From an uncultured Anaeromyxobacter sp. (GTDB taxonomy: Bacteria; Myxococcota; Myxococcia; Myxococcales; Anaeromyxobacteraceae), in the NCBI GenBank assembly GCA_903855945.1, contig CAIOAK010000041.1, forward strand, positions 1 through 63,239: a stretch of DNA of 63,239 bases, in the 5' to 3' direction. Position 1 is the first letter of the stretch. Each line of letters starts with the position of its first letter. A program made the translations under genes and the position numbers. Positions 1 through 63,239 of this stretch are shown piece by piece. A model generated the notes under the pieces. That model was not told where the DNA came from and did no database searches. It saw only the letters and a list, made by a program, of their open reading frames with translations.

Positions 1-288
1 CCTCGAAGCAGGCGCGCTCGAGTCGCCTTCGGCCCCGCATCCGACAGCCGGCGGGAGGCGCGACGCGACGAGCTGCCCGCAGGGGCGCCGGGACAAGAGC
101 GGGTTCGGGCATCGGTGTTCCCCGGCGCAGGACGGCCGAGCACACCCGAACCCGAGGACTGCTGCTCGGACCGGCGCGCCCATCCCGCCGGCGGCCCCAC
201 GGACGCGGAGCCGAAGGCGATCCGCCCGAGCGACGCCGCGGCACCGAAGGCGATCCGCCCGAGCGACGCCGCGCCGCCGAAGGCGATC
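1..288. other. Left-edge intergenic stretch with no supported gene
   Basis: No reading frame here has a recognisable protein, a credible start or a family motif; long open frames exist only because GC-rich DNA has few stop codons. The only structure seen is the 33-bp tandem repeat at its right end. It lies downstream of the DUF4239 gene, so it may hold that gene's 3' untranslated region. Confidence 0.5.
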
Positions 289-289
289 C
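211..289. repeat. 33-bp tandem repeat, 2.4 copies
   Basis: Copies start at 211, 244 and 277; the last is cut to 13 bp. The unit begins CCGAAGGCGATCCGCCCGAG and the two full copies differ only in their last three bases. The repeat ends at the stop codon of the DUF4239 gene, so it sits immediately 3' of that gene. Its function is unknown. Confidence 0.85.
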
Positions 290-1077
290 TAGCGGGCCGC
301 GTCCATCATCGTCCTCAGATCCCGCATCGCCCCCTGGCCCACCTTGAGGTACCCCTCGAACGGCCGGTCGAGGTCCAGGATCAGGGCCAGCACGACCGCG
401 AGCACCACCGACAGGAGGCTGGTCGCGAGCGCGCTGCCGTCCCCCGTCAGCCCCCGCATGAATCCGAGCGCGAGGAGCACGAGGAACGAGACCGCGTAGA
501 GCGTCCCGAAGATGATGGGAGGGATCGGGCTGCGCACCGCGGCGGCGAAGCGCCTGCCGTGCATGTCGATGACCTCGTTCACGGCCGTCACGAAGAGGGC
601 CGTGGTGGGGGTGGGGGACGCCGAGGCGGCCTCGGCGGCGATGCCCCAGAGCACGCCCTGCAACTGCTCCGACCGGGCGCTGGCTCCGGCCAGGAACGCC
701 TCGACGCTCCCGGAGGATGCGGCCTCGAAGCGCACGTGGACGTAGGCGCGAAGCGTCTCGCGCGCCCTTCCGCGCATCGGCTCGGGGATGAGGTCCGTCC
801 GGAGCCAGGCCGTCCCGATGGCGTTCGCCTCCTCCACCACCAGTTCCCTCCGGTGATCGAAGCGCTGCCCCGCCATCCCGAAGGTGAATGCGAGCATGAG
901 GCCGAGCAGCCCCAGCAGCCCGCCCATGATCGTCCCCATGTCGGCCGTGGAGCCGCGGTTCCGCGTGCGCGCACGGGCTCCGAGCCGGTAGCCGGCGCCG
1001 GCGGCGATGAGCAACGCCACCGCCGTCGCGAGCAGCACCACCACGAGCGGGATCCCTTCGAAGAGGCCGCGGGTCAC
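289..1077 (-). CDS. DUF4239 (bestrophin-like) membrane protein
   Basis: A 262-residue predicted inner-membrane protein. One hydrophobic segment lies near the N-terminus (about residues 8-30) and two lie near the C-terminus, with a soluble helical stretch between them. The C-terminal motif [14 protein letters not shown] is typical of the DUF4239/bestrophin-like family (established family knowledge). The GTG start at 1077 overlaps the pyrF stop codon in a GTGA quartet, so it is probably translated by coupling to pyrF. The biochemical role is unknown; family members are suspected to be channels but nothing here proves it. Longer upstream open sequence in this frame is pyrF antisense-frame shadow and was rejected. 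Confidence 0.75.
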
Positions 1078-1784
1078 GGGTGGCTTCCGGACGCATCGAG
1101 GGTGGATGCGATGGCGCGAGCCGCAGCGGCCGGGTCTCCCCCCTCGCGGAGGGGTCGCCCGATCACGACCACGTCGGCGCCCGCCGCCACCGCCTCGGCA
1201 GGCGTGGCCACCCGCGCCTGGTCTCCCCGCGACGCGCCCGCCGGGCGCACGCCCGGAACCACGAGCAGGGGCTTCGGGCCCAGCGCGGCCCGGACGGCAG
1301 CCACCTCGTGAGGCGAGCAGACGAGCCCGTCGGCCCCCGCGCCCACCGCGAGGCGCGCCAGCCGGACCACCGCATCGACGGCCGGCCCCGCAAGCCCGAT
1401 GCGCGCGAGCGCCGCGTCGTCGAGGCTCGTGAGCACCGTGACCGCCAGCACGCGGAGCCGCCCGGCCGCGCCGCGCACGGCGGCGCGCACCATCTCGTCG
1501 CCCCCGGAGGCGTGGACCGTGAGCAGCGACGCCCCGCTCGCGGCGGCGCTGCGTGCCGCCCCCTCCACGGTGTTCGGGATGTCGTGGAGCTTCAGGTCGA
1601 GGAAGACGGGCCGGCCCAGCCTCGCCGCGGCGCGGACCGCCGGCGGCCCCTCCGCGGCGAAGAGCTCCAGCCCCACCTTGAGCATCCCGACCTCGGGCGC
1701 GACGGACCGGGCGAACGGCTCGGCCTCCGACCACGTGGGGAAGTCGATGGCTGCGCAGATTCGGTCACGCCCTGGCCGGCTCAT
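1074..1784 (-). CDS. pyrF: Orotidine 5'-phosphate decarboxylase
   Basis: Decarboxylates OMP to UMP, the last step of de novo pyrimidine synthesis, in the cytoplasm. The 236-residue length fits the short type-1 bacterial enzyme. The signature [11 protein letters not shown] (about residues 63-73) carries the catalytic Asp-Lys-Asp set, the N-terminal AAIDF strand is normal, and the C-terminal VPGVRP and VIGRPL phosphate-binding loops are present. It follows proS with a 13-bp gap and overlaps the DUF4239 gene by 4 bp, so all three look co-transcribed from the proS promoter. Confidence 0.96.
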
Positions 1785-1797
1785 GTCGTCGCTGCCC

Positions 1798-3525
1798 TCA
1801 CCCGGCCTCGGCGGCGAGGAGCGCGCGGGCCCGTTCCTCCACGTCGGCGAGCGGGACCAGGTCCACCGCCTTGCCCCGGCGGAGCTTCCACTCCACCTTG
1901 CCCTCGGCCAGACCCTTCTTGCCGACGGCGATGCGCAGCGGGATGCCGATCAGGTCGGCGTCCTTGAACTTCACGCCCGCCCGCTCGTCGCGGTCGTCGA
2001 AGAGGACGTCCATGCCCGCCCGGCCGAGCGCGGCGGCGACCTCCTCGGCGGCCCGGGCCAGCTCCGGCTCCTTGCCCAGCGTGAGCACGGTGGCCTGGTA
2101 CGGCGCGATGGAGAAGGGCCAGACGATCCCGTCGGCGTCGTGGTGCAGCTCGACCGCGGCGGCCATGACCCGCTCCACGCCGATGCCGTAGCTCCCCATC
2201 ACGATGGGGGTCTCCTTGCCGTCGGCGAGGAGCACGTTGGCCTTCATCGACACCGAGTACTTGGTGCCCAGCTTGAAGATGTGGCCGATCTCGAGCGCCT
2301 TGAAGAGGTCGAGAGCCCCCTCGCAGCGCGGGCACCCCTCCCCGGCCTTCACCTTGCGCAGGTCGGCGAGCCGCGCCGCTGCGAGATCGCGGGCCGCGTC
2401 GACGCCCTCCAGGTGCACGTCGTTCTCGTTGGCCCCGGTGACCATGCCGGCGGCACCGGCCAGCGTCTCCTCGAGGAGGACCGTGAGGTGGCGCACGCCC
2501 ACCGCGCCGAGCGACCCTGCGTCGGCACCCAGGAGCGGCCGGATCTCCTCGGGACGGGCCGGCCGTACCTGGGTGGCCCCGGTGGCGGTCTGGAGCTTCG
2601 CCTCGTCCAGCTCGTCGTCGCCCCGGACCACGGCCAGCACGGGCTTCTCGTCGGCCATGTAGACGAGCGTCTTCAGCTGGCGCGCGCTGGAGCGGCCGTA
2701 CGGCGCCCGCTCCAGCGCCTCGATGGTGCGGACCCCGGGCGTGGGGAACCGGCGTGCCGCGTCGAGCCGCTCGCCGGCATCGACCGGGCGAGCCGGCCCC
2801 CGGCTGCGCGCGGTCTCGGTGTTGGCGGCGTACCGGCACTTCGGGCAGGCGGCCACGTCGTCCTCGCCGGCGTCGGTCCGGACCATGAACTCCTGCGAGC
2901 CGGAGCCTCCCATGGCGCCCGAGTGGGCCTGAACGGCCACGAAGTCGAGGCCGCAGCGGATGAAGATCTTCTCGTAGGCCCGTCGCTGGTCGTCGTAGCT
3001 CCGGTCGAGGCCGGCGGCGTCCACGTCGAAGGAGTAGGCGTCCTTCATCGTGAACTGGCGCACGCGGAGTACGCCCGACTTGGGGCGGGGCTCGTCGCGG
3101 AACTTGGTCTGGATCTGGTACCAGACCTGGGGCAGCTGCCGGTAGCTGCGCAGCTCGTCGCGGGCGATGGCGGTGAAGATCTCCTCGTGGGTCATGCCCA
3201 GGCAGTAGTCCGCTCCCTTGCGGTCCTTCAGCCGGAACATGTTGTCTCCCATCACCTCCCAGCGTCCGCTCTCCTTCCAGACCTCGGCGGGGTGGAGGGC
3301 CGGCAGGTGGAACTCCTGCCCGCCGATGGCGTCCATCTCCTCCCGGACGATCCGCTCCACCCGGGCGAGCGTGCGTCGCGCCAGCGGCAGGTGGTCGTAG
3401 ATCCCGGCGCCGAGCTGGCGGATGAAGCCGGCCCGGACGAGGAGGCGGTGCGAGGCCACCTGCGCGTCGGCGGGGGCCTCCTTGAGCGTGGGAATGAACA
3501 TCTGGCTGAAGCGAGCGAGTGCCAT
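1798..3525 (-). CDS. proS: Prolyl-tRNA synthetase (bacterial type with editing insertion)
   Basis: Charges tRNA-Pro with proline. The 575 residues match the bacterial-type enzyme. Class II motif 1 region lies around the [10 protein letters not shown] segment, motif 2 in the [13 protein letters not shown] segment, and motif 3 at [11 protein letters not shown]. The roughly 180-residue INS editing domain (about residues 225-405) sits between motifs 2 and 3, and a C-terminal anticodon-binding domain follows. There is no Shine-Dalgarno sequence; a TATAAG hexamer ends 9 nt upstream of the ATG, suggesting a very short or absent leader. Confidence 0.97.
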
Positions 3526-3534
3526 GGTGGCGGT

Positions 3535-3540
3535 CTTATA
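3535..3540 (-). promoter_or_regulatory. Candidate -10 element of proS
   Basis: On the minus strand the hexamer TATAAG ends 9 nt before the proS ATG. It is flanked by a 5-bp inverted repeat (GCGGT/ACCGC). No convincing -35 box was found. Confidence 0.4.
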
Positions 3541-3555
3541 CCGCAGGTGGCGCCC

Positions 3556-5016
3556 TCATGGCCCGGTCCGGGTGCATCGCGCCACGTGCCCCGCCAGGTG
3601 CAACTCGAGCCGGGCCCGCTCTTCCGGGTTGCCGTCGTCGGGGAAGACGTCGAGGGCCCTCCGGGCGGCGAGCAGCCCCTGCGGGCAGTCGCCCAGATCG
3701 CCGACCACCGATGCGTAGATGTCGAGGACCGTCGAGCTGAAGGGGCCGAGCTGCACCGCCCGGCGCGCGAGAGGGAGCGCCTCTCCCGAGCGACCCTCGT
3801 CGAGGAGGAGCTCGGCGAGCGCCGAGAGGGCGAGCGGGTTGCGCGGGGCGAGCTCCACCGCCCGCCGGAGCGCGGTCTCCCGCTCGGCCTTCTCCTCGGG
3901 CGGAAGGCTGTCGGCCAGGAAGGACCAGGCCCGCGGATCGGCCGGGTGTCCCTTCACTGCGAGTGAAGCGAGCGGGAGCGGATCCCGCCCCTCGCGCCGC
4001 GCCAGCTCCCGCAGGAGCACCGGGTGGGTCGGGTCCTCCGAGAGCGCCTCGTCGAGCTCGCGCCGGATGGTGTCCTCGTCCCCCTCGGAGGACGCGCCCC
4101 CGGCCCAGAGGAGCAGCCGGATGGCGTGGACCTCGGCGGGCTCGATGGGCTGGACGGTCAGCGAGGGCGGCGGACCGGGCTGCACCGGCCTCGCGTCGAA
4201 GCGCCCGTTCCGCGCCCAGGCGTCGAGCTCTCCGTCGAGCAGTTCGAGCCCCCCGGGCGTGGCACGGCTCCACTGGGGGAACGCGGACTGGAAGGCGTCG
4301 TCCGGTTCGTCGGCGCCGACCAGCCGGGCCTCGAAGGCCTGCAGCGCCTCCGGGTACTGGCTCGAGAGGTAGTGCACGAGGAGCCAGGCCGCGTCGTAGT
4401 AGGCGGCGAGCTCTCCGGGGGGGACGCTCGCGTCCCAGGCGAGGAGCTGGCGCGCCGGGATCCGCTGGGGCCGGGTCAGGGGACGGCGACCGGGCGGCAC
4501 GGGGCCGGTGACCATCCGATTCCCCCAGGAGGTGGTGCCCACCGTCTCGGCCCAGCTGGCGAGCCCCTCCGAGAACCAGCGGGGCGTTCGAAGGAGAACG
4601 TAGGAGGAGACGTGGTGGGCCATCTCGTGGGCCAGAACCCGGCGCTGCTCCATCCCCATGGTGCCGGGGATCACGATCTTCGGATCGGCGGCGCCGCGCG
4701 CGTAGTAGGCGGCCGACCCGGCCGGCGCGAACCGCTGGTAGTCGGCGGTGGAGCGGAAGGCGATCACCGCGACGCGGACCGGCGGGTCGTGGCGTCGCTG
4801 GAAGAGCGACGCGGCCACCCCGTTGCGGATCCCCTCGAGCTCGACGGCGAGCGCCCGCGCATCGTCCTCGTCGAGGTCGGTGACCACCACGAAGGTGCTC
4901 GAGTAGACCGCGCGCCACGGGCGGCCGCCGTGGGCCTCGCAGCGGAAGGGCGGGCGCGAGGTGGCGCAGCCGGCGAGTCCGGCCGCGAGGAGCAGCATGG
5001 GCACGGCGCCCCGCAT
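3556..5016 (-). CDS. Secreted lipoprotein with HExxH metallopeptidase and TPR regions
   Basis: A 486-residue predicted lipoprotein. A short hydrophobic leader ends in LAGC (Cys17), so it should be exported and lipid-anchored. Residues 130-134 are HEMAH, a zinc-binding HExxH motif, and the WFSEGLASW segment at about 147-155 supplies the downstream glutamate expected of gluzincin peptidases (the DUF1570-like arrangement). The C-terminal third is a series of helical TPR-like repeats. It lies 30 bp downstream of the proS start on the same strand and 9 bp after the desaturase gene, so it is probably co-transcribed with the desaturase. Substrate unknown. An internal ATG at residue 7 is an alternative start. 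Confidence 0.75.
   Translation of the reverse strand: MRGAVPMLLLAAGLAGCATSRPPFRCEAHGGRPWRAVYSSTFVVVTDLDEDDARALAVELEGIRNGVAASLFQRRHDPPVRVAVIAFRSTADYQRFAPAGSAAYYARGAADPKIVIPGTMGMEQRRVLAHEMAHHVSSYVLLRTPRWFSEGLASWAETVGTTSWGNRMVTGPVPPGRRPLTRPQRIPARQLLAWDASVPPGELAAYYDAAWLLVHYLSSQYPEALQAFEARLVGADEPDDAFQSAFPQWSRATPGGLELLDGELDAWARNGRFDARPVQPGPPPSLTVQPIEPAEVHAIRLLLWAGGASSEGDEDTIRRELDEALSEDPTHPVLLRELARREGRDPLPLASLAVKGHPADPRAWSFLADSLPPEEKAERETALRRAVELAPRNPLALSALAELLLDEGRSGEALPLARRAVQLGPFSSTVLDIYASVVGDLGDCPQGLLAARRALDVFPDDGNPEERARLELHLAGHVARCTRTGP
3952..3968. repeat. Intragenic palindrome, site 1 (CTTCACT-N3-AGTGAAG)
   Basis: A perfect inverted repeat with 7-bp arms and a 3-bp spacer (GCG). It lies inside the HExxH lipoprotein gene and forces the A-ending codons TCA and GCA in the reading frame. 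Confidence 0.65.
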
Positions 5017-5025
5017 GGCTCCAGC

Positions 5026-6006
5026 CTACGCCGTGGGCTCGAGCTGTCCCGTGCCCCCGACCGTCCCGTGCCGGATCACCCGGCTGTAGAGGGTGATCTC
5101 CGGATCGGTGAGGAAGCGCCAGAGGAGCGCCGACCAGGACCGGTGCGAATGGAGGGGCTCGTAGAGCTCGGGCGCCATCCGCTTCAGCGCGGGGAGGCGC
5201 GTCCACGGAACCCGCATCAGGTCGTGGTGCTCGTTGTGGTAGCCCACGTTGAGCGCGAGCACGTTCATGGGGCCGTAGTAGGAGAAGGTCTCCTGGCTTC
5301 CCGGGTAGGTGAGGAAGTGCTCCTGGATCCAGCGGGCACCCACGGGGTGCAGGCCGATCGCGAAGGCGCTCGAGAGGAAGAGGTAGACGAGCGCCATCCA
5401 GCCGATGAAGTGGACCACGGCGAAGGCGAAGGCCACCTGGGCCAGCACGTTGGCCACGTACCAGCCGTCCCAGAGCTTGATGCGCTTCAGCTGGGTGGCC
5501 CGGAGCCCCTGGGCGAGGAAGTAGAAGAGGAGCCAGAGGGCCTTCCGGATCCCGGAGCGCCCCACCAGCCGGGCCTCCACGGGAGCGGCGAGGTCGGCGT
5601 CGATCTCCGGATCGCCCTGCCAGGCGTGGTGGAGCAGGTGGTAGCGCCGGAAGGCGATGCCGCCGGGAAAGACGATGGGCAGGTTGGCGAAGATCGCGGC
5701 GAGCGAGTTCACCCAGGGGGTCTTCACGATCAGGTTGTGCGACGCCTCGTGGATGAGGACCCAGAGCGCGTGGTCGGCCACGGCCCCGACCAGCCAGGCG
5801 ACGGGGAGCACGAGCCAGAAGGAGCGGTCCCGGAGCAGCCAGGCGAGCGCCAGCTGGAGGCCGACCACGAGGAGCAGCACGACCGCCGACCAGGGCTCGG
5901 GCCCCTGCAGCGCCCGGGCCTCCGGGTGGGCGGCGAGCAGGCGGCGGTTCCGCTCCCGATGCGGTTCCGGATAGTCCACGCGGACGAAGTCGAGCGGCGC
6001 TGGCAT
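5026..6006 (-). CDS. Sphingolipid delta-4 desaturase (DEGS)-like membrane desaturase
   Basis: A 326-residue di-iron membrane desaturase. All three histidine boxes are present: HEASH (86-90), HLLHH (123-127) and HNEHH (257-261). The stretch from about 219 to 314 closely follows the eukaryotic dihydroceramide desaturase pattern, including HPVGARWIQEHF, the ETFSYYGP segment and NVGYHNEHHD. The N-terminal FVRVDYPEPHRERNRRLL segment is also typical of that family. The likely reaction is introducing a double bond into a sphingoid or related acyl chain; the substrate is inferred. I chose the ATG at 6006 because GGGAG lies 4 nt upstream; an in-frame ATG at 6033 is the alternative. Confidence 0.82.
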   Translation of the reverse strand: MPAPLDFVRVDYPEPHRERNRRLLAAHPEARALQGPEPWSAVVLLLVVGLQLALAWLLRDRSFWLVLPVAWLVGAVADHALWVLIHEASHNLIVKTPWVNSLAAIFANLPIVFPGGIAFRRYHLLHHAWQGDPEIDADLAAPVEARLVGRSGIRKALWLLFYFLAQGLRATQLKRIKLWDGWYVANVLAQVAFAFAVVHFIGWMALVYLFLSSAFAIGLHPVGARWIQEHFLTYPGSQETFSYYGPMNVLALNVGYHNEHHDLMRVPWTRLPALKRMAPELYEPLHSHRSWSALLWRFLTDPEITLYSRVIRHGTVGGTGQLEPTA

Positions 6007-6040
6007 GGGGGCTCCCGGGGTGCGGCGAGGCAAGTGGATG

Positions 6041-6086
6041 TTCTACAAAAGGAACCGCCCCCGCGCCACGAAGGCGGGGGGGCGGT
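6041..6086 (-). terminator. Rho-independent terminator of the porin-like gene
   Basis: Read on the minus strand, a GC-rich stem (ACCGCCCCCGC at 6054-6064 pairing with 6074-6086, allowing two bulged bases) is followed by a T-rich run (TCCTTTTGT). It lies just downstream of the stop codon of the porin-like gene and upstream of the desaturase, separating the two transcripts. Confidence 0.7.
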
Positions 6087-6109
6087 CTGAAACGGGTGCT
6101 GGACGCCGG

Positions 6110-7414
6110 CTAGAAGTAGTAGTTGCCGGTGATCGTGATCTGGTTGCCGAGGAGCGGGTCGACCGAGCGGATGTCGACGGTCCGGGTGTACTGCCACTCG
6201 GCGCCCATCGCGAAGCCGCCGTCCTGGTAGCGGGCCATCACGACCTGGGTCATGTTGCGCATGCGGGGCATGGCAGCCTGGCCAGCCGCGCCGAGCGCCT
6301 GGTAGACGTCGAAGAGGTCCTGGTAGCTCGGGTGATCGACGCCGAACGTGTACCAGAGCGAGAGGTTCTTGGTCACGTTGAAGCCACCCTGGACCCAGGC
6401 GCCGTAGCCCCAGATGTCACCGAAGTAGGCGGCGGGGGCGAACTGCAGGATGTTGCCGAGGAGCGGGCCGGTGTTCTTGCCCCACCAGGCGCTGCCGGCC
6501 AGCGCGATCGGGCCGATGTTGCCGTTGAAGCCGACCGTGCCGAGGGCCGTGACCATGTCGGTGTACTGGGCGGGAACGGCGATGGCGTTGTTGCCGTTCC
6601 GGTCGACGGTCTGCCAGTGGCCGGAGACCCACACGTTGAACATCTTGCCGAAGATGAGCTTGCCGCGGGCCTCGAAGGCGGGGAGGCCGGAGGTGATACC
6701 TGCGTTCTGGCCGTCCGGAGTGGGAATGGAGTTGGCCCAGCCCGAGCGCTGGATCGACCAGGCGAACTCGAACTTGAGGTCGTCACCGAAGGTGTGCCAG
6801 CCCCAGAAGCCGGGCTGCCGCCAGCCGACCGTACCGGCCGTGTAGGTGGCCGGGAAGGCGATGTGGCTGAGCGACTGGGGAATGACGCCGATCGTCAGCA
6901 TGTTCTGCTGGCCGAGCTGGAGGATGTGGCGCCCTTCGTTCCAGTTGAGTTCCACGTAGGCGGTGCGCAGCCGGGGGAGGACGGAGACGTCGGAGAAGCC
7001 GCCCACGGTGGCGACCTCGGACGAACCGTAGAAGTCGAGCTCGACGACCGCCTTGGGGACCGCGCCGCCCAGGACTGCCGGGCCGCGGACCGAGAAGTTG
7101 AGCCGGGTCTGGCGGATGTCGAAGCCGAAGATCGGCTTGTCCGTGTCGTAGGCCTTTCCGGCCACGCCGGAAACGAACAGCGCGTTGCCGCCCTGCCCGG
7201 CGCCGAACAGCGCGTCCTGGAAGTAGCCGGCCACGGAGGCGAAGCCGTGGAGCTCGAAGACGAACGCCGGGGGCTTCGGCGTCTCCTTCACCACGACGGT
7301 CACGGTCTCGGTCTTCTTCTCCTCGATCACCGTAGTCTGGGCGGGCGCTGCCTGGGCGAACGCCAGGCCGGCGTATCCGATCACTGCCATGCTGAAGAGT
7401 GCCTTGAGTCTCAC
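6110..7414 (-). CDS. Porin-like outer-membrane beta-barrel protein
   Basis: A 434-residue exported protein. The signal peptide (residues 1-20, ending AFA) is followed by a Lys/Thr/Val-rich linker, then alternating amphipathic strands rich in aromatics and glycine. It ends in NYYF; a C-terminal Phe is the usual outer-membrane insertion signal. The GTG start at 7414 has GGAGG 6 nt upstream and begins the signal peptide directly, so the much longer upstream open frame was rejected. It is divergent from the liv importer and may supply its substrate across the outer membrane, but this is inference. No specific porin family was recognised. Confidence 0.75.
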   Translation of the reverse strand: MRLKALFSMAVIGYAGLAFAQAAPAQTTVIEEKKTETVTVVVKETPKPPAFVFELHGFASVAGYFQDALFGAGQGGNALFVSGVAGKAYDTDKPIFGFDIRQTRLNFSVRGPAVLGGAVPKAVVELDFYGSSEVATVGGFSDVSVLPRLRTAYVELNWNEGRHILQLGQQNMLTIGVIPQSLSHIAFPATYTAGTVGWRQPGFWGWHTFGDDLKFEFAWSIQRSGWANSIPTPDGQNAGITSGLPAFEARGKLIFGKMFNVWVSGHWQTVDRNGNNAIAVPAQYTDMVTALGTVGFNGNIGPIALAGSAWWGKNTGPLLGNILQFAPAAYFGDIWGYGAWVQGGFNVTKNLSLWYTFGVDHPSYQDLFDVYQALGAAGQAAMPRMRNMTQVVMARYQDGGFAMGAEWQYTRTVDIRSVDPLLGNQITITGNYYF

Positions 7415-7660
7415 TTGTATCCTCCGGTTGAACCGTGCGGGAACGGCGCCTTGTTTCGCCGGGGCGGCGGCCACTCGGCGATTTGTGTGCAAACTTCTCG
7501 CATGCGAATGGTCACTGCGCAAGTTGCGACGCGTCATAGCCCCGGCTGGGGCGCACGGGCTTGATCCAGGACAAATTCCCAGGGGGGCGCGGGGGGATGG
7601 ACGGGGCGTCACAGCGGGTGGTAACACCCTGCGTCTCTCTCGCCTCCCCTAGGAGAACCC
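7415..7660. promoter_or_regulatory. Divergent control region between porin-like gene and livK
   Basis: This 246-bp region must hold promoters for both the porin-like gene and the liv operon. It contains a perfect 10-bp palindrome, TCGCATGCGA (7498-7507), in a locally AT-richer stretch flanked by AACTT and AAGTT half-sites. AGGAG lies 8 nt before livK. A TAACAC hexamer near 7621 is a weak -10 candidate for livK. The palindrome is a plausible shared operator. Confidence 0.45.
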
Positions 7661-8779
7661 ATGAACGGACCGGTTCGCTCCCTGGCAGCAGCGGCAGTCG
7701 CCCTGCTCGCATTCCCCACCCTCTCCTCCGCAGAGACCGTGAAGATCGGTGGAGCCTTCTCGATCACCGGAAACGCGGCCGCCTACGGCGCGCAGCAGAA
7801 GCACGGCGTGCAGGCCGCCATCGAGGACGTGAACAAGAGCGGCAAGCTGAAGGGCATCACCCTCGAGCTCGTGCTGGAGGACGACGGCACCTCGAAGGAG
7901 CAGGGCATCGCCGTCTACCAGCGCTTCATCAACAAGGACAAGGTGAGCGCCATCATCGGCCCCACCCTCTCCAACACCGCCTCGGCCGCCGATCCGATCG
8001 CCCAGCAGGGCAAGACCCCGGTGGTCGCCGTCTCCAACACCGCCCCCAAGGGCATCACCGACATCGGCGACTACATCTGGCGCGTCTCGCTGACCGAGGC
8101 CCAGGTGATCCCCTCGGCGCTCGCGATCGCCAAGGCCAAGATGGGCTTCAAGACGGCCGCGGTCCTGTACGGCAACGACGACGTCTTCACCAAGGCCGGC
8201 TTCGACGTGATGAAGGCGGCGCTCGAGGCCCAGGGGGTCAAGATCGTCGACATCCAGACCTTCGCCACCAAGGACCGCGACTTCAACGCCCAGCTCACCG
8301 CCCTCAAGTCGAAGAATCCCGAGTTCCTCATGGTGTCGGCGCTCGTGGAGCAGGCCGCGGCCATCGTGTCGCAGGCCCGGCAGCTCGGATGGAACGTGCC
8401 CATCATGGGCGGCAACGGCTTCAACTCGCCGAAGCTCATCGCCAACGCCGGCCCGGCCGCCGACGGCGTGCTCGTGGGAACGGCCTGGAACAAGGCCTCC
8501 ACCGACCCCGTCAACCTGGCCTTCATCGCCGGCCAGAAGGCCCGCAACAACGATCCCGACCAGTTCTGCGCCCAGGCCTACACCGGCGTGCTCGTCATCG
8601 CCGACGCCATCGCCCAGGCCGGGATGAAGGGCGGCCGCGACGACATCAAGGCCGGCTTCGAGAAGGTGAAGGACCTGTCCACCCCGCTCGGCAAGTTCTC
8701 CTTCCTTCCCAACCGGGATGGCAACCACGCCGCCGCGATGCAGATCGTGAAGGACGGCAAGTTCCAGATCCTGCAGTAG
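7661..8779 (+). CDS. livK: Branched-chain amino-acid-type ABC transporter, substrate-binding protein
   Basis: A 372-residue periplasmic binding protein of the LivK/J (type I fold) family. Residues 1-24 form a signal peptide ending in SSA, and mature sequence begins ETVKIGGAFSITG. The IIGPTLSN and SNTAP segments are in the normal ligand-pocket positions. It is the first gene of livKHMGF, with AGGAG 8 nt before the ATG. The ligand could be leucine/isoleucine/valine or another amino or aromatic acid; sequence alone does not decide. Confidence 0.93.
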   Translation: MNGPVRSLAAAAVALLAFPTLSSAETVKIGGAFSITGNAAAYGAQQKHGVQAAIEDVNKSGKLKGITLELVLEDDGTSKEQGIAVYQRFINKDKVSAIIGPTLSNTASAADPIAQQGKTPVVAVSNTAPKGITDIGDYIWRVSLTEAQVIPSALAIAKAKMGFKTAAVLYGNDDVFTKAGFDVMKAALEAQGVKIVDIQTFATKDRDFNAQLTALKSKNPEFLMVSALVEQAAAIVSQARQLGWNVPIMGGNGFNSPKLIANAGPAADGVLVGTAWNKASTDPVNLAFIAGQKARNNDPDQFCAQAYTGVLVIADAIAQAGMKGGRDDIKAGFEKVKDLSTPLGKFSFLPNRDGNHAAAMQIVKDGKFQILQ

Positions 8780-8795
8780 GCGCGGGGCGCACCGC

Positions 8796-9674
8796 GTGGG
8801 TCAGCAGATCGTCAACGGCCTGTTCCTGGGGAGCATCTACGCGCTCTTCGCGCTGGGCTACACGCTGGTCTTCGGGGTGCTCGACATCCTGAACCTGGCG
8901 CACCAGGCCGTCTTCATGATCTGCGCCTACGCGGCGCTCGTCCTCGTGGTCCACCTCCACATGCCGATGTTCGTCGCCTTCCCGGCGGCGGTGCTCCTCG
9001 GGGGCATCCTCGGCATGGGGGTGGACCGGATCGCCTTCCGCCCGCTCCGCGGCCGGAGCGATTCCAACATCGCCGGGCTCATCAGCTCCATCGCGCTCGC
9101 CACCATCCTCGAGGCGGTGGTCTCCCAGATCTTCGGGCCGGACGTGGAGCGCTTCCCGCTCGGCTCGGTCCCCACCCGGACGCTCCATATCGGGGACGCG
9201 GTGGTCTCGGAGCTGCAGATCGTCATCATCGCCATCGCGGCCGCCATGCTCCTCGGCCTCACCTGGCTGCTCCGGCGAACCCGGCTGGGGCGGCGGATCC
9301 GGGCCGTGGCCGAGAGCCCCAAGGCGGCCCGCGTGCTGGGCGTGGACGTGGACTGGATCATCTCCGCCTCCTTCTTCGTCTCCTCCGCGCTGGGCGCGGC
9401 GGCGGGGATCCTCTTCGGGCTGGCCTTCAACAACGTGGCGCCCGACATGGGGCGCTCGGTGGAGCTGAAGGGGCTCGCGGTCATCGTGCTCGGCGGCATG
9501 GGGAGCATGCCCGGGGCCGCGCTCGCCGGGCTGGCGCTCGGCCTCCTCGAGGTCTTCACGGTGGCTTTCATCGGCTCCTCGTACCGGGACGCGGTGGCCT
9601 TCGGCGTCCTCTTCCTGGTGCTCGTCCTGCGCCCGCGCGGCCTGCTGGGCTCGGCGGCGCTCCGCGAGGCCTGA
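8796..9674 (+). CDS. livH: Branched-chain amino-acid-type ABC transporter permease LivH
   Basis: A 292-residue polytopic membrane protein. It opens with the typical GLFLGSIYALFALGYTLVFG segment of LivH permeases and carries the VLGGMGSMPGAALAGL loop near residue 235, which in this family contacts the ATPase. The start is GTG, 16 bp after livK. Together with LivM it forms the membrane channel of the importer. Confidence 0.94.
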   Translation: MGQQIVNGLFLGSIYALFALGYTLVFGVLDILNLAHQAVFMICAYAALVLVVHLHMPMFVAFPAAVLLGGILGMGVDRIAFRPLRGRSDSNIAGLISSIALATILEAVVSQIFGPDVERFPLGSVPTRTLHIGDAVVSELQIVIIAIAAAMLLGLTWLLRRTRLGRRIRAVAESPKAARVLGVDVDWIISASFFVSSALGAAAGILFGLAFNNVAPDMGRSVELKGLAVIVLGGMGSMPGAALAGLALGLLEVFTVAFIGSSYRDAVAFGVLFLVLVLRPRGLLGSAALREA

Positions 9675-9680
9675 GATCCC

Positions 9681-10580
9681 GTGTCGCTCGAGTCCCTCCA
9701 GGACATCTGGCTCACGTACCAGTCCACGGTGGCCTTCATCGGCCTGAACGGGCTGCTCGCGCTCTCGGTCTACACCACGCTCTCCTGCGGCCAGCTCTCG
9801 CTCGCGCAGGCCGGATTCATGGCCATCGGCGCCTACGCCTCGACCATCCTCACCTTCCACACCGGGCTGCCCTTCGCCGTGAACCTGGCGGTGGCCACCC
9901 TGCTCCCGGCGCTCGTGGCGATACCGCTCGGGTTGCCCGTGCTCCGGCTGAAGGGGGTCTTCCTCGCCATCGCCACCATCGGTTTCGGCGAGGTGGTCCG
10001 TCTCTTCTTCGTGAACCTCGACTTCACGAACGGGGCCCTGGGGCTCACTGCGGTTCCCCAGCGAACCTCCATGTGGATGATCTACGCGGCCCTCGGCGCT
10101 GCCCTCTTCGTCCTCTGGCGCATCCGCGGATCGCGCACCGGCCACGCGCTCGAGGCCATCCGGGAGGACGAGCCGGCGGCCCGGACCATGGGGATCGACG
10201 CCGCCCGCTACAAGCTGGCGATGCTGGCGCTGGGCGCGTCGTTCGCGGGGCTCGCCGGCGCGCTCGAGGCCCACTACACCTACATGGTCTCGCCGAGCAC
10301 CTACTCCTTCTCCCGCGTGGTCGACATGCTGGTGTACGCCGTGGTGGGCGGCACGGGGGTCTTCTACGGGCCGGTGGTGGGAGCCACCTTCCTCACCGCG
10401 CTCCCCGAGGTGCTGCGGGAGGTCTCCTCCCGGATCGGGCTCGCCCCGGGACCGGTGCGCCTCTTCGTGAACGGGCTCGTCCTGCTGCTCGTGATCCTCT
10501 TCCTGCCGGAGGGCATCTCGTCGCTCCCCCGGCGCGTGCGCGGGGCCCTGCAGGCCCGGAGGCGAGCCCGTGCTTCTTAG
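9681..10580 (+). CDS. livM: Branched-chain amino-acid-type ABC transporter permease LivM
   Basis: A 299-residue permease with about eight hydrophobic segments. The LSCGQLSLAQAGFMAIGAY motif near residue 35 and the AIREDEPAARTMGI cytoplasmic loop near residue 160 are characteristic of LivM. It starts at GTG 6 bp after livH and overlaps livG by 11 bp, indicating tight translational coupling. Confidence 0.94.
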   Translation: MSLESLQDIWLTYQSTVAFIGLNGLLALSVYTTLSCGQLSLAQAGFMAIGAYASTILTFHTGLPFAVNLAVATLLPALVAIPLGLPVLRLKGVFLAIATIGFGEVVRLFFVNLDFTNGALGLTAVPQRTSMWMIYAALGAALFVLWRIRGSRTGHALEAIREDEPAARTMGIDAARYKLAMLALGASFAGLAGALEAHYTYMVSPSTYSFSRVVDMLVYAVVGGTGVFYGPVVGATFLTALPEVLREVSSRIGLAPGPVRLFVNGLVLLLVILFLPEGISSLPRRVRGALQARRRARAS

Positions 10581-11334
10581 CCTCCAGGACGTTCGCAAGA
10601 CGTTTGGCGGGCTGGCGGCCGTGGACGGGGCCTCGCTCTCGGTGGGCTCGGGCGAAGTGCACGGCCTCATCGGCCCGAACGGTGCCGGGAAGACCACCCT
10701 CCTCAACATGATCTCGGGGCTCATCCCGCCCACCGCCGGGACCATCGTGCTCGACGGGGAGCGGATCGACGGGATGCCGAGCCACGTCGTCGCGTCCCGC
10801 GGCATCACCCGCACCTACCAGAACATCCGGCTCTTCCCGGCCCTCACGGCGGCCGACAACGTCCTCGTCGGCGCCCACCTCCGGCGGGATGCCCCGCTCT
10901 GGCGGCGGATGCTCTTCCTCCCCTCGGCGGCGGTGGAGGAGCGGGCCGCGCAGGATGCCTCGCTGGCGCTCCTCGCTCGGGTCGGGATGTCGGGGCAGGC
11001 CGGCGAGCGGGCCAGCAACCTCTCCTACGGCGACCAGCGGCGCGTCGAGATCGCCCGGGCGCTGGCCTCCGAACCCCGGGTGATGCTCCTCGACGAGCCC
11101 ACCGCGGGGATGAACCCGGCTGAGGTCGTCGCCATCGCGGAGCTCATCCGCAGCGTGGCGAGGACCGGCCACTCGGTGCTCCTCGTCGAGCACAACGTGA
11201 AGCTGGTGATGGACGTCTGCGACCGGATCACGGTCCTCGACTTCGGCAAGGTGATCGCCGACGGGACCCCGACGGAGGTCGCCCGCGATCCGGCCGTCAT
11301 CGCCGCCTACCTGGGCGGGGAGGCGGCAGCGTGA
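10570..11334 (+). CDS. livG: Branched-chain amino-acid-type ABC transporter ATPase LivG
   Basis: A 254-residue ABC ATPase. Walker A is GPNGAGKTT (about residues 34-42), the signature is LSYGDQRRVEIARAL and Walker B is VMLLDEPTAGMNP. The NLSYGDQ form of the signature and the ITRTYQNIRLF Q-loop are typical of LivG. It starts at GTG inside the end of livM. It energises uptake together with LivF. Confidence 0.94.
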   Translation: MLLSLQDVRKTFGGLAAVDGASLSVGSGEVHGLIGPNGAGKTTLLNMISGLIPPTAGTIVLDGERIDGMPSHVVASRGITRTYQNIRLFPALTAADNVLVGAHLRRDAPLWRRMLFLPSAAVEERAAQDASLALLARVGMSGQAGERASNLSYGDQRRVEIARALASEPRVMLLDEPTAGMNPAEVVAIAELIRSVARTGHSVLLVEHNVKLVMDVCDRITVLDFGKVIADGTPTEVARDPAVIAAYLGGEAAA

Positions 11335-12077
11335 GCGCCGGGGAGACGCCGCTGCTCGAGATCCGGGACCTCCAGGTCTCCTACGGCCACGTCCAGGCCG
11401 TGCGGGGCATCTCCCTCCGGGTGCACGCCGGGAAGGTGGTGACCCTCATCGGCCCGAACGGCGCCGGCAAGACGAGCACCCTGGCGGCGGTGGCGGGGCT
11501 GCTCCGCCCGGCGTCCGGCCAGGTTCTGCTCGAGGGGCGCGACGTCACCGGGCTCGCCGCCCACCGGGCGGTGGCCGAGGGCATCGTCCTCGTTCCGGAG
11601 GGGCGCAGCATCCTCGCGCGCATGAGCATCGAGGAGAACCTGTTGCTCGCCGCGGAGGCCCGCGTGCCCCGCCCTGCCGCGGCGGAGCAGCGCAGGCGCA
11701 TCGAGGCGCAGTACGCCCGCTTCCCGGTGCTGGGGGAGCGGCGGCGGCTGCCGGCCGGGTCGCTCTCCGGCGGGGAGCAGCAGATGCTGGCCTTCGCGCG
11801 CGCGCTGCTCATGTCCCCGCGCATCCTGCTTCTCGACGAGCCGTCCATGGGGCTCGCCCCGCTGCTCGTCCGGCGCGTCTTCGACCTGGTGGAGGAGATC
11901 CACCGGGAGGGAGCCACGGTGCTGCTCGTGGAGCAGAACGCACGGCTGGCGCTCCAGGTGTCGGATCACGCCTACGTGCTGGAGCGGGGGAACATCGTCC
12001 TCGAGGGGCCCTCGGCGGAGCTGGCGCGCGACCCGCGGGTGCAGGCGGCCTACCTCGGCGGCGACGTCACGACCTGA
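11331..12077 (+). CDS. livF: Branched-chain amino-acid-type ABC transporter ATPase LivF
   Basis: A 248-residue ABC ATPase with Walker A GPNGAGKTS, signature LSGGEQQMLAFARAL and Walker B ILLLDEPSMGLAP. The VPEGRSIL segment before the signature is a LivF hallmark. The GTG start overlaps the livG stop in GTGA. It ends the operon and converges on ispG with only 12 bp between the stop codons; no clear terminator is visible in that gap. Confidence 0.94.
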   Translation: MSAGETPLLEIRDLQVSYGHVQAVRGISLRVHAGKVVTLIGPNGAGKTSTLAAVAGLLRPASGQVLLEGRDVTGLAAHRAVAEGIVLVPEGRSILARMSIEENLLLAAEARVPRPAAAEQRRRIEAQYARFPVLGERRRLPAGSLSGGEQQMLAFARALLMSPRILLLDEPSMGLAPLLVRRVFDLVEEIHREGATVLLVEQNARLALQVSDHAYVLERGNIVLEGPSAELARDPRVQAAYLGGDVTT

Positions 12078-12089
12078 ACGGCGCCCGGA

Positions 12090-13199
12090 CTACTTCGCCT
12101 CGCGCTCGGCGGAGATGCGCACGGCCTCCTCGACCAGCGCGTCCTCCAGCTCCTCGGCCTTCATCCGCTTCACGATCTGGCCGGACTTGAAGAGCAGCCC
12201 CACGCCGCCGTGGCCGTAGGCAACGCCCACGTCGGCCGCGGCCGCCTCGCCGGGGCCGTTCACCTCGCAACCCATGACCGCCACGTTCACCTCTCCCTTG
12301 AGCCGGGAGAGGCGTTGCTCCACCCGCTCGGCCACCGGGATCATCGCGACCGAGCAGCGGCCGCAGGTGGGGCAGGCGGTGAGCGTGGCCCCTCCGAACT
12401 TGAGCCCGAGCGACTTGAGCAGGCTGCGCGCGACCTTGACCTCCTCCACCGGGTCGGCGGCCAGGGAGACCCGCATCGTGTCGCCGATGCCGGCCGCGAG
12501 CAGGATGCCCAGGCCGGCGGCGCTCTTGATGGTGCCGGTCATCAGGGTGCCGGCCTCGGTGATGCCGAGGTGGAGCGGATAGTCGAACCGGGACGAGAAG
12601 AGCCGGTTCGCGGCCACCGTCATCCCGATGTCGTGGGCCTTCAGCGAGACCTTGATCTCCTGGTAGCCCTCCTCCTCCAGCACCCGGATGTGCCGCTCGG
12701 CGCTCTCCACCATGCCCTCGGCGGTGGGCCACCCGTGCTTCGCGACGATGTCCTCCTCCAGCGAGCCGGCGTTCACGCCGATGCGGATGGGGACGTTGCG
12801 CTCCCGCGCCGCCTTCACCACCTCGCGGACGCGGGCCTGGTTGCCGATGTTGCCCGGGTTGAGCCGGACGCAGTGGATCCCGGCCTCGAGCGCCCGGAGC
12901 GCCAGCCGGTAGTCGAAGTGGATGTCGGAGACGAGCGGGACCGGTGAGCCCCGGACGATGGCCGGCAGCGCGTCGGCGGCATCCCCGTCGGGCACCGCCA
13001 CCCGGACGATGTCGGCCCCCTCGGCCGCGAGCGCCCGGATCTGCGCGAGCGTGCCCTCGACGTCGGGGGTCTGGGTGGTGGTCATCGACTGGACCGACAC
13101 CGGCGACCCGTCCCCGATGGGGACGGGCCCGACGTGGATCCGCCGCGTCCTGCGCCGCTCCGCGATCGCGGAGATGTTTCCGTGATCGTACGCGCCCAC
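12090..13199 (-). CDS. ispG: 4-hydroxy-3-methylbut-2-enyl diphosphate synthase
   Basis: Catalyses the [4Fe-4S]-dependent reductive conversion of MEcPP to HMBPP in the MEP isoprenoid pathway. The 369 residues fit the two-domain bacterial form. The C-terminal cluster ligands are seen in TACPTCGRC and VMGCEVNGPGEA, and the N-terminal TIM-barrel segment VGPVPIGDGSPVSVQSMT is normal. It starts 3 bp after the stop of the SurA/DsbA fusion gene, so it is the second gene of that operon. Confidence 0.96.
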   Translation of the reverse strand: MGAYDHGNISAIAERRRTRRIHVGPVPIGDGSPVSVQSMTTTQTPDVEGTLAQIRALAAEGADIVRVAVPDGDAADALPAIVRGSPVPLVSDIHFDYRLALRALEAGIHCVRLNPGNIGNQARVREVVKAARERNVPIRIGVNAGSLEEDIVAKHGWPTAEGMVESAERHIRVLEEEGYQEIKVSLKAHDIGMTVAANRLFSSRFDYPLHLGITEAGTLMTGTIKSAAGLGILLAAGIGDTMRVSLAADPVEEVKVARSLLKSLGLKFGGATLTACPTCGRCSVAMIPVAERVEQRLSRLKGEVNVAVMGCEVNGPGEAAAADVGVAYGHGGVGLLFKSGQIVKRMKAEELEDALVEEAVRISAEREAK

Positions 13200-13202
13200 C
13201 GG

Positions 13203-14261
13203 CTACTTCCCGGCGAGCTCGGCGTCGATGATCTCCTTGAAGGCGTCGAAGGGCTGCGCGCCGGAGATCAGGATCCCGTTCACGAAGAAGGCCGGCGTGC
13301 CGGTGACGCCGGCGTCGTTGCCCGCCTTGCGGTTCTCCTCCACGGTGGGGGCGTAGGTGCCCGAGTCGAGGCACTTGTCGAACTTGGCCTGGTCGAGCTT
13401 CAGGTCCTTGGCGTAGGACTTGAGCGCAGGGACGCCGAGCGCCCGCTGGTTGGCGAAGAGCTTGGCGTGCATCTCCCAGTACTTGCCCTGGTCGCCGGCG
13501 CAGTGGGCCGCCTCGGCCGCCTTGGGGGCGTTCGTGTGGTTGGGCAGCGGGAGGTCGCGGTAGACGACCCGGATCTTGTCGCCGTAGACCCGGACCACCT
13601 CCGACACGGTCTCCTCGGCGCGGCCGCAGTACGGGCACTCGAAGTCGGAGAACTCGACGATGGTGATGGGGGCGGTGGCCGGGCCGCGCGACGGCCCCTT
13701 GGCCTCGACCTGCTGGCGGGGCGGACGGTAGGCGGGCAGCAGGATCTCGACCTTGGCGTCGGCCTTCAGCTTGTCGTAGTAGCCCTGGGCCGCGGCCTGG
13801 GCCTTCTGCTGCTGGATGTAGCGGACGATGGTGTCCTTCACCTGGGCGACCGGCGGAAGGTCGCGCCCCTGGGCCTTGGCGGCGTCGTAGACCTGCTGCA
13901 CCTCGGCGTCGGTGATGGGCGGGATGCGGGCCAGCACCTCGGCCTGGACGAACTCCTCGGGCGACTTGCCGGCTGCCTTGGCCTTCGCCTCCACGAGCCG
14001 CTTCATGATCATCGTGTCGAGGGCCTGGCGCTTCAGCTGGTACTGCTGCTCCTGGAACTGCTGGTCGAGCTTCTTCAGCTCGGCCTTGACCGACTCCTCG
14101 AGCTCCTTCGTGGAGATCACGTCCGTGCCGATCTTGGCGACGGGCGCGTTGGGGTCGGCAGCCGCGGCTGCGGCCTTGGCCTGGGTGGTGGAGGGCGAGG
14201 TGCAGGCCAGCGCGCCGAGGGCGGCGGCCACCGCGAGGTAGGGGCGGGTCGAGAACTTCAT
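13203..14261 (-). CDS. Lipoprotein fusing a SurA-like chaperone region to a DsbA-like thioredoxin domain
   Basis: A 352-residue predicted lipoprotein; the leader ends ALAC with Cys20. Residues about 40-170 form a charged helical SurA_N/trigger-factor-C-like region containing VAKIGTDVISTKELEE and a paired-helix segment. Residues about 190-350 form a DsbA/DsbG-like thioredoxin_4 domain with the redox motif CPYC at 209-212 and a GTPAFFVNG cis-proline loop. It probably acts in the periplasm on disulfide formation or isomerisation with its own chaperone arm. AGGAG lies 4 nt before the ATG. Confidence 0.85.
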   Translation of the reverse strand: MKFSTRPYLAVAAALGALACTSPSTTQAKAAAAAADPNAPVAKIGTDVISTKELEESVKAELKKLDQQFQEQQYQLKRQALDTMIMKRLVEAKAKAAGKSPEEFVQAEVLARIPPITDAEVQQVYDAAKAQGRDLPPVAQVKDTIVRYIQQQKAQAAAQGYYDKLKADAKVEILLPAYRPPRQQVEAKGPSRGPATAPITIVEFSDFECPYCGRAEETVSEVVRVYGDKIRVVYRDLPLPNHTNAPKAAEAAHCAGDQGKYWEMHAKLFANQRALGVPALKSYAKDLKLDQAKFDKCLDSGTYAPTVEENRKAGNDAGVTGTPAFFVNGILISGAQPFDAFKEIIDAELAGK

Positions 14262-14395
14262 GGGACTCCTGGTTTGGAGGGTCGGAAAGCGGGGATTCTT
14301 CTCGACAACCTCCCGCCGGTCAATGCCATTCCCGCCGCAACCCTGGCTGCCTCCGTCCCGCCCCTGTCTGCTATCCTCCGGGGGGTGGAGGCACC
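14262..14395. promoter_or_regulatory. Divergent promoter region, SurA/DsbA fusion versus tam-like gene
   Basis: This 134-bp gap separates two divergent genes. On the plus strand TATCCT (14372-14377) could be a -10 box, ending 18 nt before the tam-like ATG, and a GGTGGAGG Shine-Dalgarno sequence follows it. No operator was recognised. Confidence 0.4.
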
Positions 14396-15202
14396 ATGAC
14401 CCGTGACGTCTGGAAGCCGGAGCTCTACGCCCGATTCCGGGCCGAGCGCTCCCGCCCCTTCTTCGACCTGCTCGCGATGGTCCGTCCGCGGCTCGGCATG
14501 CGCGTCGTGGACCTGGGGTGCGGCACCGGGGAGCTGACGGCCGAGGCCCACAAGCGGCTCGGGGCCCGTTCCACGCTCGGGATCGACTCGTCCCCCGCCA
14601 TGCTGGAGAAGGCTGCGCCGCTGGCGGGCGACGGGCTCTCCTTCGCGCTGGCCGACATCGCCACCTTCGAGCAGACCACCGGGTCGGGCTTCGACCTCGT
14701 CATCTCCAACGCGGCCCTCCACTGGGTCCCCGACCACCCGGCGCTGCTCGCGCGGGTGGCGCGGCTGCTCGCGCCGGGGGGGCAGCTCCTGGTGCAGGTC
14801 CCGGCCAACCAGACCCACGTCTCCCACCGGACGGCGAACGAGCTGGCACGGGAGGAGCCCTTCGCCTCGGCCCTGAAAGGCTACGTCCGGCACCGGGCGG
14901 TGCTCACGCCGGTCGAGTACGCCCTGCAACTCCACCGGCTGGGGCTCGTGGAGGAGGAGGTCCGGCTCCAGGTGTACGTCCACGAGCTCTCGGAGCCGGC
15001 CGACATCGTGGAGTGGTGCCGCGGGACCCTGCTCACCGACTACGAGAAGCGGCTCCCGCCCGACCTGTGGCCGCCCTACCTCGAGGCCTACCGGCAGCGC
15101 ATCGCGGCGGCCATCCCGGACGAGCGCCCGTACCTCTACACCTACCAGCGCATCCTCTTCTCGGCCTCGCGGCCGCGGGTGGGTCCCGGAACCTCTCCGT
15201 GA
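14396..15202 (+). CDS. tam: Trans-aconitate 2-methyltransferase-like SAM-dependent methyltransferase
   Basis: A 268-residue class I methyltransferase. Motif I is VVDLGCGTGELT (about residues 38-49), followed by the acidic GIDSS strand and by ISNAALHWVPDH, a stretch characteristic of the Tam family. The N-terminal WKPELYARFRAERSRPFFDLL and the C-terminal YTYQRIL also fit Tam, which detoxifies trans-aconitate by methyl-ester formation. The exact substrate is inferred. It is followed 54 bp later by trxB. Confidence 0.82.
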   Translation: MTRDVWKPELYARFRAERSRPFFDLLAMVRPRLGMRVVDLGCGTGELTAEAHKRLGARSTLGIDSSPAMLEKAAPLAGDGLSFALADIATFEQTTGSGFDLVISNAALHWVPDHPALLARVARLLAPGGQLLVQVPANQTHVSHRTANELAREEPFASALKGYVRHRAVLTPVEYALQLHRLGLVEEEVRLQVYVHELSEPADIVEWCRGTLLTDYEKRLPPDLWPPYLEAYRQRIAAAIPDERPYLYTYQRILFSASRPRVGPGTSP

Positions 15203-15222
15203 CAACGCGGCTCCAACCGAGC

Positions 15223-15256
15223 TAGATCGATTCGCCCCATCCCACGCGGAGGAAAA
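15223..15256 (+). promoter_or_regulatory. Candidate promoter and ribosome-binding site of trxB
   Basis: TAGATC (15223-15228) in the tam-trxB gap resembles a -10 box. A GGAGG Shine-Dalgarno sequence follows, about 5 nt before the ATG at 15257. This is an ordinary leadered arrangement, unlike the leaderless-looking genes elsewhere in the window. Confidence 0.35.
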
Positions 15257-16192
15257 ATGCCCCAGCACGAGAAGCTGGTCATCATCGGTTCCGGCCCGGC
15301 CGGCTACACGGCTGCCATCTACGCGGCGCGCGCCAACCTGACGCCGCTCCTCTTCGAGGGGATGCAGCCGGGCGGCCAGCTCACCATCACGACCGAGGTC
15401 GAGAACTACCCCGGCTTCGCCGAGGGGGTGATGGGCCCCGAGCTCATGGAGCGCATGAAGGGGCAGGCGGAGCGGTTCGGCACACGCTTCGTCTCCGGCG
15501 AGGTCACCCGCGTCGACCTCGCCTCCCGTCCGTTCCGGCTCTGGACCGACGGCGAGGAGTTCACAGCCGATGCGCTCATCGTGGCCACCGGCGCGTCGGC
15601 GAAGTGGCTGGGCATCCCCTCCGAGAAGGCCTACCAGGGCAAGGGCGTGTCGGCCTGCGCCACCTGCGACGGGTTCTTCTTCCGCGGCCTGGACGTGGCC
15701 GTGGTCGGCGGCGGGGACACGGCGCTCGAGGAGGCCACCTTCCTCACCAAGTACGCGAACAAGGTCTACCTCGTGCACCGGCGCGACGCGCTGCGCGGTT
15801 CCAAGGTGATGCAGGAGCGTGCCCGCCAGAACCCCAAGATCGAGTTCGTCTGGAACCAGGCGGTGGACGAGGTGCTCGGGGACGGGAAGTCCATGACCGG
15901 CCTGCGGCTGCGGAGCACGAAGGACGGCGGCACCCGGACCCTCGCGGTCCAGGGCTTCTTCCTCGCCATCGGCCACGAGCCCAACACCGGCGCCTTCCGG
16001 GGCCAGCTCGACATGAACGACGTCGGCTACCTCCTCGTGAAGTCCCCGTCCACGCGCACCAGCCGCGACGGCGTCTTCGCCGCAGGGGACGTCGCCGACC
16101 CTCACTACCGGCAGGCGGTCACCGCAGCCGGGTCCGGTTGCGCCGCAGCCATCGACGCCGAGCGCTGGCTGGGCGAGCAGGGCATCCACTGA
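15257..16192 (+). CDS. trxB: Thioredoxin reductase
   Basis: Reduces thioredoxin with NADPH through FAD and a redox-active cysteine pair. The 311 residues show the FAD-binding GSGPAGYTAA near the N-terminus, the catalytic CATCDG at about 135-140, the NADPH-binding GGGDTALEEA, and the C-terminal FAD motif AAGDVADPHYRQ. A clear GGAGG precedes the ATG. It could supply reducing power to cytoplasmic thiol systems. Confidence 0.96.
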   Translation: MPQHEKLVIIGSGPAGYTAAIYAARANLTPLLFEGMQPGGQLTITTEVENYPGFAEGVMGPELMERMKGQAERFGTRFVSGEVTRVDLASRPFRLWTDGEEFTADALIVATGASAKWLGIPSEKAYQGKGVSACATCDGFFFRGLDVAVVGGGDTALEEATFLTKYANKVYLVHRRDALRGSKVMQERARQNPKIEFVWNQAVDEVLGDGKSMTGLRLRSTKDGGTRTLAVQGFFLAIGHEPNTGAFRGQLDMNDVGYLLVKSPSTRTSRDGVFAAGDVADPHYRQAVTAAGSGCAAAIDAERWLGEQGIH

Positions 16193-16205
16193 GACGAGGC
16201 GCGCC

Positions 16206-16706
16206 GTGCGCATGATCGACGTGGGGGCGAAGCCCCGTACCGACCGGGTGGCGGTGGCGCGTGGCCGCGTGACCATGTCCCGCGCCACGCTCGGCATCCT
16301 GCGGCGGGGCGAGGCGGAGAAGGGGGACGTGCTCGCGGCGGCGCGGCTCGCCGGGATCCTGGCGGCGAAGCACACGCCCGACATCGTCCCGCTCTGCCAT
16401 CCCATCGCGCTCTCGGGCACGGAGGTGGAGGCGGTGGCCCGGCCGGGCGGGGTGGAGGTGACCGCCACCGTCCGCACCACCGACCGGACCGGCGTGGAGA
16501 TGGAGGCGCTCGCCGCGGTCGCCGCGGCCTGCCTCACCGTCTACGACATGCTGAAGCGCTACGAGCGCGGGATGCGCATCGAGTCGATCGAGCTCATCGA
16601 GAAGTCCGGCGGTCGGACCGGGCGCTGGGTGCGCCCGCGTCCCGCACGTCGGCCGGCGCGATCCCCAGCACCTCGAGCGCGTTCCGGCCGCACACCCGGC
16701 GGATGA
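16206..16706 (+). CDS. moaC: Cyclic pyranopterin monophosphate synthase (molybdenum cofactor)
   Basis: Forms cPMP in molybdenum-cofactor biosynthesis. The family motifs KHTPDIVPLCHPIALSGTEV, DRTGVEMEALAAV and YDMLK are all present. The conserved MoaC fold ends at about residue 142 (KSGGRTGRW); a further 24 residues rich in Arg and Pro run on until a stop inside the antisense TatD-like gene, so the tail is probably a read-on rather than functional. The start is GTG at 16206 (an ATG lies two codons later). It follows trxB by 13 bp. Confidence 0.93.
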   Translation: MRMIDVGAKPRTDRVAVARGRVTMSRATLGILRRGEAEKGDVLAAARLAGILAAKHTPDIVPLCHPIALSGTEVEAVARPGGVEVTATVRTTDRTGVEMEALAAVAAACLTVYDMLKRYERGMRIESIELIEKSGGRTGRWVRPRPARRPARSPAPRARSGRTPGG

Positions 16707-17445
16707 CCGCAGCGGAGAGCCCGGCGCGCGCCATCCGGTCGGCCGCGCGGGGCAGGGCGAGCAGGTCCCCCGTCCCGTCGCCGGCGTGGGAGGCGAAGGC
16801 GATCCCCTCCGGACCGAGCGAGCGGACGATCCGGAGAGGCGCGTCGATCTCCCCACCGCCGGCGGAGAGGGAGAGCACGGCCACGTAGCCCACCGCGCGG
16901 AGCAGTCGCACCGTCCGCGCGTCGGTCCCGTCCACGAGCACCCGCTCCGGCGGAAGGGCACTCTCCTGGAGCAGCGCGATGGCCCGGCGCACCTGCCGGG
17001 GTCCGCGAGGCGGCGGAACCTCCAGGAGGACCGGGACGCGCAGCTCGCGCGCCATCTCGAGTTGCCGGGAGAGCACCTCCTCCTCGCGCGGCGAGCCCGA
17101 ACCGGCGCCGACCGGCCCGATGGCGGAGATCCGGGGGCGGGAGAGCCAGTCGGGCAGCTCGGCGAGGAGCGCCTCGAGCCCCCGCGCCGGGATCCGGTCC
17201 GGCGGCACCGAGAGGGCGCCGAAGGCGGCGAAGCCTCGCTGCCGCATCCGCCCGAGCGCGCCCACCGCGAGATCCTCCCATGCACGGCGGAGGTCGGCAG
17301 CGGTCGAGGACGGCCTCCCCGCCGGCAACGGGACGAGCGCGCCGGCGACCCCGAAGAACCGGAGGTCGGTGAGGTCGCGCGCCCGGAGCGCTTCCGCCTG
17401 GAGGTGGGCGTCGAAGAAGGTCCCGGGGGCGCCCGCACCGGTCAC
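16594..17445 (-). CDS. TatD-like amidohydrolase-fold protein with degenerate metal site
   Basis: A 283-residue protein with TatD-family layout: an N-terminal FFDAHL where the HxH metal motif belongs, repeated beta-alpha units, and a C-terminal VCGRNALEVLGI, the usual TatD ending. Only one of the two N-terminal histidines is present, the metal-bridging glutamate segment reads AIGPVG, and the final aspartate position reads SHAGD. Metal-dependent activity is therefore doubtful. The GTG start overlaps the ggt stop in GTGA. Its last 113 bp overlap the end of moaC on the other strand. Confidence 0.65.
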   Translation of the reverse strand: MTGAGAPGTFFDAHLQAEALRARDLTDLRFFGVAGALVPLPAGRPSSTAADLRRAWEDLAVGALGRMRQRGFAAFGALSVPPDRIPARGLEALLAELPDWLSRPRISAIGPVGAGSGSPREEEVLSRQLEMARELRVPVLLEVPPPRGPRQVRRAIALLQESALPPERVLVDGTDARTVRLLRAVGYVAVLSLSAGGGEIDAPLRIVRSLGPEGIAFASHAGDGTGDLLALPRAADRMARAGLSAAVIRRVCGRNALEVLGIAPADVRDAGAPSARSDRRTSR

Positions 17446-19094
17446 GGAACCGCCGCCCTCCCCTCCAGGCGCGGATCGCTCGCTCCCTCGCACCACCCGG
17501 TGGCCGGATCGATGCGCACCGCCTGCGGGTTGCCGAAGGGCGAGGAGAGGGTCTCGATCCGGTGGCCGCGCGCCTCGAGCGCCCGGCGGGTCTCCTCCTG
17601 GAGCGCCCCGGGCTCGGCGACCACCACGTCCGGCTTCCACTGATGGTGAATTCGGGGGGTCCCGAGCGCCTCGTCGAGCGGCATGCCCCCGTCCACGACC
17701 CGCAGGATCGCCCAGGCGACGGTGGAGGGGATGGTGCTCCCGCCGGGAGATCCCAGCGCGAGGAGCAGCTTCCCGTCCGGCCGGAAGACCATCGTCGGCG
17801 ACATGGACGACAGCGGGCGCTTGCCGGGGGCGGGCAGGTTCAGGTCGGCACCCTCCAGCCCGAAGGCGTTGGGAGTGCCGGGAGCGGCGTCGAAGTCGTC
17901 CATCTCGTCGTTGAGCAGGATTCCCGTGCCCGGCACCACCACGCCCGACCCGAACTGGAGGTTCACGGTGGTCGTGAGGGCGACGGCGTTGCCCTCGGCG
18001 TCCACGACCGAGACGTGGCTCGTGTGCCCGGCGGGCGCCGCGGGTGCCGGAGGGCCCGACGTGGACGCCCGCTCCCCGATCGCGCCCCGGACCTGCGCCG
18101 CGAATCTCTCGGACGCCATCTCCCGGGCCACCGCTTCGGCGCCCGGGGCGAAGTCCGGATCGGCGAGCGCGCCGCCCCGCCGCTCGAAGAGCCGGCGCTC
18201 GGACTCGACGAAGGCGTGGAGGTAGCGCTCGGCCGACCGGGACACGTCCTTCGGATCCTGGGCCTCCATCGCCCGGAGCAGGCCGAGCACGATCGCCCCC
18301 CCGGCCGACGGCGGTGGGAAGCTCGCCACCCGGTGGCCGCGGAACTCGCCCCAGAGCACCTCCCGGGTGCGGGTGCGATAGGCCGCCAGGTCCTCGGCGG
18401 TGAGCACCCCGCCGCGCGCCCGGGCCGCCGCGGCGATGCGCGAGGCGAGCGCCCCCCGGTAGAAGGCGTCCGGGTCCTTGCCCAGGAGCCGCAGCGTGGC
18501 CGCGAGATCCCGCTGGACGACCCGGGTCCCCGGCACGGGCGGCTCGCCGCGGGGCAGGTAGACGGCCGCCCCGGCCGGGTCCTCCGCGAGGCACGACCGG
18601 GCCGCCACCGCGGCACGGCGCCAGTGACGCCCCACGACCACGCCCTCCCGCGCGAGCCGGATCGCCGGCGCCACCAGCTCCGAAAGCGGTCGGGTCCCGA
18701 ACCGACGGGCGATCTCGGCGTACCCCTTCACGGCGCCGGGAACCGCGATGGAGAGCCCCCCGCAGCGGGAACGGCGCGGATCGGGCCGGCCGTCGACCCG
18801 GAACATGTCGGGGGTCGCCGCCGCGGGAGCGGTCTCCCGGAAGTCGATCGCCACCACCCGGTCCTCTCGGGCCAGGTAGACGAGCGCCAGCCCCCCTCCG
18901 CCGATCCCGGAGCTCTGGGGCTCCGCCACCGAGAGCGCGAAGGCGGCGGCGACCGCCGCGTCGGCCGCGTTCCCCCCGGCCCGGAGGACCGCCGCCCCGG
19001 CCTCGCTCGCCACCGGGTTGGCCGCGGCCACCGCCCCGCGGGGCGAGACGGCCACGTGGGCCAGGAGGAGGGGGAGGAGGGGCGCCAGGGTCAT
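17442..19094 (-). CDS. ggt: Gamma-glutamyltransferase (glutathione hydrolase) precursor
   Basis: A periplasmic N-terminal-nucleophile hydrolase that cleaves gamma-glutamyl bonds and matures by self-cleavage. The 550-residue precursor begins with a hydrophobic leader (LAPLLPLLLAHVAVS). Thr358 in the GHTSHVSVVD segment is the expected self-cleavage site and nucleophile, corresponding to the TTH motif of E. coli. The GLSIAVPG and LSSMSPTMV segments are also family features. I chose the ATG at 19094, which starts the leader; upstream in-frame sequence is glmU antisense. It is followed directly by the TatD-like gene. Confidence 0.93.
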   Translation of the reverse strand: MTLAPLLPLLLAHVAVSPRGAVAAANPVASEAGAAVLRAGGNAADAAVAAAFALSVAEPQSSGIGGGGLALVYLAREDRVVAIDFRETAPAAATPDMFRVDGRPDPRRSRCGGLSIAVPGAVKGYAEIARRFGTRPLSELVAPAIRLAREGVVVGRHWRRAAVAARSCLAEDPAGAAVYLPRGEPPVPGTRVVQRDLAATLRLLGKDPDAFYRGALASRIAAAARARGGVLTAEDLAAYRTRTREVLWGEFRGHRVASFPPPSAGGAIVLGLLRAMEAQDPKDVSRSAERYLHAFVESERRLFERRGGALADPDFAPGAEAVAREMASERFAAQVRGAIGERASTSGPPAPAAPAGHTSHVSVVDAEGNAVALTTTVNLQFGSGVVVPGTGILLNDEMDDFDAAPGTPNAFGLEGADLNLPAPGKRPLSSMSPTMVFRPDGKLLLALGSPGGSTIPSTVAWAILRVVDGGMPLDEALGTPRIHHQWKPDVVVAEPGALQEETRRALEARGHRIETLSSPFGNPQAVRIDPATGWCEGASDPRLEGRAAVP

Positions 19095-19163
19095 TTCCCC
19101 ATGGGTAGCACGACCGGGCGGGGGGCTCGCACCGCGAGCCTTGATTCCCGCCTCGGGTGGCCC

Positions 19164-19169
19164 TAGCCT
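19164..19169 (+). promoter_or_regulatory. Candidate -10 element of glmU (leaderless type)
   Basis: TAGCCT ends 7 nt before the glmU ATG and no Shine-Dalgarno sequence lies between them, so transcription should begin at or next to the start codon. Confidence 0.45.
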
Positions 19170-19176
19170 CCCCGCC

Positions 19177-20607
19177 ATGCCGACACCTTCGAAGAAGCGC
19201 AAGGGAACCGCCCCGCTCGCAGCCATCGTCCTCGCCGCTGGCAAGGGGACGCGCATGAAGACGACCCGCGCCAAGGTCCTCCACCCGGTGTGCGGGCGCC
19301 CGATGGTCTACTTCCCGGTGAAGCGGGCGCTGGAGGCCGGTGCGCGTCCGGTGGTGATCGTGGTGGGGCACCAGGGGGACGAGGTGGAGGCCTCCCTGCG
19401 CGCCGCCCTGCCGGGCGCGCCGCTCCAGTTCGCCCGCCAGGAGAGGCAGCTCGGCACGGCCCACGCGGTGCTGGCCGCCAGGCCCTCGCTCCGCGGCTAC
19501 CGCGGTCCGGTGATGATCCTCTCCGGCGACACCCCGCTGCTCACCACGCACACGCTCGCATCGGTCGTCGAGGCGCGCACGGCGCCGGGATCGCTCGCCT
19601 TCGCGACCATGGACCTCGAGAACCCGGAGGGATACGGACGGGTGGTCCACGCGCCGGGCAAGGGGCCCGCACTGATCGTGGAGGAGAAGGACGCCACCCC
19701 GGAGGAGCGGCAGATCCGGGAGGTGAACGCCGGGCTCTACGTCGCCGACGCCGAGTTCCTCTGGTCCACGCTGTCGCGCGTGGACGCCAGGAACGCCCAG
19801 CGCGAGTTCTACCTGACCGACCTCGTGGCGCTGGCCGCCGACGGCCCCGGTGCGGTGGCCGTGCGGGTCTCGCCGGTGGAGGCCCAGGGGGTGAACGACC
19901 TGGAGGACCTGTCGCTCGCCACCCGCGCCATGACCCGGCGCATCGCCGCATCGCTCATGAAGTCGGGCGTGACCATCGAGGACCCGGAACGCTTCGACGC
20001 GGACGAGGGGGTGCAGGTGGCCCCGGACACGGTCCTCGAGCCGGGCGTGCGGCTGCGCGGCGCCACCCGCGTGGGGCCGGGCTGCGTCGTCGGACAGGGC
20101 TCGATCCTGATCGACACCCAGGTGGGCGCCGGGGTGCAGATCCTCCCCTACAGCCACCTGGAGAAGGCCCGCGTCGGCGACGGCTGCCGGGTCGGCCCCT
20201 TCGCCCGGCTGCGCCCCGAGTCGGTGATCGCGACCGGGGCCCACGTCGGGAACTTCGTGGAGCTGAAGAAGACCACCCTGGGCAAGGGCTCCAAGGCGAA
20301 CCACCTCACCTACCTGGGCGACGCGACCATCGGCGCGGGCGTGAACATCGGGTGCGGCACCGTCACCTGCAACTACGACGGGGAGAAGAAGCACCCCACC
20401 CGGATCGGCGACGGGGTCTTCGTGGGATCCGACTCGATCCTGGTGGCGCCCATCTCCATCGGCAAGGGGGCCTACGTGGCCGCCGGCTCCACCCTCACCG
20501 AGAGTGTACCGGCCGGCGCGCTGGCGCTGGGGCGCGCGCGCCAGGTGACGAAGAAGGGCTGGGCCCGGGCCAAGGCCGCCGCGAAGCCTGCCGGGAAGGG
20601 TCGCTAG
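19177..20607 (+). CDS. glmU: Bifunctional UDP-GlcNAc pyrophosphorylase / glucosamine-1-P acetyltransferase
   Basis: Makes UDP-N-acetylglucosamine for peptidoglycan and lipopolysaccharide. The N-terminal half has the uridyltransferase signature LAAGKGTRMKT, and the C-terminal half is a left-handed beta-helix with hexapeptide repeats, including the LTYLGDATIGAGVNIG and CNYDG segments. The 476-residue length is normal. The ATG at 19177 was chosen over an upstream in-frame ATG because the N-terminus then matches the family. It is followed 2 bp later by glmS; the pair forms the amino-sugar operon. Confidence 0.96.
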   Translation: MPTPSKKRKGTAPLAAIVLAAGKGTRMKTTRAKVLHPVCGRPMVYFPVKRALEAGARPVVIVVGHQGDEVEASLRAALPGAPLQFARQERQLGTAHAVLAARPSLRGYRGPVMILSGDTPLLTTHTLASVVEARTAPGSLAFATMDLENPEGYGRVVHAPGKGPALIVEEKDATPEERQIREVNAGLYVADAEFLWSTLSRVDARNAQREFYLTDLVALAADGPGAVAVRVSPVEAQGVNDLEDLSLATRAMTRRIAASLMKSGVTIEDPERFDADEGVQVAPDTVLEPGVRLRGATRVGPGCVVGQGSILIDTQVGAGVQILPYSHLEKARVGDGCRVGPFARLRPESVIATGAHVGNFVELKKTTLGKGSKANHLTYLGDATIGAGVNIGCGTVTCNYDGEKKHPTRIGDGVFVGSDSILVAPISIGKGAYVAAGSTLTESVPAGALALGRARQVTKKGWARAKAAAKPAGKGR

Positions 20608-20609
20608 CC

Positions 20610-22441
<1,832 letters not shown>

Positions 22442-22445
<4 letters not shown>

Positions 22446-23038
22446 ACCTCCGCCTCTTCGTGGCGCTCGAGCCGTCCGACCCGGTGCGCCGACGGCTGGG
22501 CGCGGCGCAGGAGGCGCTCCGCAGAGCCGCGGGGCGGCACGCCGAGGAGCTCCGCTGGGTCCCGCCGGACCGGCTGCACCTGACGCTCCACTTCCTCGGA
22601 CAGGTCCCGGAGGAACGGCTCCCCGCCGTGGGGGGCGCCGTGGCGGAGGCGGGCGCGCGCTCCCGGCCGCTGCGGCTCGAGGTGCAGGGGGCGAGCGGCT
22701 TCCCGTCGGCGCGGAAGCCGCGGGTGGTCTTCGGCGGGGTGGGCGGCGAACTCGCGGGGCTGCGGGCGCTCGTGGACGAGCTGGGGCGCTCGCTCGGACC
22801 GCTGGGGTTCCCCGTCGACTCCCGCACCTTCAAGCCCCATTTCACCTTCGGTCGATCCCGGGAGGCGCACGGCGCCGCCGGTCTGGGGGGCGCCATCGCG
22901 TCCGCGGCCTCCGGCGAACCGATCCCCTGGCGGGCCGACGAGCTGGTCCTGTTCCGCTCCCATCCGGGCGCGGGGGGATCTCGCTACGAGCCGCTCCTGC
23001 GGGCCCGGCTCGGGCCTTCGGGCGCGCCGGCCCGCTGA
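22442..23038 (+). CDS. thpR: RNA 2',3'-cyclic phosphodiesterase
   Basis: A 198-residue member of the 2H phosphoesterase superfamily (formerly 2'-5' RNA ligase, LigT). The two HxT motifs are HLTLHFLG (about residues 45-52) and HFTFGR (about 130-135). The start MNLRLFVAL is typical. It opens cyclic phosphates on RNA ends; the cellular role in bacteria is unsettled. It overlaps glmS by 4 bp and so is probably co-translated with it. Confidence 0.9.
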
Positions 23039-23189
23039 CGGCGCACGCCACTTCTCTTGCGTTTGTACGGATGTTCAGTATTCTTCCGTTCAGGTGGGAT
23101 GTCGGACCCCCCTGCTAGAAGTCGCTGGGTCGGAACGAACGAACGGACGAACGAGGGGGCGCGGCGCGCCCCGACAAGGAGCGGTGAAG
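23039..23189 (+). promoter_or_regulatory. recA promoter and leader region
   Basis: Two GTTCAG direct repeats (23073-23078 and 23088-23093) lie upstream of a TAGAAG hexamer (23116-23121), a plausible -10 box. The transcribed leader then has a tetranucleotide tract and an AAGGAG Shine-Dalgarno sequence (23176-23181), 8 nt before the ATG. GTTCAG is the conserved core I recall for the myxobacterial LexA box, but neither copy fits the full consensus well (about 13-14 of 17 positions). SOS control is therefore possible, not shown. Confidence 0.45.
23133..23152. repeat. GAAC tetranucleotide tract in the recA leader
   Basis: Five 4-bp units: GAAC three times, then GGAC, then GAAC. The tract sits between the presumed recA promoter and its ribosome-binding site. 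Length variation by slippage could change the leader, but this is speculation. Confidence 0.7.
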
Positions 23190-24266
<1,077 letters not shown>

Positions 24267-24270
24267 TTCC

Positions 24271-24279
24271 GGGGGGGGG
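24271..24279. repeat. Run of nine G residues after recA
   Basis: A homopolymeric G9 run lies 5 bp after the recA stop codon. It is intergenic, so slippage there would not change a protein. It is a likely spot for sequencing error. Confidence 0.8.
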
Positions 24280-24305
24280 TGGTGCCGGCGCGCCCCGGCG
24301 CGGGA

Positions 24306-24311
24306 TACACT
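24306..24311 (+). promoter_or_regulatory. Candidate -10 element of the LETM1-like gene
   Basis: TACACT ends 9 nt before the ATG at 24321, with no Shine-Dalgarno sequence between, as expected for a leaderless or near-leaderless mRNA. Confidence 0.4.
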
Positions 24312-24320
24312 CGGCGTCTC

Positions 24321-25694
24321 ATGCAAGGCCCCCTCGACTCCCGGGACTGGCTGTCGGAGACCCTCGAGGCCCGCCTCGCGGGGCACGAGCCCGTCTCCGT
24401 CCGGGCGCGGCTCCCCCGGGAGCTGCGCGACGCCGACCCCAAGGGGCCCGACCTGGAGGCGCGCGCGCGGATGCTCGTGGCCCGCTCGCTCCGCCACCGC
24501 GTGCTCGATCGCCAGGCGCGGGACGACGAGACCACCGCCGGCACGGTCGATGGCCACCTGGCCATGATCCTCGAGCTGACGGCCCTGCTCGACGTGCCCT
24601 ACGAACCGGCCCGGCGTCGGGCCGAGCTGGCCGCCGTCCTGGCCGCCGCAACCGGGGACATCGCCGGTGCGGTCGGGGTGGCGCCCCGCGGGGGCCAGGC
24701 CCCCTCCCCCGCGCTGGTGCGTCGCACGCTGGCGCGGGCCGGCCAGCGGCTCCTCCGGATTCACTTCCCTCCCGGCGATCCGGAGCGCGGCCTCCCGCTC
24801 TACGCGGGAACGGTGGCCATCCAGCGGCGGCTCCTGGCCCGCCTCGCGCTCGACTACTTCCAGAGCGGGGAGCTCCAGGCGGACGACGCCGTCTCCGACC
24901 TGGAGCAGGCCCGGGAGGAGGAACTGTGCCTCGTCGAGGCGCTCGCCGGGCTCGCCACGGCCGACCCGCTCGTTCCCCGGCCCGACCGGCGCGTGGTCTC
25001 CCGGCAGGTGGAGCGCATCGGGCTCGACAGGGAGCGGGTGCAGGCCGCCCGGGAAGCCGCGGCGGCGCCCCGGGAGCCGGAGGAGATCGTCGCCGACACG
25101 CCGGAGCGGCTGCGCGGCTTCCTCTTCGAACAGCTCCTGCTCGCATCCCTGGGCATGCCCGCGGGCTCCACGCCCCGGTCCGAGTTCCTGGCCCGCTTCG
25201 CGACCGCTGCCGGGATCCCGCCCGAGCGGGTCGCCCCCCTCCAGGTCGAGGCGGCCGCCTTCCACGCCGACCACCAGGCCTGGTTCCGGGCCTTCGGCCT
25301 CCCGGCGGAGGCCGAGTGGAGCGAGCTCGCCGACGAGTGGAACGAGTTCGGCGGGCGCATGGTCGACCGGGTGGCCGCCATCGTGAACGAGAACCTGGAC
25401 GCCATCGCGGTGGAGCTCAAGGAGACCGGTGAGCTGGGCACGCTGCTCGCGAAGGCCGCGGCCGGCCAGACCCTAGATGCCACCGAGCGCAAGAAGGTGA
25501 AGGCGCAGCTCATCGATCTCGCCAAGGCGGTGCCGGCGCTCGCCATCTTCGCGGCGCCGGGTGGGATGGTGCTCCTGCCGCTGCTCGCGAAGCTCCTGCC
25601 CTTCGACCTCTTGCCCTCGGCGTTCCACGCGAAGAGCAAGGAGGCCGCCCGCCAGGAAAGGGAGGCGGCCGACCCGTCCCGGAAAGGCCGGTGA
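24321..25694 (+). CDS. LETM1-like domain protein
   Basis: A 457-residue, mostly helical and strongly charged protein with no signal peptide. Near the C-terminus (about residues 405-445) is a hydrophobic stretch, LAIFAAPGGMVLLPLLAKLL, followed by PFDLLPSAF. This matches the core of the LETM1 ribosome-binding-like domain, otherwise best known from mitochondrial inner-membrane proteins. A KKVKAQL segment precedes it. The N-terminal 350 residues were not recognised. The ATG at 24321 was preferred over an upstream in-frame GTG because it follows a candidate -10 box. Its role is unknown; membrane association is likely. Confidence 0.7.
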   Translation: MQGPLDSRDWLSETLEARLAGHEPVSVRARLPRELRDADPKGPDLEARARMLVARSLRHRVLDRQARDDETTAGTVDGHLAMILELTALLDVPYEPARRRAELAAVLAAATGDIAGAVGVAPRGGQAPSPALVRRTLARAGQRLLRIHFPPGDPERGLPLYAGTVAIQRRLLARLALDYFQSGELQADDAVSDLEQAREEELCLVEALAGLATADPLVPRPDRRVVSRQVERIGLDRERVQAAREAAAAPREPEEIVADTPERLRGFLFEQLLLASLGMPAGSTPRSEFLARFATAAGIPPERVAPLQVEAAAFHADHQAWFRAFGLPAEAEWSELADEWNEFGGRMVDRVAAIVNENLDAIAVELKETGELGTLLAKAAAGQTLDATERKKVKAQLIDLAKAVPALAIFAAPGGMVLLPLLAKLLPFDLLPSAFHAKSKEAARQEREAADPSRKGR

Positions 25695-25722
25695 CGGGAG
25701 GTCTGAAGCGCCCCGCCTTCCG

Positions 25723-25728
25723 TAGTAT
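25723..25728 (+). promoter_or_regulatory. Candidate -10 element of fmt (leaderless type)
   Basis: TAGTAT ends 9 nt before the fmt GTG, with no Shine-Dalgarno sequence between. It lies in the 43-bp gap after the LETM1-like gene and would drive fmt-rsmB. Confidence 0.45.
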
Positions 25729-25737
25729 GACTGCCGG

Positions 25738-26664
25738 GTGCGGATCGCCTTCCTCGGCACGCCGGCCTTCGCGGTGCCGGCCCTCGATGCGCTCGCCCTC
25801 GCGGGTCACGAGGTCGCGGTGGTGGTGGCGCAGCCCGACCGCCCGGCGGGGCGGGGGCAGGAACTGCGCGAACCGGCCACCAAGTCCTGGGCGACGGCCC
25901 GCGGCATCCCGGTGCTCCAGCCGCTCAAGGTGCGGGACGGCGTCCTCGCCGGGCAGCTCGCCGCCCTCGCCCCCGACCTGCTGGTGGTGGTGGCGTACGG
26001 CCGCATCCTCGGCGACGACCTCCTCCGGCTCGCCCCGCAGGGAGCGGTGAACGTCCACGCTTCCCTGCTCCCCCGCCACCGCGGCGCGGCCCCCATCCAG
26101 TGGGCGATCGCCGAGGGGGAGCGGGAGACCGGCGTCACCATCATGCAGATGGACACCGGCCTCGACACCGGCGACATCCTGCTGCAGCGGACGATCTCCA
26201 TCGGAGACGACGACGCCGAGGCTCTCTCCCCGCGCCTCGCCCGGCTCGGCGGTGAGGCGCTCGTCGATGCGATCCGGCTGCTCGAGGCCGGAGGGATCGT
26301 CCCGGTCCAGCAGGACGACGCGAAGGCCACGCTGGCGCCTATCCTCGAGAAGGAGCACGGCCGGCTCGACTTCCGCGAGCCCGCCACCCGCCTCGCAGCC
26401 CGGATGCGGGGTTTCCGTCCCTGGCCGGGCGCCTTCACCTCGCTCGCCGGCCGAACGCTCAAGGTCCACGCGGCGGCGGCGGGGGGCGACGCGGGGCTCG
26501 ATCCCGGGAGTGCCCGGGCGACCCAGGACGGTATCCGGGTCGGCTGCGGGGCGGGATCATCCCTCCTCCTCACCGAGGTCCAGCTGGAGGGGAAGCGGCG
26601 CGTTCCGGCCTCTGAATTCCTGAAGGGCCACCCGCTTCCGGAAGGCACGGTCCTCGGCCCGTGA
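25738..26664 (+). CDS. fmt: Methionyl-tRNA formyltransferase
   Basis: Formylates initiator Met-tRNA using 10-formyl-THF. 308 residues; the N-terminal [18 protein letters not shown] and the catalytic [20 protein letters not shown] segment with Asn, His and the later Asp (METG-type [10 protein letters not shown]) are intact. A C-terminal OB-fold follows. The start is GTG and it overlaps rsmB in GTGA, an arrangement common for fmt and rsmB. Confidence 0.96.
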
Positions 26665-27995
26665 ACGCCCGGGAGATCGCCTTCGCGGTGCTGCGACGGG
26701 TGGAGGAGGGGGGCGCCTACGCCTCCCGCGCCCTCGACGCCGCGCTCGCCCAGGCAGGCGCCACCGACCCGCGCGAGTCGGCGCTCGCCACCGAGCTCGT
26801 CTACGGGACGCTGCGCCGTGCGCTGCAGCTCGACGCGGCGCTCGCGCCCCATTCCCGCCGCGCCCTCGACGGGATCGATCCGGCTGCCCGGGTCGCGCTC
26901 CGGATGGGCGCCTACCAGCTCCTCTTCCTCCGCGTCCCCGCCCACGCCGCGGTGGGCGAGGTGGTCTCGCTCGCGAAGGCCGTGGACCACGGTCGCGCCG
27001 CGGGCTTCGTGAACGCCGTCCTGCGCTCCCTCTCCCGTGCGCCGTCGCTGCCCTCCCCTCCTCCCGCGTCGCTCGACCCGGTGGCCCACCTGGCCGCCTC
27101 CGAGTCGCTCCCCGGCTGGCTCGCGGCCGAGTGGATCGGCTGGTTCGGGGCGGCACGGGCCGGGGCCCTCGCCGCGGCCATGAACCAGCCCGCGCCCCTC
27201 GTGCTGCGCTCCCCCCGGCGCGACGAACTGCTGGCCCGTCTCGCCGCCGCGGGCATCGGGGCCGTCCCCACGGAGCGCTCGCCCCACGGCATCCGGGTCG
27301 CGGGGGGTTCGGTGGAGCAGGTTTCGCGCGCGGCGGGCGGGATCCCCTTCCAGGTCCAGGACGAATCGGCCCAGCTCGTCACCCTCTTCGCGGCGGCCGG
27401 ACTTCCCCCGGGACCGGTCCGGGTGCTCGACCTGTGCGCCGCACCGGGCGGGAAGGCCTTCCACCTCGCCGAGATCCTGCCGGCCGGCTCGGAGGTTGTG
27501 GCGGTGGAGATCCACCCGCGCAAGGCCGACGCGTTCCGGCGCGAGGCGGAGAGCCGCGGCCACGGAGGCGTCCGGGTGATCTGCGCCGACGGGTCGCGCC
27601 CCATCCCGGGGCTCGAGCCGGGGAGCTTCGACGCGGTGCTGGTCGATGCCCCGTGTGCGGGGCTCGGGACGCTGCGCCGCCACCCCGAGCTGAAGCTCCG
27701 CCGCTCCGCCGCCGACCTCCCCCGCTTCGCCGGGATCCAGGAGGAGATCCTCCGGAACGCCATCCTGTACGCGAAACCCGGAGCGCCGGTGACCTACTCG
27801 GTCTGCTCGCTGTCGCGTGCGGAGGGACCGGGCGTGGTCGCGCGCCTGGGCGCATCGGTTCGACGCGTACCCCCGCCCCCGAGCTTCCTCTCCGACCTCC
27901 TCACGCCGGAGGGAGACCTCCTCACCCTCCCCGACCTCTGCGGCGGCGACGGCTTCTACGCGGCGCGTCTGGCCGCGGTCGGACCCGACCGATAG
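26661..27995 (+). CDS. rsmB: 16S rRNA m5C967 methyltransferase
   Basis: Methylates C967 of 16S rRNA. 444 residues: an N-terminal NusB-like RNA-binding domain (about 1-145) and a C-terminal Rossmann methyltransferase. The SAM motif is [15 protein letters not shown], the PC-containing motif IV is [17 protein letters not shown] and the catalytic cysteine motif VI is [11 protein letters not shown]. It is translationally coupled to fmt by a 4-bp overlap. Confidence 0.94.
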
Positions 27996-27998
27996 ACT
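27993..27998 (+). promoter_or_regulatory. Candidate -10 element of rpe
   Basis: TAGACT ends 11 nt before the rpe ATG. Its first three bases are the rsmB stop codon, so this could be coincidence. A weak GGGA lies between it and the start. Confidence 0.3.
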
Positions 27999-28009
27999 GG
28001 GAACCCGCC

Positions 28010-28687
28010 ATGGCACTGCCCATCCGCATCGCCCCCTCCATCCTCTCCGCCGACTTCGGACGACTGGCCGAGGAGGTCCGCGCCGTCGAGGCCGCGGGCG
28101 CCGACTGGATCCACGTGGACGTCATGGACGGCCGCTTCGTCCCCAACATCACCATCGGTCCGCTCGTGGTGGAGGCGGTGCGCCGGGCGACGCGGCTCCC
28201 CATCGACACCCACCTCATGATCGTCGAGCCGGAGCGCTACGTGGAGGCCTTCGCCCGGGCCGGCTCGGACCTGGTCACGGTCCACGCCGAGGTCTCGCCC
28301 CATCTGCACCGCACCCTCCAGGCCATCCGGTCGGCGGGAGCCCGCCCCGGCGTGGTGCTCAACCCGGCCACACCGGTCGAGGCCATCGAGTGGGTGCTCG
28401 CCGACGTGGAGATCGTGCTGCTCATGAGCGTGAACCCGGGCTTCGGGGGGCAGAGCTACATCCCGGCCGTCACCGAGAAGGTGCGCCGCCTGCGCCGCAT
28501 GGCCGACGAGCGCGAACTCTCGTTCGACATCGAGGTGGACGGCGGCATCAAGGCGTCCACGGTGGGAGAGGTGGCCGCGGCCGGCGCCAACGTCTTCGTG
28601 GCCGGGACGGCCGTGTTCGGCGCCCCCGACTACGCCGCCGCCATCACGGGCATCCGCGAGGCGGCCTCCCGCGCGCGCGGAGCGTAG
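28010..28687 (+). CDS. rpe: Ribulose-phosphate 3-epimerase
   Basis: Interconverts ribulose-5-phosphate and xylulose-5-phosphate in the pentose phosphate pathway. 225 residues forming a TIM barrel: [12 protein letters not shown], the metal-binding [41 protein letters not shown] and the phosphate-binding EVDGGIK are all intact. It follows rsmB by 14 bp and converges on the uracil-glycosylase-like gene. Confidence 0.97.
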
Positions 28688-28698
28688 CGTCGGTCTCG

Positions 28699-29337
28699 TC
28701 ATCTCTCCTCCGGGAAAGCTCGACGGATCTCCGGGTGGGTCGCCAGCAGGCGCAGGGCGCGGTCGAGCAGGGATCGCCCCGGCTCCACCTTGAACCAGGT
28801 GGAGGCGCCGCTCGGATGGGGGAGCGCGATCACGTCGGACGCCAACCCATGATACTCACAGTGAATGAGCTCGCCCACCACGCGATCGAGGCGGGTGTCG
28901 CGACCCAGGACCTGCTCGATGGCGAGCTTTCCCACGGGGAGCACGAGCCGGGGGCGCAGGATGGCCACCTCGCGCGCCAGGAACCCGCGGCTGGCCTCGA
29001 TCTCGGCCGGCGAGGGGACCCGGTCGCCGCCGCCGCTCGTCTTGCCCGGGAAGGCCCGCACCACGGCGGCCATGTAGACCCGATCCCGGAATCGCTCCTC
29101 GGTGGTTCCGAAGGAGCGGGCCATCCAGGCGAAGAGGGTCTTGCCGGCGGTCCAGGCGAAGGGGCGTCCGAAGCGGGCCTCGTGGGGCCCGGGCGCCTGC
29201 CCGAGGAGGAAGATCCGGGAGACCACCGGCGGCCCGTGCACGGCCGGGCCGGCGAATCCCGGCATGCGCAGCGCGCGGATGTCCCGCTGCACCTCCTCGA
29301 GTGCGGCGACCCGCGCGGCCCGGCTCATCGTCGCCAT
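28699..29337 (-). CDS. Uracil-DNA glycosylase superfamily protein
   Basis: A 212-residue cytoplasmic protein with UDG-superfamily motifs: the N-terminal LLGQAPGPHEARFG active-site loop, a PFAWTAGKTL segment, and the C-terminal ALPHPSGAS loop that reads the flipped base. Family 4/5 enzymes carry four iron-sulfur cysteines; here only one cysteine is visible, so this is a cluster-free branch. It probably removes uracil or a related lesion from DNA. GGAGGAG precedes the ATG. Residues around position 160 (HCEYHG) use unusually AT-rich codons. Confidence 0.82.
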   Translation of the reverse strand: MATMSRAARVAALEEVQRDIRALRMPGFAGPAVHGPPVVSRIFLLGQAPGPHEARFGRPFAWTAGKTLFAWMARSFGTTEERFRDRVYMAAVVRAFPGKTSGGGDRVPSPAEIEASRGFLAREVAILRPRLVLPVGKLAIEQVLGRDTRLDRVVGELIHCEYHGLASDVIALPHPSGASTWFKVEPGRSLLDRALRLLATHPEIRRAFPEER

Positions 29338-29375
29338 GTCTCCTCCGGGACCGGGTGGTTTCGGCCCTCACAGCG

Positions 29376-29381
29376 TAACAT
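29376..29381 (+). promoter_or_regulatory. Candidate -10 element of the alpha/beta hydrolase gene
   Basis: TAACAT ends 6 nt before the GTG at 29388 and no Shine-Dalgarno sequence intervenes. On the opposite strand the overlapping TACGCT could serve the divergent glycosylase gene. Confidence 0.45.
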
Positions 29382-29387
29382 CGGTTC

Positions 29388-30254
29388 GTGCACGGGCTGC
29401 TCGACCGGCTGGCGATGGCCTTCGAGGATCGCGTCCCTCGCCTGCCCCAGCCGTGGCGGCCCGGACCCGATCTCCCCTTCGACCCGTCCGGGCCTCCCCT
29501 GCCCCTCCCCCCGCTGCGCAGGACCGCGGCGCGGGGGGCGCGGCGCGGAACCGCGGTCCTCGTACCGCCCTGGAAGATCCGCTCGACCGCGATCCTCGCG
29601 GGCTGGGTGCGGGCGCTCACGGCGCGGGGGTTCGACGTCTGGATCCCGGTGCCCCCGCTGCATCTGGAGCGCACGCCCCCCGGCGAGCGGAGCGGCGAGG
29701 GGGCGTTCACCCCCGACCTGGGGCGCACCCGCGAGGTGCTCGACACGGCGGTCCGCGAGCTGCGCGGCTGCCTCGAGGCGGCCGCCGCGGAGGGAGGTGG
29801 GGTGGCGCTCGTGGGGCTCTCGCTCGGAGCGCTCACCGCGGCCTGGGCCGCCACCGGACCGGAGCGGGTCGATGCTGCGGCGCTCGTGGCGCCCCCCGCC
29901 GACCTCGCGGCCGTCTTCCTGCGGACCGCCATCGGGAGGCGCTACGCGACGCTCGCGCGGCGGGCCGGCGCGCCCGTGCCGGAGGACGGGGAGCTCGAGC
30001 GGAGGCTCGGGTGGCTCTCGCCGCTGCACCGGACGCCCACGGCCGGTCGCCTGCTCGTCGCCGGCGGGCGGTTCGACGCCATCGCGCTCGACGGACCGGG
30101 CCGGCTGGCACGGGCGTGGAACACCCCGCTCCACGAACTCCCCCGCAGCCACCTGACGCTGCTCTTCGGGAGCCCCTCCCTGCGACGGGAGGTGGCGGAC
30201 TTCGCGGCGGCGGCCGGGTGGCCTACTTCTTCGCCGCCCGCTGCGCGTCCCTGA
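29388..30254 (+). CDS. Alpha/beta-hydrolase family protein
   Basis: A 288-residue predicted cytoplasmic hydrolase. The nucleophile elbow is GLSLG (serine at about residue 145) preceded by a hydrophobic strand (GVALV). A C-terminal His in the LPRSHLTLLF segment and an Asp in GRFDAIA can complete the triad. Family assignment is by these motifs only; the substrate is unknown. It starts at GTG without a Shine-Dalgarno sequence. Its last 32 bp overlap the 3' end of the convergent dctP gene. Confidence 0.7.
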   Translation: MHGLLDRLAMAFEDRVPRLPQPWRPGPDLPFDPSGPPLPLPPLRRTAARGARRGTAVLVPPWKIRSTAILAGWVRALTARGFDVWIPVPPLHLERTPPGERSGEGAFTPDLGRTREVLDTAVRELRGCLEAAAAEGGGVALVGLSLGALTAAWAATGPERVDAAALVAPPADLAAVFLRTAIGRRYATLARRAGAPVPEDGELERRLGWLSPLHRTPTAGRLLVAGGRFDAIALDGPGRLARAWNTPLHELPRSHLTLLFGSPSLRREVADFAAAAGWPTSSPPAARP

Positions 30255-31212
30255 GGGCCTTCACCTCGTCGAAGAAGGCGGCCGGGACGACCTCCCCGCG
30301 GACCACCGGCCACGACTTCTCGGCCATGGCCTTCCAGGGAACGGGATCGACCTTCACCACCTTGAGACCCTGCTTCTCCATGGCGGCGATCGCCTCGGCG
30401 TTCAGCTTGGCCACCTCGACGTCCACCTTTCGCCCCAGCTCCTTGGCGATGGCGACGAGCTTCGGACGGAGGTCGGCCGGGATCTTCTCCCAGGCATCCT
30501 TGCGGACCACGGTGGCGCCCACCAGCCAGCCCCAGTTCACGTCGATCATGTACGGCGCCTTCTCGAAGAGGCGTGCCGTCAGGACGTAGAGGGGAACGTT
30601 GGGGATGCACTCGATCATGCCGGTCTGCAACGAGGTGATGACGTCGGTGGAGGAGAGCACCACCGGGTTGAAGCCTGCGGCCTTCCAGGCCTTCACGCTT
30701 CCCGGGTCCCCCTCCCAGGCGAAGACCTTGGCGCCAGCCGCCTCGGCCGGGGTCTTGAAGGGCTTCGTGCAGAAGAGCTTGAGGGCCCCGATCGCGCCCC
30801 AGGTGAGGGGAACGTACCCCTTCTTCTCGAGCAGCGCGTCGAGCTTGGGCTCGAGGATCGGGAGCGCCCGTTCCAGCTCGGCGGCCGAGTCGAACATGAG
30901 CGGCACGGCGAGCGCGGTCGGCTCGGCGGCGATGTCGTGGAGCCCGATGGTGGTGACGGCGGCGCCCTGCAGCTGCCCCACCGCCATCTTGCGGATCATC
31001 TCCCCCTCGTTGCCCTGGGTCCCGCCCGCGTAGACGCGGAGCAGCACGCTCCCGCCGGAGGTCTGCTTCCACCGCTCGGACATCTCCTTCAGGAGCTCGT
31101 GCCAGGTGGAGCCGTTGGGGGCGAGCGTTCCCAGCTTGATCTGGACCTGCTGGGCGAGCGCGGGCGCGGCGAGGGAGGCGATCGCGGCGGCGAGGAGGAT
31201 CTTCTTCTTCAC
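30223..31212 (-). CDS. dctP: TRAP transporter solute-binding protein (DctP/TatP family)
   Basis: A 329-residue periplasmic binding protein. The signal peptide (1-20, ending ALA) precedes QQVQIKLGTLAPNGSTWHELL, and the RVYAGGTQGNEGEMIRKM segment is characteristic of the DctP/TAXI-like P-subunits. The GTG at 31212 has GGAGA about 8 nt upstream. It lies 17 bp after tatT on the same strand and opposite the fused membrane gene dctQM, completing a TRAP transporter. The ligand is unknown. Confidence 0.9.
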   Translation of the reverse strand: MKKKILLAAAIASLAAPALAQQVQIKLGTLAPNGSTWHELLKEMSERWKQTSGGSVLLRVYAGGTQGNEGEMIRKMAVGQLQGAAVTTIGLHDIAAEPTALAVPLMFDSAAELERALPILEPKLDALLEKKGYVPLTWGAIGALKLFCTKPFKTPAEAAGAKVFAWEGDPGSVKAWKAAGFNPVVLSSTDVITSLQTGMIECIPNVPLYVLTARLFEKAPYMIDVNWGWLVGATVVRKDAWEKIPADLRPKLVAIAKELGRKVDVEVAKLNAEAIAAMEKQGLKVVKVDPVPWKAMAEKSWPVVRGEVVPAAFFDEVKALRDAQRAAKK

Positions 31213-31229
31213 TTTGGGTATCTCCGATC

Positions 31230-32144
31230 TCAGGCGAAGAGGTCGTCGACGTGGGCCAGGAGCAGGCGGGCGCGCCGCTGGGCGATCAGGTTGGCGAGCC
31301 GGTGCTCGGGCGCGGAATCGACGTCGAAGGCGATGACCCGGCGGAGCTCGGCCTCGTAGGCGGCCCGGTCCTGCTGCTGGACCAGCACGCTCTCCGCCCA
31401 GGAGACCCGGACCCCGAGCTTCTTCCCGCCGGAGAGGGCGAGCGCCCGATCGAGGTGGCGCCGGGCCACCGCCGGACCGCCGCCATCTGCGGCGCTGCGC
31501 CCGCCGTCGTAGGTCACGAAGAACTCGTGGAAGGCACCGTGGTCGAACGCCTCGTCGAGGGCCAGGCCTCGGCGCATCATCGCCACCGGCGCGGGCAGCT
31601 CGGAGACGAGCTGCATGTCCGACTTGCCGTCGGAGATGGCCATGGCCCAGGCGGCCGCGGTCCAGTAGAGGAGTTCGGCGTCCTCCGGGTTCACCCGGGC
31701 CAGCGCCGCGTCCAGGTCGCGCGCGCCGCGGAGGCTCTTCGCCAGGCCGGGGTAGCGAACGTCCAGCCCGCGCAGCCCGTAGTCCCGCGCCCGGAGGAAG
31801 AGCTTGCGCGCCCGGTCCCGCCCGGCCCGGGCCTCGGCGGAGCGCCCCTCCATCTCGGCGGCGTCGGCGTCCTGCTGGACGAAGGCGTAGGCGTACTGGG
31901 TGAAGTTCGCGGTGAGCGCCTTCAGGAGCTCCACGTCGTCCGGAAGGGTGACGAGGAGCGACTCCATCGTCTTCAGCGCGAAGGGGACCGCGGCGCGGAC
32001 GAGCTCGGGGTCCTCGTCGCGGGCGAAGGTGTCGCCGCTGCCGGTGAATGCACTCGCGGCGATCTTCGCTCCCGTCGTCTTGCACGCGGAGAGGAGGAGC
32101 GGCGCCAGGGTGGCGAGAAGGAGCCTATTTTTCCAGGGTTTCAC
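31230..32144 (-). CDS. TatT-family TRAP-associated lipoprotein
   Basis: A 304-residue predicted lipoprotein with leader ending LLLSAC. The rest is all-helical and TPR-like, with the KTTGAKIAASAF and AVPFALKTMESLL start and YAYAFVQQDAD segment typical of the TatT family. TatT was described in Treponema pallidum as a periplasmic trimer that binds the P-subunit and may pass hydrophobic ligands to it. I chose GTG at 32144 because it begins the lipoprotein leader; an ATG 15 codons upstream is possible. It is the first gene of tatT-dctP. Confidence 0.85.
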   Translation of the reverse strand: MKPWKNRLLLATLAPLLLSACKTTGAKIAASAFTGSGDTFARDEDPELVRAAVPFALKTMESLLVTLPDDVELLKALTANFTQYAYAFVQQDADAAEMEGRSAEARAGRDRARKLFLRARDYGLRGLDVRYPGLAKSLRGARDLDAALARVNPEDAELLYWTAAAWAMAISDGKSDMQLVSELPAPVAMMRRGLALDEAFDHGAFHEFFVTYDGGRSAADGGGPAVARRHLDRALALSGGKKLGVRVSWAESVLVQQQDRAAYEAELRRVIAFDVDSAPEHRLANLIAQRRARLLLAHVDDLFA

Positions 32145-32215
32145 ATGGACTCGCGTGTTACTTGTATTCGCCTCGTCGCGCGGGGGCAACGCTCCCCTTT
32201 CCTTATGGCGAAACC
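32145..32215. promoter_or_regulatory. Divergent promoter region of the TRAP transporter
   Basis: This 71-bp gap separates tatT-dctP (minus) from dctQM (plus), so both halves of one transporter can be controlled together. It is AT-richer at its left (around 32155-32170). A short GGGGG/CCCC hairpin followed by TTTCCTT (about 32191-32206) lies just before dctQM and could be a weak attenuator; no Shine-Dalgarno sequence is obvious for dctQM. Confidence 0.35.
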
Positions 32216-34210
32216 ATGACCGGATCCGCGAATTTGCCGGACATCACGCCCCCGTCGGGTGGGGGGACGTCCGTCCCGGCGGGGCCGTGGCGCCGGGGAT
32301 GGACCCTCGTGAAGCGGGGCGGCACAGGCGTCGGCGACCTCTTCGTCGTGGTCGTGCTCCTCGCCATGGTCTCCATGCCGGTGGCCTCCGCCCTGTGGCG
32401 CCGGTTCACGGGGCAGTCGATCACGAGCGCCACGGTGCTCGTCCAGCACCTCACCCTCTGGGTCGGGTTCCTGGGGGCCCTGCTCGCCACGCGGACCGAC
32501 AAGCACCTCCACCTCACCACGCTCGACCTCTTCCCGGCGGGTCGCGGCCAGGAGGCGGCCCGGGTCTTCACGAAGTTCGTCTCGGCCGCGGTGACCGCGG
32601 TGCTCGCCTACGCCTCGGCGCGGCTCGTCCACGCCGAGAGCGAGGCGCGGATGGTGGTGGGGGGCGTCCCCTTCTGGTGGAGCATGTCGGTCATGCCGGT
32701 GTCGCTCGCCGCCATGTCGGTCACCTTCGTCTGGAAGTCCGGCAGGGGTCCCCGCCGGTGGATGCTGCGGACGGCGGGGTTCCTGGTGATCGCCTTCACG
32801 CTCCTCTGGGGCGCCGCGGCGCTGCCCGACCCGGTGGGCTGGCCGCTCGATGTCCTCGGAGCGCCCGGGCGGGCGTTCACGGCGCTCTCCTCCCTCGTCG
32901 GCAAGGCCCTCGGACCGCTCGCCACCCCGGGGGCGCTCGTGTGGACCTTCGGCGCCGCCGTGGCCCTCGCCTTCCTCCTCGGAGCGCCGGTCTTCGTGGG
33001 CATGGCGGGGCTCGCCATGGTGCTCTTCGTGAAGGACGCCACGCCGGTGGCGGCCGTCCCCACCCAGACCTTCACCCTCGTCTCCTCCTCCACACTGGCC
33101 GCCATCCCGCTGCTCACCGTGGCCGGGTACGTGCTCGCCGAGGGGGGTGCCGCGCAGCGGCTCGTGCGCGCCTACCGGGGGCTCTTCGGCTGGATGCCGG
33201 GCGGCCTGGCGGTCATGTCGGTGGCCGTCGCGGCGATCTTCACCACCTTCACCGGCGCCTCGGGCGTCACCATCCTGGCGCTGGGCGGCCTGCTCCTCCC
33301 CTCGTTGCTCGAGGACGGGTACCCGGAGGGATTCTCGGTGGGGCTGGTCACCGCGGCCGGCTCCCTGGGCCTCCTCTTCCCACCTTCACTGCCAGTGATA
33401 CTTTACGGGGTCGTGGCGGGCACGGCCATCGAGGATCTCTTCATCGGCGGCCTCGTCCCCGGCATCCTCATGATCCTGCTGGTGGCCGCCTACGGGGTCT
33501 GGATGGGGGTCCGGTGCAAGGCCCCGCGGCAGCGGTTCCAGCCCCGGGAGGCGCTGCGATCCCTCTGGGAGGCGAAGTGGGACCTCGGGCTGCCCACGCT
33601 GGTGGTGGTCGTGGTCCTGTCCGGCTTCGCCACCATCGTGGAGGCCTCGGCCATCGCCGCCGCCTACGCGCTCGTGGTCGAGATGGTCGTCTTCCGGGAG
33701 CTCAAGCCCTTCTCGGATCTGCCCCGGGTGCTGCTCGACGCCGGGACGCTGGTGGGAAGCGTCCTCATCCTGCTCGGCGTGGCGCTCGGGCTGACCAGCT
33801 GGTTCGTCGACGCCGAGATCCCCACGCAGCTCGTCGCCTGGATGACCACCCACGTGAAGAGCCCGGCGCTCTTCCTGCTCATGCTGAACGTGGTGCTGCT
33901 CGTGCTCGGGAGCGTGCTCGAGATCTACTCCGCCATCGTGGTGGTGGCCCCGCTCGTGGCGCCGCTGGGCGTGGCCTACGGCATCGACCCCGTCCACCTG
34001 GGTGTGGTCTTCCTCGCCAACCTGGAGCTGGGGTTCCTGCTCCCGCCCATGGGGCTGAACCTCTTCCTCTCCGCCCAGCGCTTCGGGAAGCCCTTGCCCT
34101 TCGTCTACAAGAAGGCCTTCCCGTTCCTCGTCATCATGTCGGCAGGCGTGCTCCTCGTCACCTATCTCGAGCCCATCACCACCGGCGTGGTCCGCCTGGT
34201 GAAGGGGTAG
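32216..34210 (+). CDS. TRAP transporter fused small and large membrane subunits (DctQM)
   Basis: A 664-residue protein with about 17 hydrophobic segments. Residues about 30-215 are the four-helix DctQ-like subunit (VVVVLLAMVSMPVASALWRRF onward, with the QHLTLWVGFLGALLATRTDKHL signature). After a linker, residues about 230-660 are the DctM-like translocator, with FTTFTGASGVTILALGGLLLP and the PPSLPVILYGV segment, and the closing ELGFLLPPMGLNLFL motif. Fusion of Q and M is known in TatPT systems. A palindrome and rare codons lie inside it at 33385-33399. Confidence 0.92.
   Translation: MTGSANLPDITPPSGGGTSVPAGPWRRGWTLVKRGGTGVGDLFVVVVLLAMVSMPVASALWRRFTGQSITSATVLVQHLTLWVGFLGALLATRTDKHLHLTTLDLFPAGRGQEAARVFTKFVSAAVTAVLAYASARLVHAESEARMVVGGVPFWWSMSVMPVSLAAMSVTFVWKSGRGPRRWMLRTAGFLVIAFTLLWGAAALPDPVGWPLDVLGAPGRAFTALSSLVGKALGPLATPGALVWTFGAAVALAFLLGAPVFVGMAGLAMVLFVKDATPVAAVPTQTFTLVSSSTLAAIPLLTVAGYVLAEGGAAQRLVRAYRGLFGWMPGGLAVMSVAVAAIFTTFTGASGVTILALGGLLLPSLLEDGYPEGFSVGLVTAAGSLGLLFPPSLPVILYGVVAGTAIEDLFIGGLVPGILMILLVAAYGVWMGVRCKAPRQRFQPREALRSLWEAKWDLGLPTLVVVVVLSGFATIVEASAIAAAYALVVEMVVFRELKPFSDLPRVLLDAGTLVGSVLILLGVALGLTSWFVDAEIPTQLVAWMTTHVKSPALFLLMLNVVLLVLGSVLEIYSAIVVVAPLVAPLGVAYGIDPVHLGVVFLANLELGFLLPPMGLNLFLSAQRFGKPLPFVYKKAFPFLVIMSAGVLLVTYLEPITTGVVRLVKG
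33385..33399. repeat. Intragenic palindrome, site 2 (TTCACT-N3-AGTGAT)
   Basis: TTCACT-GCC-AGTGAT lies inside dctQM. It coincides with the codons ATA, CTT, rare in this genome, immediately to its right. It shares its core with sites at 3952, 49402 and 58993. Confidence 0.6.
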
Positions 34211-34904
34211 GTCCGGGCCAGCCCTCCCGCAGCACGAAGAGGGCGAAGGTGACGGCCCAGGCCCCCACCACGTCGATCGCGTAGTGGATGTGGGAGAGGA
34301 ACACCGACGCCGACACCAGGAGGGTCGCCGCGAGGGCCACCGGCGCGAAGCGCGACCGGCCCCGGAGGTAGAGCCACAGCAGGAACGTGGTGGCCACGTG
34401 GCCGGAGAAGAACAGGTCCTTCGTGAGGTACGCGGCGATGGCCCCCCGCTCGAAGACCCCGGCCGGCGTGAGCAGCTCGAGGTAGGCCTCGAGGAAGCCG
34501 CGCGAGGCGATGCCGGGGCCGGCGTGGGCCGGATCGGGGGGGCCCATGCCCGTGAGCGCGATGGTGACGCCCCGGGCGATCGACACGAGCCCTCCGGTGA
34601 CCATGTAGCGGACCCAGCGGCGCGGCTCGTTCCAGAGGAGCAGCGCGGCGAGCGGCAGGTAGGCGAGGAGCCACAGCCAGTAGTTGGCCCGGTCGATCCA
34701 GGGAACGTAGGGGACCTGCGCCAGGATCAGGTCGGGGAGCGTGGGCGCCGGGCGCATCTCGGCCCAGAGCGCCAGCGCCGTCATGAGGGCGTAGGCCGCG
34801 TAGCGGAAGAGGAGCGCCCCGGCCACCGATGGCCAGAGGGCGAGGATGGCGCGCGGACCGGTGGCGACGGATCCGGTCCCGTCGCGGCCCGCCCCGCCGG
34901 TCAC
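34176..34904 (-). CDS. PAP2_C / sphingomyelin-synthase-like membrane phosphotransferase
   Basis: A 242-residue membrane protein with about six hydrophobic segments. The motif KDLFFSGHVATTFLLWL (162-178) matches the D3 motif of sphingomyelin synthases and SHIHYAIDVVGAW (204-216) the D4 motif; the region IARGVTIALTGMGPPDP (109-125) resembles D2. Together these supply the His-His-Asp catalytic triad of this branch of lipid phosphatases. It could move or remove a lipid head group. The GTG start overlaps the TolC-like gene stop in GTGA, so it is the last gene of the efflux operon. Its end overlaps dctQM by 35 bp. Confidence 0.75.
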   Translation of the reverse strand: MTGGAGRDGTGSVATGPRAILALWPSVAGALLFRYAAYALMTALALWAEMRPAPTLPDLILAQVPYVPWIDRANYWLWLLAYLPLAALLLWNEPRRWVRYMVTGGLVSIARGVTIALTGMGPPDPAHAGPGIASRGFLEAYLELLTPAGVFERGAIAAYLTKDLFFSGHVATTFLLWLYLRGRSRFAPVALAATLLVSASVFLSHIHYAIDVVGAWAVTFALFVLREGWPGPTPSPGGPRRW

Positions 34905-36238
34905 GGGAAGCGGCCGGCCGCCGACAGGAGGTCGAGGTTGGCCTGCCGGACGGCGTCCTCGGCGATGACGGCCGTGGTGGCCGCGTCGCGCGCGCGCCGC
35001 TCGGCGTCGATCACCTCGAGGTTGCTCGTGGCGCCGGCCCGCCAGGCCTGGTTCGCCAGGTCGAGGGCGATGGCCGCGCTCGTGGCTCCCTTGCGGGCGG
35101 CGTCGTAGCCGGCGTAGGCATAGCGCATCGACTCGAAGGAGAGGCGGACCTCCGAGCGGGCCTGCCGGATCAGGCCTGCGAGCGACTCGTCCGCCTCGAC
35201 CGACAGCGCATTCCGCTCCTTCGCCTGACCCGGCCGCAGGCCGCCCTCGTAGACGGGGAAGGCGAGGAGGAAGGTCGCCACCCAGCCCGACGGCGGGGTG
35301 GGATCGACGGCGTTGGTCTGCACGTAGCCCTGGAACCCACCCGTCACCGTGGGGAGCCAGTCGGACCAGCTGTCCTGCCACGTCGCCCGGGCGAGGTCGG
35401 CCTTCCCCGCGGAGGCCTTCACGTCCTGGCGCACGGCCACGCCCTTCTCGGCCTGCTCGAGGTCCGGGTAGAACTTCACCTCGGGCACCCCGGTGGAGTC
35501 GAGGGGCCCGTTCCCCCCGCAGATGACGCCCAAAGCCTCCCGCCCCCGCGCGAGCAGCGCCCTCGCCGCCTGCAGCTGCACCTCGGCCGCCCAGCGCTCC
35601 TGCTCGGCCCGCTTCACGTCGAGCTCGTTCCCCACCCCGCCCTTGCGCCGGGCGATCGCGTACTCCTCGTGCGCCACGCCGACCTTCACCGCGCTCTCGC
35701 TCACGTCGACGGCCCGGTGGGCCGCCACCACGGTGAGGTAGGCACGGGCCGCGGTGATGGCCACGGTGCGCTGGACGTCGGCGTCCGACAGCCTGGCGAC
35801 GTCCACGCCCTCGGCCGCGTGGGCCCAGTTGTACCAGCGAGACGCCGCGAGAAGCGGCATGGTGGCCGTGGCGGTCGCCTGCAGCGACTGGCCGGGCTGG
35901 ACCAGGCGTCCCGCCAGGATGCGGTCGTGGTCGAGGATGACCCAGGATCCGCCCACCACGACGAGGGGGAGCGAGGCGGCGCGGGCCTGACCGAGGAGCC
36001 CGTCGGTGCGGACGATCTCCTGCGCGGCGATGAGGGCGCTCGTGTTGTGGGCGAGGGCCCGCTTCACCGCATCGTCGAAGGTGACGGGCTCGGCCGCGCC
36101 GATCCGGGCGGACAGGACGACGTCCGGGGCAGGCGCGAGCGCCGGGGGAAGTCCTCCCTGGGTGGGGAGGGAGATGTTCTGGGCCCCGGCGAGTGCGGGG
36201 AGGATCGCCGCGAGGGCGAGGGCGAAATTCCGGATCAC
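34901..36238 (-). CDS. TolC-family outer-membrane efflux protein
   Basis: A 445-residue exported protein with a leader (VIRNFALALAAILPALAGAQ) and the internal duplication of long coiled-coil helices expected of TolC-like channels, including VTFDDAVKRALAHNTSALIAAQE and a second repeat around GVAVRQDVKASAGKADLARATW. It is the outer-membrane exit duct of the RND pump encoded just upstream. The GTG start overlaps the RND stop (GTGA), and its own stop overlaps the PAP2-like gene. Confidence 0.88.
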   Translation of the reverse strand: MIRNFALALAAILPALAGAQNISLPTQGGLPPALAPAPDVVLSARIGAAEPVTFDDAVKRALAHNTSALIAAQEIVRTDGLLGQARAASLPLVVVGGSWVILDHDRILAGRLVQPGQSLQATATATMPLLAASRWYNWAHAAEGVDVARLSDADVQRTVAITAARAYLTVVAAHRAVDVSESAVKVGVAHEEYAIARRKGGVGNELDVKRAEQERWAAEVQLQAARALLARGREALGVICGGNGPLDSTGVPEVKFYPDLEQAEKGVAVRQDVKASAGKADLARATWQDSWSDWLPTVTGGFQGYVQTNAVDPTPPSGWVATFLLAFPVYEGGLRPGQAKERNALSVEADESLAGLIRQARSEVRLSFESMRYAYAGYDAARKGATSAAIALDLANQAWRAGATSNLEVIDAERRARDAATTAVIAEDAVRQANLDLLSAAGRFP

Positions 36239-39200
36239 GTTGCTGCCTCCACGGAACCCTCTTCCGGGTCCGCCTCGTCCCCGCCCGGCGCCGGCTTCTC
36301 GAAGCGGGCGAGCAGCGTGTAGAGCGCAGGGATGAGGAACAGGGTGAAGAAGGTCGAGACGGTGAGACCGCCGATGACGGCGCGCGCCAGCGGCATGTTG
36401 GCCTCGCTGCCTTCCCCGAAACCCATCGCCATGGGGAGCAGGCCGGCGATGGTGGCGATGGTGGTCATGAGGATGGGGCGGAGCCGCGTCTTGCCGGCCT
36501 GCACGGTGGCCTCCACGAGCGGCCGGCCGCGCTCCCGCAGGACGCGCGCGAAGTCGACGAGCAGCACGCCGTTCGAGACCACGATCCCCACCATCATGAT
36601 GATGCCCATGAAGCTGTTCACGTTGAGTGTCGTGCCGGTCGTCCAGAGCGCCAGGAAGACGCCGCTCACGCCCAGCGGGACCGAGAACATGATGACGAGC
36701 GGGTCGAGCAGCGACCGGAACTGCGAGGCGAGGATCATGTAGACGAGCGCGAGCGCCATGAGGGCCGCGAAGCGCAGGCTGCCGAAGGCCTCCCGCTGCG
36801 CCTGGGTCTGGCCGGAGAGCTGCACCGTGAAGCCCTCGGGGGGCGGGATCTCCTCGATCACCTTCTCCACCGCTCCGCTGGCCGTGCCCAGATCCACGCC
36901 CGGGGCGGTGTTGGCGGTCACGTCCACGATGCGCTGGAGGTACTTCCGGTTCACCTGCACCGGGCCGGCGGAGCGGGTCACCCGGGCCACGCTGGCGAGC
37001 GGCAGAACCGAGCCGTCCCCGGCCTTCACGAGCACGTCCTGGAGATCGGGGACCTCGTCGCGCCCCTCGTTGCCGAGCCGGACGTTGATGAAATACTGGT
37101 TGCCGCTCTTGGGATCGGTGAAGGGGACCGGGGCGAACTGCGTGTTCCCGACCAGGCTGCTCAGGACGGACTGGGCCACCTGCTGCTCGGTCACCCCCAG
37201 CATGCCGGCCTTCTCGCGGTCCACCACCACGTCGAGCTCCGGGTAGTTCTCCTCCCGGGAGATCTGGAGGTCGGTGAGGAGCGGCTGCCCCGACGCGCCG
37301 GACAGCGCCCGGAGACCGGGGACGAGCCGCTTCGCGTAGGCGCTTCCCGCGTCGAGATCGTAGCCCACGATCTCCACGTCGATGGGGGCCGCGGCGCCGA
37401 AGTTGAGGATGCGCCTCACGATCCCGCCCACGAACAGGTAGGACTGCACGCCCGGGATGGCGTCGCGGAGTGCGCTGCGCACCTTGTCGGCGGCCTGCTC
37501 GTCGCTGATGGGGCGCTGGGTGTGGGGCACGAGGTAGGTGCTCACGGTCCCGGTGTGGGGCCCGGTGTTGGAGGTGAAGAGGGCCGAGCGTCCGGTAGGC
37601 AGCCCCACCGTGGCGATGAGCGTGGTGGCGGCCGGCTCTCCATCGGACGACTTCACGTCCTTCAGGGAGCCGCGGATGGTGTCCTCGATCCGGCGGGTGA
37701 CGTCCTCGGAGCGCTCCACCCGCGTTCCCACCGGCCCCTTGAAGATGACCTGGAACTGGCTCTCGTCGGTCTGCGGGAAGAACTCGGTGCCGATGCGCCC
37801 CACGATCCCGAGCGAGGCCACGAAGAAGAGCAGGATCCCCACGATCACCTTGCCCCGGTTCCGGAGCACCCATTCGAGCGAGCGCGCGTAGGCCTCGTCG
37901 AGACGGTTCAGCTGGGCGGTGATGCGCCGGGCGAAGCCCTGCTGCCCCATGTGACGCCCGCCCCGGTCCAGGTACTTGAGGCAGAGGATGGGGGTGACCG
38001 TGCGGGAGACGAAGAAGCTCATCATGAGCGCGAAGGCGATGGTGAGCGCCAGCGGGATGAAGAGATTCCGGGCCACGCCGGTGAGGAAGACCACCGGGAA
38101 GAAGACCACCACGGTGGTGACGGTGGAGACGAAGATGGGCATCGCCACCTCCTGGGCGGCGGCGAGCACGGCGCTCCTCCGGTCGCCCCCCATCTCCAGA
38201 TGGCGGTGGATGTTCTCGAGCTCCACGATGGAGTCGTCCACGAGCCGCCCCACGCCGAGCGCCAGTCCACCCAGGGTGAAGACGTTGAGGGTCTGGCCCG
38301 AGAAGTAGAGCAGCACGAAGGTGGCGACGATGGAGAGCGGGATGGCCACCGCGATGATCCCGGTGGCCGACCAGCTGGCCAGGAAGAGCAGGATCACCAG
38401 GATGGCGAGGCCGCTGCCCCAGAGGGCCTCGTGCTCCAGCGAGGAGATGGCGGCCCGGATGTAGGCCGACTGGTCGAAGGAGACGGTGAGCTTCACGCTG
38501 GGCGGCACGCCGCGGAGCCTGGGCAGCGCCTTTCGCAGCTCGTCCACCACCTCGACGGTGTTCGCGCCCGGCTGCTTCAGGATGCGGAAGTAGACGCCCC
38601 GCGACCCGTTCACCCGGGCGATCTCGGTCTGGTCGGCGGTCCCGTCCACCACCTGCGCCACGTCGGAGATCCGCACCGGCGCGCCCCGCTCGTTCCCGGT
38701 GCCCTTCACGCCGGGGCGCAGGACCACGTCGCGGAGCGGGCGGGCCGCGCCCACCTGGGTGTTGGAGAAGACGTTGTAGTCCCGGTCGCCGGCCCGCAGC
38801 GTGCCGGACGGCAGGAGGAGGTTCGACGCGCGGACCGTGTTCACCACGTCGAGCACGGTGAGGCCGCGGGAGCGGAGCGCGTCGTTCGCGACCAGCACCT
38901 GGATCTCCCGGATCTTGCCGCCGCCGATGGGGGCGCTCGCCACCCCCTTGATGCGCTCGAGCTGCGGCTCGACCACGTTGTAGCCGAGGTCGTAGAGCTC
39001 CTTCTCGTCGAGCCCCTCGGCGCTCAGGGAGACGAGCGCCACCGGGATGTCGGCCACGTTGAACTTCACGATGAAGGGCTGGTCGATACCGGGGGGCAAC
39101 TGGTTCAGGATCTGTGCGACCCGCTGCTGGACCTCGAACTGCGCGTTGTCGAGGTTGGTGCCGTACTGGAACCAGACGGTGACCGCGGAGAAGCCCTGCT

Positions 39201-39453
39201 TGGAGACGCTCTCCACCTTGTCCACGCCGGGTGCGGCCGAGACCGCCCGCTCGATGGGGACGGTGATGGACTTCTCGACGTCGCCGGGGCCGGCCCCCGT
39301 GTAGAAGGTGGCCACCCGGATCTGGGGGACGTCGATGTTCGGGAAGAGGTCCACCGGCAGCCGCGTGAGCGACACCCACCCCAGGGCGAGCGCCATGAGC
39401 GACATCATGAGGATGAAGACCGGGTTGCGAAGCGCGAGGCGTGTCAGCCACAT
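36235..39453 (-). CDS. RND efflux transporter, HAE1-type inner-membrane pump
   Basis: A 1072-residue RND permease with the usual two repeats, each a six-helix bundle plus a large periplasmic loop. It opens MWLTRLALRNPVFILMM and shows the FPNIDVPQI and FEVQQRVAQILNQLP porter segments. The proton-relay helix reads GRLVDDSIVELENIHR, retaining the aspartate pair of drug-type (HAE1) pumps rather than the metal-type pattern. It lies 4 bp after the adaptor gene. Substrates are unknown. Confidence 0.94.
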   Translation of the reverse strand: MWLTRLALRNPVFILMMSLMALALGWVSLTRLPVDLFPNIDVPQIRVATFYTGAGPGDVEKSITVPIERAVSAAPGVDKVESVSKQGFSAVTVWFQYGTNLDNAQFEVQQRVAQILNQLPPGIDQPFIVKFNVADIPVALVSLSAEGLDEKELYDLGYNVVEPQLERIKGVASAPIGGGKIREIQVLVANDALRSRGLTVLDVVNTVRASNLLLPSGTLRAGDRDYNVFSNTQVGAARPLRDVVLRPGVKGTGNERGAPVRISDVAQVVDGTADQTEIARVNGSRGVYFRILKQPGANTVEVVDELRKALPRLRGVPPSVKLTVSFDQSAYIRAAISSLEHEALWGSGLAILVILLFLASWSATGIIAVAIPLSIVATFVLLYFSGQTLNVFTLGGLALGVGRLVDDSIVELENIHRHLEMGGDRRSAVLAAAQEVAMPIFVSTVTTVVVFFPVVFLTGVARNLFIPLALTIAFALMMSFFVSRTVTPILCLKYLDRGGRHMGQQGFARRITAQLNRLDEAYARSLEWVLRNRGKVIVGILLFFVASLGIVGRIGTEFFPQTDESQFQVIFKGPVGTRVERSEDVTRRIEDTIRGSLKDVKSSDGEPAATTLIATVGLPTGRSALFTSNTGPHTGTVSTYLVPHTQRPISDEQAADKVRSALRDAIPGVQSYLFVGGIVRRILNFGAAAPIDVEIVGYDLDAGSAYAKRLVPGLRALSGASGQPLLTDLQISREENYPELDVVVDREKAGMLGVTEQQVAQSVLSSLVGNTQFAPVPFTDPKSGNQYFINVRLGNEGRDEVPDLQDVLVKAGDGSVLPLASVARVTRSAGPVQVNRKYLQRIVDVTANTAPGVDLGTASGAVEKVIEEIPPPEGFTVQLSGQTQAQREAFGSLRFAALMALALVYMILASQFRSLLDPLVIMFSVPLGVSGVFLALWTTGTTLNVNSFMGIIMMVGIVVSNGVLLVDFARVLRERGRPLVEATVQAGKTRLRPILMTTIATIAGLLPMAMGFGEGSEANMPLARAVIGGLTVSTFFTLFLIPALYTLLARFEKPAPGGDEADPEEGSVEAAT

Positions 39454-39457
39454 GGCT

Positions 39458-40549
39458 TCACTTCCCCTGGGTCGGCGCCGCGGCCGTCTTGCCCGAGTAC
39501 GGGTCCATCCCGCGCTCCGGGCGGACCGCCGTACCGTCGGCGAGCATGTCGGTGCCGGCGGTGACCAGCTCGTCCCCGGCCTTCAACCCCTCGACCACCT
39601 CGTACCAGTTCCCGCCGTCCACGCCGATGCGGAGCTGGACGCGCTTCACCTTCTCCCCCTGCAGCAGGTAGGCGAAGTACTTCCCGTCGGAGATCTGCAC
39701 CGCGCCCACCGGGACCACCACCGCGTCGGGGTGCCGGGAGGTGACGATGGTACCGCGGCCGTACATGCCGGCGCGCAGCTCGCCGGGGTTCACGAGGTGC
39801 ACCTCGGCGTCCACCGTGCGGGTCACCGGATCGTAGGCCGGTGACATGCGCACCACCTTGCCCTCGTAGCGCTTGCCGGGGAGCGCATCGAACTGCGCGC
39901 TCGCCCCCTGTCCCACGCGAACCGTGGGGGCGTCCTTCTCGTTCACGGGGATGAAGACCCGGAGGACGTCGGACCGCTGGACCGTGAGGATCGAGCCGGT
40001 CCCGGCGGTGGGGCCCACGAGCGCGCCGGGGTCGAGGCGGCGCTGGGAGACGACTCCGTCGATGGGGGACTCGATGCGGGTCTCGCCGAGCCGGGTGGTG
40101 ACGGCCTGCAGGTTGGCCTGGGCGGCGGAGAAGGCGCTCTGGGCGTTCTGCAGCTCCTGCTGCGACACGACGCCGGACGGGGCGAGCGCCTCGGCCCGAG
40201 CCCGGTTGGCCTTGGCGAGCTCGAAGGCGACCCGGGAGGCCTCCATCTGGTCGGGCAGGTCGGAGGGGCGCACCACCGCGAGGAGCTGCCCCTTCTTCAC
40301 GACGTCGCCGCGATCCACGAGCACCGCGTCGAGGTAGCCGAGGGTCTTGGAGCCCACGTCGGCCTGGAAGAGCGGCCGCAGGTCCACCGGCGCGCGCAGG
40401 TCGACCGAGACCTCGCGGACCTCGACCGGCGCCACGGTCACGGCCGGAGGCGGGCGCTGGCGGGGCCCCGCGCCGCCGCCCTTGCAGGCGGCCACGGAGA
40501 GGAGGAGCGCGAGCCCGAGAGCGCGCGCGACCCAGGAGGTGGAGAGCAT
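39458..40549 (-). CDS. RND efflux periplasmic adaptor (membrane-fusion lipoprotein)
   Basis: A 363-residue predicted lipoprotein (LLLSVAAC). It has the biotinyl-lipoyl segment (FQADVGSKTLGYLDAVLVDRGDVVKKGQLL), a coiled-coil hairpin (about residues 100-145), the second lipoyl half (IESPIDGVVSQRRLDPGALV) and beta-barrel and membrane-proximal domains. It bridges the pump and the TolC-like channel. The ATG at 40549 was chosen because it starts the leader; there is no Shine-Dalgarno sequence and a TATTCC hexamer lies 7 nt upstream. Confidence 0.93.
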   Translation of the reverse strand: MLSTSWVARALGLALLLSVAACKGGGAGPRQRPPPAVTVAPVEVREVSVDLRAPVDLRPLFQADVGSKTLGYLDAVLVDRGDVVKKGQLLAVVRPSDLPDQMEASRVAFELAKANRARAEALAPSGVVSQQELQNAQSAFSAAQANLQAVTTRLGETRIESPIDGVVSQRRLDPGALVGPTAGTGSILTVQRSDVLRVFIPVNEKDAPTVRVGQGASAQFDALPGKRYEGKVVRMSPAYDPVTRTVDAEVHLVNPGELRAGMYGRGTIVTSRHPDAVVVPVGAVQISDGKYFAYLLQGEKVKRVQLRIGVDGGNWYEVVEGLKAGDELVTAGTDMLADGTAVRPERGMDPYSGKTAAAPTQGK

Positions 40550-40611
40550 GGGGGAGGAATAGCCGCAGGCCCCTGGAAAGACAAGGTTCCCAGGCGCGCC
40601 GCAACGCTTCT

Positions 40612-41466
40612 TCACGTGGCGGACGGGGCGCTCTCCGGCCGCGCGCCCCACAGCTCCCGGACGAGCTTCGGCCGGACCCCGGCCGCGGCCAGCAGCCGCT
40701 CCAGTCGCTCCCGGGCGGGGATGGACTCCTTGTGAACCCGCTCCCCCAGGATGAGCTCGTTCTTCAGCGAGTGCTCCCAGCCCGCCAGCTCGGTGACGGT
40801 GACCCGGTAGCCGAGCGCCTCCAGGGCGAGCGCGCGGATGACGTTCGTGAGGTGGGAACCCAGCTCCCGCCGGTGCCATGGGTGGCGGTGCATCTCGGCC
40901 AGCGCTGGATCTTCCCCCTTGCCCGCCGCGAGCTGGCGCGCCACCTCGGCCTGGCAGCAGGGCACCAGCGCGACGTGGTCCGCGCCGTGCCGCGCCGCGA
41001 GCACGATGGCGTCGTCGGTGGCAGTGTCGCAGGCGTGCAGCGCGGTGACGAGGTTCACGCGCGGCGGAACCGGCGCCGTCGCCACGTCGCCGGCGAGGAA
41101 GCGCATCCTGTCGTAGCCGAGCCGGATGGCCCGCTCGGTGGCGGCCTGGGCCAGCTCCGGTCGCGACTCGATGGCGACGAGCGTGCCCTTCCCCGCCGGG
41201 CCCACGGCGGCCTCGTAGAGAAGGAAGCCCAGGTAGCCCTTGCCGGCTCCGCAGTCGACCAGGACCGGATCGCCGAAGCGGCCGAGCACGTCCTCGAGCG
41301 CCGGGGTGAGGAGCCGGATGAGGTGGTTCACCTGCTTCAGCTTCCGCAGGCTGTCGGCGTTGAGATCGCCGTCGCGGGTCAGGAGGTGGAGCTCCTTCAG
41401 GAGCGCGGCCGAGGTCCCCGGGAGCAACTCCCTCGCCACGTCGGTCCTCGCCACCTTTCGCCTCAC
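40612..41466 (-). CDS. SAM-dependent methyltransferase (Methyltransf_32-like)
   Basis: A 284-residue cytoplasmic class I methyltransferase. Motif I is VLVDCGAGKGYLGFLL and the acceptor loop contains VPCCQ, the cysteine pair seen in the METTL25/RRNAD-like group. The N-terminal part is helical. Substrate unknown; RNA or protein are both possible. The GTG start overlaps the TVP38-like gene stop in GTGA. A 62-bp gap separates it from the RND adaptor. Confidence 0.75.
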   Translation of the reverse strand: MRRKVARTDVARELLPGTSAALLKELHLLTRDGDLNADSLRKLKQVNHLIRLLTPALEDVLGRFGDPVLVDCGAGKGYLGFLLYEAAVGPAGKGTLVAIESRPELAQAATERAIRLGYDRMRFLAGDVATAPVPPRVNLVTALHACDTATDDAIVLAARHGADHVALVPCCQAEVARQLAAGKGEDPALAEMHRHPWHRRELGSHLTNVIRALALEALGYRVTVTELAGWEHSLKNELILGERVHKESIPARERLERLLAAAGVRPKLVRELWGARPESAPSAT

Positions 41467-42140
41467 GAGGACATCCTACAGGAGGCCCGCCTCGCGATGC
41501 GCCCGAGCAGGATCACCACCGCGACCGTGGCCACGAGGCCGCCCCACCGGACCCCCTGGGCCAGCGGGCCGGCGGGCGCTCCTCCCGCCATCCCCTCCAG
41601 GCTCCCGAAGGTCGCTCCCGCCCAGGTCCACGCCAGCACGAGGGGCGCCATCCCCACGAGCGACGCCCCCGCGAAGGCTCCGGGACCGATCCGGCTGGCC
41701 GACAGGGCGTAGTTCACCACGTTGGCCGGCGCGAGGGGCGAGAGGCGCAGGAGCAGCACCAGGAAGGCTCCCTGGCGCGACACCGCCTCGTCCATGGCGG
41801 CGAGCCGGGGGTCGCGGGCCACCCGCCGCGCCACACCCTCGCGAAAGAGGGTCCGGCCGGCCACGAAGGCGAGCGACGCCCCGGCCACGCATCCCAGGAG
41901 CGCGAGGGGGAACCCCCGCCAGACGCCGTAGGCGGCGCCGGCGACCACCGTGAGCGGCCAGGTGGGGAGGGCGAGAACCGAGCCGACCGCGTAGCCGAGC
42001 ACGAGGGCTACCGCACCCGCCCCGCCCGCCGTCCGGAGCCAGGCGAGGAGCGAGAGGAGCCAGCTCCTCCAGGGGGAGAGCAGGAGCAGCAGGGCCAGCG
42101 CCGCGACGGCCAGGCCAGCGAGGATGACGCGACGGCGCAT
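41463..42140 (-). CDS. TVP38/TMEM64-family (DedA/VTT) membrane protein
   Basis: A 225-residue polytopic inner-membrane protein. The VTT-domain pattern is clear: VLGYAVGSVLALPTWPLTVVAGAAYG, then GCVAGASLAFVAGRTLFR, and LLLRLSPLAPANVVNYALS. DedA/VTT proteins are thought to move lipids such as undecaprenyl phosphate or phospholipids between leaflets. There is no Shine-Dalgarno sequence; a TATCCT hexamer lies 12 nt upstream. It may head the operon running to the RND genes. Confidence 0.85.
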   Translation of the reverse strand: MRRRVILAGLAVAALALLLLLSPWRSWLLSLLAWLRTAGGAGAVALVLGYAVGSVLALPTWPLTVVAGAAYGVWRGFPLALLGCVAGASLAFVAGRTLFREGVARRVARDPRLAAMDEAVSRQGAFLVLLLRLSPLAPANVVNYALSASRIGPGAFAGASLVGMAPLVLAWTWAGATFGSLEGMAGGAPAGPLAQGVRWGGLVATVAVVILLGRIARRASCRMSS

Positions 42141-42152
42141 GACGAAGTGGCG

Positions 42153-42168
42153 AGGATAGCGCTAGGCT
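42153..42168. promoter_or_regulatory. Nested divergent -10 elements, TVP38 versus HAD gene
   Basis: In the 34-bp gap between the divergent start codons, TATCCT (minus, 42153-42158) ends 12 nt before the TVP38 ATG and TAGGCT (plus, 42163-42168) ends 6 nt before the HAD ATG. Between them sits the palindromic TAGCGCTA. The two promoters must overlap physically. Confidence 0.45.
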
Positions 42169-42174
42169 CCCGGC

Positions 42175-42846
42175 ATGGCCACGGTGCGCGCCGTCGTATT
42201 TGACGCTTACGGAACCCTGCTCGACTTCGCCACCGCCTCCGAGCGGGCCGGGGACGTGCTCGGGGAGCGCTGGCGCGCCTTCTCCGACCTCTGGCGGCGC
42301 AAGCAGCTCGAGTACACCTGGCTCCGCAGCCTGATGCGGCGCCACGTGGACTTCTGGCAGGTGACCGGCGAGTCGCTCGACTACGCGTTGCAGGCCTTCG
42401 CCATCCGCGACCCGGAGCTTCGCGGGCGGCTCATGAACCTCTACCTCCACCTGGAGGCCTATCCCGACGTCCGCCCGACGCTCGAGGCGCTCCGGGCGGA
42501 CGGGCTCCAGCTGGCCGTCCTGTCGAACGGTTCGTCGGGGATGCTCGACGCCGGCATCCGCAACGCCCGGCTCGACGAGCTCCTCGACATCGTGCTCTCG
42601 GTGGACGAGGTGGCCGTCTACAAGCCCGCACCCGAGGTGTACGCCATGGCCGCCCGGCAGCTCGACATCCTGCCCGGCGAGATCGGGTTCGTCTCCGCGA
42701 ATGGCTGGGACGCGCACGGCGCGAGCGCCTTCGGCTTCCGGGTGGCCTGGTGCAACCGGACCGGCGCACCGCCGGATCGGCTGCCCGGAGCGCCGGAGAC
42801 CGAGATCCGGTCGCTCTCCGAGGTCCCGGACTTCTTCGCCCGCTGA
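42175..42846 (+). CDS. HAD hydrolase, haloacid-dehalogenase type II-like
   Basis: A 223-residue HAD-superfamily protein. Motif I FDAYGTLLD has the nucleophilic Asp, motif II is VLSNGSSGML, the Lys is in VYKPAPEVYAMA and motif IV is FVSANGWDAHGASAFGF. The SANGWDA and WCNR segments are those of L-2-haloacid dehalogenases, so it may dehalogenate 2-haloacids, although phosphatase activity cannot be excluded. No Shine-Dalgarno sequence. It converges on the ABC-F gene with a 19-bp gap. Confidence 0.88.
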   Translation: MATVRAVVFDAYGTLLDFATASERAGDVLGERWRAFSDLWRRKQLEYTWLRSLMRRHVDFWQVTGESLDYALQAFAIRDPELRGRLMNLYLHLEAYPDVRPTLEALRADGLQLAVLSNGSSGMLDAGIRNARLDELLDIVLSVDEVAVYKPAPEVYAMAARQLDILPGEIGFVSANGWDAHGASAFGFRVAWCNRTGAPPDRLPGAPETEIRSLSEVPDFFAR

Positions 42847-42865
42847 GGCGCGGCGTCGGCGTGCG

Positions 42866-44464
42866 CTACCGGTGCTCGGCCGCCAGGTCGGGGTGCTTCT
42901 CCAGGTACTCGGCGAAGGTCCCCTGGAAGTCGTTCACCGGCTCTCCGGCGCGCACGTGCCAGATGCGGGTCGCCACCTCGTCGATGAGCTGCTGGTCGTG
43001 GGTGACGAAGATGGCGGTCCCCTCGTAGCGCTTCAGCCCCTCGGAGAGGGAGGTGATGGCCTCCAGGTCGAGGTGGTTCGTGGGCTCGTCGAGGACGAGG
43101 ACGTTGGGCCTGTCCATCATGAGCTTGGCGAGGAGCAGCCGCACCGTCTCGCCGCCGGAGAGGGTGGCGGTGGGCTTCATCCGCTCCTCGCCGGAGAAGA
43201 GCATCCGTCCGAGCAGCCCGGAGATCTCCTCGTTGGAGAGCTTGTCCTCCTGCTCGCGCAGCCAGCCGAAGGCGGTGGTGCCCGGGTGGATGAGCCCGGC
43301 GTGGTCCTGGGGCAGGTAGCCGGTCAGGGCCTGGTGGCCCCACTTCACGGTGCCGGCGGACGGCTCGAGCGCGCCCACCACCAGCTTCACGAGCGTCGAC
43401 TTGCCGGCCGCGTTCCGGCCGATGACGGCGATCCTCTCCCCGCGGGTGACGAGGCCGGTGAAGGTCTGGATCACCTCGTTGCCGTGGAAGCGCTTCTCCA
43501 GATCCCGGATCTCGAGGGTCTGCTTGCCGCTCGCCGCCTTCTGCTCGAACTTGATGAAGGGGGCCTGGATGTTGGAACGCTTCAGGTCCTCCATCTTCAG
43601 CTTCTGCATGGCCCGGACGCGGCTCTGCACCTGCGAGGCCCGGGTGCCCGCCGAGAAGCGGGCCACGAACTCCTGGAGCTGCTCGATCTTCTTCTTCTTC
43701 TCGTCGTTCTCCGACTCGATCCGGTTCCGCACCTGCCCCTTCTGCCGGACCATGTCGTCGTAGCATCCGGTGTAGGTGATGATGGTCTCGTAGTCGATGT
43801 CGGCGATGTGGGTGCAGATGGAGTTCAGGAAGTGCCGGTCGTGGCTGATGGTGACGAGCACCCCCTCGAAGTCGTGGAGGAAGCTCTCCAGCCAGCGGAT
43901 CGACTCCAGGTCCAGGTTGTTGGTGGGCTCGTCGAGGAGCAATCCCTGGGGCTTCCCGAAGAGCGCCTGGGCGAGCAGCACCCGGAGCTTCAAGCCGCCG
44001 GCGAGCCCCTTCATCGGCTGCTCGTGCCAGGCGTTGTCGATGCCGAGACCCTGGAGCAGCTCGGCCGCCTGCGCCTCGGCCTCGTAGCCGTCCTCCTCGG
44101 CGATGATCCCCTCCAGCTCGGCCAGCTTGTGGCCGTCCTCCTCGGAGACGTCCGCCTGGGCCAGGATGTCGTCCTTCTCCTTCAGGGCCTTCCAGAGGAT
44201 GCCGTTGCCCATCAGGACCACGTCGATGACCCGGGACTCCTCGTACTTGAAGTGGTCCTGCCGCAGGATGCCGAGGCGGCGGGGGCGGTGGACGTTCCCG
44301 GTGTCCGAATCCTCGTCCCCCGAGAGGATCTTCATGAAGGTGGACTTGCCGGAGCCGTTCGGCCCGGTGAGGCCGTAGCGACGGCCGGGCGAGAAGGTGA
44401 CGTTCACGTCCTCGAAGAGCTTCTTGGGGCCGAAGGCCTTGGTGACGTCCTGGACCGAGATCAT
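42866..44464 (-). CDS. ABC-F family ATPase (YbiT-like)
   Basis: A 532-residue soluble protein with two ABC domains and no membrane part. The Walker A motifs are GPNGSGKST and GRNAAGKST; the second signature is LSGGETVRLLLAKLM, and the charged inter-domain linker (ENDEKKKKIEQLQEF onward) is the P-site tRNA-interaction motif. Length and layout fit the YbiT branch of ribosome-binding ABC-F proteins, which act on stalled ribosomes. It diverges from the DUF2062 gene. No drug-resistance role can be inferred. Confidence 0.92.
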   Translation of the reverse strand: MISVQDVTKAFGPKKLFEDVNVTFSPGRRYGLTGPNGSGKSTFMKILSGDEDSDTGNVHRPRRLGILRQDHFKYEESRVIDVVLMGNGILWKALKEKDDILAQADVSEEDGHKLAELEGIIAEEDGYEAEAQAAELLQGLGIDNAWHEQPMKGLAGGLKLRVLLAQALFGKPQGLLLDEPTNNLDLESIRWLESFLHDFEGVLVTISHDRHFLNSICTHIADIDYETIITYTGCYDDMVRQKGQVRNRIESENDEKKKKIEQLQEFVARFSAGTRASQVQSRVRAMQKLKMEDLKRSNIQAPFIKFEQKAASGKQTLEIRDLEKRFHGNEVIQTFTGLVTRGERIAVIGRNAAGKSTLVKLVVGALEPSAGTVKWGHQALTGYLPQDHAGLIHPGTTAFGWLREQEDKLSNEEISGLLGRMLFSGEERMKPTATLSGGETVRLLLAKLMMDRPNVLVLDEPTNHLDLEAITSLSEGLKRYEGTAIFVTHDQQLIDEVATRIWHVRAGEPVNDFQGTFAEYLEKHPDLAAEHR

Positions 44465-44528
44465 GGCGGGCGCCGATGTACCCCAAGTCAGCGGTTTTCG
44501 CGAGGGGGGCGTCTTATAAGGGGGGAGC
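44465..44528. promoter_or_regulatory. Divergent promoter region, ABC-F versus DUF2062 gene
   Basis: The palindrome CTTATAAG (44513-44520) offers a -10-like TTATAA or TATAAG on either strand. On plus it lies just upstream of a GGGGGAG Shine-Dalgarno sequence before the DUF2062 ATG; on minus it would give ABC-F a leader of roughly 40 nt. Confidence 0.4.
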
Positions 44529-45020
44529 ATGGCGAGCCTGAAGGAGACCCTCCGGTTGCGGGTGGTGCAGCCGGTGAAGCAGCAACTCTGGCAGGGGGTG
44601 ACCCCGTCCAAGCTGGCGCTCTCGCTCGCGCTGGGCGTCGTCATCTCGGTGATGCCGCTCCTCGGCATCACCACCGTCGTCGCGCTGCTCGTCTCGGTGA
44701 TCTTCCGGCTGAACCACGTGGCCGTGGTGGCGGCCAACTACGCCGCCTACCCGCTCCAGATCATGCTCTTCATCCCCTTCTTCGAGGCGGGGGCGCGACT
44801 CACCGGCGGGGCGCCGATTCCCTTCTCGCTGGATCAGATCCGGTCCGAGCTGGGAGCCGGGGTCTGGCCGACGCTGGTGCGCTACGGGGACGCCAACCTC
44901 CGGGCGCTCGGGGCCTGGGCCCTCGTGGCCCCGCTCGTGACCTGGATCCTCTTCGCGGTCTTCCGCCGGATGCTCGCCCGCCTTCCCCTGCCGCAGCGCG
45001 AACCGCCCGCGGCGCCGTGA
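44529..45020 (+). CDS. DUF2062 membrane protein
   Basis: A 163-residue protein with two to three hydrophobic segments. The pattern GVTPSKLALSLALGVVISVMPLLGITTVVALL is characteristic of DUF2062, as is the NYAAYPLQIMLFIPFFEAG helix. The family is of unknown function and is sometimes fused to glycosyltransferases; here it stands alone. A good Shine-Dalgarno sequence precedes the ATG. The RlmL-like gene follows 10 bp later. Confidence 0.85.
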   Translation: MASLKETLRLRVVQPVKQQLWQGVTPSKLALSLALGVVISVMPLLGITTVVALLVSVIFRLNHVAVVAANYAAYPLQIMLFIPFFEAGARLTGGAPIPFSLDQIRSELGAGVWPTLVRYGDANLRALGAWALVAPLVTWILFAVFRRMLARLPLPQREPPAAP

Positions 45021-45030
45021 GCCCCGAACC

Positions 45031-45984
45031 GTGAACCCCTCTCCAGCGCAGCGCATCTTCGCGGCCTGCGCGCCCGGGCTCGAACCGGCGCTCGCGCGCG
45101 AGCTCGTCGCGCTGGGGCTCTCCGCCCGGCCCGTCCCGGGTGGCGCGGAGGCATCCGGACCGGACGCCTGCGCCGTCGCCTGCCTGGGCTCCCGCGCCGC
45201 CGACGCCGTGAAGGCACGCCTGTGGGAAGGGGCTGCATCGGAGCTCCCCGCGGCGCGGCGCGATCTCGGGCGCCGGATGCCGGGCGTCGAGATCGAGGTG
45301 CGGCGGGAGGGGACGACGGGCACGCTCTCGGCCGACGCCGTGGGCTCCGCCCTCTTCCGTCGGGGCTGGCGGGCTCGCGTGGGGGCGGCCCCTCTCCGGG
45401 AGAGTCTCGCCGCGGGTCTCCTGCTCGAGCTGGGCTTCGACGGCACCGTCCCGTTCCTCGACCCGATGTGCGGCTCGGGGACCATCGCCATCGAGGCGGT
45501 GCTGCTCGCCGGGCGGCGCGCCCCCGGACTGGGGCGGAGCTTCGCCTTCGAGGGCTGGCCCGGCCACGCTCCCGCGCGCACCGCGGCGGTCCGGGAGCGG
45601 CTCTCCGCGCTCGCCCGTCCCCCTCCGTCGCCGGTGCTCGCCTCCGACAAGAACGGCGGAGCGATCCGTCTCTGCGGCAAGAACGCGACCGCGGCGGGCG
45701 TGGACGCCGACGTCCGGATCGAGCGTCTCGATGCGTCGGACGTCCTGCCGCCGGCGGTCCCGGGCGTCTGCCTCGTCAACCCGCCATACGGGATCCGGCT
45801 CGACCGCGACGTGGAGGAATCGTGGCGAGCGCTCGCGGCGCTCCTGCCCAGGCTTCAGGGCTGGACCGTCGGAATCCTCGCCGGCGGCCCCGGCCTCGAG
45901 CGACTCGTCCCGCTGAAGCCGGTCCGGTCGCTGGCGATCCAGAACGGCGGCGTGCGCTGCCGATTTCCGATCTACCTACCGTGA
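45031..45984 (+). CDS. RlmL/TrmN-type RNA guanine-N2 methyltransferase, shortened THUMP
   Basis: A 317-residue class I methyltransferase. The APLRESLAAGLL segment, SAM motif FLDPMCGSGTIAIEAVLLAG and catalytic NPPYG are those of the RlmL (23S rRNA m2G2445) and TrmN/Trm14 group. The N-terminal THUMP and ferredoxin-like parts are only about 120 residues instead of about 180, so RNA recognition may differ. It starts at GTG. Its last 9 bp overlap the convergent amidotransferase-transglutaminase gene. Confidence 0.82.
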   Translation: MNPSPAQRIFAACAPGLEPALARELVALGLSARPVPGGAEASGPDACAVACLGSRAADAVKARLWEGAASELPAARRDLGRRMPGVEIEVRREGTTGTLSADAVGSALFRRGWRARVGAAPLRESLAAGLLLELGFDGTVPFLDPMCGSGTIAIEAVLLAGRRAPGLGRSFAFEGWPGHAPARTAAVRERLSALARPPPSPVLASDKNGGAIRLCGKNATAAGVDADVRIERLDASDVLPPAVPGVCLVNPPYGIRLDRDVEESWRALAALLPRLQGWTVGILAGGPGLERLVPLKPVRSLAIQNGGVRCRFPIYLP

Positions 45985-47742
45985 AACAACCGTGATTCCT
46001 GCTGAAGCCTCGCCCAGGGACTCGACACGGACCTCGACGTCCAGCTTCTCCCCTCCCCCGCCGACGTAGATCGTCCCGGAGGTGGGTGTCGCGTCCCGGT
46101 AGCTGCGACCGACGGCGACCCGGATGTGCTCGGTCTGGGTGAGGATCCCGTTCGTCGGGTCGAAGCCCTTCCAGCCCACCTCGGGCAGGAAGACCTGGGC
46201 CCAGGCGTGGGAGGCCTCCGCCTGGCGCTGGTTCGGGTTCTTCTCCCCGGTCCACAGGTAGCCGCAGATGTAGCGGGCCGGCAGGCCGAGCAGGCGGGCC
46301 AGGCAGATGAAGAGGGTCGTGAAGTCCTGGCAGACGCCGCGCCGGTTCGCGTAGACCTCGAACGGCGTGGTGAAGACCGTGGTCGAACCCTGCGTGTACC
46401 TGTACTCCTGGAAGATCGACTGGTTGAGGTCGAGGAGCGTGTCGAGCAGGTCGAAGTCGTTCCGCACCGCGAAGCTCATGGCGTACTCGGAGAGCTCGCG
46501 CAGCTCCGACTCGGCCAGCTCGGGCGGCAGCAGGAAGGGCTGCAACACTTGCTGGTGCCAGGGCATCCAGGTGACCGGGATCTGGACCCGCTGGTGCAGC
46601 GGCCGGTAGGCGAGCGGATCGACATCCAGCACATCCACGACGGAGGTGGCCGTGATGGCCATGTCCTCGTAGGGGATGTCGACCTCCATGCGGCGAGCCC
46701 GGTTTCCGAAGACGTCCTCGTAGTCCCGGTGGGTCCCGTCCACCGACACCCGGAGCTCGTGGGAGAGGAGGCGCTGCAGGCGATCCTCGGCCGGGAAGAG
46801 CCGGAAGAGGTGGCTGCTCCGCTCGACCGCCTTCTCGTATCGGTAGGCGGTGCGGTGCACGATCCGGTAGCGCCGGGGCTCGGACCGCGTCGGGCGCGGC
46901 ATCTGTCGGCGCTGCAGGCCGGGGAGCGGGGGGGAGGCCGACGGGGACGCTGCGGGGACGAGCTCGTCCCGCACGGCCCCCTGCCGCAGCAGGACCAGGT
47001 GGCCGGGCGGCACGGCCCGCCATTCCTGCTCCTCCCCGTTCACCGAGAGGGGATGGGAGCTCACCACGACGCCCTTGCGGCTCTTCACGCCCCGCCGCCC
47101 GAGATCGACCCCGAGCTCGGTGTCTCCGAGCACGAGCTTCTCGTAGGGGGGCATCACCTCCCAGAGCCAGATGCCCGCCGACTCCCGGTCGGAGTAGACC
47201 GCCACGTCGTGACCGTCGGTGAGGACGCAGGTGAGGTTCCCGCTCTCGTTCAGCTGCGCCAGCCACTCGAGCAACGTTCGCGGGTCGGCCTCGCCCAGGC
47301 TCTTCCAGCCCTTCTCGGCGAAGCGGTTCATCAGCTCGCAGAAGATGAGCTCGGTGTCGGTGCTCCCCACCGGCTCGAAGGGGGCTCCGGGGCGCAGCTC
47401 GAGCCTGTGGCGCAGCGAGCCGGCGTGGCCGAAGAGCCAGTCTCGACGCCCCCAGGCCCGCAGGAAGGGCTGGGTGTTGGCGTCGGAGACGGCGCCCCAT
47501 GTGGCGCGCCGGACGTGGAGCAGGAAGGTGGAGGACTCGAGGTGCTCCCAGGCCTTCACGAGCTCGGAGCGGATGGAACCGCTCGGCGGGGCCGGCTCCT
47601 TGAGCACGGCCGCGGAGGGTTCGCCGCCCGGGTAGTAGCCGATGCCCCAGCCGTCGGGCGGTACCTGCCCCTGGGACAGGCAGCGGAGATCGAAGGAGGG
47701 CGCGAGCTCGCCCTCGAAGGACATCGCGAGGAGGTTGGGCAT
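45976..47742 (-). CDS. Inactive-looking class II glutamine amidotransferase domain fused to a transglutaminase
   Basis: A 588-residue fusion. Residues 1 to about 255 align with YafJ-type class II amidotransferases (DGWGIGYY at 30-37, LHVRRAT at 75-81, FGHAGSL at 104-110). However, the nucleophilic Cys2 is proline (MPNLLAMS) and the oxyanion HNG reads HAG. Residues about 290-588 form a transglutaminase-like cysteine protease with a Bact_transglu_N region (YRIVHRTAYRYEKAVERSSH) and an intact triad: Cys471 in GVCQDF, His512 in SHAWAQVF and Asp528 in GFDPTNG. No signal peptide. It is the last gene of the five-gene cluster, 15 bp after the alpha-E gene. Confidence 0.88.
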   Translation of the reverse strand: MPNLLAMSFEGELAPSFDLRCLSQGQVPPDGWGIGYYPGGEPSAAVLKEPAPPSGSIRSELVKAWEHLESSTFLLHVRRATWGAVSDANTQPFLRAWGRRDWLFGHAGSLRHRLELRPGAPFEPVGSTDTELIFCELMNRFAEKGWKSLGEADPRTLLEWLAQLNESGNLTCVLTDGHDVAVYSDRESAGIWLWEVMPPYEKLVLGDTELGVDLGRRGVKSRKGVVVSSHPLSVNGEEQEWRAVPPGHLVLLRQGAVRDELVPAASPSASPPLPGLQRRQMPRPTRSEPRRYRIVHRTAYRYEKAVERSSHLFRLFPAEDRLQRLLSHELRVSVDGTHRDYEDVFGNRARRMEVDIPYEDMAITATSVVDVLDVDPLAYRPLHQRVQIPVTWMPWHQQVLQPFLLPPELAESELRELSEYAMSFAVRNDFDLLDTLLDLNQSIFQEYRYTQGSTTVFTTPFEVYANRRGVCQDFTTLFICLARLLGLPARYICGYLWTGEKNPNQRQAEASHAWAQVFLPEVGWKGFDPTNGILTQTEHIRVAVGRSYRDATPTSGTIYVGGGGEKLDVEVRVESLGEASAGITVVSR

Positions 47743-47757
47743 CTCGGGAGCGCTAGG

Positions 47758-48735
47758 TCACTGGGCCGACATCTCGGCCGTGGGACCCGGAGCATACCCC
47801 AGGAGCTCGCTGCCGATGACACCTGCGATGGCGGCACTCTCGTCCACCACGTGGGTGAGGATCCCGTGGAGGGCCGACAGGGCGAAGTCCCGGTCGAGCG
47901 CCGCCACCCAGTCGGCGAGCGCACGAAGCCTCACGGCGCTCCGCGCCCCCGGCAGGTCCGGCTGATCGGGCGGACGCAGCCGCTCGAAGCGGGAGACGGC
48001 CGCCCGCAGGGAGAAGCGCACCGACCTCGGGAACATGGGGTCCACCACCAGGAAGCGGGCCACGGCGGCCGGGGTCACCCGCCCGCGGTGCACCTTCATG
48101 AAGGGCTCGAAGCCGGAGCAGGCGCGGAGCAGCGCGAGCCAGAGAGCGGTCTCGATGACCTCGTGGGAGCCGAGCGCCTGGAAGGCGTGGTGGTGCACGT
48201 CGAGGATGCGGGAGGTCTGACCGGCTCGCTCCAGCATGTTGCCGAGGAGCATGAAGTGCATGGCGTCGTCGAAGAGCATGGTTCCCCGCACGATGCCCTG
48301 CAGCGACTGCATGGAGGTTCGGATGCGCCGGTAGAAGGCGTGCCGGTCCTCCCGCCACTCGGTGCGGGCGCGGGGGCTGCCCATCCAGAGGTAGAGGGCG
48401 TTCAGGGCCTCCCAGGTCTCGAGGCTCACCACCTCCCGGATGGAGCGGGCGTTGTCGCGCGCCCCGGAGAGGGATCGGGCGATGGAGGTGGGGTTTTCGG
48501 CGTCCCAGGTCATGTACTCCTGGACCCGCTCGCCGTCGTCGGTGCGCCCCTGGCCGCTCTCGGCGTACCGCTCCTGCTCTCCCGACACGATGATCACGGG
48601 GAGCCACACGTGGCGGGGGTTCAGCCCCACGTCCAGCGCCAGGTTGCGGGTCACGCCCAGCACGCGGGCGGTCGATTCGGCCCGCTCCAGGTAGCGACCC
48701 AGCCAGAAGCAGTGGTCGGCGACGCGGGAGATCAT
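47758..48735 (-). CDS. Alpha-E domain protein (DUF403)
   Basis: A 325-residue, almost entirely helical protein. It opens MISRVADHCFWLGRYLERAESTARVL, the hallmark of the alpha-E family, and shows DAMHFMLLGNMLERAGQTSRILDVHHHA in the middle. The repeated Glu-Arg pairs give the family its name. Alpha-E proteins almost always accompany a circularly permuted ATP-grasp, sometimes fused to it. Its ATG overlaps the ATP-grasp stop codon in ATGA. The molecular role is not established. Confidence 0.92.
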   Translation of the reverse strand: MISRVADHCFWLGRYLERAESTARVLGVTRNLALDVGLNPRHVWLPVIIVSGEQERYAESGQGRTDDGERVQEYMTWDAENPTSIARSLSGARDNARSIREVVSLETWEALNALYLWMGSPRARTEWREDRHAFYRRIRTSMQSLQGIVRGTMLFDDAMHFMLLGNMLERAGQTSRILDVHHHAFQALGSHEVIETALWLALLRACSGFEPFMKVHRGRVTPAAVARFLVVDPMFPRSVRFSLRAAVSRFERLRPPDQPDLPGARSAVRLRALADWVAALDRDFALSALHGILTHVVDESAAIAGVIGSELLGYAPGPTAEMSAQ

Positions 48736-50201
48736 GTGGCCTCCGGCTTCTGCACCCAGGTGTCCTTCGAACCGCCGCCCTGGCTGGAGTTGACCACGTA
48801 GGAGCCCTCGGTGAGCGCCACGCGGGTGAGGCCGCCGGGGAGCACCCAGGGTCCGGCGCGCCCGTTCAGGATGTAGGGGCGCAGGTCCACGCGCCGCGGC
48901 TCCACCCGCCCCTTCGCGCTCACCCAGGTCGGGGCGGTGGAGAGCTCGAGGCGCCGCTGGGCGATGTACTTGCGGGGCTCGGCCTCGACCCGCTTCCGGA
49001 ACTCGGCGATCTGGGCCTTGGTGGCCTGCGGTCCCATGAGCATCCCGTAGCCGCCCGCCTCGTCCACCGCCTTCACCACGAGCTCGCCCAGGTGGTCGAG
49101 GACGAAGCGCCGGTCGTCCTCCCGGGCGCACACCCAGGTGTCGAGCTGGGCGAGCAGCGGTTCCTCCGAGAGGTAGTGACGGACGATGTCGGGGACGAAG
49201 GGGTAGACCGCCTTGTCGTCGGCCACGCCGTTGCCGGGCGCATTCGCGAGCGCCACGTTTCCCTTGGCCCAGGCGCGGAGGATCCCCGGAACGCCGAGCA
49301 GGCTGTCGGGGCGGAACACCTCCGGATCGAGGTAGGTCTCGTCGATGCGCCGGTAGATGACGTGCACCGGGCGCGGGCCGCGGGTGGTGCGGCAGTAGAC
49401 TTTATCACTCTTAGTGAATAAGTCGGCGGCCTGCACCAGCTCGAGCCCCATGGTGCGGGCGAGGAAGCTGTGCTCGAAGTAGGCGGAGTTGTAGGGGCCG
49501 GGCGTGAGCACCACTGCGGTGGTCTCGTCGGGGTCCACCGGGGAGACCGAGCGCAGCGACTCGGCGAGCCGGGTGGGATAGGTGTCGACCGGCTCCACCC
49601 GCGCGGCGTCCAGGACGTCGGGGATGACCCGCTTGGAGATGATCCGGTTCTCGAGCAGGTAGGAGACGCCCGAGGGGGTGCGCAGGTTGTCCTCCAGCAC
49701 CCGCCAGGTCCCCGCCGGGTCCCGGACCAGGTCGATCCCCGCGATGTGGATGCGCACGTCGCCGGGCGGCCGGACCCCCCGCAGCTGCGGGTACCAGGAC
49801 TTGGAGGCGAGAACCAGGTCGGACGGCACCACACCCTCTCGGAGGATGCGCTGGTCGCCGTACATGTCCGCGAGGAAGAGCTCGAGCGCCCGGACCCGCT
49901 GCACGAGCCCACGCTCCAGCGCCGCCCAGTCGGGTGCGGAGATGATCCGGGGCACGAGGCAGAACGGGAAGATCTTCTCGGTGCCCTGGTCGTCCGAGTA
50001 GACCGAGAAGGTGACGCCCTGGTTGAGGAGCGCGCGCTCGGCCAGCCCCTGGCACACGGCGAACCCGGCGCGGTTCTGCGCGCCGAGCGCCTCGGCGGCG
50101 CGGCGGAAGGGAGCGCGCGGCGTCCCGTCCTCCGCGAAGAGCTCGTCCCAGGTACCGGGGAGCCCGGCGTAGTCGGAGAGCAGGCGGCTCGTGGGATCCA
50201 T
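48732..50201 (-). CDS. Circularly permuted ATP-grasp ligase-like protein
   Basis: A 489-residue cytoplasmic protein of the CP_ATPgrasp (COG2308) family. Conserved segments include NQGVTFSVYSDDQGTEKIFPFCLVPRII, HIAGIDLVRDPAGTWRVLEDNLRTPSGVSYLLENR, the VYRRID-type segment (VHVIYRRIDETYLDPEVF), GNVALANAPGNGVADDKAVYPFVP and YGMLMGPQATKAQ. ATP-grasp enzymes join a carboxylate to an amine through an acyl phosphate. It lies 16 bp after the DUF2126 gene. Codons about 261-267 (Leu-Phe-Thr-Lys-Ser-Asp-Lys) are a cluster of rare AT-rich codons including TTA. Confidence 0.92.
   Translation of the reverse strand: MDPTSRLLSDYAGLPGTWDELFAEDGTPRAPFRRAAEALGAQNRAGFAVCQGLAERALLNQGVTFSVYSDDQGTEKIFPFCLVPRIISAPDWAALERGLVQRVRALELFLADMYGDQRILREGVVPSDLVLASKSWYPQLRGVRPPGDVRIHIAGIDLVRDPAGTWRVLEDNLRTPSGVSYLLENRIISKRVIPDVLDAARVEPVDTYPTRLAESLRSVSPVDPDETTAVVLTPGPYNSAYFEHSFLARTMGLELVQAADLFTKSDKVYCRTTRGPRPVHVIYRRIDETYLDPEVFRPDSLLGVPGILRAWAKGNVALANAPGNGVADDKAVYPFVPDIVRHYLSEEPLLAQLDTWVCAREDDRRFVLDHLGELVVKAVDEAGGYGMLMGPQATKAQIAEFRKRVEAEPRKYIAQRRLELSTAPTWVSAKGRVEPRRVDLRPYILNGRAGPWVLPGGLTRVALTEGSYVVNSSQGGGSKDTWVQKPEAT
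49402..49421. repeat. Intragenic AT-rich palindrome, site 3
   Basis: TTATCACT-CTT-AGTGAATAA is a near-perfect palindrome within the ATP-grasp gene, with one bulged A. It forces the codons TTA, ACT, AGT, GAT and AAA in an otherwise very GC-rich gene, and it shares the TCACT-N3-AGTGA core with the other sites. Confidence 0.65.
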
Positions 50202-50217
50202 CTCTTGGTCTCTTCTC

Positions 50218-51837
50218 TCAGGTGGGGAGCGCCGCTGGCAACCGGCGCAGGTCGAGGGTGAGGCGCGCCGAGGGGACGCGCAGGGGGGTCCGGGGGCGAC
50301 CCGGGCGGATCACCACCCGTTCCCGGCAACGTCGCTCGGCCTCCGCGCCGTCGGCGGGGAGACCGTCGTACGAGCCCCCTCCCGGCTTCCAGCCGTGGAG
50401 CTCGATGCGCACCGCCTCCCCCCGCCGCTCCCACTCCAGCACGAGCGGATCGTGGGGGCCGAGCCCGGGGTGGAGTCCCGGGCGCGGGGCGAAGGCGCGG
50501 TACCGGACCGCACCCACGTGGAGCGGGCCGCCGGCCGCGTCGAGCCCCACCTCCACTCCCTGTGCGGACAGGCTTCCCGGGGGCGTCCCCGGGGAGTTCA
50601 CGAGCAGTTCCAGCCGATCGGAGCTGGCGTCGACGAGCCGGGCCGTCGATCCCTCCTGGGACGCCACGTCCCCGAGGAGCGGCCAGAACTCGGGGGCCCG
50701 CCGGACCGTGAGGACGGCCCCGGAGAGCTCCACCCGCGCCACCTCCGGCGCCTCCGGAGCGAGCCAGGACTGGAGCCTCCGGCCGGGCGCGAGGCCGTGC
50801 TCGGCGAGGTCCCGGATCACGTCGGCCAGATCGCCGGCGAGGGAGACCGGCAGGGATGCGCGGTCGTGAAGCTCGGGACCCCAGTCGAGGAGGGGCTCCT
50901 CGAAGGGGGCGCGCGCCAGCCGGGCCGCGACGGCGCGGAAGAGCGCGCCGAGGGCCAGCAGCCGCTCCGGCGCATGGGGCATGCGCAGCGCCCGGAGCTC
51001 GACCACCCCCATGCGACCGCGCCCGGGGAGGTGGGGATTCCAGAGCTTCTCGACGTTCACCTCGGCCCGGTGGGCGTTGCCCGATGCATCGACGAGCAGC
51101 GGCGCGAGCGCGTTCCAGAGATCCTCCGGGCCCGACGCCTCCCGCATCGCCAGCCGGTCGAGCGCCACCGCCAGCTCGTCGAAGCGCTCCCGCACCCCCT
51201 CGTCCGGCCGCGGCCCCTGGCCGGCGCTGCCGACGCACTCGGGCGCGAAGGCGTAGGAGAGGGACGGATGGTGGTTCAGGTAGCGGACGAGCGAGGGAAG
51301 GAGCCGGGGACGGACGAAGAACGGGCTCCGTTCCGGCGTGGGACCGCCGAGCGTCAGCTGCCCTCCGCCCCCCGAGTCGCCGGCGTTGCCGTTCCAGCGG
51401 AATCGCTCCGGGGAGAGCCCCACCGCCGCGGCAGCCGCGTAGACCGCGCCGGCATGCTCCGCGAAGGTGACGAGGTCGGGGGCCGGTGCGAGGTTCACCT
51501 CGATCACGCCCGGGTCGGGCGCGATCGTGAGCCGGCGCTCGGATCCGCCGCCGCGCGGCAGGTAGGCGGCACCCATGCAGAAGCGGGGCTTCTCCTCGCC
51601 CGGGTAGAGCCGCCCTTCCGGTTGCTCCCTCCGGAAGGAGGCGGAGAGCCGACCGACGAGTTCCCCGAGGAGCGCCGCCGCCCGCTCCTCCTTGTCCCCA
51701 CCCTCGGCCATCCACAGCCAGTGCGGGTCCTGGGAGGAACGGTCGGTGAAGGTGGGCTCCGCGCCGAGCCAGATCTCGAGGCCGGCCCCCCGGAGGGCGT
51801 CGTCCTGCGCGCGGCACTCGGCGAGGAGTTCCTGCAC
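50218..51837 (-). CDS. Stand-alone DUF2126 putative amidoligase
   Basis: A 539-residue protein homologous to the C-terminal two-thirds of the next gene upstream but without a transglutaminase domain. Shared segments include AEPTFTDRSS, LTLGGPTPERSPFFVRP, the LNHHPSLSYAF helix, VDASGNAHRAEVNVEKL and VVELRALRMPHAPER. The glycine loop that reads GGGNHITLGG in the fused protein reads GGGGQLTLGG here, so a conserved Asn-His is lost. DUF2126 is annotated as a putative amidoligase. The GTG start shares one base with the upstream TAG stop and has GGAGG 4 nt before it. Confidence 0.88.
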   Translation of the reverse strand: MQELLAECRAQDDALRGAGLEIWLGAEPTFTDRSSQDPHWLWMAEGGDKEERAAALLGELVGRLSASFRREQPEGRLYPGEEKPRFCMGAAYLPRGGGSERRLTIAPDPGVIEVNLAPAPDLVTFAEHAGAVYAAAAAVGLSPERFRWNGNAGDSGGGGQLTLGGPTPERSPFFVRPRLLPSLVRYLNHHPSLSYAFAPECVGSAGQGPRPDEGVRERFDELAVALDRLAMREASGPEDLWNALAPLLVDASGNAHRAEVNVEKLWNPHLPGRGRMGVVELRALRMPHAPERLLALGALFRAVAARLARAPFEEPLLDWGPELHDRASLPVSLAGDLADVIRDLAEHGLAPGRRLQSWLAPEAPEVARVELSGAVLTVRRAPEFWPLLGDVASQEGSTARLVDASSDRLELLVNSPGTPPGSLSAQGVEVGLDAAGGPLHVGAVRYRAFAPRPGLHPGLGPHDPLVLEWERRGEAVRIELHGWKPGGGSYDGLPADGAEAERRCRERVVIRPGRPRTPLRVPSARLTLDLRRLPAALPT

Positions 51838-54800
51838 TATTCCTCCGACCCGTCGTCCTCCTCCGGCGGGGGCATCGGCCGATCGAGGCCGTACCGGCGG
51901 AGGTCGAGCGTGTGGGGGTACTCGGGGTGGGGCTTCGCCGCGCGCGGGTGGGTAGACCTGGGCAGCGGTCCCTCCTCGGTGAAGCGGGCTGCGCGCCGCG
52001 CCGAGGCCTCGAAGCGCGTGAGCGGAGGGGCCTTGAAGCCGGTCCCCTCGGGGTGCCACACGTGGTACGCGCAGGCGCCCACCGAGCGCTTCGCCCAGCG
52101 GTCCCAGAGGTCGAACCGCAGCGGGTGGTGGATGCCCAGGTGCGGCTGGAGCGAGGACGGCGGCGCCCAGGCGCGGAAGCGGACGCCTCCCACCTGCTCG
52201 CCCGCCATGCCGGTGGGACGCAGCGGGACGGAGAGTCCGTTCACGAGCACCGCGAAGCGCTCCGGCTCCAACCCCTCCGCGCGCACCTCGACCCGTTCCA
52301 GGGACGAGTCGACGAAGCGGGCCGTTCCGCCCGATCCGGGCTCCTCGCCCAGCACCGGCCAGGGCTCGAGCGCGTTGCGGATCTCGATGGCCACGCCGCC
52401 GACCTGCAGCCGGCCCACCACCGGGCAGCGGAACTCGATGAAGGGCCGGTAGGCCTCCGGCGGCAGCCCCACCCCGCGCGCGGCCAGGAAGGCGAGCACA
52501 TCCTCCATGTCCCGCCACAGCCAGAAGGGGAGCAGGAAGCGGTCGTGCAGTTCCGTACCCCAGCGGACGAGGGGGTGGGCGTAGGGCTCCCGCGCGAAGG
52601 CGGCCACGAGCGCACGGGCCAGGATGGCCTGCGCCGCCGCCATGCGGGGATGGGGCGGCATCTCGAAGGCCCGCAGTTCCACGAGACCCTGCCGCCCGTG
52701 CGCGGTCCGCCAGTCGAAGAGCTTGTCTATCGAGAGCTCGGCGCGGTGGCCGTTGCCGGTGACGTCGACGAGCAGGTGGCGGAGCAGCAGGTCCCCGAGC
52801 CACGGCGGCGTGGGCTGCCCGCGATCGGAGAGGCGGAGGAGGGCGATCTCCAGCTCGTAGAGTCCGTCGTGGCGCGCCTCGTCGACGCGCGGGGCCTGCG
52901 AGGTGGGTCCGACGAAGAGGCCGGTGAAGAGGTAGCTCATCGACGGGTGGTGCTGGAGGAAGGTGACGAGGCTCGCGATCAGGTCCGGCCGGACCACGAA
53001 CGGACTCTGGAGCGGCGTGGGGCCACCCAGGGTGATGTGGTTGCCGCCGCCGGATCCCTCCTGCCGCCCGTCGAGCATGTACTTCTCGGCATGGAGGCCG
53101 GCGTGGAGAGCCGCGTCGAATACCTGCTCCACCTGGCTGGCGCAGTCGCGCCCGGTCCCGGTGGGCTGGACGTTCACCTCCAGCACGCCCGGATCGGGGG
53201 TGACGGAGAAGCGGATCACCTCGGGACCCCAGGGCGGCGGGTAGCCCTCCAGCTGGGCGTCGAGGTCCAGCTCGCGGGCCGCCGCATCGACGGAGCGGAC
53301 GAGCTCCATGAAGTGGGCGGCGCTCTCGAGCGGAGGCAGGAAGACGAAGAGCTCTCCCTGGCGCGGCTCGACGCAGAGTGCGGTCCGGACCGTCGGCAGG
53401 CGCGGGGCGGCAGCGACCCGCCGGGCCTCCTGCTGGGCTCCGACCGCCTTGGCCCGGGCCTTCTCCTCCCGCCGGCGCGCCTCCGCCAGCTCCTCGGTCC
53501 GGGGGTCGGGCACCCAGGAGGGTTCGGGCGCCGCCGGCGCCGGGAGCGGTCCTCCCAGGGCGCGGAGCGGAAGCCGAAGGCCGGCGGGCGCATCGCCCGG
53601 AACGAGGAAGAGCTTCTCGCGCCGGAAGCTCCAGGCGTCGGTGCGCCAGCCCCCCTCCCCGCGCGACAGGGGCAGCGCCCAGGCGGACGGCGTGGCGAGT
53701 CCGTGATCGAGGACCCGGGCCAGCCGACGCCGCTCCTCCCCATCGGAGAGGTCGGCCTTCATGGGGTCCACTCCGGGTGGAAGCTCGGCCTCGTCCCGGA
53801 CGTACTTCCAGGGGTCCTCGAAGGCCGGCATCGGCGCCGAGGTGCGGACGCCGAGCCGTCCGGCGATGGCCCGGACCAGCGCCTCCGCGGCCTCGGGGGT
53901 GGCGGCTCGACGCGCGCCACCGCCGGTCCAGAGGCGGCTGCCGTCCCGGAGCCCGACCACGTCGAGCGCCCAGCGCGGCAGGCTCTCCCCCGGATACCAC
54001 TTGCCCTCGCGCCGCAGCAGGACCCCGCCCGGGGCCATGCGGTCCCGCAGCTCGCCGGCGAGCACCAGCCCCTGCTCCCACTTGGTGGGGCCGAGCGCCT
54101 CGCCCCGCCACTCCGGGGCCTCGGGATGCAGCCGGGAGTTGAAGGTGGGCTCGCCACCGACCGTGAGAGTGAGCCCCTCGGCGGCGAGCACCGCATCGGC
54201 CTCGTCGGAGGCGTGGAGCAGCGCCTGCCAGGTCTCCTCCGGGTAGGGGGTGGTGGGGCGAGCCTCGTGCCCCAGCCGTCCCACCTTCATCTCGAAGGAG
54301 AAGCCGCTCGCGCCCACGTCGGACGTCCCGATGACCGGCGCGGCCATGGCGGGGCGCGCCACGCAGGCGAGCGGGATGTGCCCTTCCCCGCAGAGCAGGC
54401 CGCTCGTCGCGTCGAGGCCGATCCAGCCGGCGCCGGGGAGGAACACCTCCGCCCAGGCGTGCAGGTCCACCACGTCCCGTCCCACGCCGCGCGGCTCGTC
54501 GGGGATCATCCCCTCGTCGGTGAGCTGGATGAGGTAGCCGGAGACGAAGCGTGCGGCGATGCCCCGGGAGCGGAGCGCGGCCACGAGCAGCACCGCCGAG
54601 TCGCGGCAGCTCCCCCTGCCCTGTCGCAGCGTCTCCTCCGGAGTCCAGACGCCCGGCTCCTCCCGGATCACGTAGCGGGTCCGCTCGGCCACGAGCCGGT
54701 TCAGCTCGACGACGAGCGGGATGGTGCGACCGGAGGCCGGCAGCTCCGAGAGGAACTTCTCGAGCTCCGGACCGCCCTCCAGCGACGGATCGCTCCGCTC

Positions 54801-55151
54801 GAGGAACGGCGCCAGTTCGGGACCCAGCTCCTCCGGATAGGCGAACGGGACCTCCTCGCAGCGATCGTCGACGAAGAAATCGAACGGGTTCACCGGCCGC
54901 ACGTCGACGGCCATCTCCACCTGGACCGCCAGCTCGGAGAAGCTCGAGCCCTTCGGGAAGGTGACGTGGGCGACGTGGTTCCCGGTCGGGTCCCTCTGCC
55001 AGCGCACCTCGGCGGGCTCGCTCACCCGGAGGGAGTAGGTCTCGATCCGGGCCCGGGCGTGGTTGGCCGGACGCAGCCGGATCTGATGAGGACCGAGCGC
55101 TGCGGGCCGGGGGAACCGGTAGACGGTGTCGTGCTGGAGGAGGAGGCGCAT
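51837..55151 (-). CDS. Transglutaminase-DUF2126 fusion protein
   Basis: A 1104-residue protein, first gene of the cluster. Residues 1 to about 105 are the Bact_transglu_N beta domain (MRLLLQHDTVYRFPRPAALG onward). Residues about 145-260 are the transglutaminase core with Cys182 (GSCRDSA), His231 (DLHAWAEVF) and Asp247 (GLDATSG). From about 325 to the end is DUF2126, with GGEPTFNSRL, GGGNHITLGGPTPLQSPF, FLQHHPSMSYLFTG, VDVTGNGHRAELSIDKLFDW and LRAFEMPPHPRM. A Lys/Arg/Ala-rich linker splits it near residue 560. No signal peptide. The ATG at 55151 follows TAATGT by 8 nt without a Shine-Dalgarno sequence. Confidence 0.9.
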   Translation of the reverse strand: MRLLLQHDTVYRFPRPAALGPHQIRLRPANHARARIETYSLRVSEPAEVRWQRDPTGNHVAHVTFPKGSSFSELAVQVEMAVDVRPVNPFDFFVDDRCEEVPFAYPEELGPELAPFLERSDPSLEGGPELEKFLSELPASGRTIPLVVELNRLVAERTRYVIREEPGVWTPEETLRQGRGSCRDSAVLLVAALRSRGIAARFVSGYLIQLTDEGMIPDEPRGVGRDVVDLHAWAEVFLPGAGWIGLDATSGLLCGEGHIPLACVARPAMAAPVIGTSDVGASGFSFEMKVGRLGHEARPTTPYPEETWQALLHASDEADAVLAAEGLTLTVGGEPTFNSRLHPEAPEWRGEALGPTKWEQGLVLAGELRDRMAPGGVLLRREGKWYPGESLPRWALDVVGLRDGSRLWTGGGARRAATPEAAEALVRAIAGRLGVRTSAPMPAFEDPWKYVRDEAELPPGVDPMKADLSDGEERRRLARVLDHGLATPSAWALPLSRGEGGWRTDAWSFRREKLFLVPGDAPAGLRLPLRALGGPLPAPAAPEPSWVPDPRTEELAEARRREEKARAKAVGAQQEARRVAAAPRLPTVRTALCVEPRQGELFVFLPPLESAAHFMELVRSVDAAARELDLDAQLEGYPPPWGPEVIRFSVTPDPGVLEVNVQPTGTGRDCASQVEQVFDAALHAGLHAEKYMLDGRQEGSGGGNHITLGGPTPLQSPFVVRPDLIASLVTFLQHHPSMSYLFTGLFVGPTSQAPRVDEARHDGLYELEIALLRLSDRGQPTPPWLGDLLLRHLLVDVTGNGHRAELSIDKLFDWRTAHGRQGLVELRAFEMPPHPRMAAAQAILARALVAAFAREPYAHPLVRWGTELHDRFLLPFWLWRDMEDVLAFLAARGVGLPPEAYRPFIEFRCPVVGRLQVGGVAIEIRNALEPWPVLGEEPGSGGTARFVDSSLERVEVRAEGLEPERFAVLVNGLSVPLRPTGMAGEQVGGVRFRAWAPPSSLQPHLGIHHPLRFDLWDRWAKRSVGACAYHVWHPEGTGFKAPPLTRFEASARRAARFTEEGPLPRSTHPRAAKPHPEYPHTLDLRRYGLDRPMPPPEEDDGSEE

Positions 55152-55372
55152 GGGGGGCGACATTACAGTCGTTGCAAGAGCCCTGCCTGTTTCCGGCCGC
55201 GATGTGCTCACGATCCCTGCCTCGAATGGCGTCCATGCGCCTGCCCAGCGAGCAGCAGGTGCCCGGTTACCGGTCACGAGCAGGGCTCCCGATCGGGGGG
55301 TTCCCCGAATCGTCACGATTCGCCCATCCGGGGTGTGCTGAAGTAGGCTTTCCTCCAGGGAGCGGCCTCTTC
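55152..55372. promoter_or_regulatory. Divergent control region, amidoligase cluster versus ppk1
   Basis: This 221-bp region holds the start of the five-gene cluster and of ppk1. On the minus strand TAATGT (55160-55165) ends 8 nt before the cluster's first ATG. On plus, TAGGCT (55344-55349) lies 23 nt before the proposed ppk1 start. No operator palindrome was identified. Confidence 0.4.
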
Positions 55373-57244
55373 TTGAAAATCCAGCAGGAACTCTCATGGT
55401 TGCGCTTCAACCGGCGGGTCCTCGCCCAGACCCGCCGGCCCGACTTCCCGCTCGCCGAGCGGATGCGCTTCCTCTCCATCTGGTCCACCAACCTGGACGA
55501 GTTCTTCGCCGCCCGGATCTCCCGCCCCTTCCTGGAGGAACGAGGGACCCCGAACTACCAGCGGCTCCTCTCCGAGGCCCGCGAGCAGGTCGAGGCCGCG
55601 AGCGGCGCCTACCGGGTGCTCCTGGACGAGATGGAGGCCCACGCCGTTCGCGTCGTGCCCGTCTCCTCCCTCACCCGGGAGGAGCTCGACTACTTCGGCG
55701 CCTTCCTGGCCGAGGAGGTGGCGCCGCGGATCGACGTGCTGCGTGCCGAGGCCGTCCGGGAAGTCCGCACGGGCGCCCTCTACTTCGCCACCGGCCACGG
55801 CGTGCTCGAGCACCTGGTGCGCCTGCCCGACAGCCTCCCCCGGCTCATCGAGATCCCGGGGCGCGACGGGACCTACGTCCGGCTCGGCGAGCTCCTGCGG
55901 CTGCGCAGCGACCTCTTCCTGGAGGGGCGCGACCTGGAGCTCCACGAGCTGCGCGCGATCCGGCTCGCCGCCATCGACCAGCTCGGACTCGACTGGGAGG
56001 ACCTCCCGGCTGCGCTCGAGACCCGGCTCGACGGGCGCATCAGCCACCTGGAGGTGGAGAAGAACTTCCCGCCCCACTGGTCCGAGTCGATCCGCATCGC
56101 GCTCGGACTGGAAGCCGAGGAGGTGTTCCGCGTGGAGCCCCCGCTCGACCTGCGCATGGTCTCCACGCTCGTGAAGCGAGCCCCGGCGCGGTTCAAGTTC
56201 GGCGCGCTTCACCCGTGGATCGTCCCGGGATTCGCCGTCGACCCATTCCCTCGGATCGCCCGGCGCGACCAGCTGATCTTCCACCCGTACCAGGGGTACG
56301 AGGCGGTGGAGGATTTCGCCCGTGCCGCCGCGCGCGACCCGGAGGTCACGGCGATGCGTGCCACCCTGTACCGGGTGGGCGACGACAACGTGCTCGCCGA
56401 GTCGCTCATCGAGGCGGCGCGCGCCGGCAAGGAGGTTGCGGTGCTCCTCGAGGCCCGCGCCCGCTTCGACGAGCTGCAAAATCTCGAGTGGGGTCTGCGC
56501 TTCCAGAACTCGGGCGTGCGGGTCCTTCCGCTCCCCTCCCGGAAGGTCCACGCCAAGGCGGTGTGGGTGCGGCGCGGGAGGCAGGAGTTCGTCCACCTGG
56601 GGACCGGCAATTACAACACCGTGAACGCCCGCCTCTACACCGACCTCTCCCTCTTCACCGCCGACGCGGGGATCACACGCGACGTGAAGCGCTTCTTCGA
56701 CGCGCTGGAGGCAGGACGGCTCCCGCGGATGACGGAACTGCGCACCGGCTCGGCCATCCGGAAGCTGCTCGTGGACCGGATCCGGGCCGAGTCGAACCCC
56801 CGCGGGCACCTGATCCTCAAGTTCAACCACGTCACCGACCGTGCGGTCCTGGACGCGATTCGCCGGGCCGCGAAGGCTGGCGCGCGCGTCGACCTCGTGG
56901 CCCGCACCACGCTCACCGAGATCGCGCCCGGGGTCCACGCGAAGAGCCTGGTGGGACGGTTCCTCGAGCACGCGCGGGTCGCCGCCTTCCGCAACGGGGG
57001 ACGGTGGCTCGTGTACGCCGGCAGCCTCGACGCGATGCCGCGCAACTTCGACCGGCGCTTCGAGATCTTCTTCCCGGTGAAGGACCCGGCGTCGCGCCGG
57101 ATGGTGCTCGCCGAGCTCCGGTCGCAGGTCGCCGACGACGTGAACGCCTTCGACCTTCTTCCGGACGGGGGCGAGGAAGCGCGCTGGGGGGGCGCCCAGA
57201 ACGCGCAGCGCCCCGACGACCATCGGCGGCACCGGAACGGGTGA
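55373..57244 (+). CDS. ppk1: Polyphosphate kinase 1, short divergent form
   Basis: Polymerises the gamma-phosphate of ATP into polyphosphate. 623 residues from a TTG start. The N-terminal QQELSWLRFNRRVL and MRFLSIWSTNLDEFF segments, the HPYQGYEAVEDF head region, the phospholipase-D-like VHAK motif with His393 (the autophosphorylated position) and GRFLEHARV with the second histidine (His533) are all present. The usual cysteine-containing loop before the second histidine is replaced by RTTLTEIAPGVHAKS. The start is uncertain: GGGAG lies about 10 nt upstream of TTG, and in-frame ATGs lie further upstream. Confidence 0.9.
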   Translation: MKIQQELSWLRFNRRVLAQTRRPDFPLAERMRFLSIWSTNLDEFFAARISRPFLEERGTPNYQRLLSEAREQVEAASGAYRVLLDEMEAHAVRVVPVSSLTREELDYFGAFLAEEVAPRIDVLRAEAVREVRTGALYFATGHGVLEHLVRLPDSLPRLIEIPGRDGTYVRLGELLRLRSDLFLEGRDLELHELRAIRLAAIDQLGLDWEDLPAALETRLDGRISHLEVEKNFPPHWSESIRIALGLEAEEVFRVEPPLDLRMVSTLVKRAPARFKFGALHPWIVPGFAVDPFPRIARRDQLIFHPYQGYEAVEDFARAAARDPEVTAMRATLYRVGDDNVLAESLIEAARAGKEVAVLLEARARFDELQNLEWGLRFQNSGVRVLPLPSRKVHAKAVWVRRGRQEFVHLGTGNYNTVNARLYTDLSLFTADAGITRDVKRFFDALEAGRLPRMTELRTGSAIRKLLVDRIRAESNPRGHLILKFNHVTDRAVLDAIRRAAKAGARVDLVARTTLTEIAPGVHAKSLVGRFLEHARVAAFRNGGRWLVYAGSLDAMPRNFDRRFEIFFPVKDPASRRMVLAELRSQVADDVNAFDLLPDGGEEARWGGAQNAQRPDDHRRHRNG

Positions 57245-57379
57245 GGCGAGATCAGCAGGTCGCGAATTCGTACTGGGAGCGAAGGACGGTTCTCCCCCTG
57301 CGGCCACGGACGGTCAGCTTTCCAGGCTCCCTCACGCCGCCGTCCCGGAGCACGGTTCGCAGCTGATCCTCCGCCTCGC
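57245..57379. other. Gap between ppk1 and the pyruvate-kinase remnant
   Basis: This 135-bp stretch has no recognised gene or clear hairpin. The reading frame of the remnant continues upstream into it without a start codon, so it may hold part of the lost N-terminus. Confidence 0.4.
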
Positions 57380-58504
57380 GCCGAGCAGCTTCGCTCCATC
57401 CGATCGGAGATGCTGGCCGCCGAGCGCCTGCATTCGCATCGCATCGCCGGCCGCGGGCACGGCGCCTCCTCCAGCCTCCGGAACCTCATCCACTACCTCA
57501 CGCTTCGCCGCCACGACGTCCGGCTGCTGCAGGAGCACCTTGCGCTCCTGGGGCTCTCGTCCCTGGGAAGCGCGGAGTCGCACACCCTCTACACGGTCGA
57601 GTCGGCCCTTCATGCTCTCGGGGCCTTGACCGGGCGTTCCGAGCCGTGGCCCTCGGCGCGGGGGGCCCCGTGCTTCCAGGATGGGACCGCCCTGCTCGCG
57701 AGCCACACCTTCGCCCTGCTCGGGTCGGCTTCTCCCGGCATCCGGGTGCGCATCATGGTCACGCTACCCTCCGAGGCGGCGCACGACCCGGCGTTCGTCC
57801 TTTCGCTCGTCGCGAAGGGCATGAACGTGGCTCGCACCCACTGCGCCCATGCCGGCCCCGACGCCTGGGCCGCGACGGCCGCCGCCGTTCGCGAGGCCGC
57901 CCGCGCGACGGGGCGCAGCTGCCTCGTCCAGATGGACCTCGGCGGCCCCAAGCTCCGCACCGGCCCGTGCCACCACGAGATCACCTTGCGTGAAAGGGAC
58001 TTCCTATTCCTGACCCGGGACGGAGCGCCGGGCCACCCCGCCGATCTCGCCGGAGAGGGGGCGCCCGCGCAGATCGCCTGCACGCTTCCCCAGGTGCTCG
58101 ACGACGTCCAGTCCGGGGATCGGGTCTTCTTCGACACAAGGACCGGGAGGACCTCCCGTCGGTCGCGCGACATGCCGACCTCGTGGCCCTGTCGTTCGCG
58201 GAGCGGCCGGAGGACGTCGCCGCGCTCGAGGCGGAGCTCGGGAGGCTCGGCGCGGCGAGCCGGGGGATGGTCCTCGAGGTCGAGACGCAGCGAGGATTCC
58301 GCAACCTTCCACGCACGCTCCTGGAGGCGATCGGCCCCCGGCCGGATGGCGGCACGTGCCGAGTGCGTCATGCTGAACGAGGGTCCGCACGTGCTCGCCG
58401 CCATGAAGCTGCTGGACGGGATCCTGCGGCGCATGGAGTCGCACCAGGACAAGAAACGCCACACGATGCGGCCTCTCGCGGTTTCGCGGGCTCTGCCGGA
58501 TTGA
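57380..58504 (+). pseudogene. Degraded pyruvate-kinase-like gene
   Basis: Three pieces of one pyruvate-kinase-like protein survive. The first (57380 to about 58137) has an N-terminal helical extension (LRNLIHYLTLRRHDVRLLQEHL) and the barrel start up to QMDLGGPKLRTGP and RVFFDT. The second (58135 to about 58340), in another frame, carries DREDLP and ADLVALSFAERPEDVAALEAEL. The third (about 58346-58504), back in the first frame, carries RAECVMLNEGPHVLAAMKLLDGILRRM. Sequence between pieces is missing, including the ARGDLAVE metal-binding region, so no active enzyme can be made. An ATG at 57410 opens a 364-residue frame that is partly out of register. Confidence 0.8.
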
Positions 58505-58608
58505 CGATTCTTCGCGGAACCGTCACCTGCCGTTCGCGCGGGAACCGTAGCGTCGCTCCGACGTCGCGGGAACGCGACGCCCCCACTCCCCCTTTTCCCG
58601 AGGACTCC

Positions 58609-59808
58609 TTGACCCGAAACCTTCGCATCGCCCTGGCGGCCGTCGTCGTCGCCGTCGTCTCCGCCTGCGGCGGCTCCAGCGCGCCGAACCCGACCGACGT
58701 CCAGTTCGTCTACACCTCCGACGCCCACTACGGCATCACCCGCCCCTCCTTCCGCGGGGCCACCACGGTGGACGCACAGGTGGTGAACCGGGCGCTGGTG
58801 GCGCAGATCAACGCCATCTCGACGGCCACCCTGCCCGCCACCGACGGCGCCCACCCCGGCGCGCTGGTGGGCCCGATCGACTTCGCCGTCCAGACGGGGG
58901 ACATCGCCAACCGGTCGCAGCTCATCTCGGGCACGACCTACTACCAGAGCGCGGCCACGTCCTGGGGCCAGTTCAAGGCCGACTACCTCGACGGGATCAC
59001 TCTCCGTGATCCCTACGGCCTGCCGACGCAATGGAACCTGGTCCCGGGCAACCACGACGTCTCGAACGCCATCGGCTACACGAAGACGCTCAGCCCCGCC
59101 ACCGACCCGACCGTGCTCGTCGAGATCTACAACCGGTTCATGAAGCCTTCCGTGCCCGTCACCAACGCCACCTATGACTACAAGACCAAGAAGGTCTTCT
59201 ACTCCCGCGACGTGAACGGCATCCACTTCGTTTACTTGAACATGTGGCCCGACGGCGCCGCCCGCACCTGGCTGGCGACCGACCTCGCGGCGGTGAGCGC
59301 GACGACCCCGGTCATCGTCTTCACCCACGACGAGCCGCCCAGCGAGTCGAAGCACTTCACGAGCACGCTCACGACGTCCAGCACCTACGACTGGACGCTC
59401 AAGTTCGAGAACCTCCTCACCGACGTCTTCGCCGACTCCCCCGTGAACACGGCGACCGCCAACCTGGTCGAGCAGCGCTCCCTGGTCGCCTTCCTGAAAG
59501 CCCACAAGAATGTGGTCGCCTACTTCCACGGGAACAACAACTCGAACGAGATGTACGACTTCACCGGCCCGGACAGCGACATCTCCCTCCACACCTTCCG
59601 GGTCGACTCGCCCATGAAGGGCTCGGTATCCGGCGTCGACGCCGCCGACGGCATCGGCGACGAGAGCAAGCTCTCCTTCATGCTCGTCACCATCGACACG
59701 GTCGCGAGGAAGCTCACGGCTCGCGAGGTGCTCTGGAACGGCACGAAGGTCGCCAGCGCCCCGATCGCCTTCGGCGGGCAGCGGACCGTCTCGATCGCTC
59801 CTCCGTAG
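58609..59808 (+). CDS. Calcineurin-like metallophosphoesterase lipoprotein
   Basis: A 399-residue predicted lipoprotein; the leader ends VVSAC followed by GGSS. Metallophosphoesterase motifs are in order: TSDAHYG (D-x-H), QTGDIANRS, PGNHDVS, FTHDEPP, and YFHGNNNSNEM in place of the usual GHxH. It should act in the periplasm or on the surface on a phosphate ester or nucleotide; the substrate is unknown. The TTG start at 58609 was chosen because GAGGA precedes it and it begins the leader. A palindrome lies inside at 58993-59013. Confidence 0.85.
   Translation: MTRNLRIALAAVVVAVVSACGGSSAPNPTDVQFVYTSDAHYGITRPSFRGATTVDAQVVNRALVAQINAISTATLPATDGAHPGALVGPIDFAVQTGDIANRSQLISGTTYYQSAATSWGQFKADYLDGITLRDPYGLPTQWNLVPGNHDVSNAIGYTKTLSPATDPTVLVEIYNRFMKPSVPVTNATYDYKTKKVFYSRDVNGIHFVYLNMWPDGAARTWLATDLAAVSATTPVIVFTHDEPPSESKHFTSTLTTSSTYDWTLKFENLLTDVFADSPVNTATANLVEQRSLVAFLKAHKNVVAYFHGNNNSNEMYDFTGPDSDISLHTFRVDSPMKGSVSGVDAADGIGDESKLSFMLVTIDTVARKLTAREVLWNGTKVASAPIAFGGQRTVSIAPP
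58993..59013. repeat. Intragenic palindrome, site 4
   Basis: An inverted repeat with 8-bp arms (GGGATCAC and GTGATCCC) around a 5-bp spacer (TCTCC). Its core, TCACT-CTC-CGTGA, differs at one position from the TCACT-N3-AGTGA core of the other sites. It sits on codons ACT, CGT and GAT. Confidence 0.6.
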
Positions 59809-59817
59809 CAAGCAAGC

Positions 59818-59877
59818 CGGCCGGGGTCCGACGCCGCGCGCGGCGTTCGAGCCCCGGCCGTTCATGTCGTTTTCGTG
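59818..59877 (+). terminator. Rho-independent terminator after the metallophosphoesterase gene
   Basis: A 9-bp outer stem, CGGCCGGGG (59818-59826) with CCCCGGCCG (59852-59860), encloses a second GC hairpin and is followed by a T-rich run (TTCATGTCGTTTTCG). Confidence 0.7.
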
Positions 59878-59979
59878 ACAACGCGTGTCCAGGGCCTCCC
59901 CGGACGCGTGGGACCCGTGTATCTCACGATCACGACCCGATTCCGGGTGAGGCGTGTGGACGTCTTCGGGGAACTTGCG

Positions 59980-60192
59980 ATGATGAAACGCGAACGATTC
60001 TTCGAATGCGCCTGCGCGCATGACCGGAACGAGTATCGGTGCCACATCCGCGCCTGGACTCCCGAGGAGGCCAGCGAGCACCTCCGCCTGGCACTGCGCG
60101 AGGACGGGGTCCGGGACGTCGGCACGCTGCTCGTGCGGGACCGCAGGGCCGCGGTGGTGGTCCGCTCCGACTACGCCTTCGACTCCGCCTAG
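59980..60192 (+). CDS. Small hypothetical protein
   Basis: A 70-residue protein beginning MMKRERFFECACAHDRNEYRC, with three cysteines in the first 21 residues, then a helical WTPEEASEHLRLALREDGV segment and a beta-rich end (VGTLLVRDRRAAVVVRS). No family was recognised. GGGGAA lies 7-12 nt upstream. An in-frame ATG at 59875 would add 35 residues but overlaps the terminator tail. It follows a terminator, so it needs its own promoter; its stop overlaps the convergent ABC ATPase gene by 4 bp. Confidence 0.5.
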   Translation: MMKRERFFECACAHDRNEYRCHIRAWTPEEASEHLRLALREDGVRDVGTLLVRDRRAAVVVRSDYAFDSA

Positions 60193-61466
60193 CCCAGCCG
60201 CTCCGTCACCTCGTCGTACGAGAACAGGTCGCCGAACCGGCCCCAGTTCACGAGCGTGACGAAGGTGGCCTCGAAGTTCTCGCTGGGCAGGTTCATCGCG
60301 ATGAGCTCGAGGACGAGCTCCTTGTCGAGCTCGTGCCCCTCGGCTTGCCCGATCGCCTCCTGCACCCGCTGGAAGAGGCGCAGCTCGAGCAACTTCTCCC
60401 GGAAGACCGCCTTCCGCTCCGCCGGGCTCGCCTTCACGTAGCGTGAGCCCTCGGAGGAGAGGACGACGGTCCGGTGGGGCGTGTCCACGAATCCGAGGAG
60501 CTCCGCGGCGTTCGCGGTGGTGATGACATGGCCGTACTCGCGGTCGGTGTCGGTGGCGATGCGGAAGACGTCCTCCCGTCCGCCGCGGGCGTCGAGGTAC
60601 TCGAGGAGCCCCTCGATCTCCCCCGCGCCGGCGTGCGGGAGCGGCTCGAAGGCCGTCGAGACCACCTCGGGCACATCCGGCATCTCCATCCCGGTGATGA
60701 TGTCGTGCAGCCGGTCGACGAGTTGCAGGAGCGCGGGCGACCGGTAGTCGCGGGGCCGTGGCAGCGTGTTCTCGACGATGGTCCGGACGCGACCGGGATG
60801 GGCGTCGAGCACCACGATCCGGTCGGCCATGTAGACCACCTCCTTGATGTCGTGGCTCACCATCACGATCGACTTGGGATTGCGGTCCTTCGGTGCCCAG
60901 ACGTCGAGCACCTCGGCCCGGAGGCTCTCCGCGGTCAGCGCGTCCACCTGGCTGAAGGGCTCGTCCATGAAGAGCATCTCCGGCTCCAGCGAGAAGGCCC
61001 GGGCCATTCCGACCCGCTGCTTCATTCCGCCGGAGAGCTCCCGCGGGTAGGCCTCCTCGAATCCCGCCAGCCCCACGGTCCGGATGGCGCGCGCCGCCCG
61101 TTCCACCACCTCGGCGGGTGGGAGCCCGCGCGCCTCCAGCATGGACTCCACGTTCCGGAGCACGGTCATCCAGGGGAAGAGCGCGAAGCTCTGGAAGACG
61201 AAGCCGATGCCGGGATTGAGTCCGGCGAGGGGAGCCCCGTGGTACAGGACCTCGCCCCCGGACGGCGCGGCCAGGCCGGCCAGGATGCGCAGGATGGTGG
61301 ACTTGCCGCAGCCGGACGGGCCGAGCAGCGCGATCACCTCGTTCGCCTTCACGGCCAGGCCGATGTCCTCGAGCACCTTGAGCGGCGAGCCGCCGGCCTG
61401 GGGATACTCCTTTCCCACCCCGCGCAGCTCGCAGAGGATCTCGGTCTCGTTCGTCGATTCCGCCAT
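60189..61466 (-). CDS. NitT/TauT-type ABC transporter ATPase with C-terminal AAA-associated domain
   Basis: A 425-residue protein. Residues about 10-245 are an ABC ATPase with Walker A GPSGCGKST, Q-loop FVFQSFALFPW, signature LSGGMKQRVGMARAF and Walker B MLFMDEPFSQVD, typical of nitrate/sulfonate/taurine importers. Residues about 280-425 are the AAA_assoc_C domain (EIEGLLEYLDARGG through LVNWGRFGDLFSYDEV), a regulatory add-on of this subgroup. GGAG precedes the ATG. It lies 14 bp after the permease gene. No substrate-binding protein is in the window. Confidence 0.92.
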   Translation of the reverse strand: MAESTNETEILCELRGVGKEYPQAGGSPLKVLEDIGLAVKANEVIALLGPSGCGKSTILRILAGLAAPSGGEVLYHGAPLAGLNPGIGFVFQSFALFPWMTVLRNVESMLEARGLPPAEVVERAARAIRTVGLAGFEEAYPRELSGGMKQRVGMARAFSLEPEMLFMDEPFSQVDALTAESLRAEVLDVWAPKDRNPKSIVMVSHDIKEVVYMADRIVVLDAHPGRVRTIVENTLPRPRDYRSPALLQLVDRLHDIITGMEMPDVPEVVSTAFEPLPHAGAGEIEGLLEYLDARGGREDVFRIATDTDREYGHVITTANAAELLGFVDTPHRTVVLSSEGSRYVKASPAERKAVFREKLLELRLFQRVQEAIGQAEGHELDKELVLELIAMNLPSENFEATFVTLVNWGRFGDLFSYDEVTERLG

Positions 61467-61480
61467 GCGATCTCCGGGGA

Positions 61481-63220
61481 TCACCGTGTGAGGGAGAAGC
61501 GCTCCTCGGCGACGGCGTGCAGCCTGCGCCAGACGAGCCGGTTGAAGAGGACGACCACGACCGCCATCACCGCGACCGACGCGGCCAGCACCGGGAGGTC
61601 TCCCGATGCGGCGGCGACGCTGATCCGGGCGCCCAGGCCGTCGGCGGCGATCTCCTTGCCCCCGAAGCTCACGTACTCGGAGACGATGCTGGCGTTCCAG
61701 GCGCCGCCGGCGGCGGTGACCCAGCCGGTCACGAGGTACGGGAAGATGGCCGGGAGGTAGAGGGCGCGGAACCGTTCCCGGGCACCGAGCCGGTAGATGC
61801 GCGCCGCCTCCCGCAGATCGGCCGGGATGGCCATCGCACCGGCCACGACGTTGAAGAGGACGTACCACTGGGTTCCGAGAAGCATGAGGAGCACGCTTCC
61901 CCAGCCGAGCCCGATCCCGAGCGCCGCGAGGAGCGCCACGACCGCCGGGAAGAGCATCGGGGCGGGGAACGACGCCACCACCTGAACCACCGGCTGGAGC
62001 ACGCGCGACAGGCGCGGGGAGAGGCCGATGGCGAGCCCCGCCGGGACCGTCCAGAGCGTTCCGGCGACCACGGCGAGGAGGACCCGACCGAGCGTGAGGC
62101 CGGCGGCGCGTACGATGCCCCACCAGGCCGGCGCGTCCACCCTCCCGAGCAGCCGCAGCAGGCCGATCGAGCCAGCGGCGAGCAGGAAGAGGAGCGCAAC
62201 GAACGCCGCGACCGAAACGGCGCGCACCGCGCGTGCCGTCCTTTGGCGGGCCGGCGTGGATCGTCGCTCGGGGAGGGACGCCGCGAGGCGACCCAGCACC
62301 GACGCCGCCGCGCCCCTCGCGGTGGCCAGCGCGCGCGATCCTCGCAGCACGTCCAGGAACCACGACTGCATCTCGGCCGTCTGTCCGCTCTCGTCCACGC
62401 GAAACTTCTGGGACCAGACCACCACCGGTCTCCAGAGGAGCTGGTCGAGAAGGACGATCATGGCGACCATGGCGACGACGGCGGCCACCATGGCCGTGCG
62501 GTCGCCGCGGGCGACGGCCACGCTCATGTAGGAGCCCAGCCCCGGGAGCTGGAAGCTCCGGTCCCCGAGCACGAAGGCCTCGCTCACCATGAGGAAGAAC
62601 CAGCCACCGGCCATGCTCATCATGCTGTTCCAGACGAGCCCGATGGCCGCCGACGGCAGGTCCACCCAGCGGAAACGCCTCCAGAAGCCGAAGCGCCCCA
62701 GCCGCGCAACCTCCTGGAAATCTCGCGGGACGCTCCGGAGCGAGTGGTAGAAGCTGAAGGTCATGTTCCAGGCCTGGCCCGTGAAGATCATGATCACGGA
62801 CGCCAGCTCGAGTCCCACGTTGCTCGTCGGGAAGGCCGCCACGAGCGCGAGGACGAGCCCGGGCATGAACCCGAGGACCGGGATGGACTGGAGGATGTCG
62901 AGGGCCGGAATGAGGACCCGCTCGGCCATCTTGTCGCGAGCCGCCCAGTACCCGTAACCGAGCGTGAAGAGCAGCGAGAGCGCGTAGGCGGCCAGCCCGC
63001 GAGAGAGGGACAGGAAGGCGTACCAGGGCAGCGCCCGCGGCGAGAGGTCGATCTCGAAGACCGGGCGAAGTGCACCGGTCCACTCGGCTGTGAGTCGGGT
63101 GAGGCCGTAGAGGAGTCCTCCCAGGGCAGCGAGCAACACCACGTCCACCCACGTCCGGCGGGCCGGCCCTTCGAGCCAGGAAGTCGAGCTCCCGAAGACG
63201 GGCAGGGTGCGAGGCGCCAT
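61481..63220 (-). CDS. Double-length ABC transporter permease (NitT/TauT type)
   Basis: A 579-residue membrane protein made of two fused BPD_transp_1 permease units. The first (about residues 70-270) has the EAA loop around ARLGRFGFWRRFRWVDLPSA, and the second (about 365-570) around ARIYRLGARERFRALYLPAI. One polypeptide therefore supplies the whole channel, partnered by the downstream ATPase. The ATG has no Shine-Dalgarno sequence; TAGTCT ends 10 nt upstream at 63231-63236. The binding protein may lie beyond the right edge. Confidence 0.92.
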   Translation of the reverse strand: MAPRTLPVFGSSTSWLEGPARRTWVDVVLLAALGGLLYGLTRLTAEWTGALRPVFEIDLSPRALPWYAFLSLSRGLAAYALSLLFTLGYGYWAARDKMAERVLIPALDILQSIPVLGFMPGLVLALVAAFPTSNVGLELASVIMIFTGQAWNMTFSFYHSLRSVPRDFQEVARLGRFGFWRRFRWVDLPSAAIGLVWNSMMSMAGGWFFLMVSEAFVLGDRSFQLPGLGSYMSVAVARGDRTAMVAAVVAMVAMIVLLDQLLWRPVVVWSQKFRVDESGQTAEMQSWFLDVLRGSRALATARGAAASVLGRLAASLPERRSTPARQRTARAVRAVSVAAFVALLFLLAAGSIGLLRLLGRVDAPAWWGIVRAAGLTLGRVLLAVVAGTLWTVPAGLAIGLSPRLSRVLQPVVQVVASFPAPMLFPAVVALLAALGIGLGWGSVLLMLLGTQWYVLFNVVAGAMAIPADLREAARIYRLGARERFRALYLPAIFPYLVTGWVTAAGGAWNASIVSEYVSFGGKEIAADGLGARISVAAASGDLPVLAASVAVMAVVVVLFNRLVWRRLHAVAEERFSLTR

Positions 63221-63230
63221 GGGCGGAGGG

Positions 63231-63236
63231 AGACTA
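63231..63236 (-). promoter_or_regulatory. Candidate -10 element of the double permease gene
   Basis: TAGTCT on the minus strand ends 10 nt before the ATG, with no Shine-Dalgarno sequence between, which again suggests a near-leaderless mRNA. Confidence 0.4.
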
Positions 63237-63239
63237 GCC

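Follow-up and report, generated by a model that had tools for sequence, protein, structure and literature searches.

Architecture of the fusion protein

The window, which is the whole stretch of 63,239 nucleotides analysed here, contains a gene that raises the question of what use a transglutaminase may have for an attached class II glutamine amidotransferase domain in which both the nucleophile and the oxyanion asparagine are replaced. The gene (45976..47742, complementary strand; 588 amino acids) joins a pseudo-GATase_4 domain to a transglutaminase. The amidotransferase-like domain of the Ntn fold covers residues 1-262 (46957..47742, complementary strand); an earlier account made from the letters alone (hereafter the sequence-only reading) had placed the domain correctly but cut it too short at 46975, as it reaches to about 46957. 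The protein starts with MPNLLAMSFEG and has DGWGI at residues 30-34, HVRRAT at 76-81 and FGHAGSL at approximately 104-110. The GATase_4 profile matches residues 1-260 (E=2e-69), and the Pfam model PF13230 gives 234 bits against a cut-off of 23. By profile and by predicted fold, the domain belongs to the GATase_4 family of class II amidotransferases, as had been recognised from the two motifs. It may be noted that the Pfam match alone leads to the annotation "amidotransferase", which is misleading for this protein: of the features that a working class II glutamine amidotransferase should have, the HNG motif and a Cys at the mature N-terminus are absent, and the Arg and Asp with presumed substrate contacts are present. 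The position of the nucleophile is occupied by Pro2 (47737..47739, complementary strand), the structural alignment of the model beginning with residue 2 opposite EgtC residue 2 and GlmS residue 1, and that of the oxyanion Asn by Ala107 (47422..47424, complementary strand), so that Cys2 has become Pro and HNG has become HAG just as had been read. GlmS of the same window (GTG start at 20610, forward strand; CGIVGYVG, HTRWATHG, VVHNG) keeps both Cys2 and HNG and holds as the internal control for which it had been proposed. The C-terminal part consists of a bacterial transglutaminase N-terminal region (Bact_transglu_N, residues 292-370; 46633..46869, complementary strand; PF08379, E=3e-20) and Transglut_core (residues 433-529; 46156..46446, complementary strand; PF01841, E=8e-18). 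Together with the triad Cys471, His512 and Asp528, which was rightly called intact and is kept in 98 of 98 fused relatives, these matches place it in the transglutaminase-like superfamily.

Catalytic positions in fused and unfused relatives

The genome scan gave 27 orthologous loci of the fused family, one of which is cut by a contig end. All 26 complete loci and the window have Pro2, and their residue 107 is Ala, Ser or Gly. A further search covered whole Myxococcota genomes and sampled the phyla to which three loci belong; after removal of contig-cut fragments, it yielded 131 distinct amidotransferase domains, of which 73 fall in fused clade A, that of the window protein, 25 fall in fused clade B and 33 are not fused. 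Only three clade-A proteins came from the sampling of the L008 and L030 phyla, and the nearest relatives of the window protein are from Anaeromyxobacteraceae, phylum Myxococcota. Cys2 is present in all 33 unfused proteins and in none of the 98 fused ones. Position 2 is Pro in 59 and Leu in 14 of the 73 clade-A proteins, and Ser, Thr, Ala or His in clade B, several members of which have no start codon there, making the site internal. Position 107 in clade A is Ser (56 cases), Ala (12 cases) or Gly (5 cases) and never Asn; Asn is present in 12 clade-B proteins and in all 33 unfused proteins, every one of which has HNG. The loss of Asn107 is thus complete in clade A and partial in clade B. The sequence-only reading had asked whether Pro2 and HAG are fixed among orthologues: the absence of Cys2 and Asn107 from clade A is invariable, but the replacing residues are not fixed. 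It had also named two findings that would speak against a lost nucleophile. The first, orthologues with Cys2, occurs only among the more distant unfused relatives. The second, a sequencing error or a wrong start, is ruled out, since independent assemblies (L004-L030) agree and none of the starts further upstream in the orthologues would bring back a Cys.

We infer from these replacements that the fused domain has no glutaminase activity, and the analogy with PurF of E. coli, in which a change of the N-terminal Cys to Ala or Ser abolishes the use of glutamine (PMC3261824), argues in the same direction. It is extremely improbable that the domain remains an active glutaminase whose nucleophile comes from another residue or from a partner and whose ammonia is fed to the ligases of the cluster. 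In favour of this, the fold and the substrate-type residues are retained, and Ser2 or Thr2 occurs together with HNG in part of clade B; against it, besides the PurF variants, stands the whole of clade A with only Pro or Leu at position 2 and only Ser, Ala or Gly at position 107.

Clade B shows further variation. Ser2 or Thr2 with an intact HNG is seen among L164, L165, L168, L174, L178 and L179, and such proteins might in principle act as Ntn hydrolases with a Ser or Thr nucleophile. They stand beside members whose extended N-terminus would have to be processed before it could offer a nucleophile. A long-branch subgroup (L187, L188, L189 and L191) has lost the His of HxG, Asp129 and mostly Arg78, so its pocket seems degenerate, and its transglutaminase triad is intact. 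Outside the fused family, an unfused deltaproteobacterial GATase_4 relative (L045:6001-6396) starts with MTRLFG and has AHMG in place of AHNG, apparently another loss or a Thr-nucleophile form. Three GATase_4-like proteins (L043, L044 and L048) have a signal-peptide-like leader with the conserved Cys-Arg just after it, which suggests that they are exported and that removal of the leader uncovers the nucleophile.

Fusion history and exchange at position 2

In the maximum-likelihood tree, clade A, clade B and the unfused proteins are each separate with support of 100/99 to 100/100, and the two fused clades together split from the unfused at 100/99. As the tree has no outgroup, the direction of change rests on the fact that working members of the wider family have Cys2. 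The simplest reading is a single fusion, with Cys2 lost at or after it. The Cys2 of the unfused proteins, the Ser/Thr2 of the sister clade and the Pro/Leu2 of the window's clade would form a natural series from an enzyme domain to a pseudoenzyme after fusion. In several relatives of the same order the fused protein has been duplicated, with one clade-A copy in each of two subgroups (L073/L108, L076/L107 and L080/L109).

The exchange at position 2 bears on the proposal of the sequence-only reading that removal of Met exposes an N-terminal proline able to act as an amine catalyst, and on the more general idea, which goes beyond that proposal, that the domain is a re-tooled catalyst using this proline or a clade-specific residue such as Cys21. 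Pro2 is the majority state of clade A, and near-fixed clade-specific residues lie by the motifs (Asp18 in 67, Cys21 in 71 and Trp82 in 73 of the 73). But the initiator Met is normally not removed before Leu2, and the 14 Leu2 orthologues have no nearby alternative start: their ATG comes about 15 bases after a stop codon that seems to belong to the upstream gene, and any other start in the same frame is at least 27 codons upstream. The Leu2 proteins nest within the Pro2 proteins, and the Pro2 protein L109 (MPHLL) nests in turn within the Leu2 group; therefore at least two changes between Pro and Leu have occurred at this position. Conservation at position 2 also does not exceed that of Asn3 (69 of 73) and Ala6 (72 of 73), which neighbour it on the strand, and the oxyanion Asn is gone throughout clade A. 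The proline catalyst is disfavoured by the Leu2 orthologues and by this exchange, and Cys21 was rejected as a new nucleophile because it is incompletely conserved, being replaced in at least one member (Phe in L105). Overall, we regard a re-tooled catalyst as very unlikely.

Purifying selection and retained residues

For close pairs, dN/dS is 0.12-0.24 in the amidotransferase domain, 0.16-0.33 in the transglutaminase and 0.37-0.69 in the weakly constrained inter-domain linker (46870..46956, complementary strand); for more distant pairs it is 0.4-0.54 in both domains. These are Nei-Gojobori estimates on high-GC genes, for which the comparison between domains outweighs the absolute values. The amidotransferase domain is functionally constrained, under purifying selection as strong as that on the transglutaminase, and the possibility of a decaying domain is ruled out by these values.

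Among the residues present in 73 of 73 clade-A proteins are D30, G31, W32, G33, R78, N89, P92, F93, H106, G108, D129 and E131. Arg78 (47509..47511, complementary strand) corresponds by motif to GlmS Arg73 (HTRWATHG) and Asp129 (47356..47358, complementary strand) to GlmS Asp123 (TDTE), which we take to be the residues that hold the α-carboxylate and α-amino groups of glutamine. In the alignment of clade A, the catalytic positions are gone and those of the binding type, a role assigned by homology, are retained. As catalytic residues are lost and binding residues kept, the domain most likely binds and does not cleave, but Arg78 and Asp129 could instead be retained for structural reasons. The pocket has nevertheless changed, since Thr81, the counterpart of the glutamine-contacting Thr76 of GlmS, is kept in only 47 of 73 clade-A proteins, and Arg196, fixed in the unfused relatives, is lost in clade A. 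Trp82 (47497..47499, complementary strand), which adjoins HxRxAT, is invariant in clade A only and is variable in the unfused proteins, is a candidate residue of a re-tooled pocket; like Cys21 and Asp18, it is typical of clade A and rare or absent in the unfused group, a pattern that points to an altered pocket or interface.

Such an interface would also be expected if the domain, with no small ligand to bind, were a pure scaffold whose surface serves the transglutaminase only in folding, oligomerisation or the docking of a partner. This reading would account for the loss of both nucleophile and oxyanion Asn, for the many clade-A-specific fixed residues outside the known motifs (P15, L19, P38, W65, P198 and G218), as expected for a new interface, and for the loss of Arg78 or Asp129 tolerated by several clade-B members. 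Arg78 and Asp129 are, on the other hand, invariant in clade A while positions 2 and 107 vary, which favours retained binding, and we consider a pure scaffold possible but rather unlikely.

Predicted structure and proposed function

AlphaFold modelled the domain with a pLDDT of 94.5 from 74 diverse alignment rows; this model supersedes a full-length prediction from 26 close rows, which had a pLDDT of 69 and a poor pocket. The best solved match is 1te5 (Z 32.2, rmsd 2.0, 244 residues aligned), followed by EgtC (4zfk, 4zfj and 4zfl, Z ~22) and by PurF and GlmS (Z ~21). Two of the matches were solved without the Cys and with a ligand, namely EgtC C2A (4zfl), which carries its natural substrate, and GlmS C1A (3ooj), which carries glutamate, so the fold keeps ligand binding when the same Cys is engineered away; no other precedent speaks as strongly, by analogy, for a binding module.

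Our preferred reading, which we hold to be fairly probable, is that the domain is a pseudo-amidotransferase that binds glutamine or γ-glutamyl groups uncleaved and either positions substrate for the transglutaminase or regulates it. In this scheme the domain descends from a YafJ-type class II glutamine amidotransferase that became fused to a transglutaminase; the aligned sequences show that the N-terminal nucleophile is lost family-wide and the oxyanion Asn in the window's clade. The domain keeps its fold and the residues that, by homology, hold the α-carboxylate and α-amino groups of glutamine, and most likely binds glutamine, glutamate or a γ-glutamyl or glutaminyl group of a peptide without cleavage. 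When bound, it could present the substrate to the attached transglutaminase or switch it, and the transglutaminase would probably act alongside the ATP-grasp and amidoligase enzymes of the cluster, making or breaking γ-glutamyl bonds. As a speculation, binding might make this pathway responsive to glutamine or nitrogen status. The sequence-only reading had also suggested a binding or regulatory module; the residue losses, purifying selection, retained Arg78 and Asp129 and the fold all fit this idea, of which the binding or regulation as such is what we infer.

Gene cluster and nitrogen context

The fusion gene is the last of a cluster on the same strand. The next gene upstream encodes an Alpha-E protein (47758..48735; PF04168, E=2e-77), Alpha-E being the domain formerly named DUF403, and is preceded by a circularly permuted ATP-grasp gene (48732..50201; PF14403/PF04174). 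DUF2126, a putative amidoligase, occurs twice in tandem (50218-55406, complementary strand): the cluster opens with a full transglutaminase-DUF2126 frame (51840..55406; PF08379, PF01841 and full-length PF09899), followed by a second, partial DUF2126 frame (50218..51867; PF09899 profile positions 387-799). Alpha-E, ATP-grasp or both are found near 49 of the 73 clade-A loci and Alpha-E near 19 of the 25 clade-B loci, which are minimum counts given that many flanks extend only 1.5 kb. No cluster genes were found near the 33 unfused loci, a count weakened by the same short flanks.

A link of the fusion cluster with nitrogen may be drawn by analogy only. A Burkholderia cenocepacia cluster that comprises DUF404/407, DUF403 and two transglutaminase-like genes depends on NtrC and sigma54 (PMC5491218), and in Pseudomonas putida nitrogen limitation leads to the induction of Anbu (PMC5666114). 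A sigma54 promoter scan of the window gave only two weak sites, each matching 10 of 12 positions and neither convincing, and a PF00227 search of the whole genome, which is 99% complete, gave no match, neither Anbu nor HslV. More tentatively, the domain may be a sensor of glutamine or γ-glutamyl groups, derived from a dead Ntn glutaminase, that controls the transglutaminase allosterically and ties a peptide-ligation cluster to nitrogen status, which we think possible but doubtful; if true, it would be a new kind of regulated transglutaminase. Clusters of Alpha-E, ATP-grasp, DUF2126 and transglutaminase are without confirmed function in the literature examined, and the putative ligand of the domain should reveal the chemical group that they handle. 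In that literature, whose scope did not extend to Iyer et al. 2009 on such clusters, we found no description of the transglutaminase fusion, of the split between fused and unfused proteins or of this cluster context.

Comparison with known systems

The closest solved relative, the YafJ-type GATase_4 protein of Pseudomonas aeruginosa (1te5), shares with the window protein the fold, the full-length profile match and the DGWG, HxR and TDSE motifs, but it has MCELLGMS and AHNG where the window protein has Pro2 and HAG, and the window protein is fused to a transglutaminase and sits in an Alpha-E cluster. The γ-glutamyl amidohydrolases EgtC and DUG3 have γ-glutamyl groups as ligands, and EgtC has the same fold; unlike the window domain, they are active enzymes with Cys2, and membership in EgtC was rejected as the TIGR03442 score of 52.8 bits is far below the cut-off of 218.65. 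Pseudo-amidotransferase domains as such are already known from β-lactam synthetase and crenarchaeal PurF′. The N-terminal domains of β-lactam synthetase and carbapenam synthetase are known to lack glutaminase function; they have the Ntn-amidotransferase fold (Z 9-11.6) but are kin of asparagine synthetase and distant in sequence from the window protein. In crenarchaeal PurF′, similarly, Ala or Val takes the place of the Cys in a class II amidotransferase domain, and the genome has an active paralogue (PMC3261824), but there the domain is of the PurF family and joined to a synthase domain, as opposed to GATase_4 and transglutaminase here. In gene content, the nearest system is the Anbu operon with Alpha-E, ATP-grasp and transglutaminase, where an Ntn-fold protein is likewise paired with a transglutaminase (PMC5666114, PMC6376114), whereas the genome examined here is without Anbu and the Ntn-fold part of its cluster is the dead amidotransferase domain.
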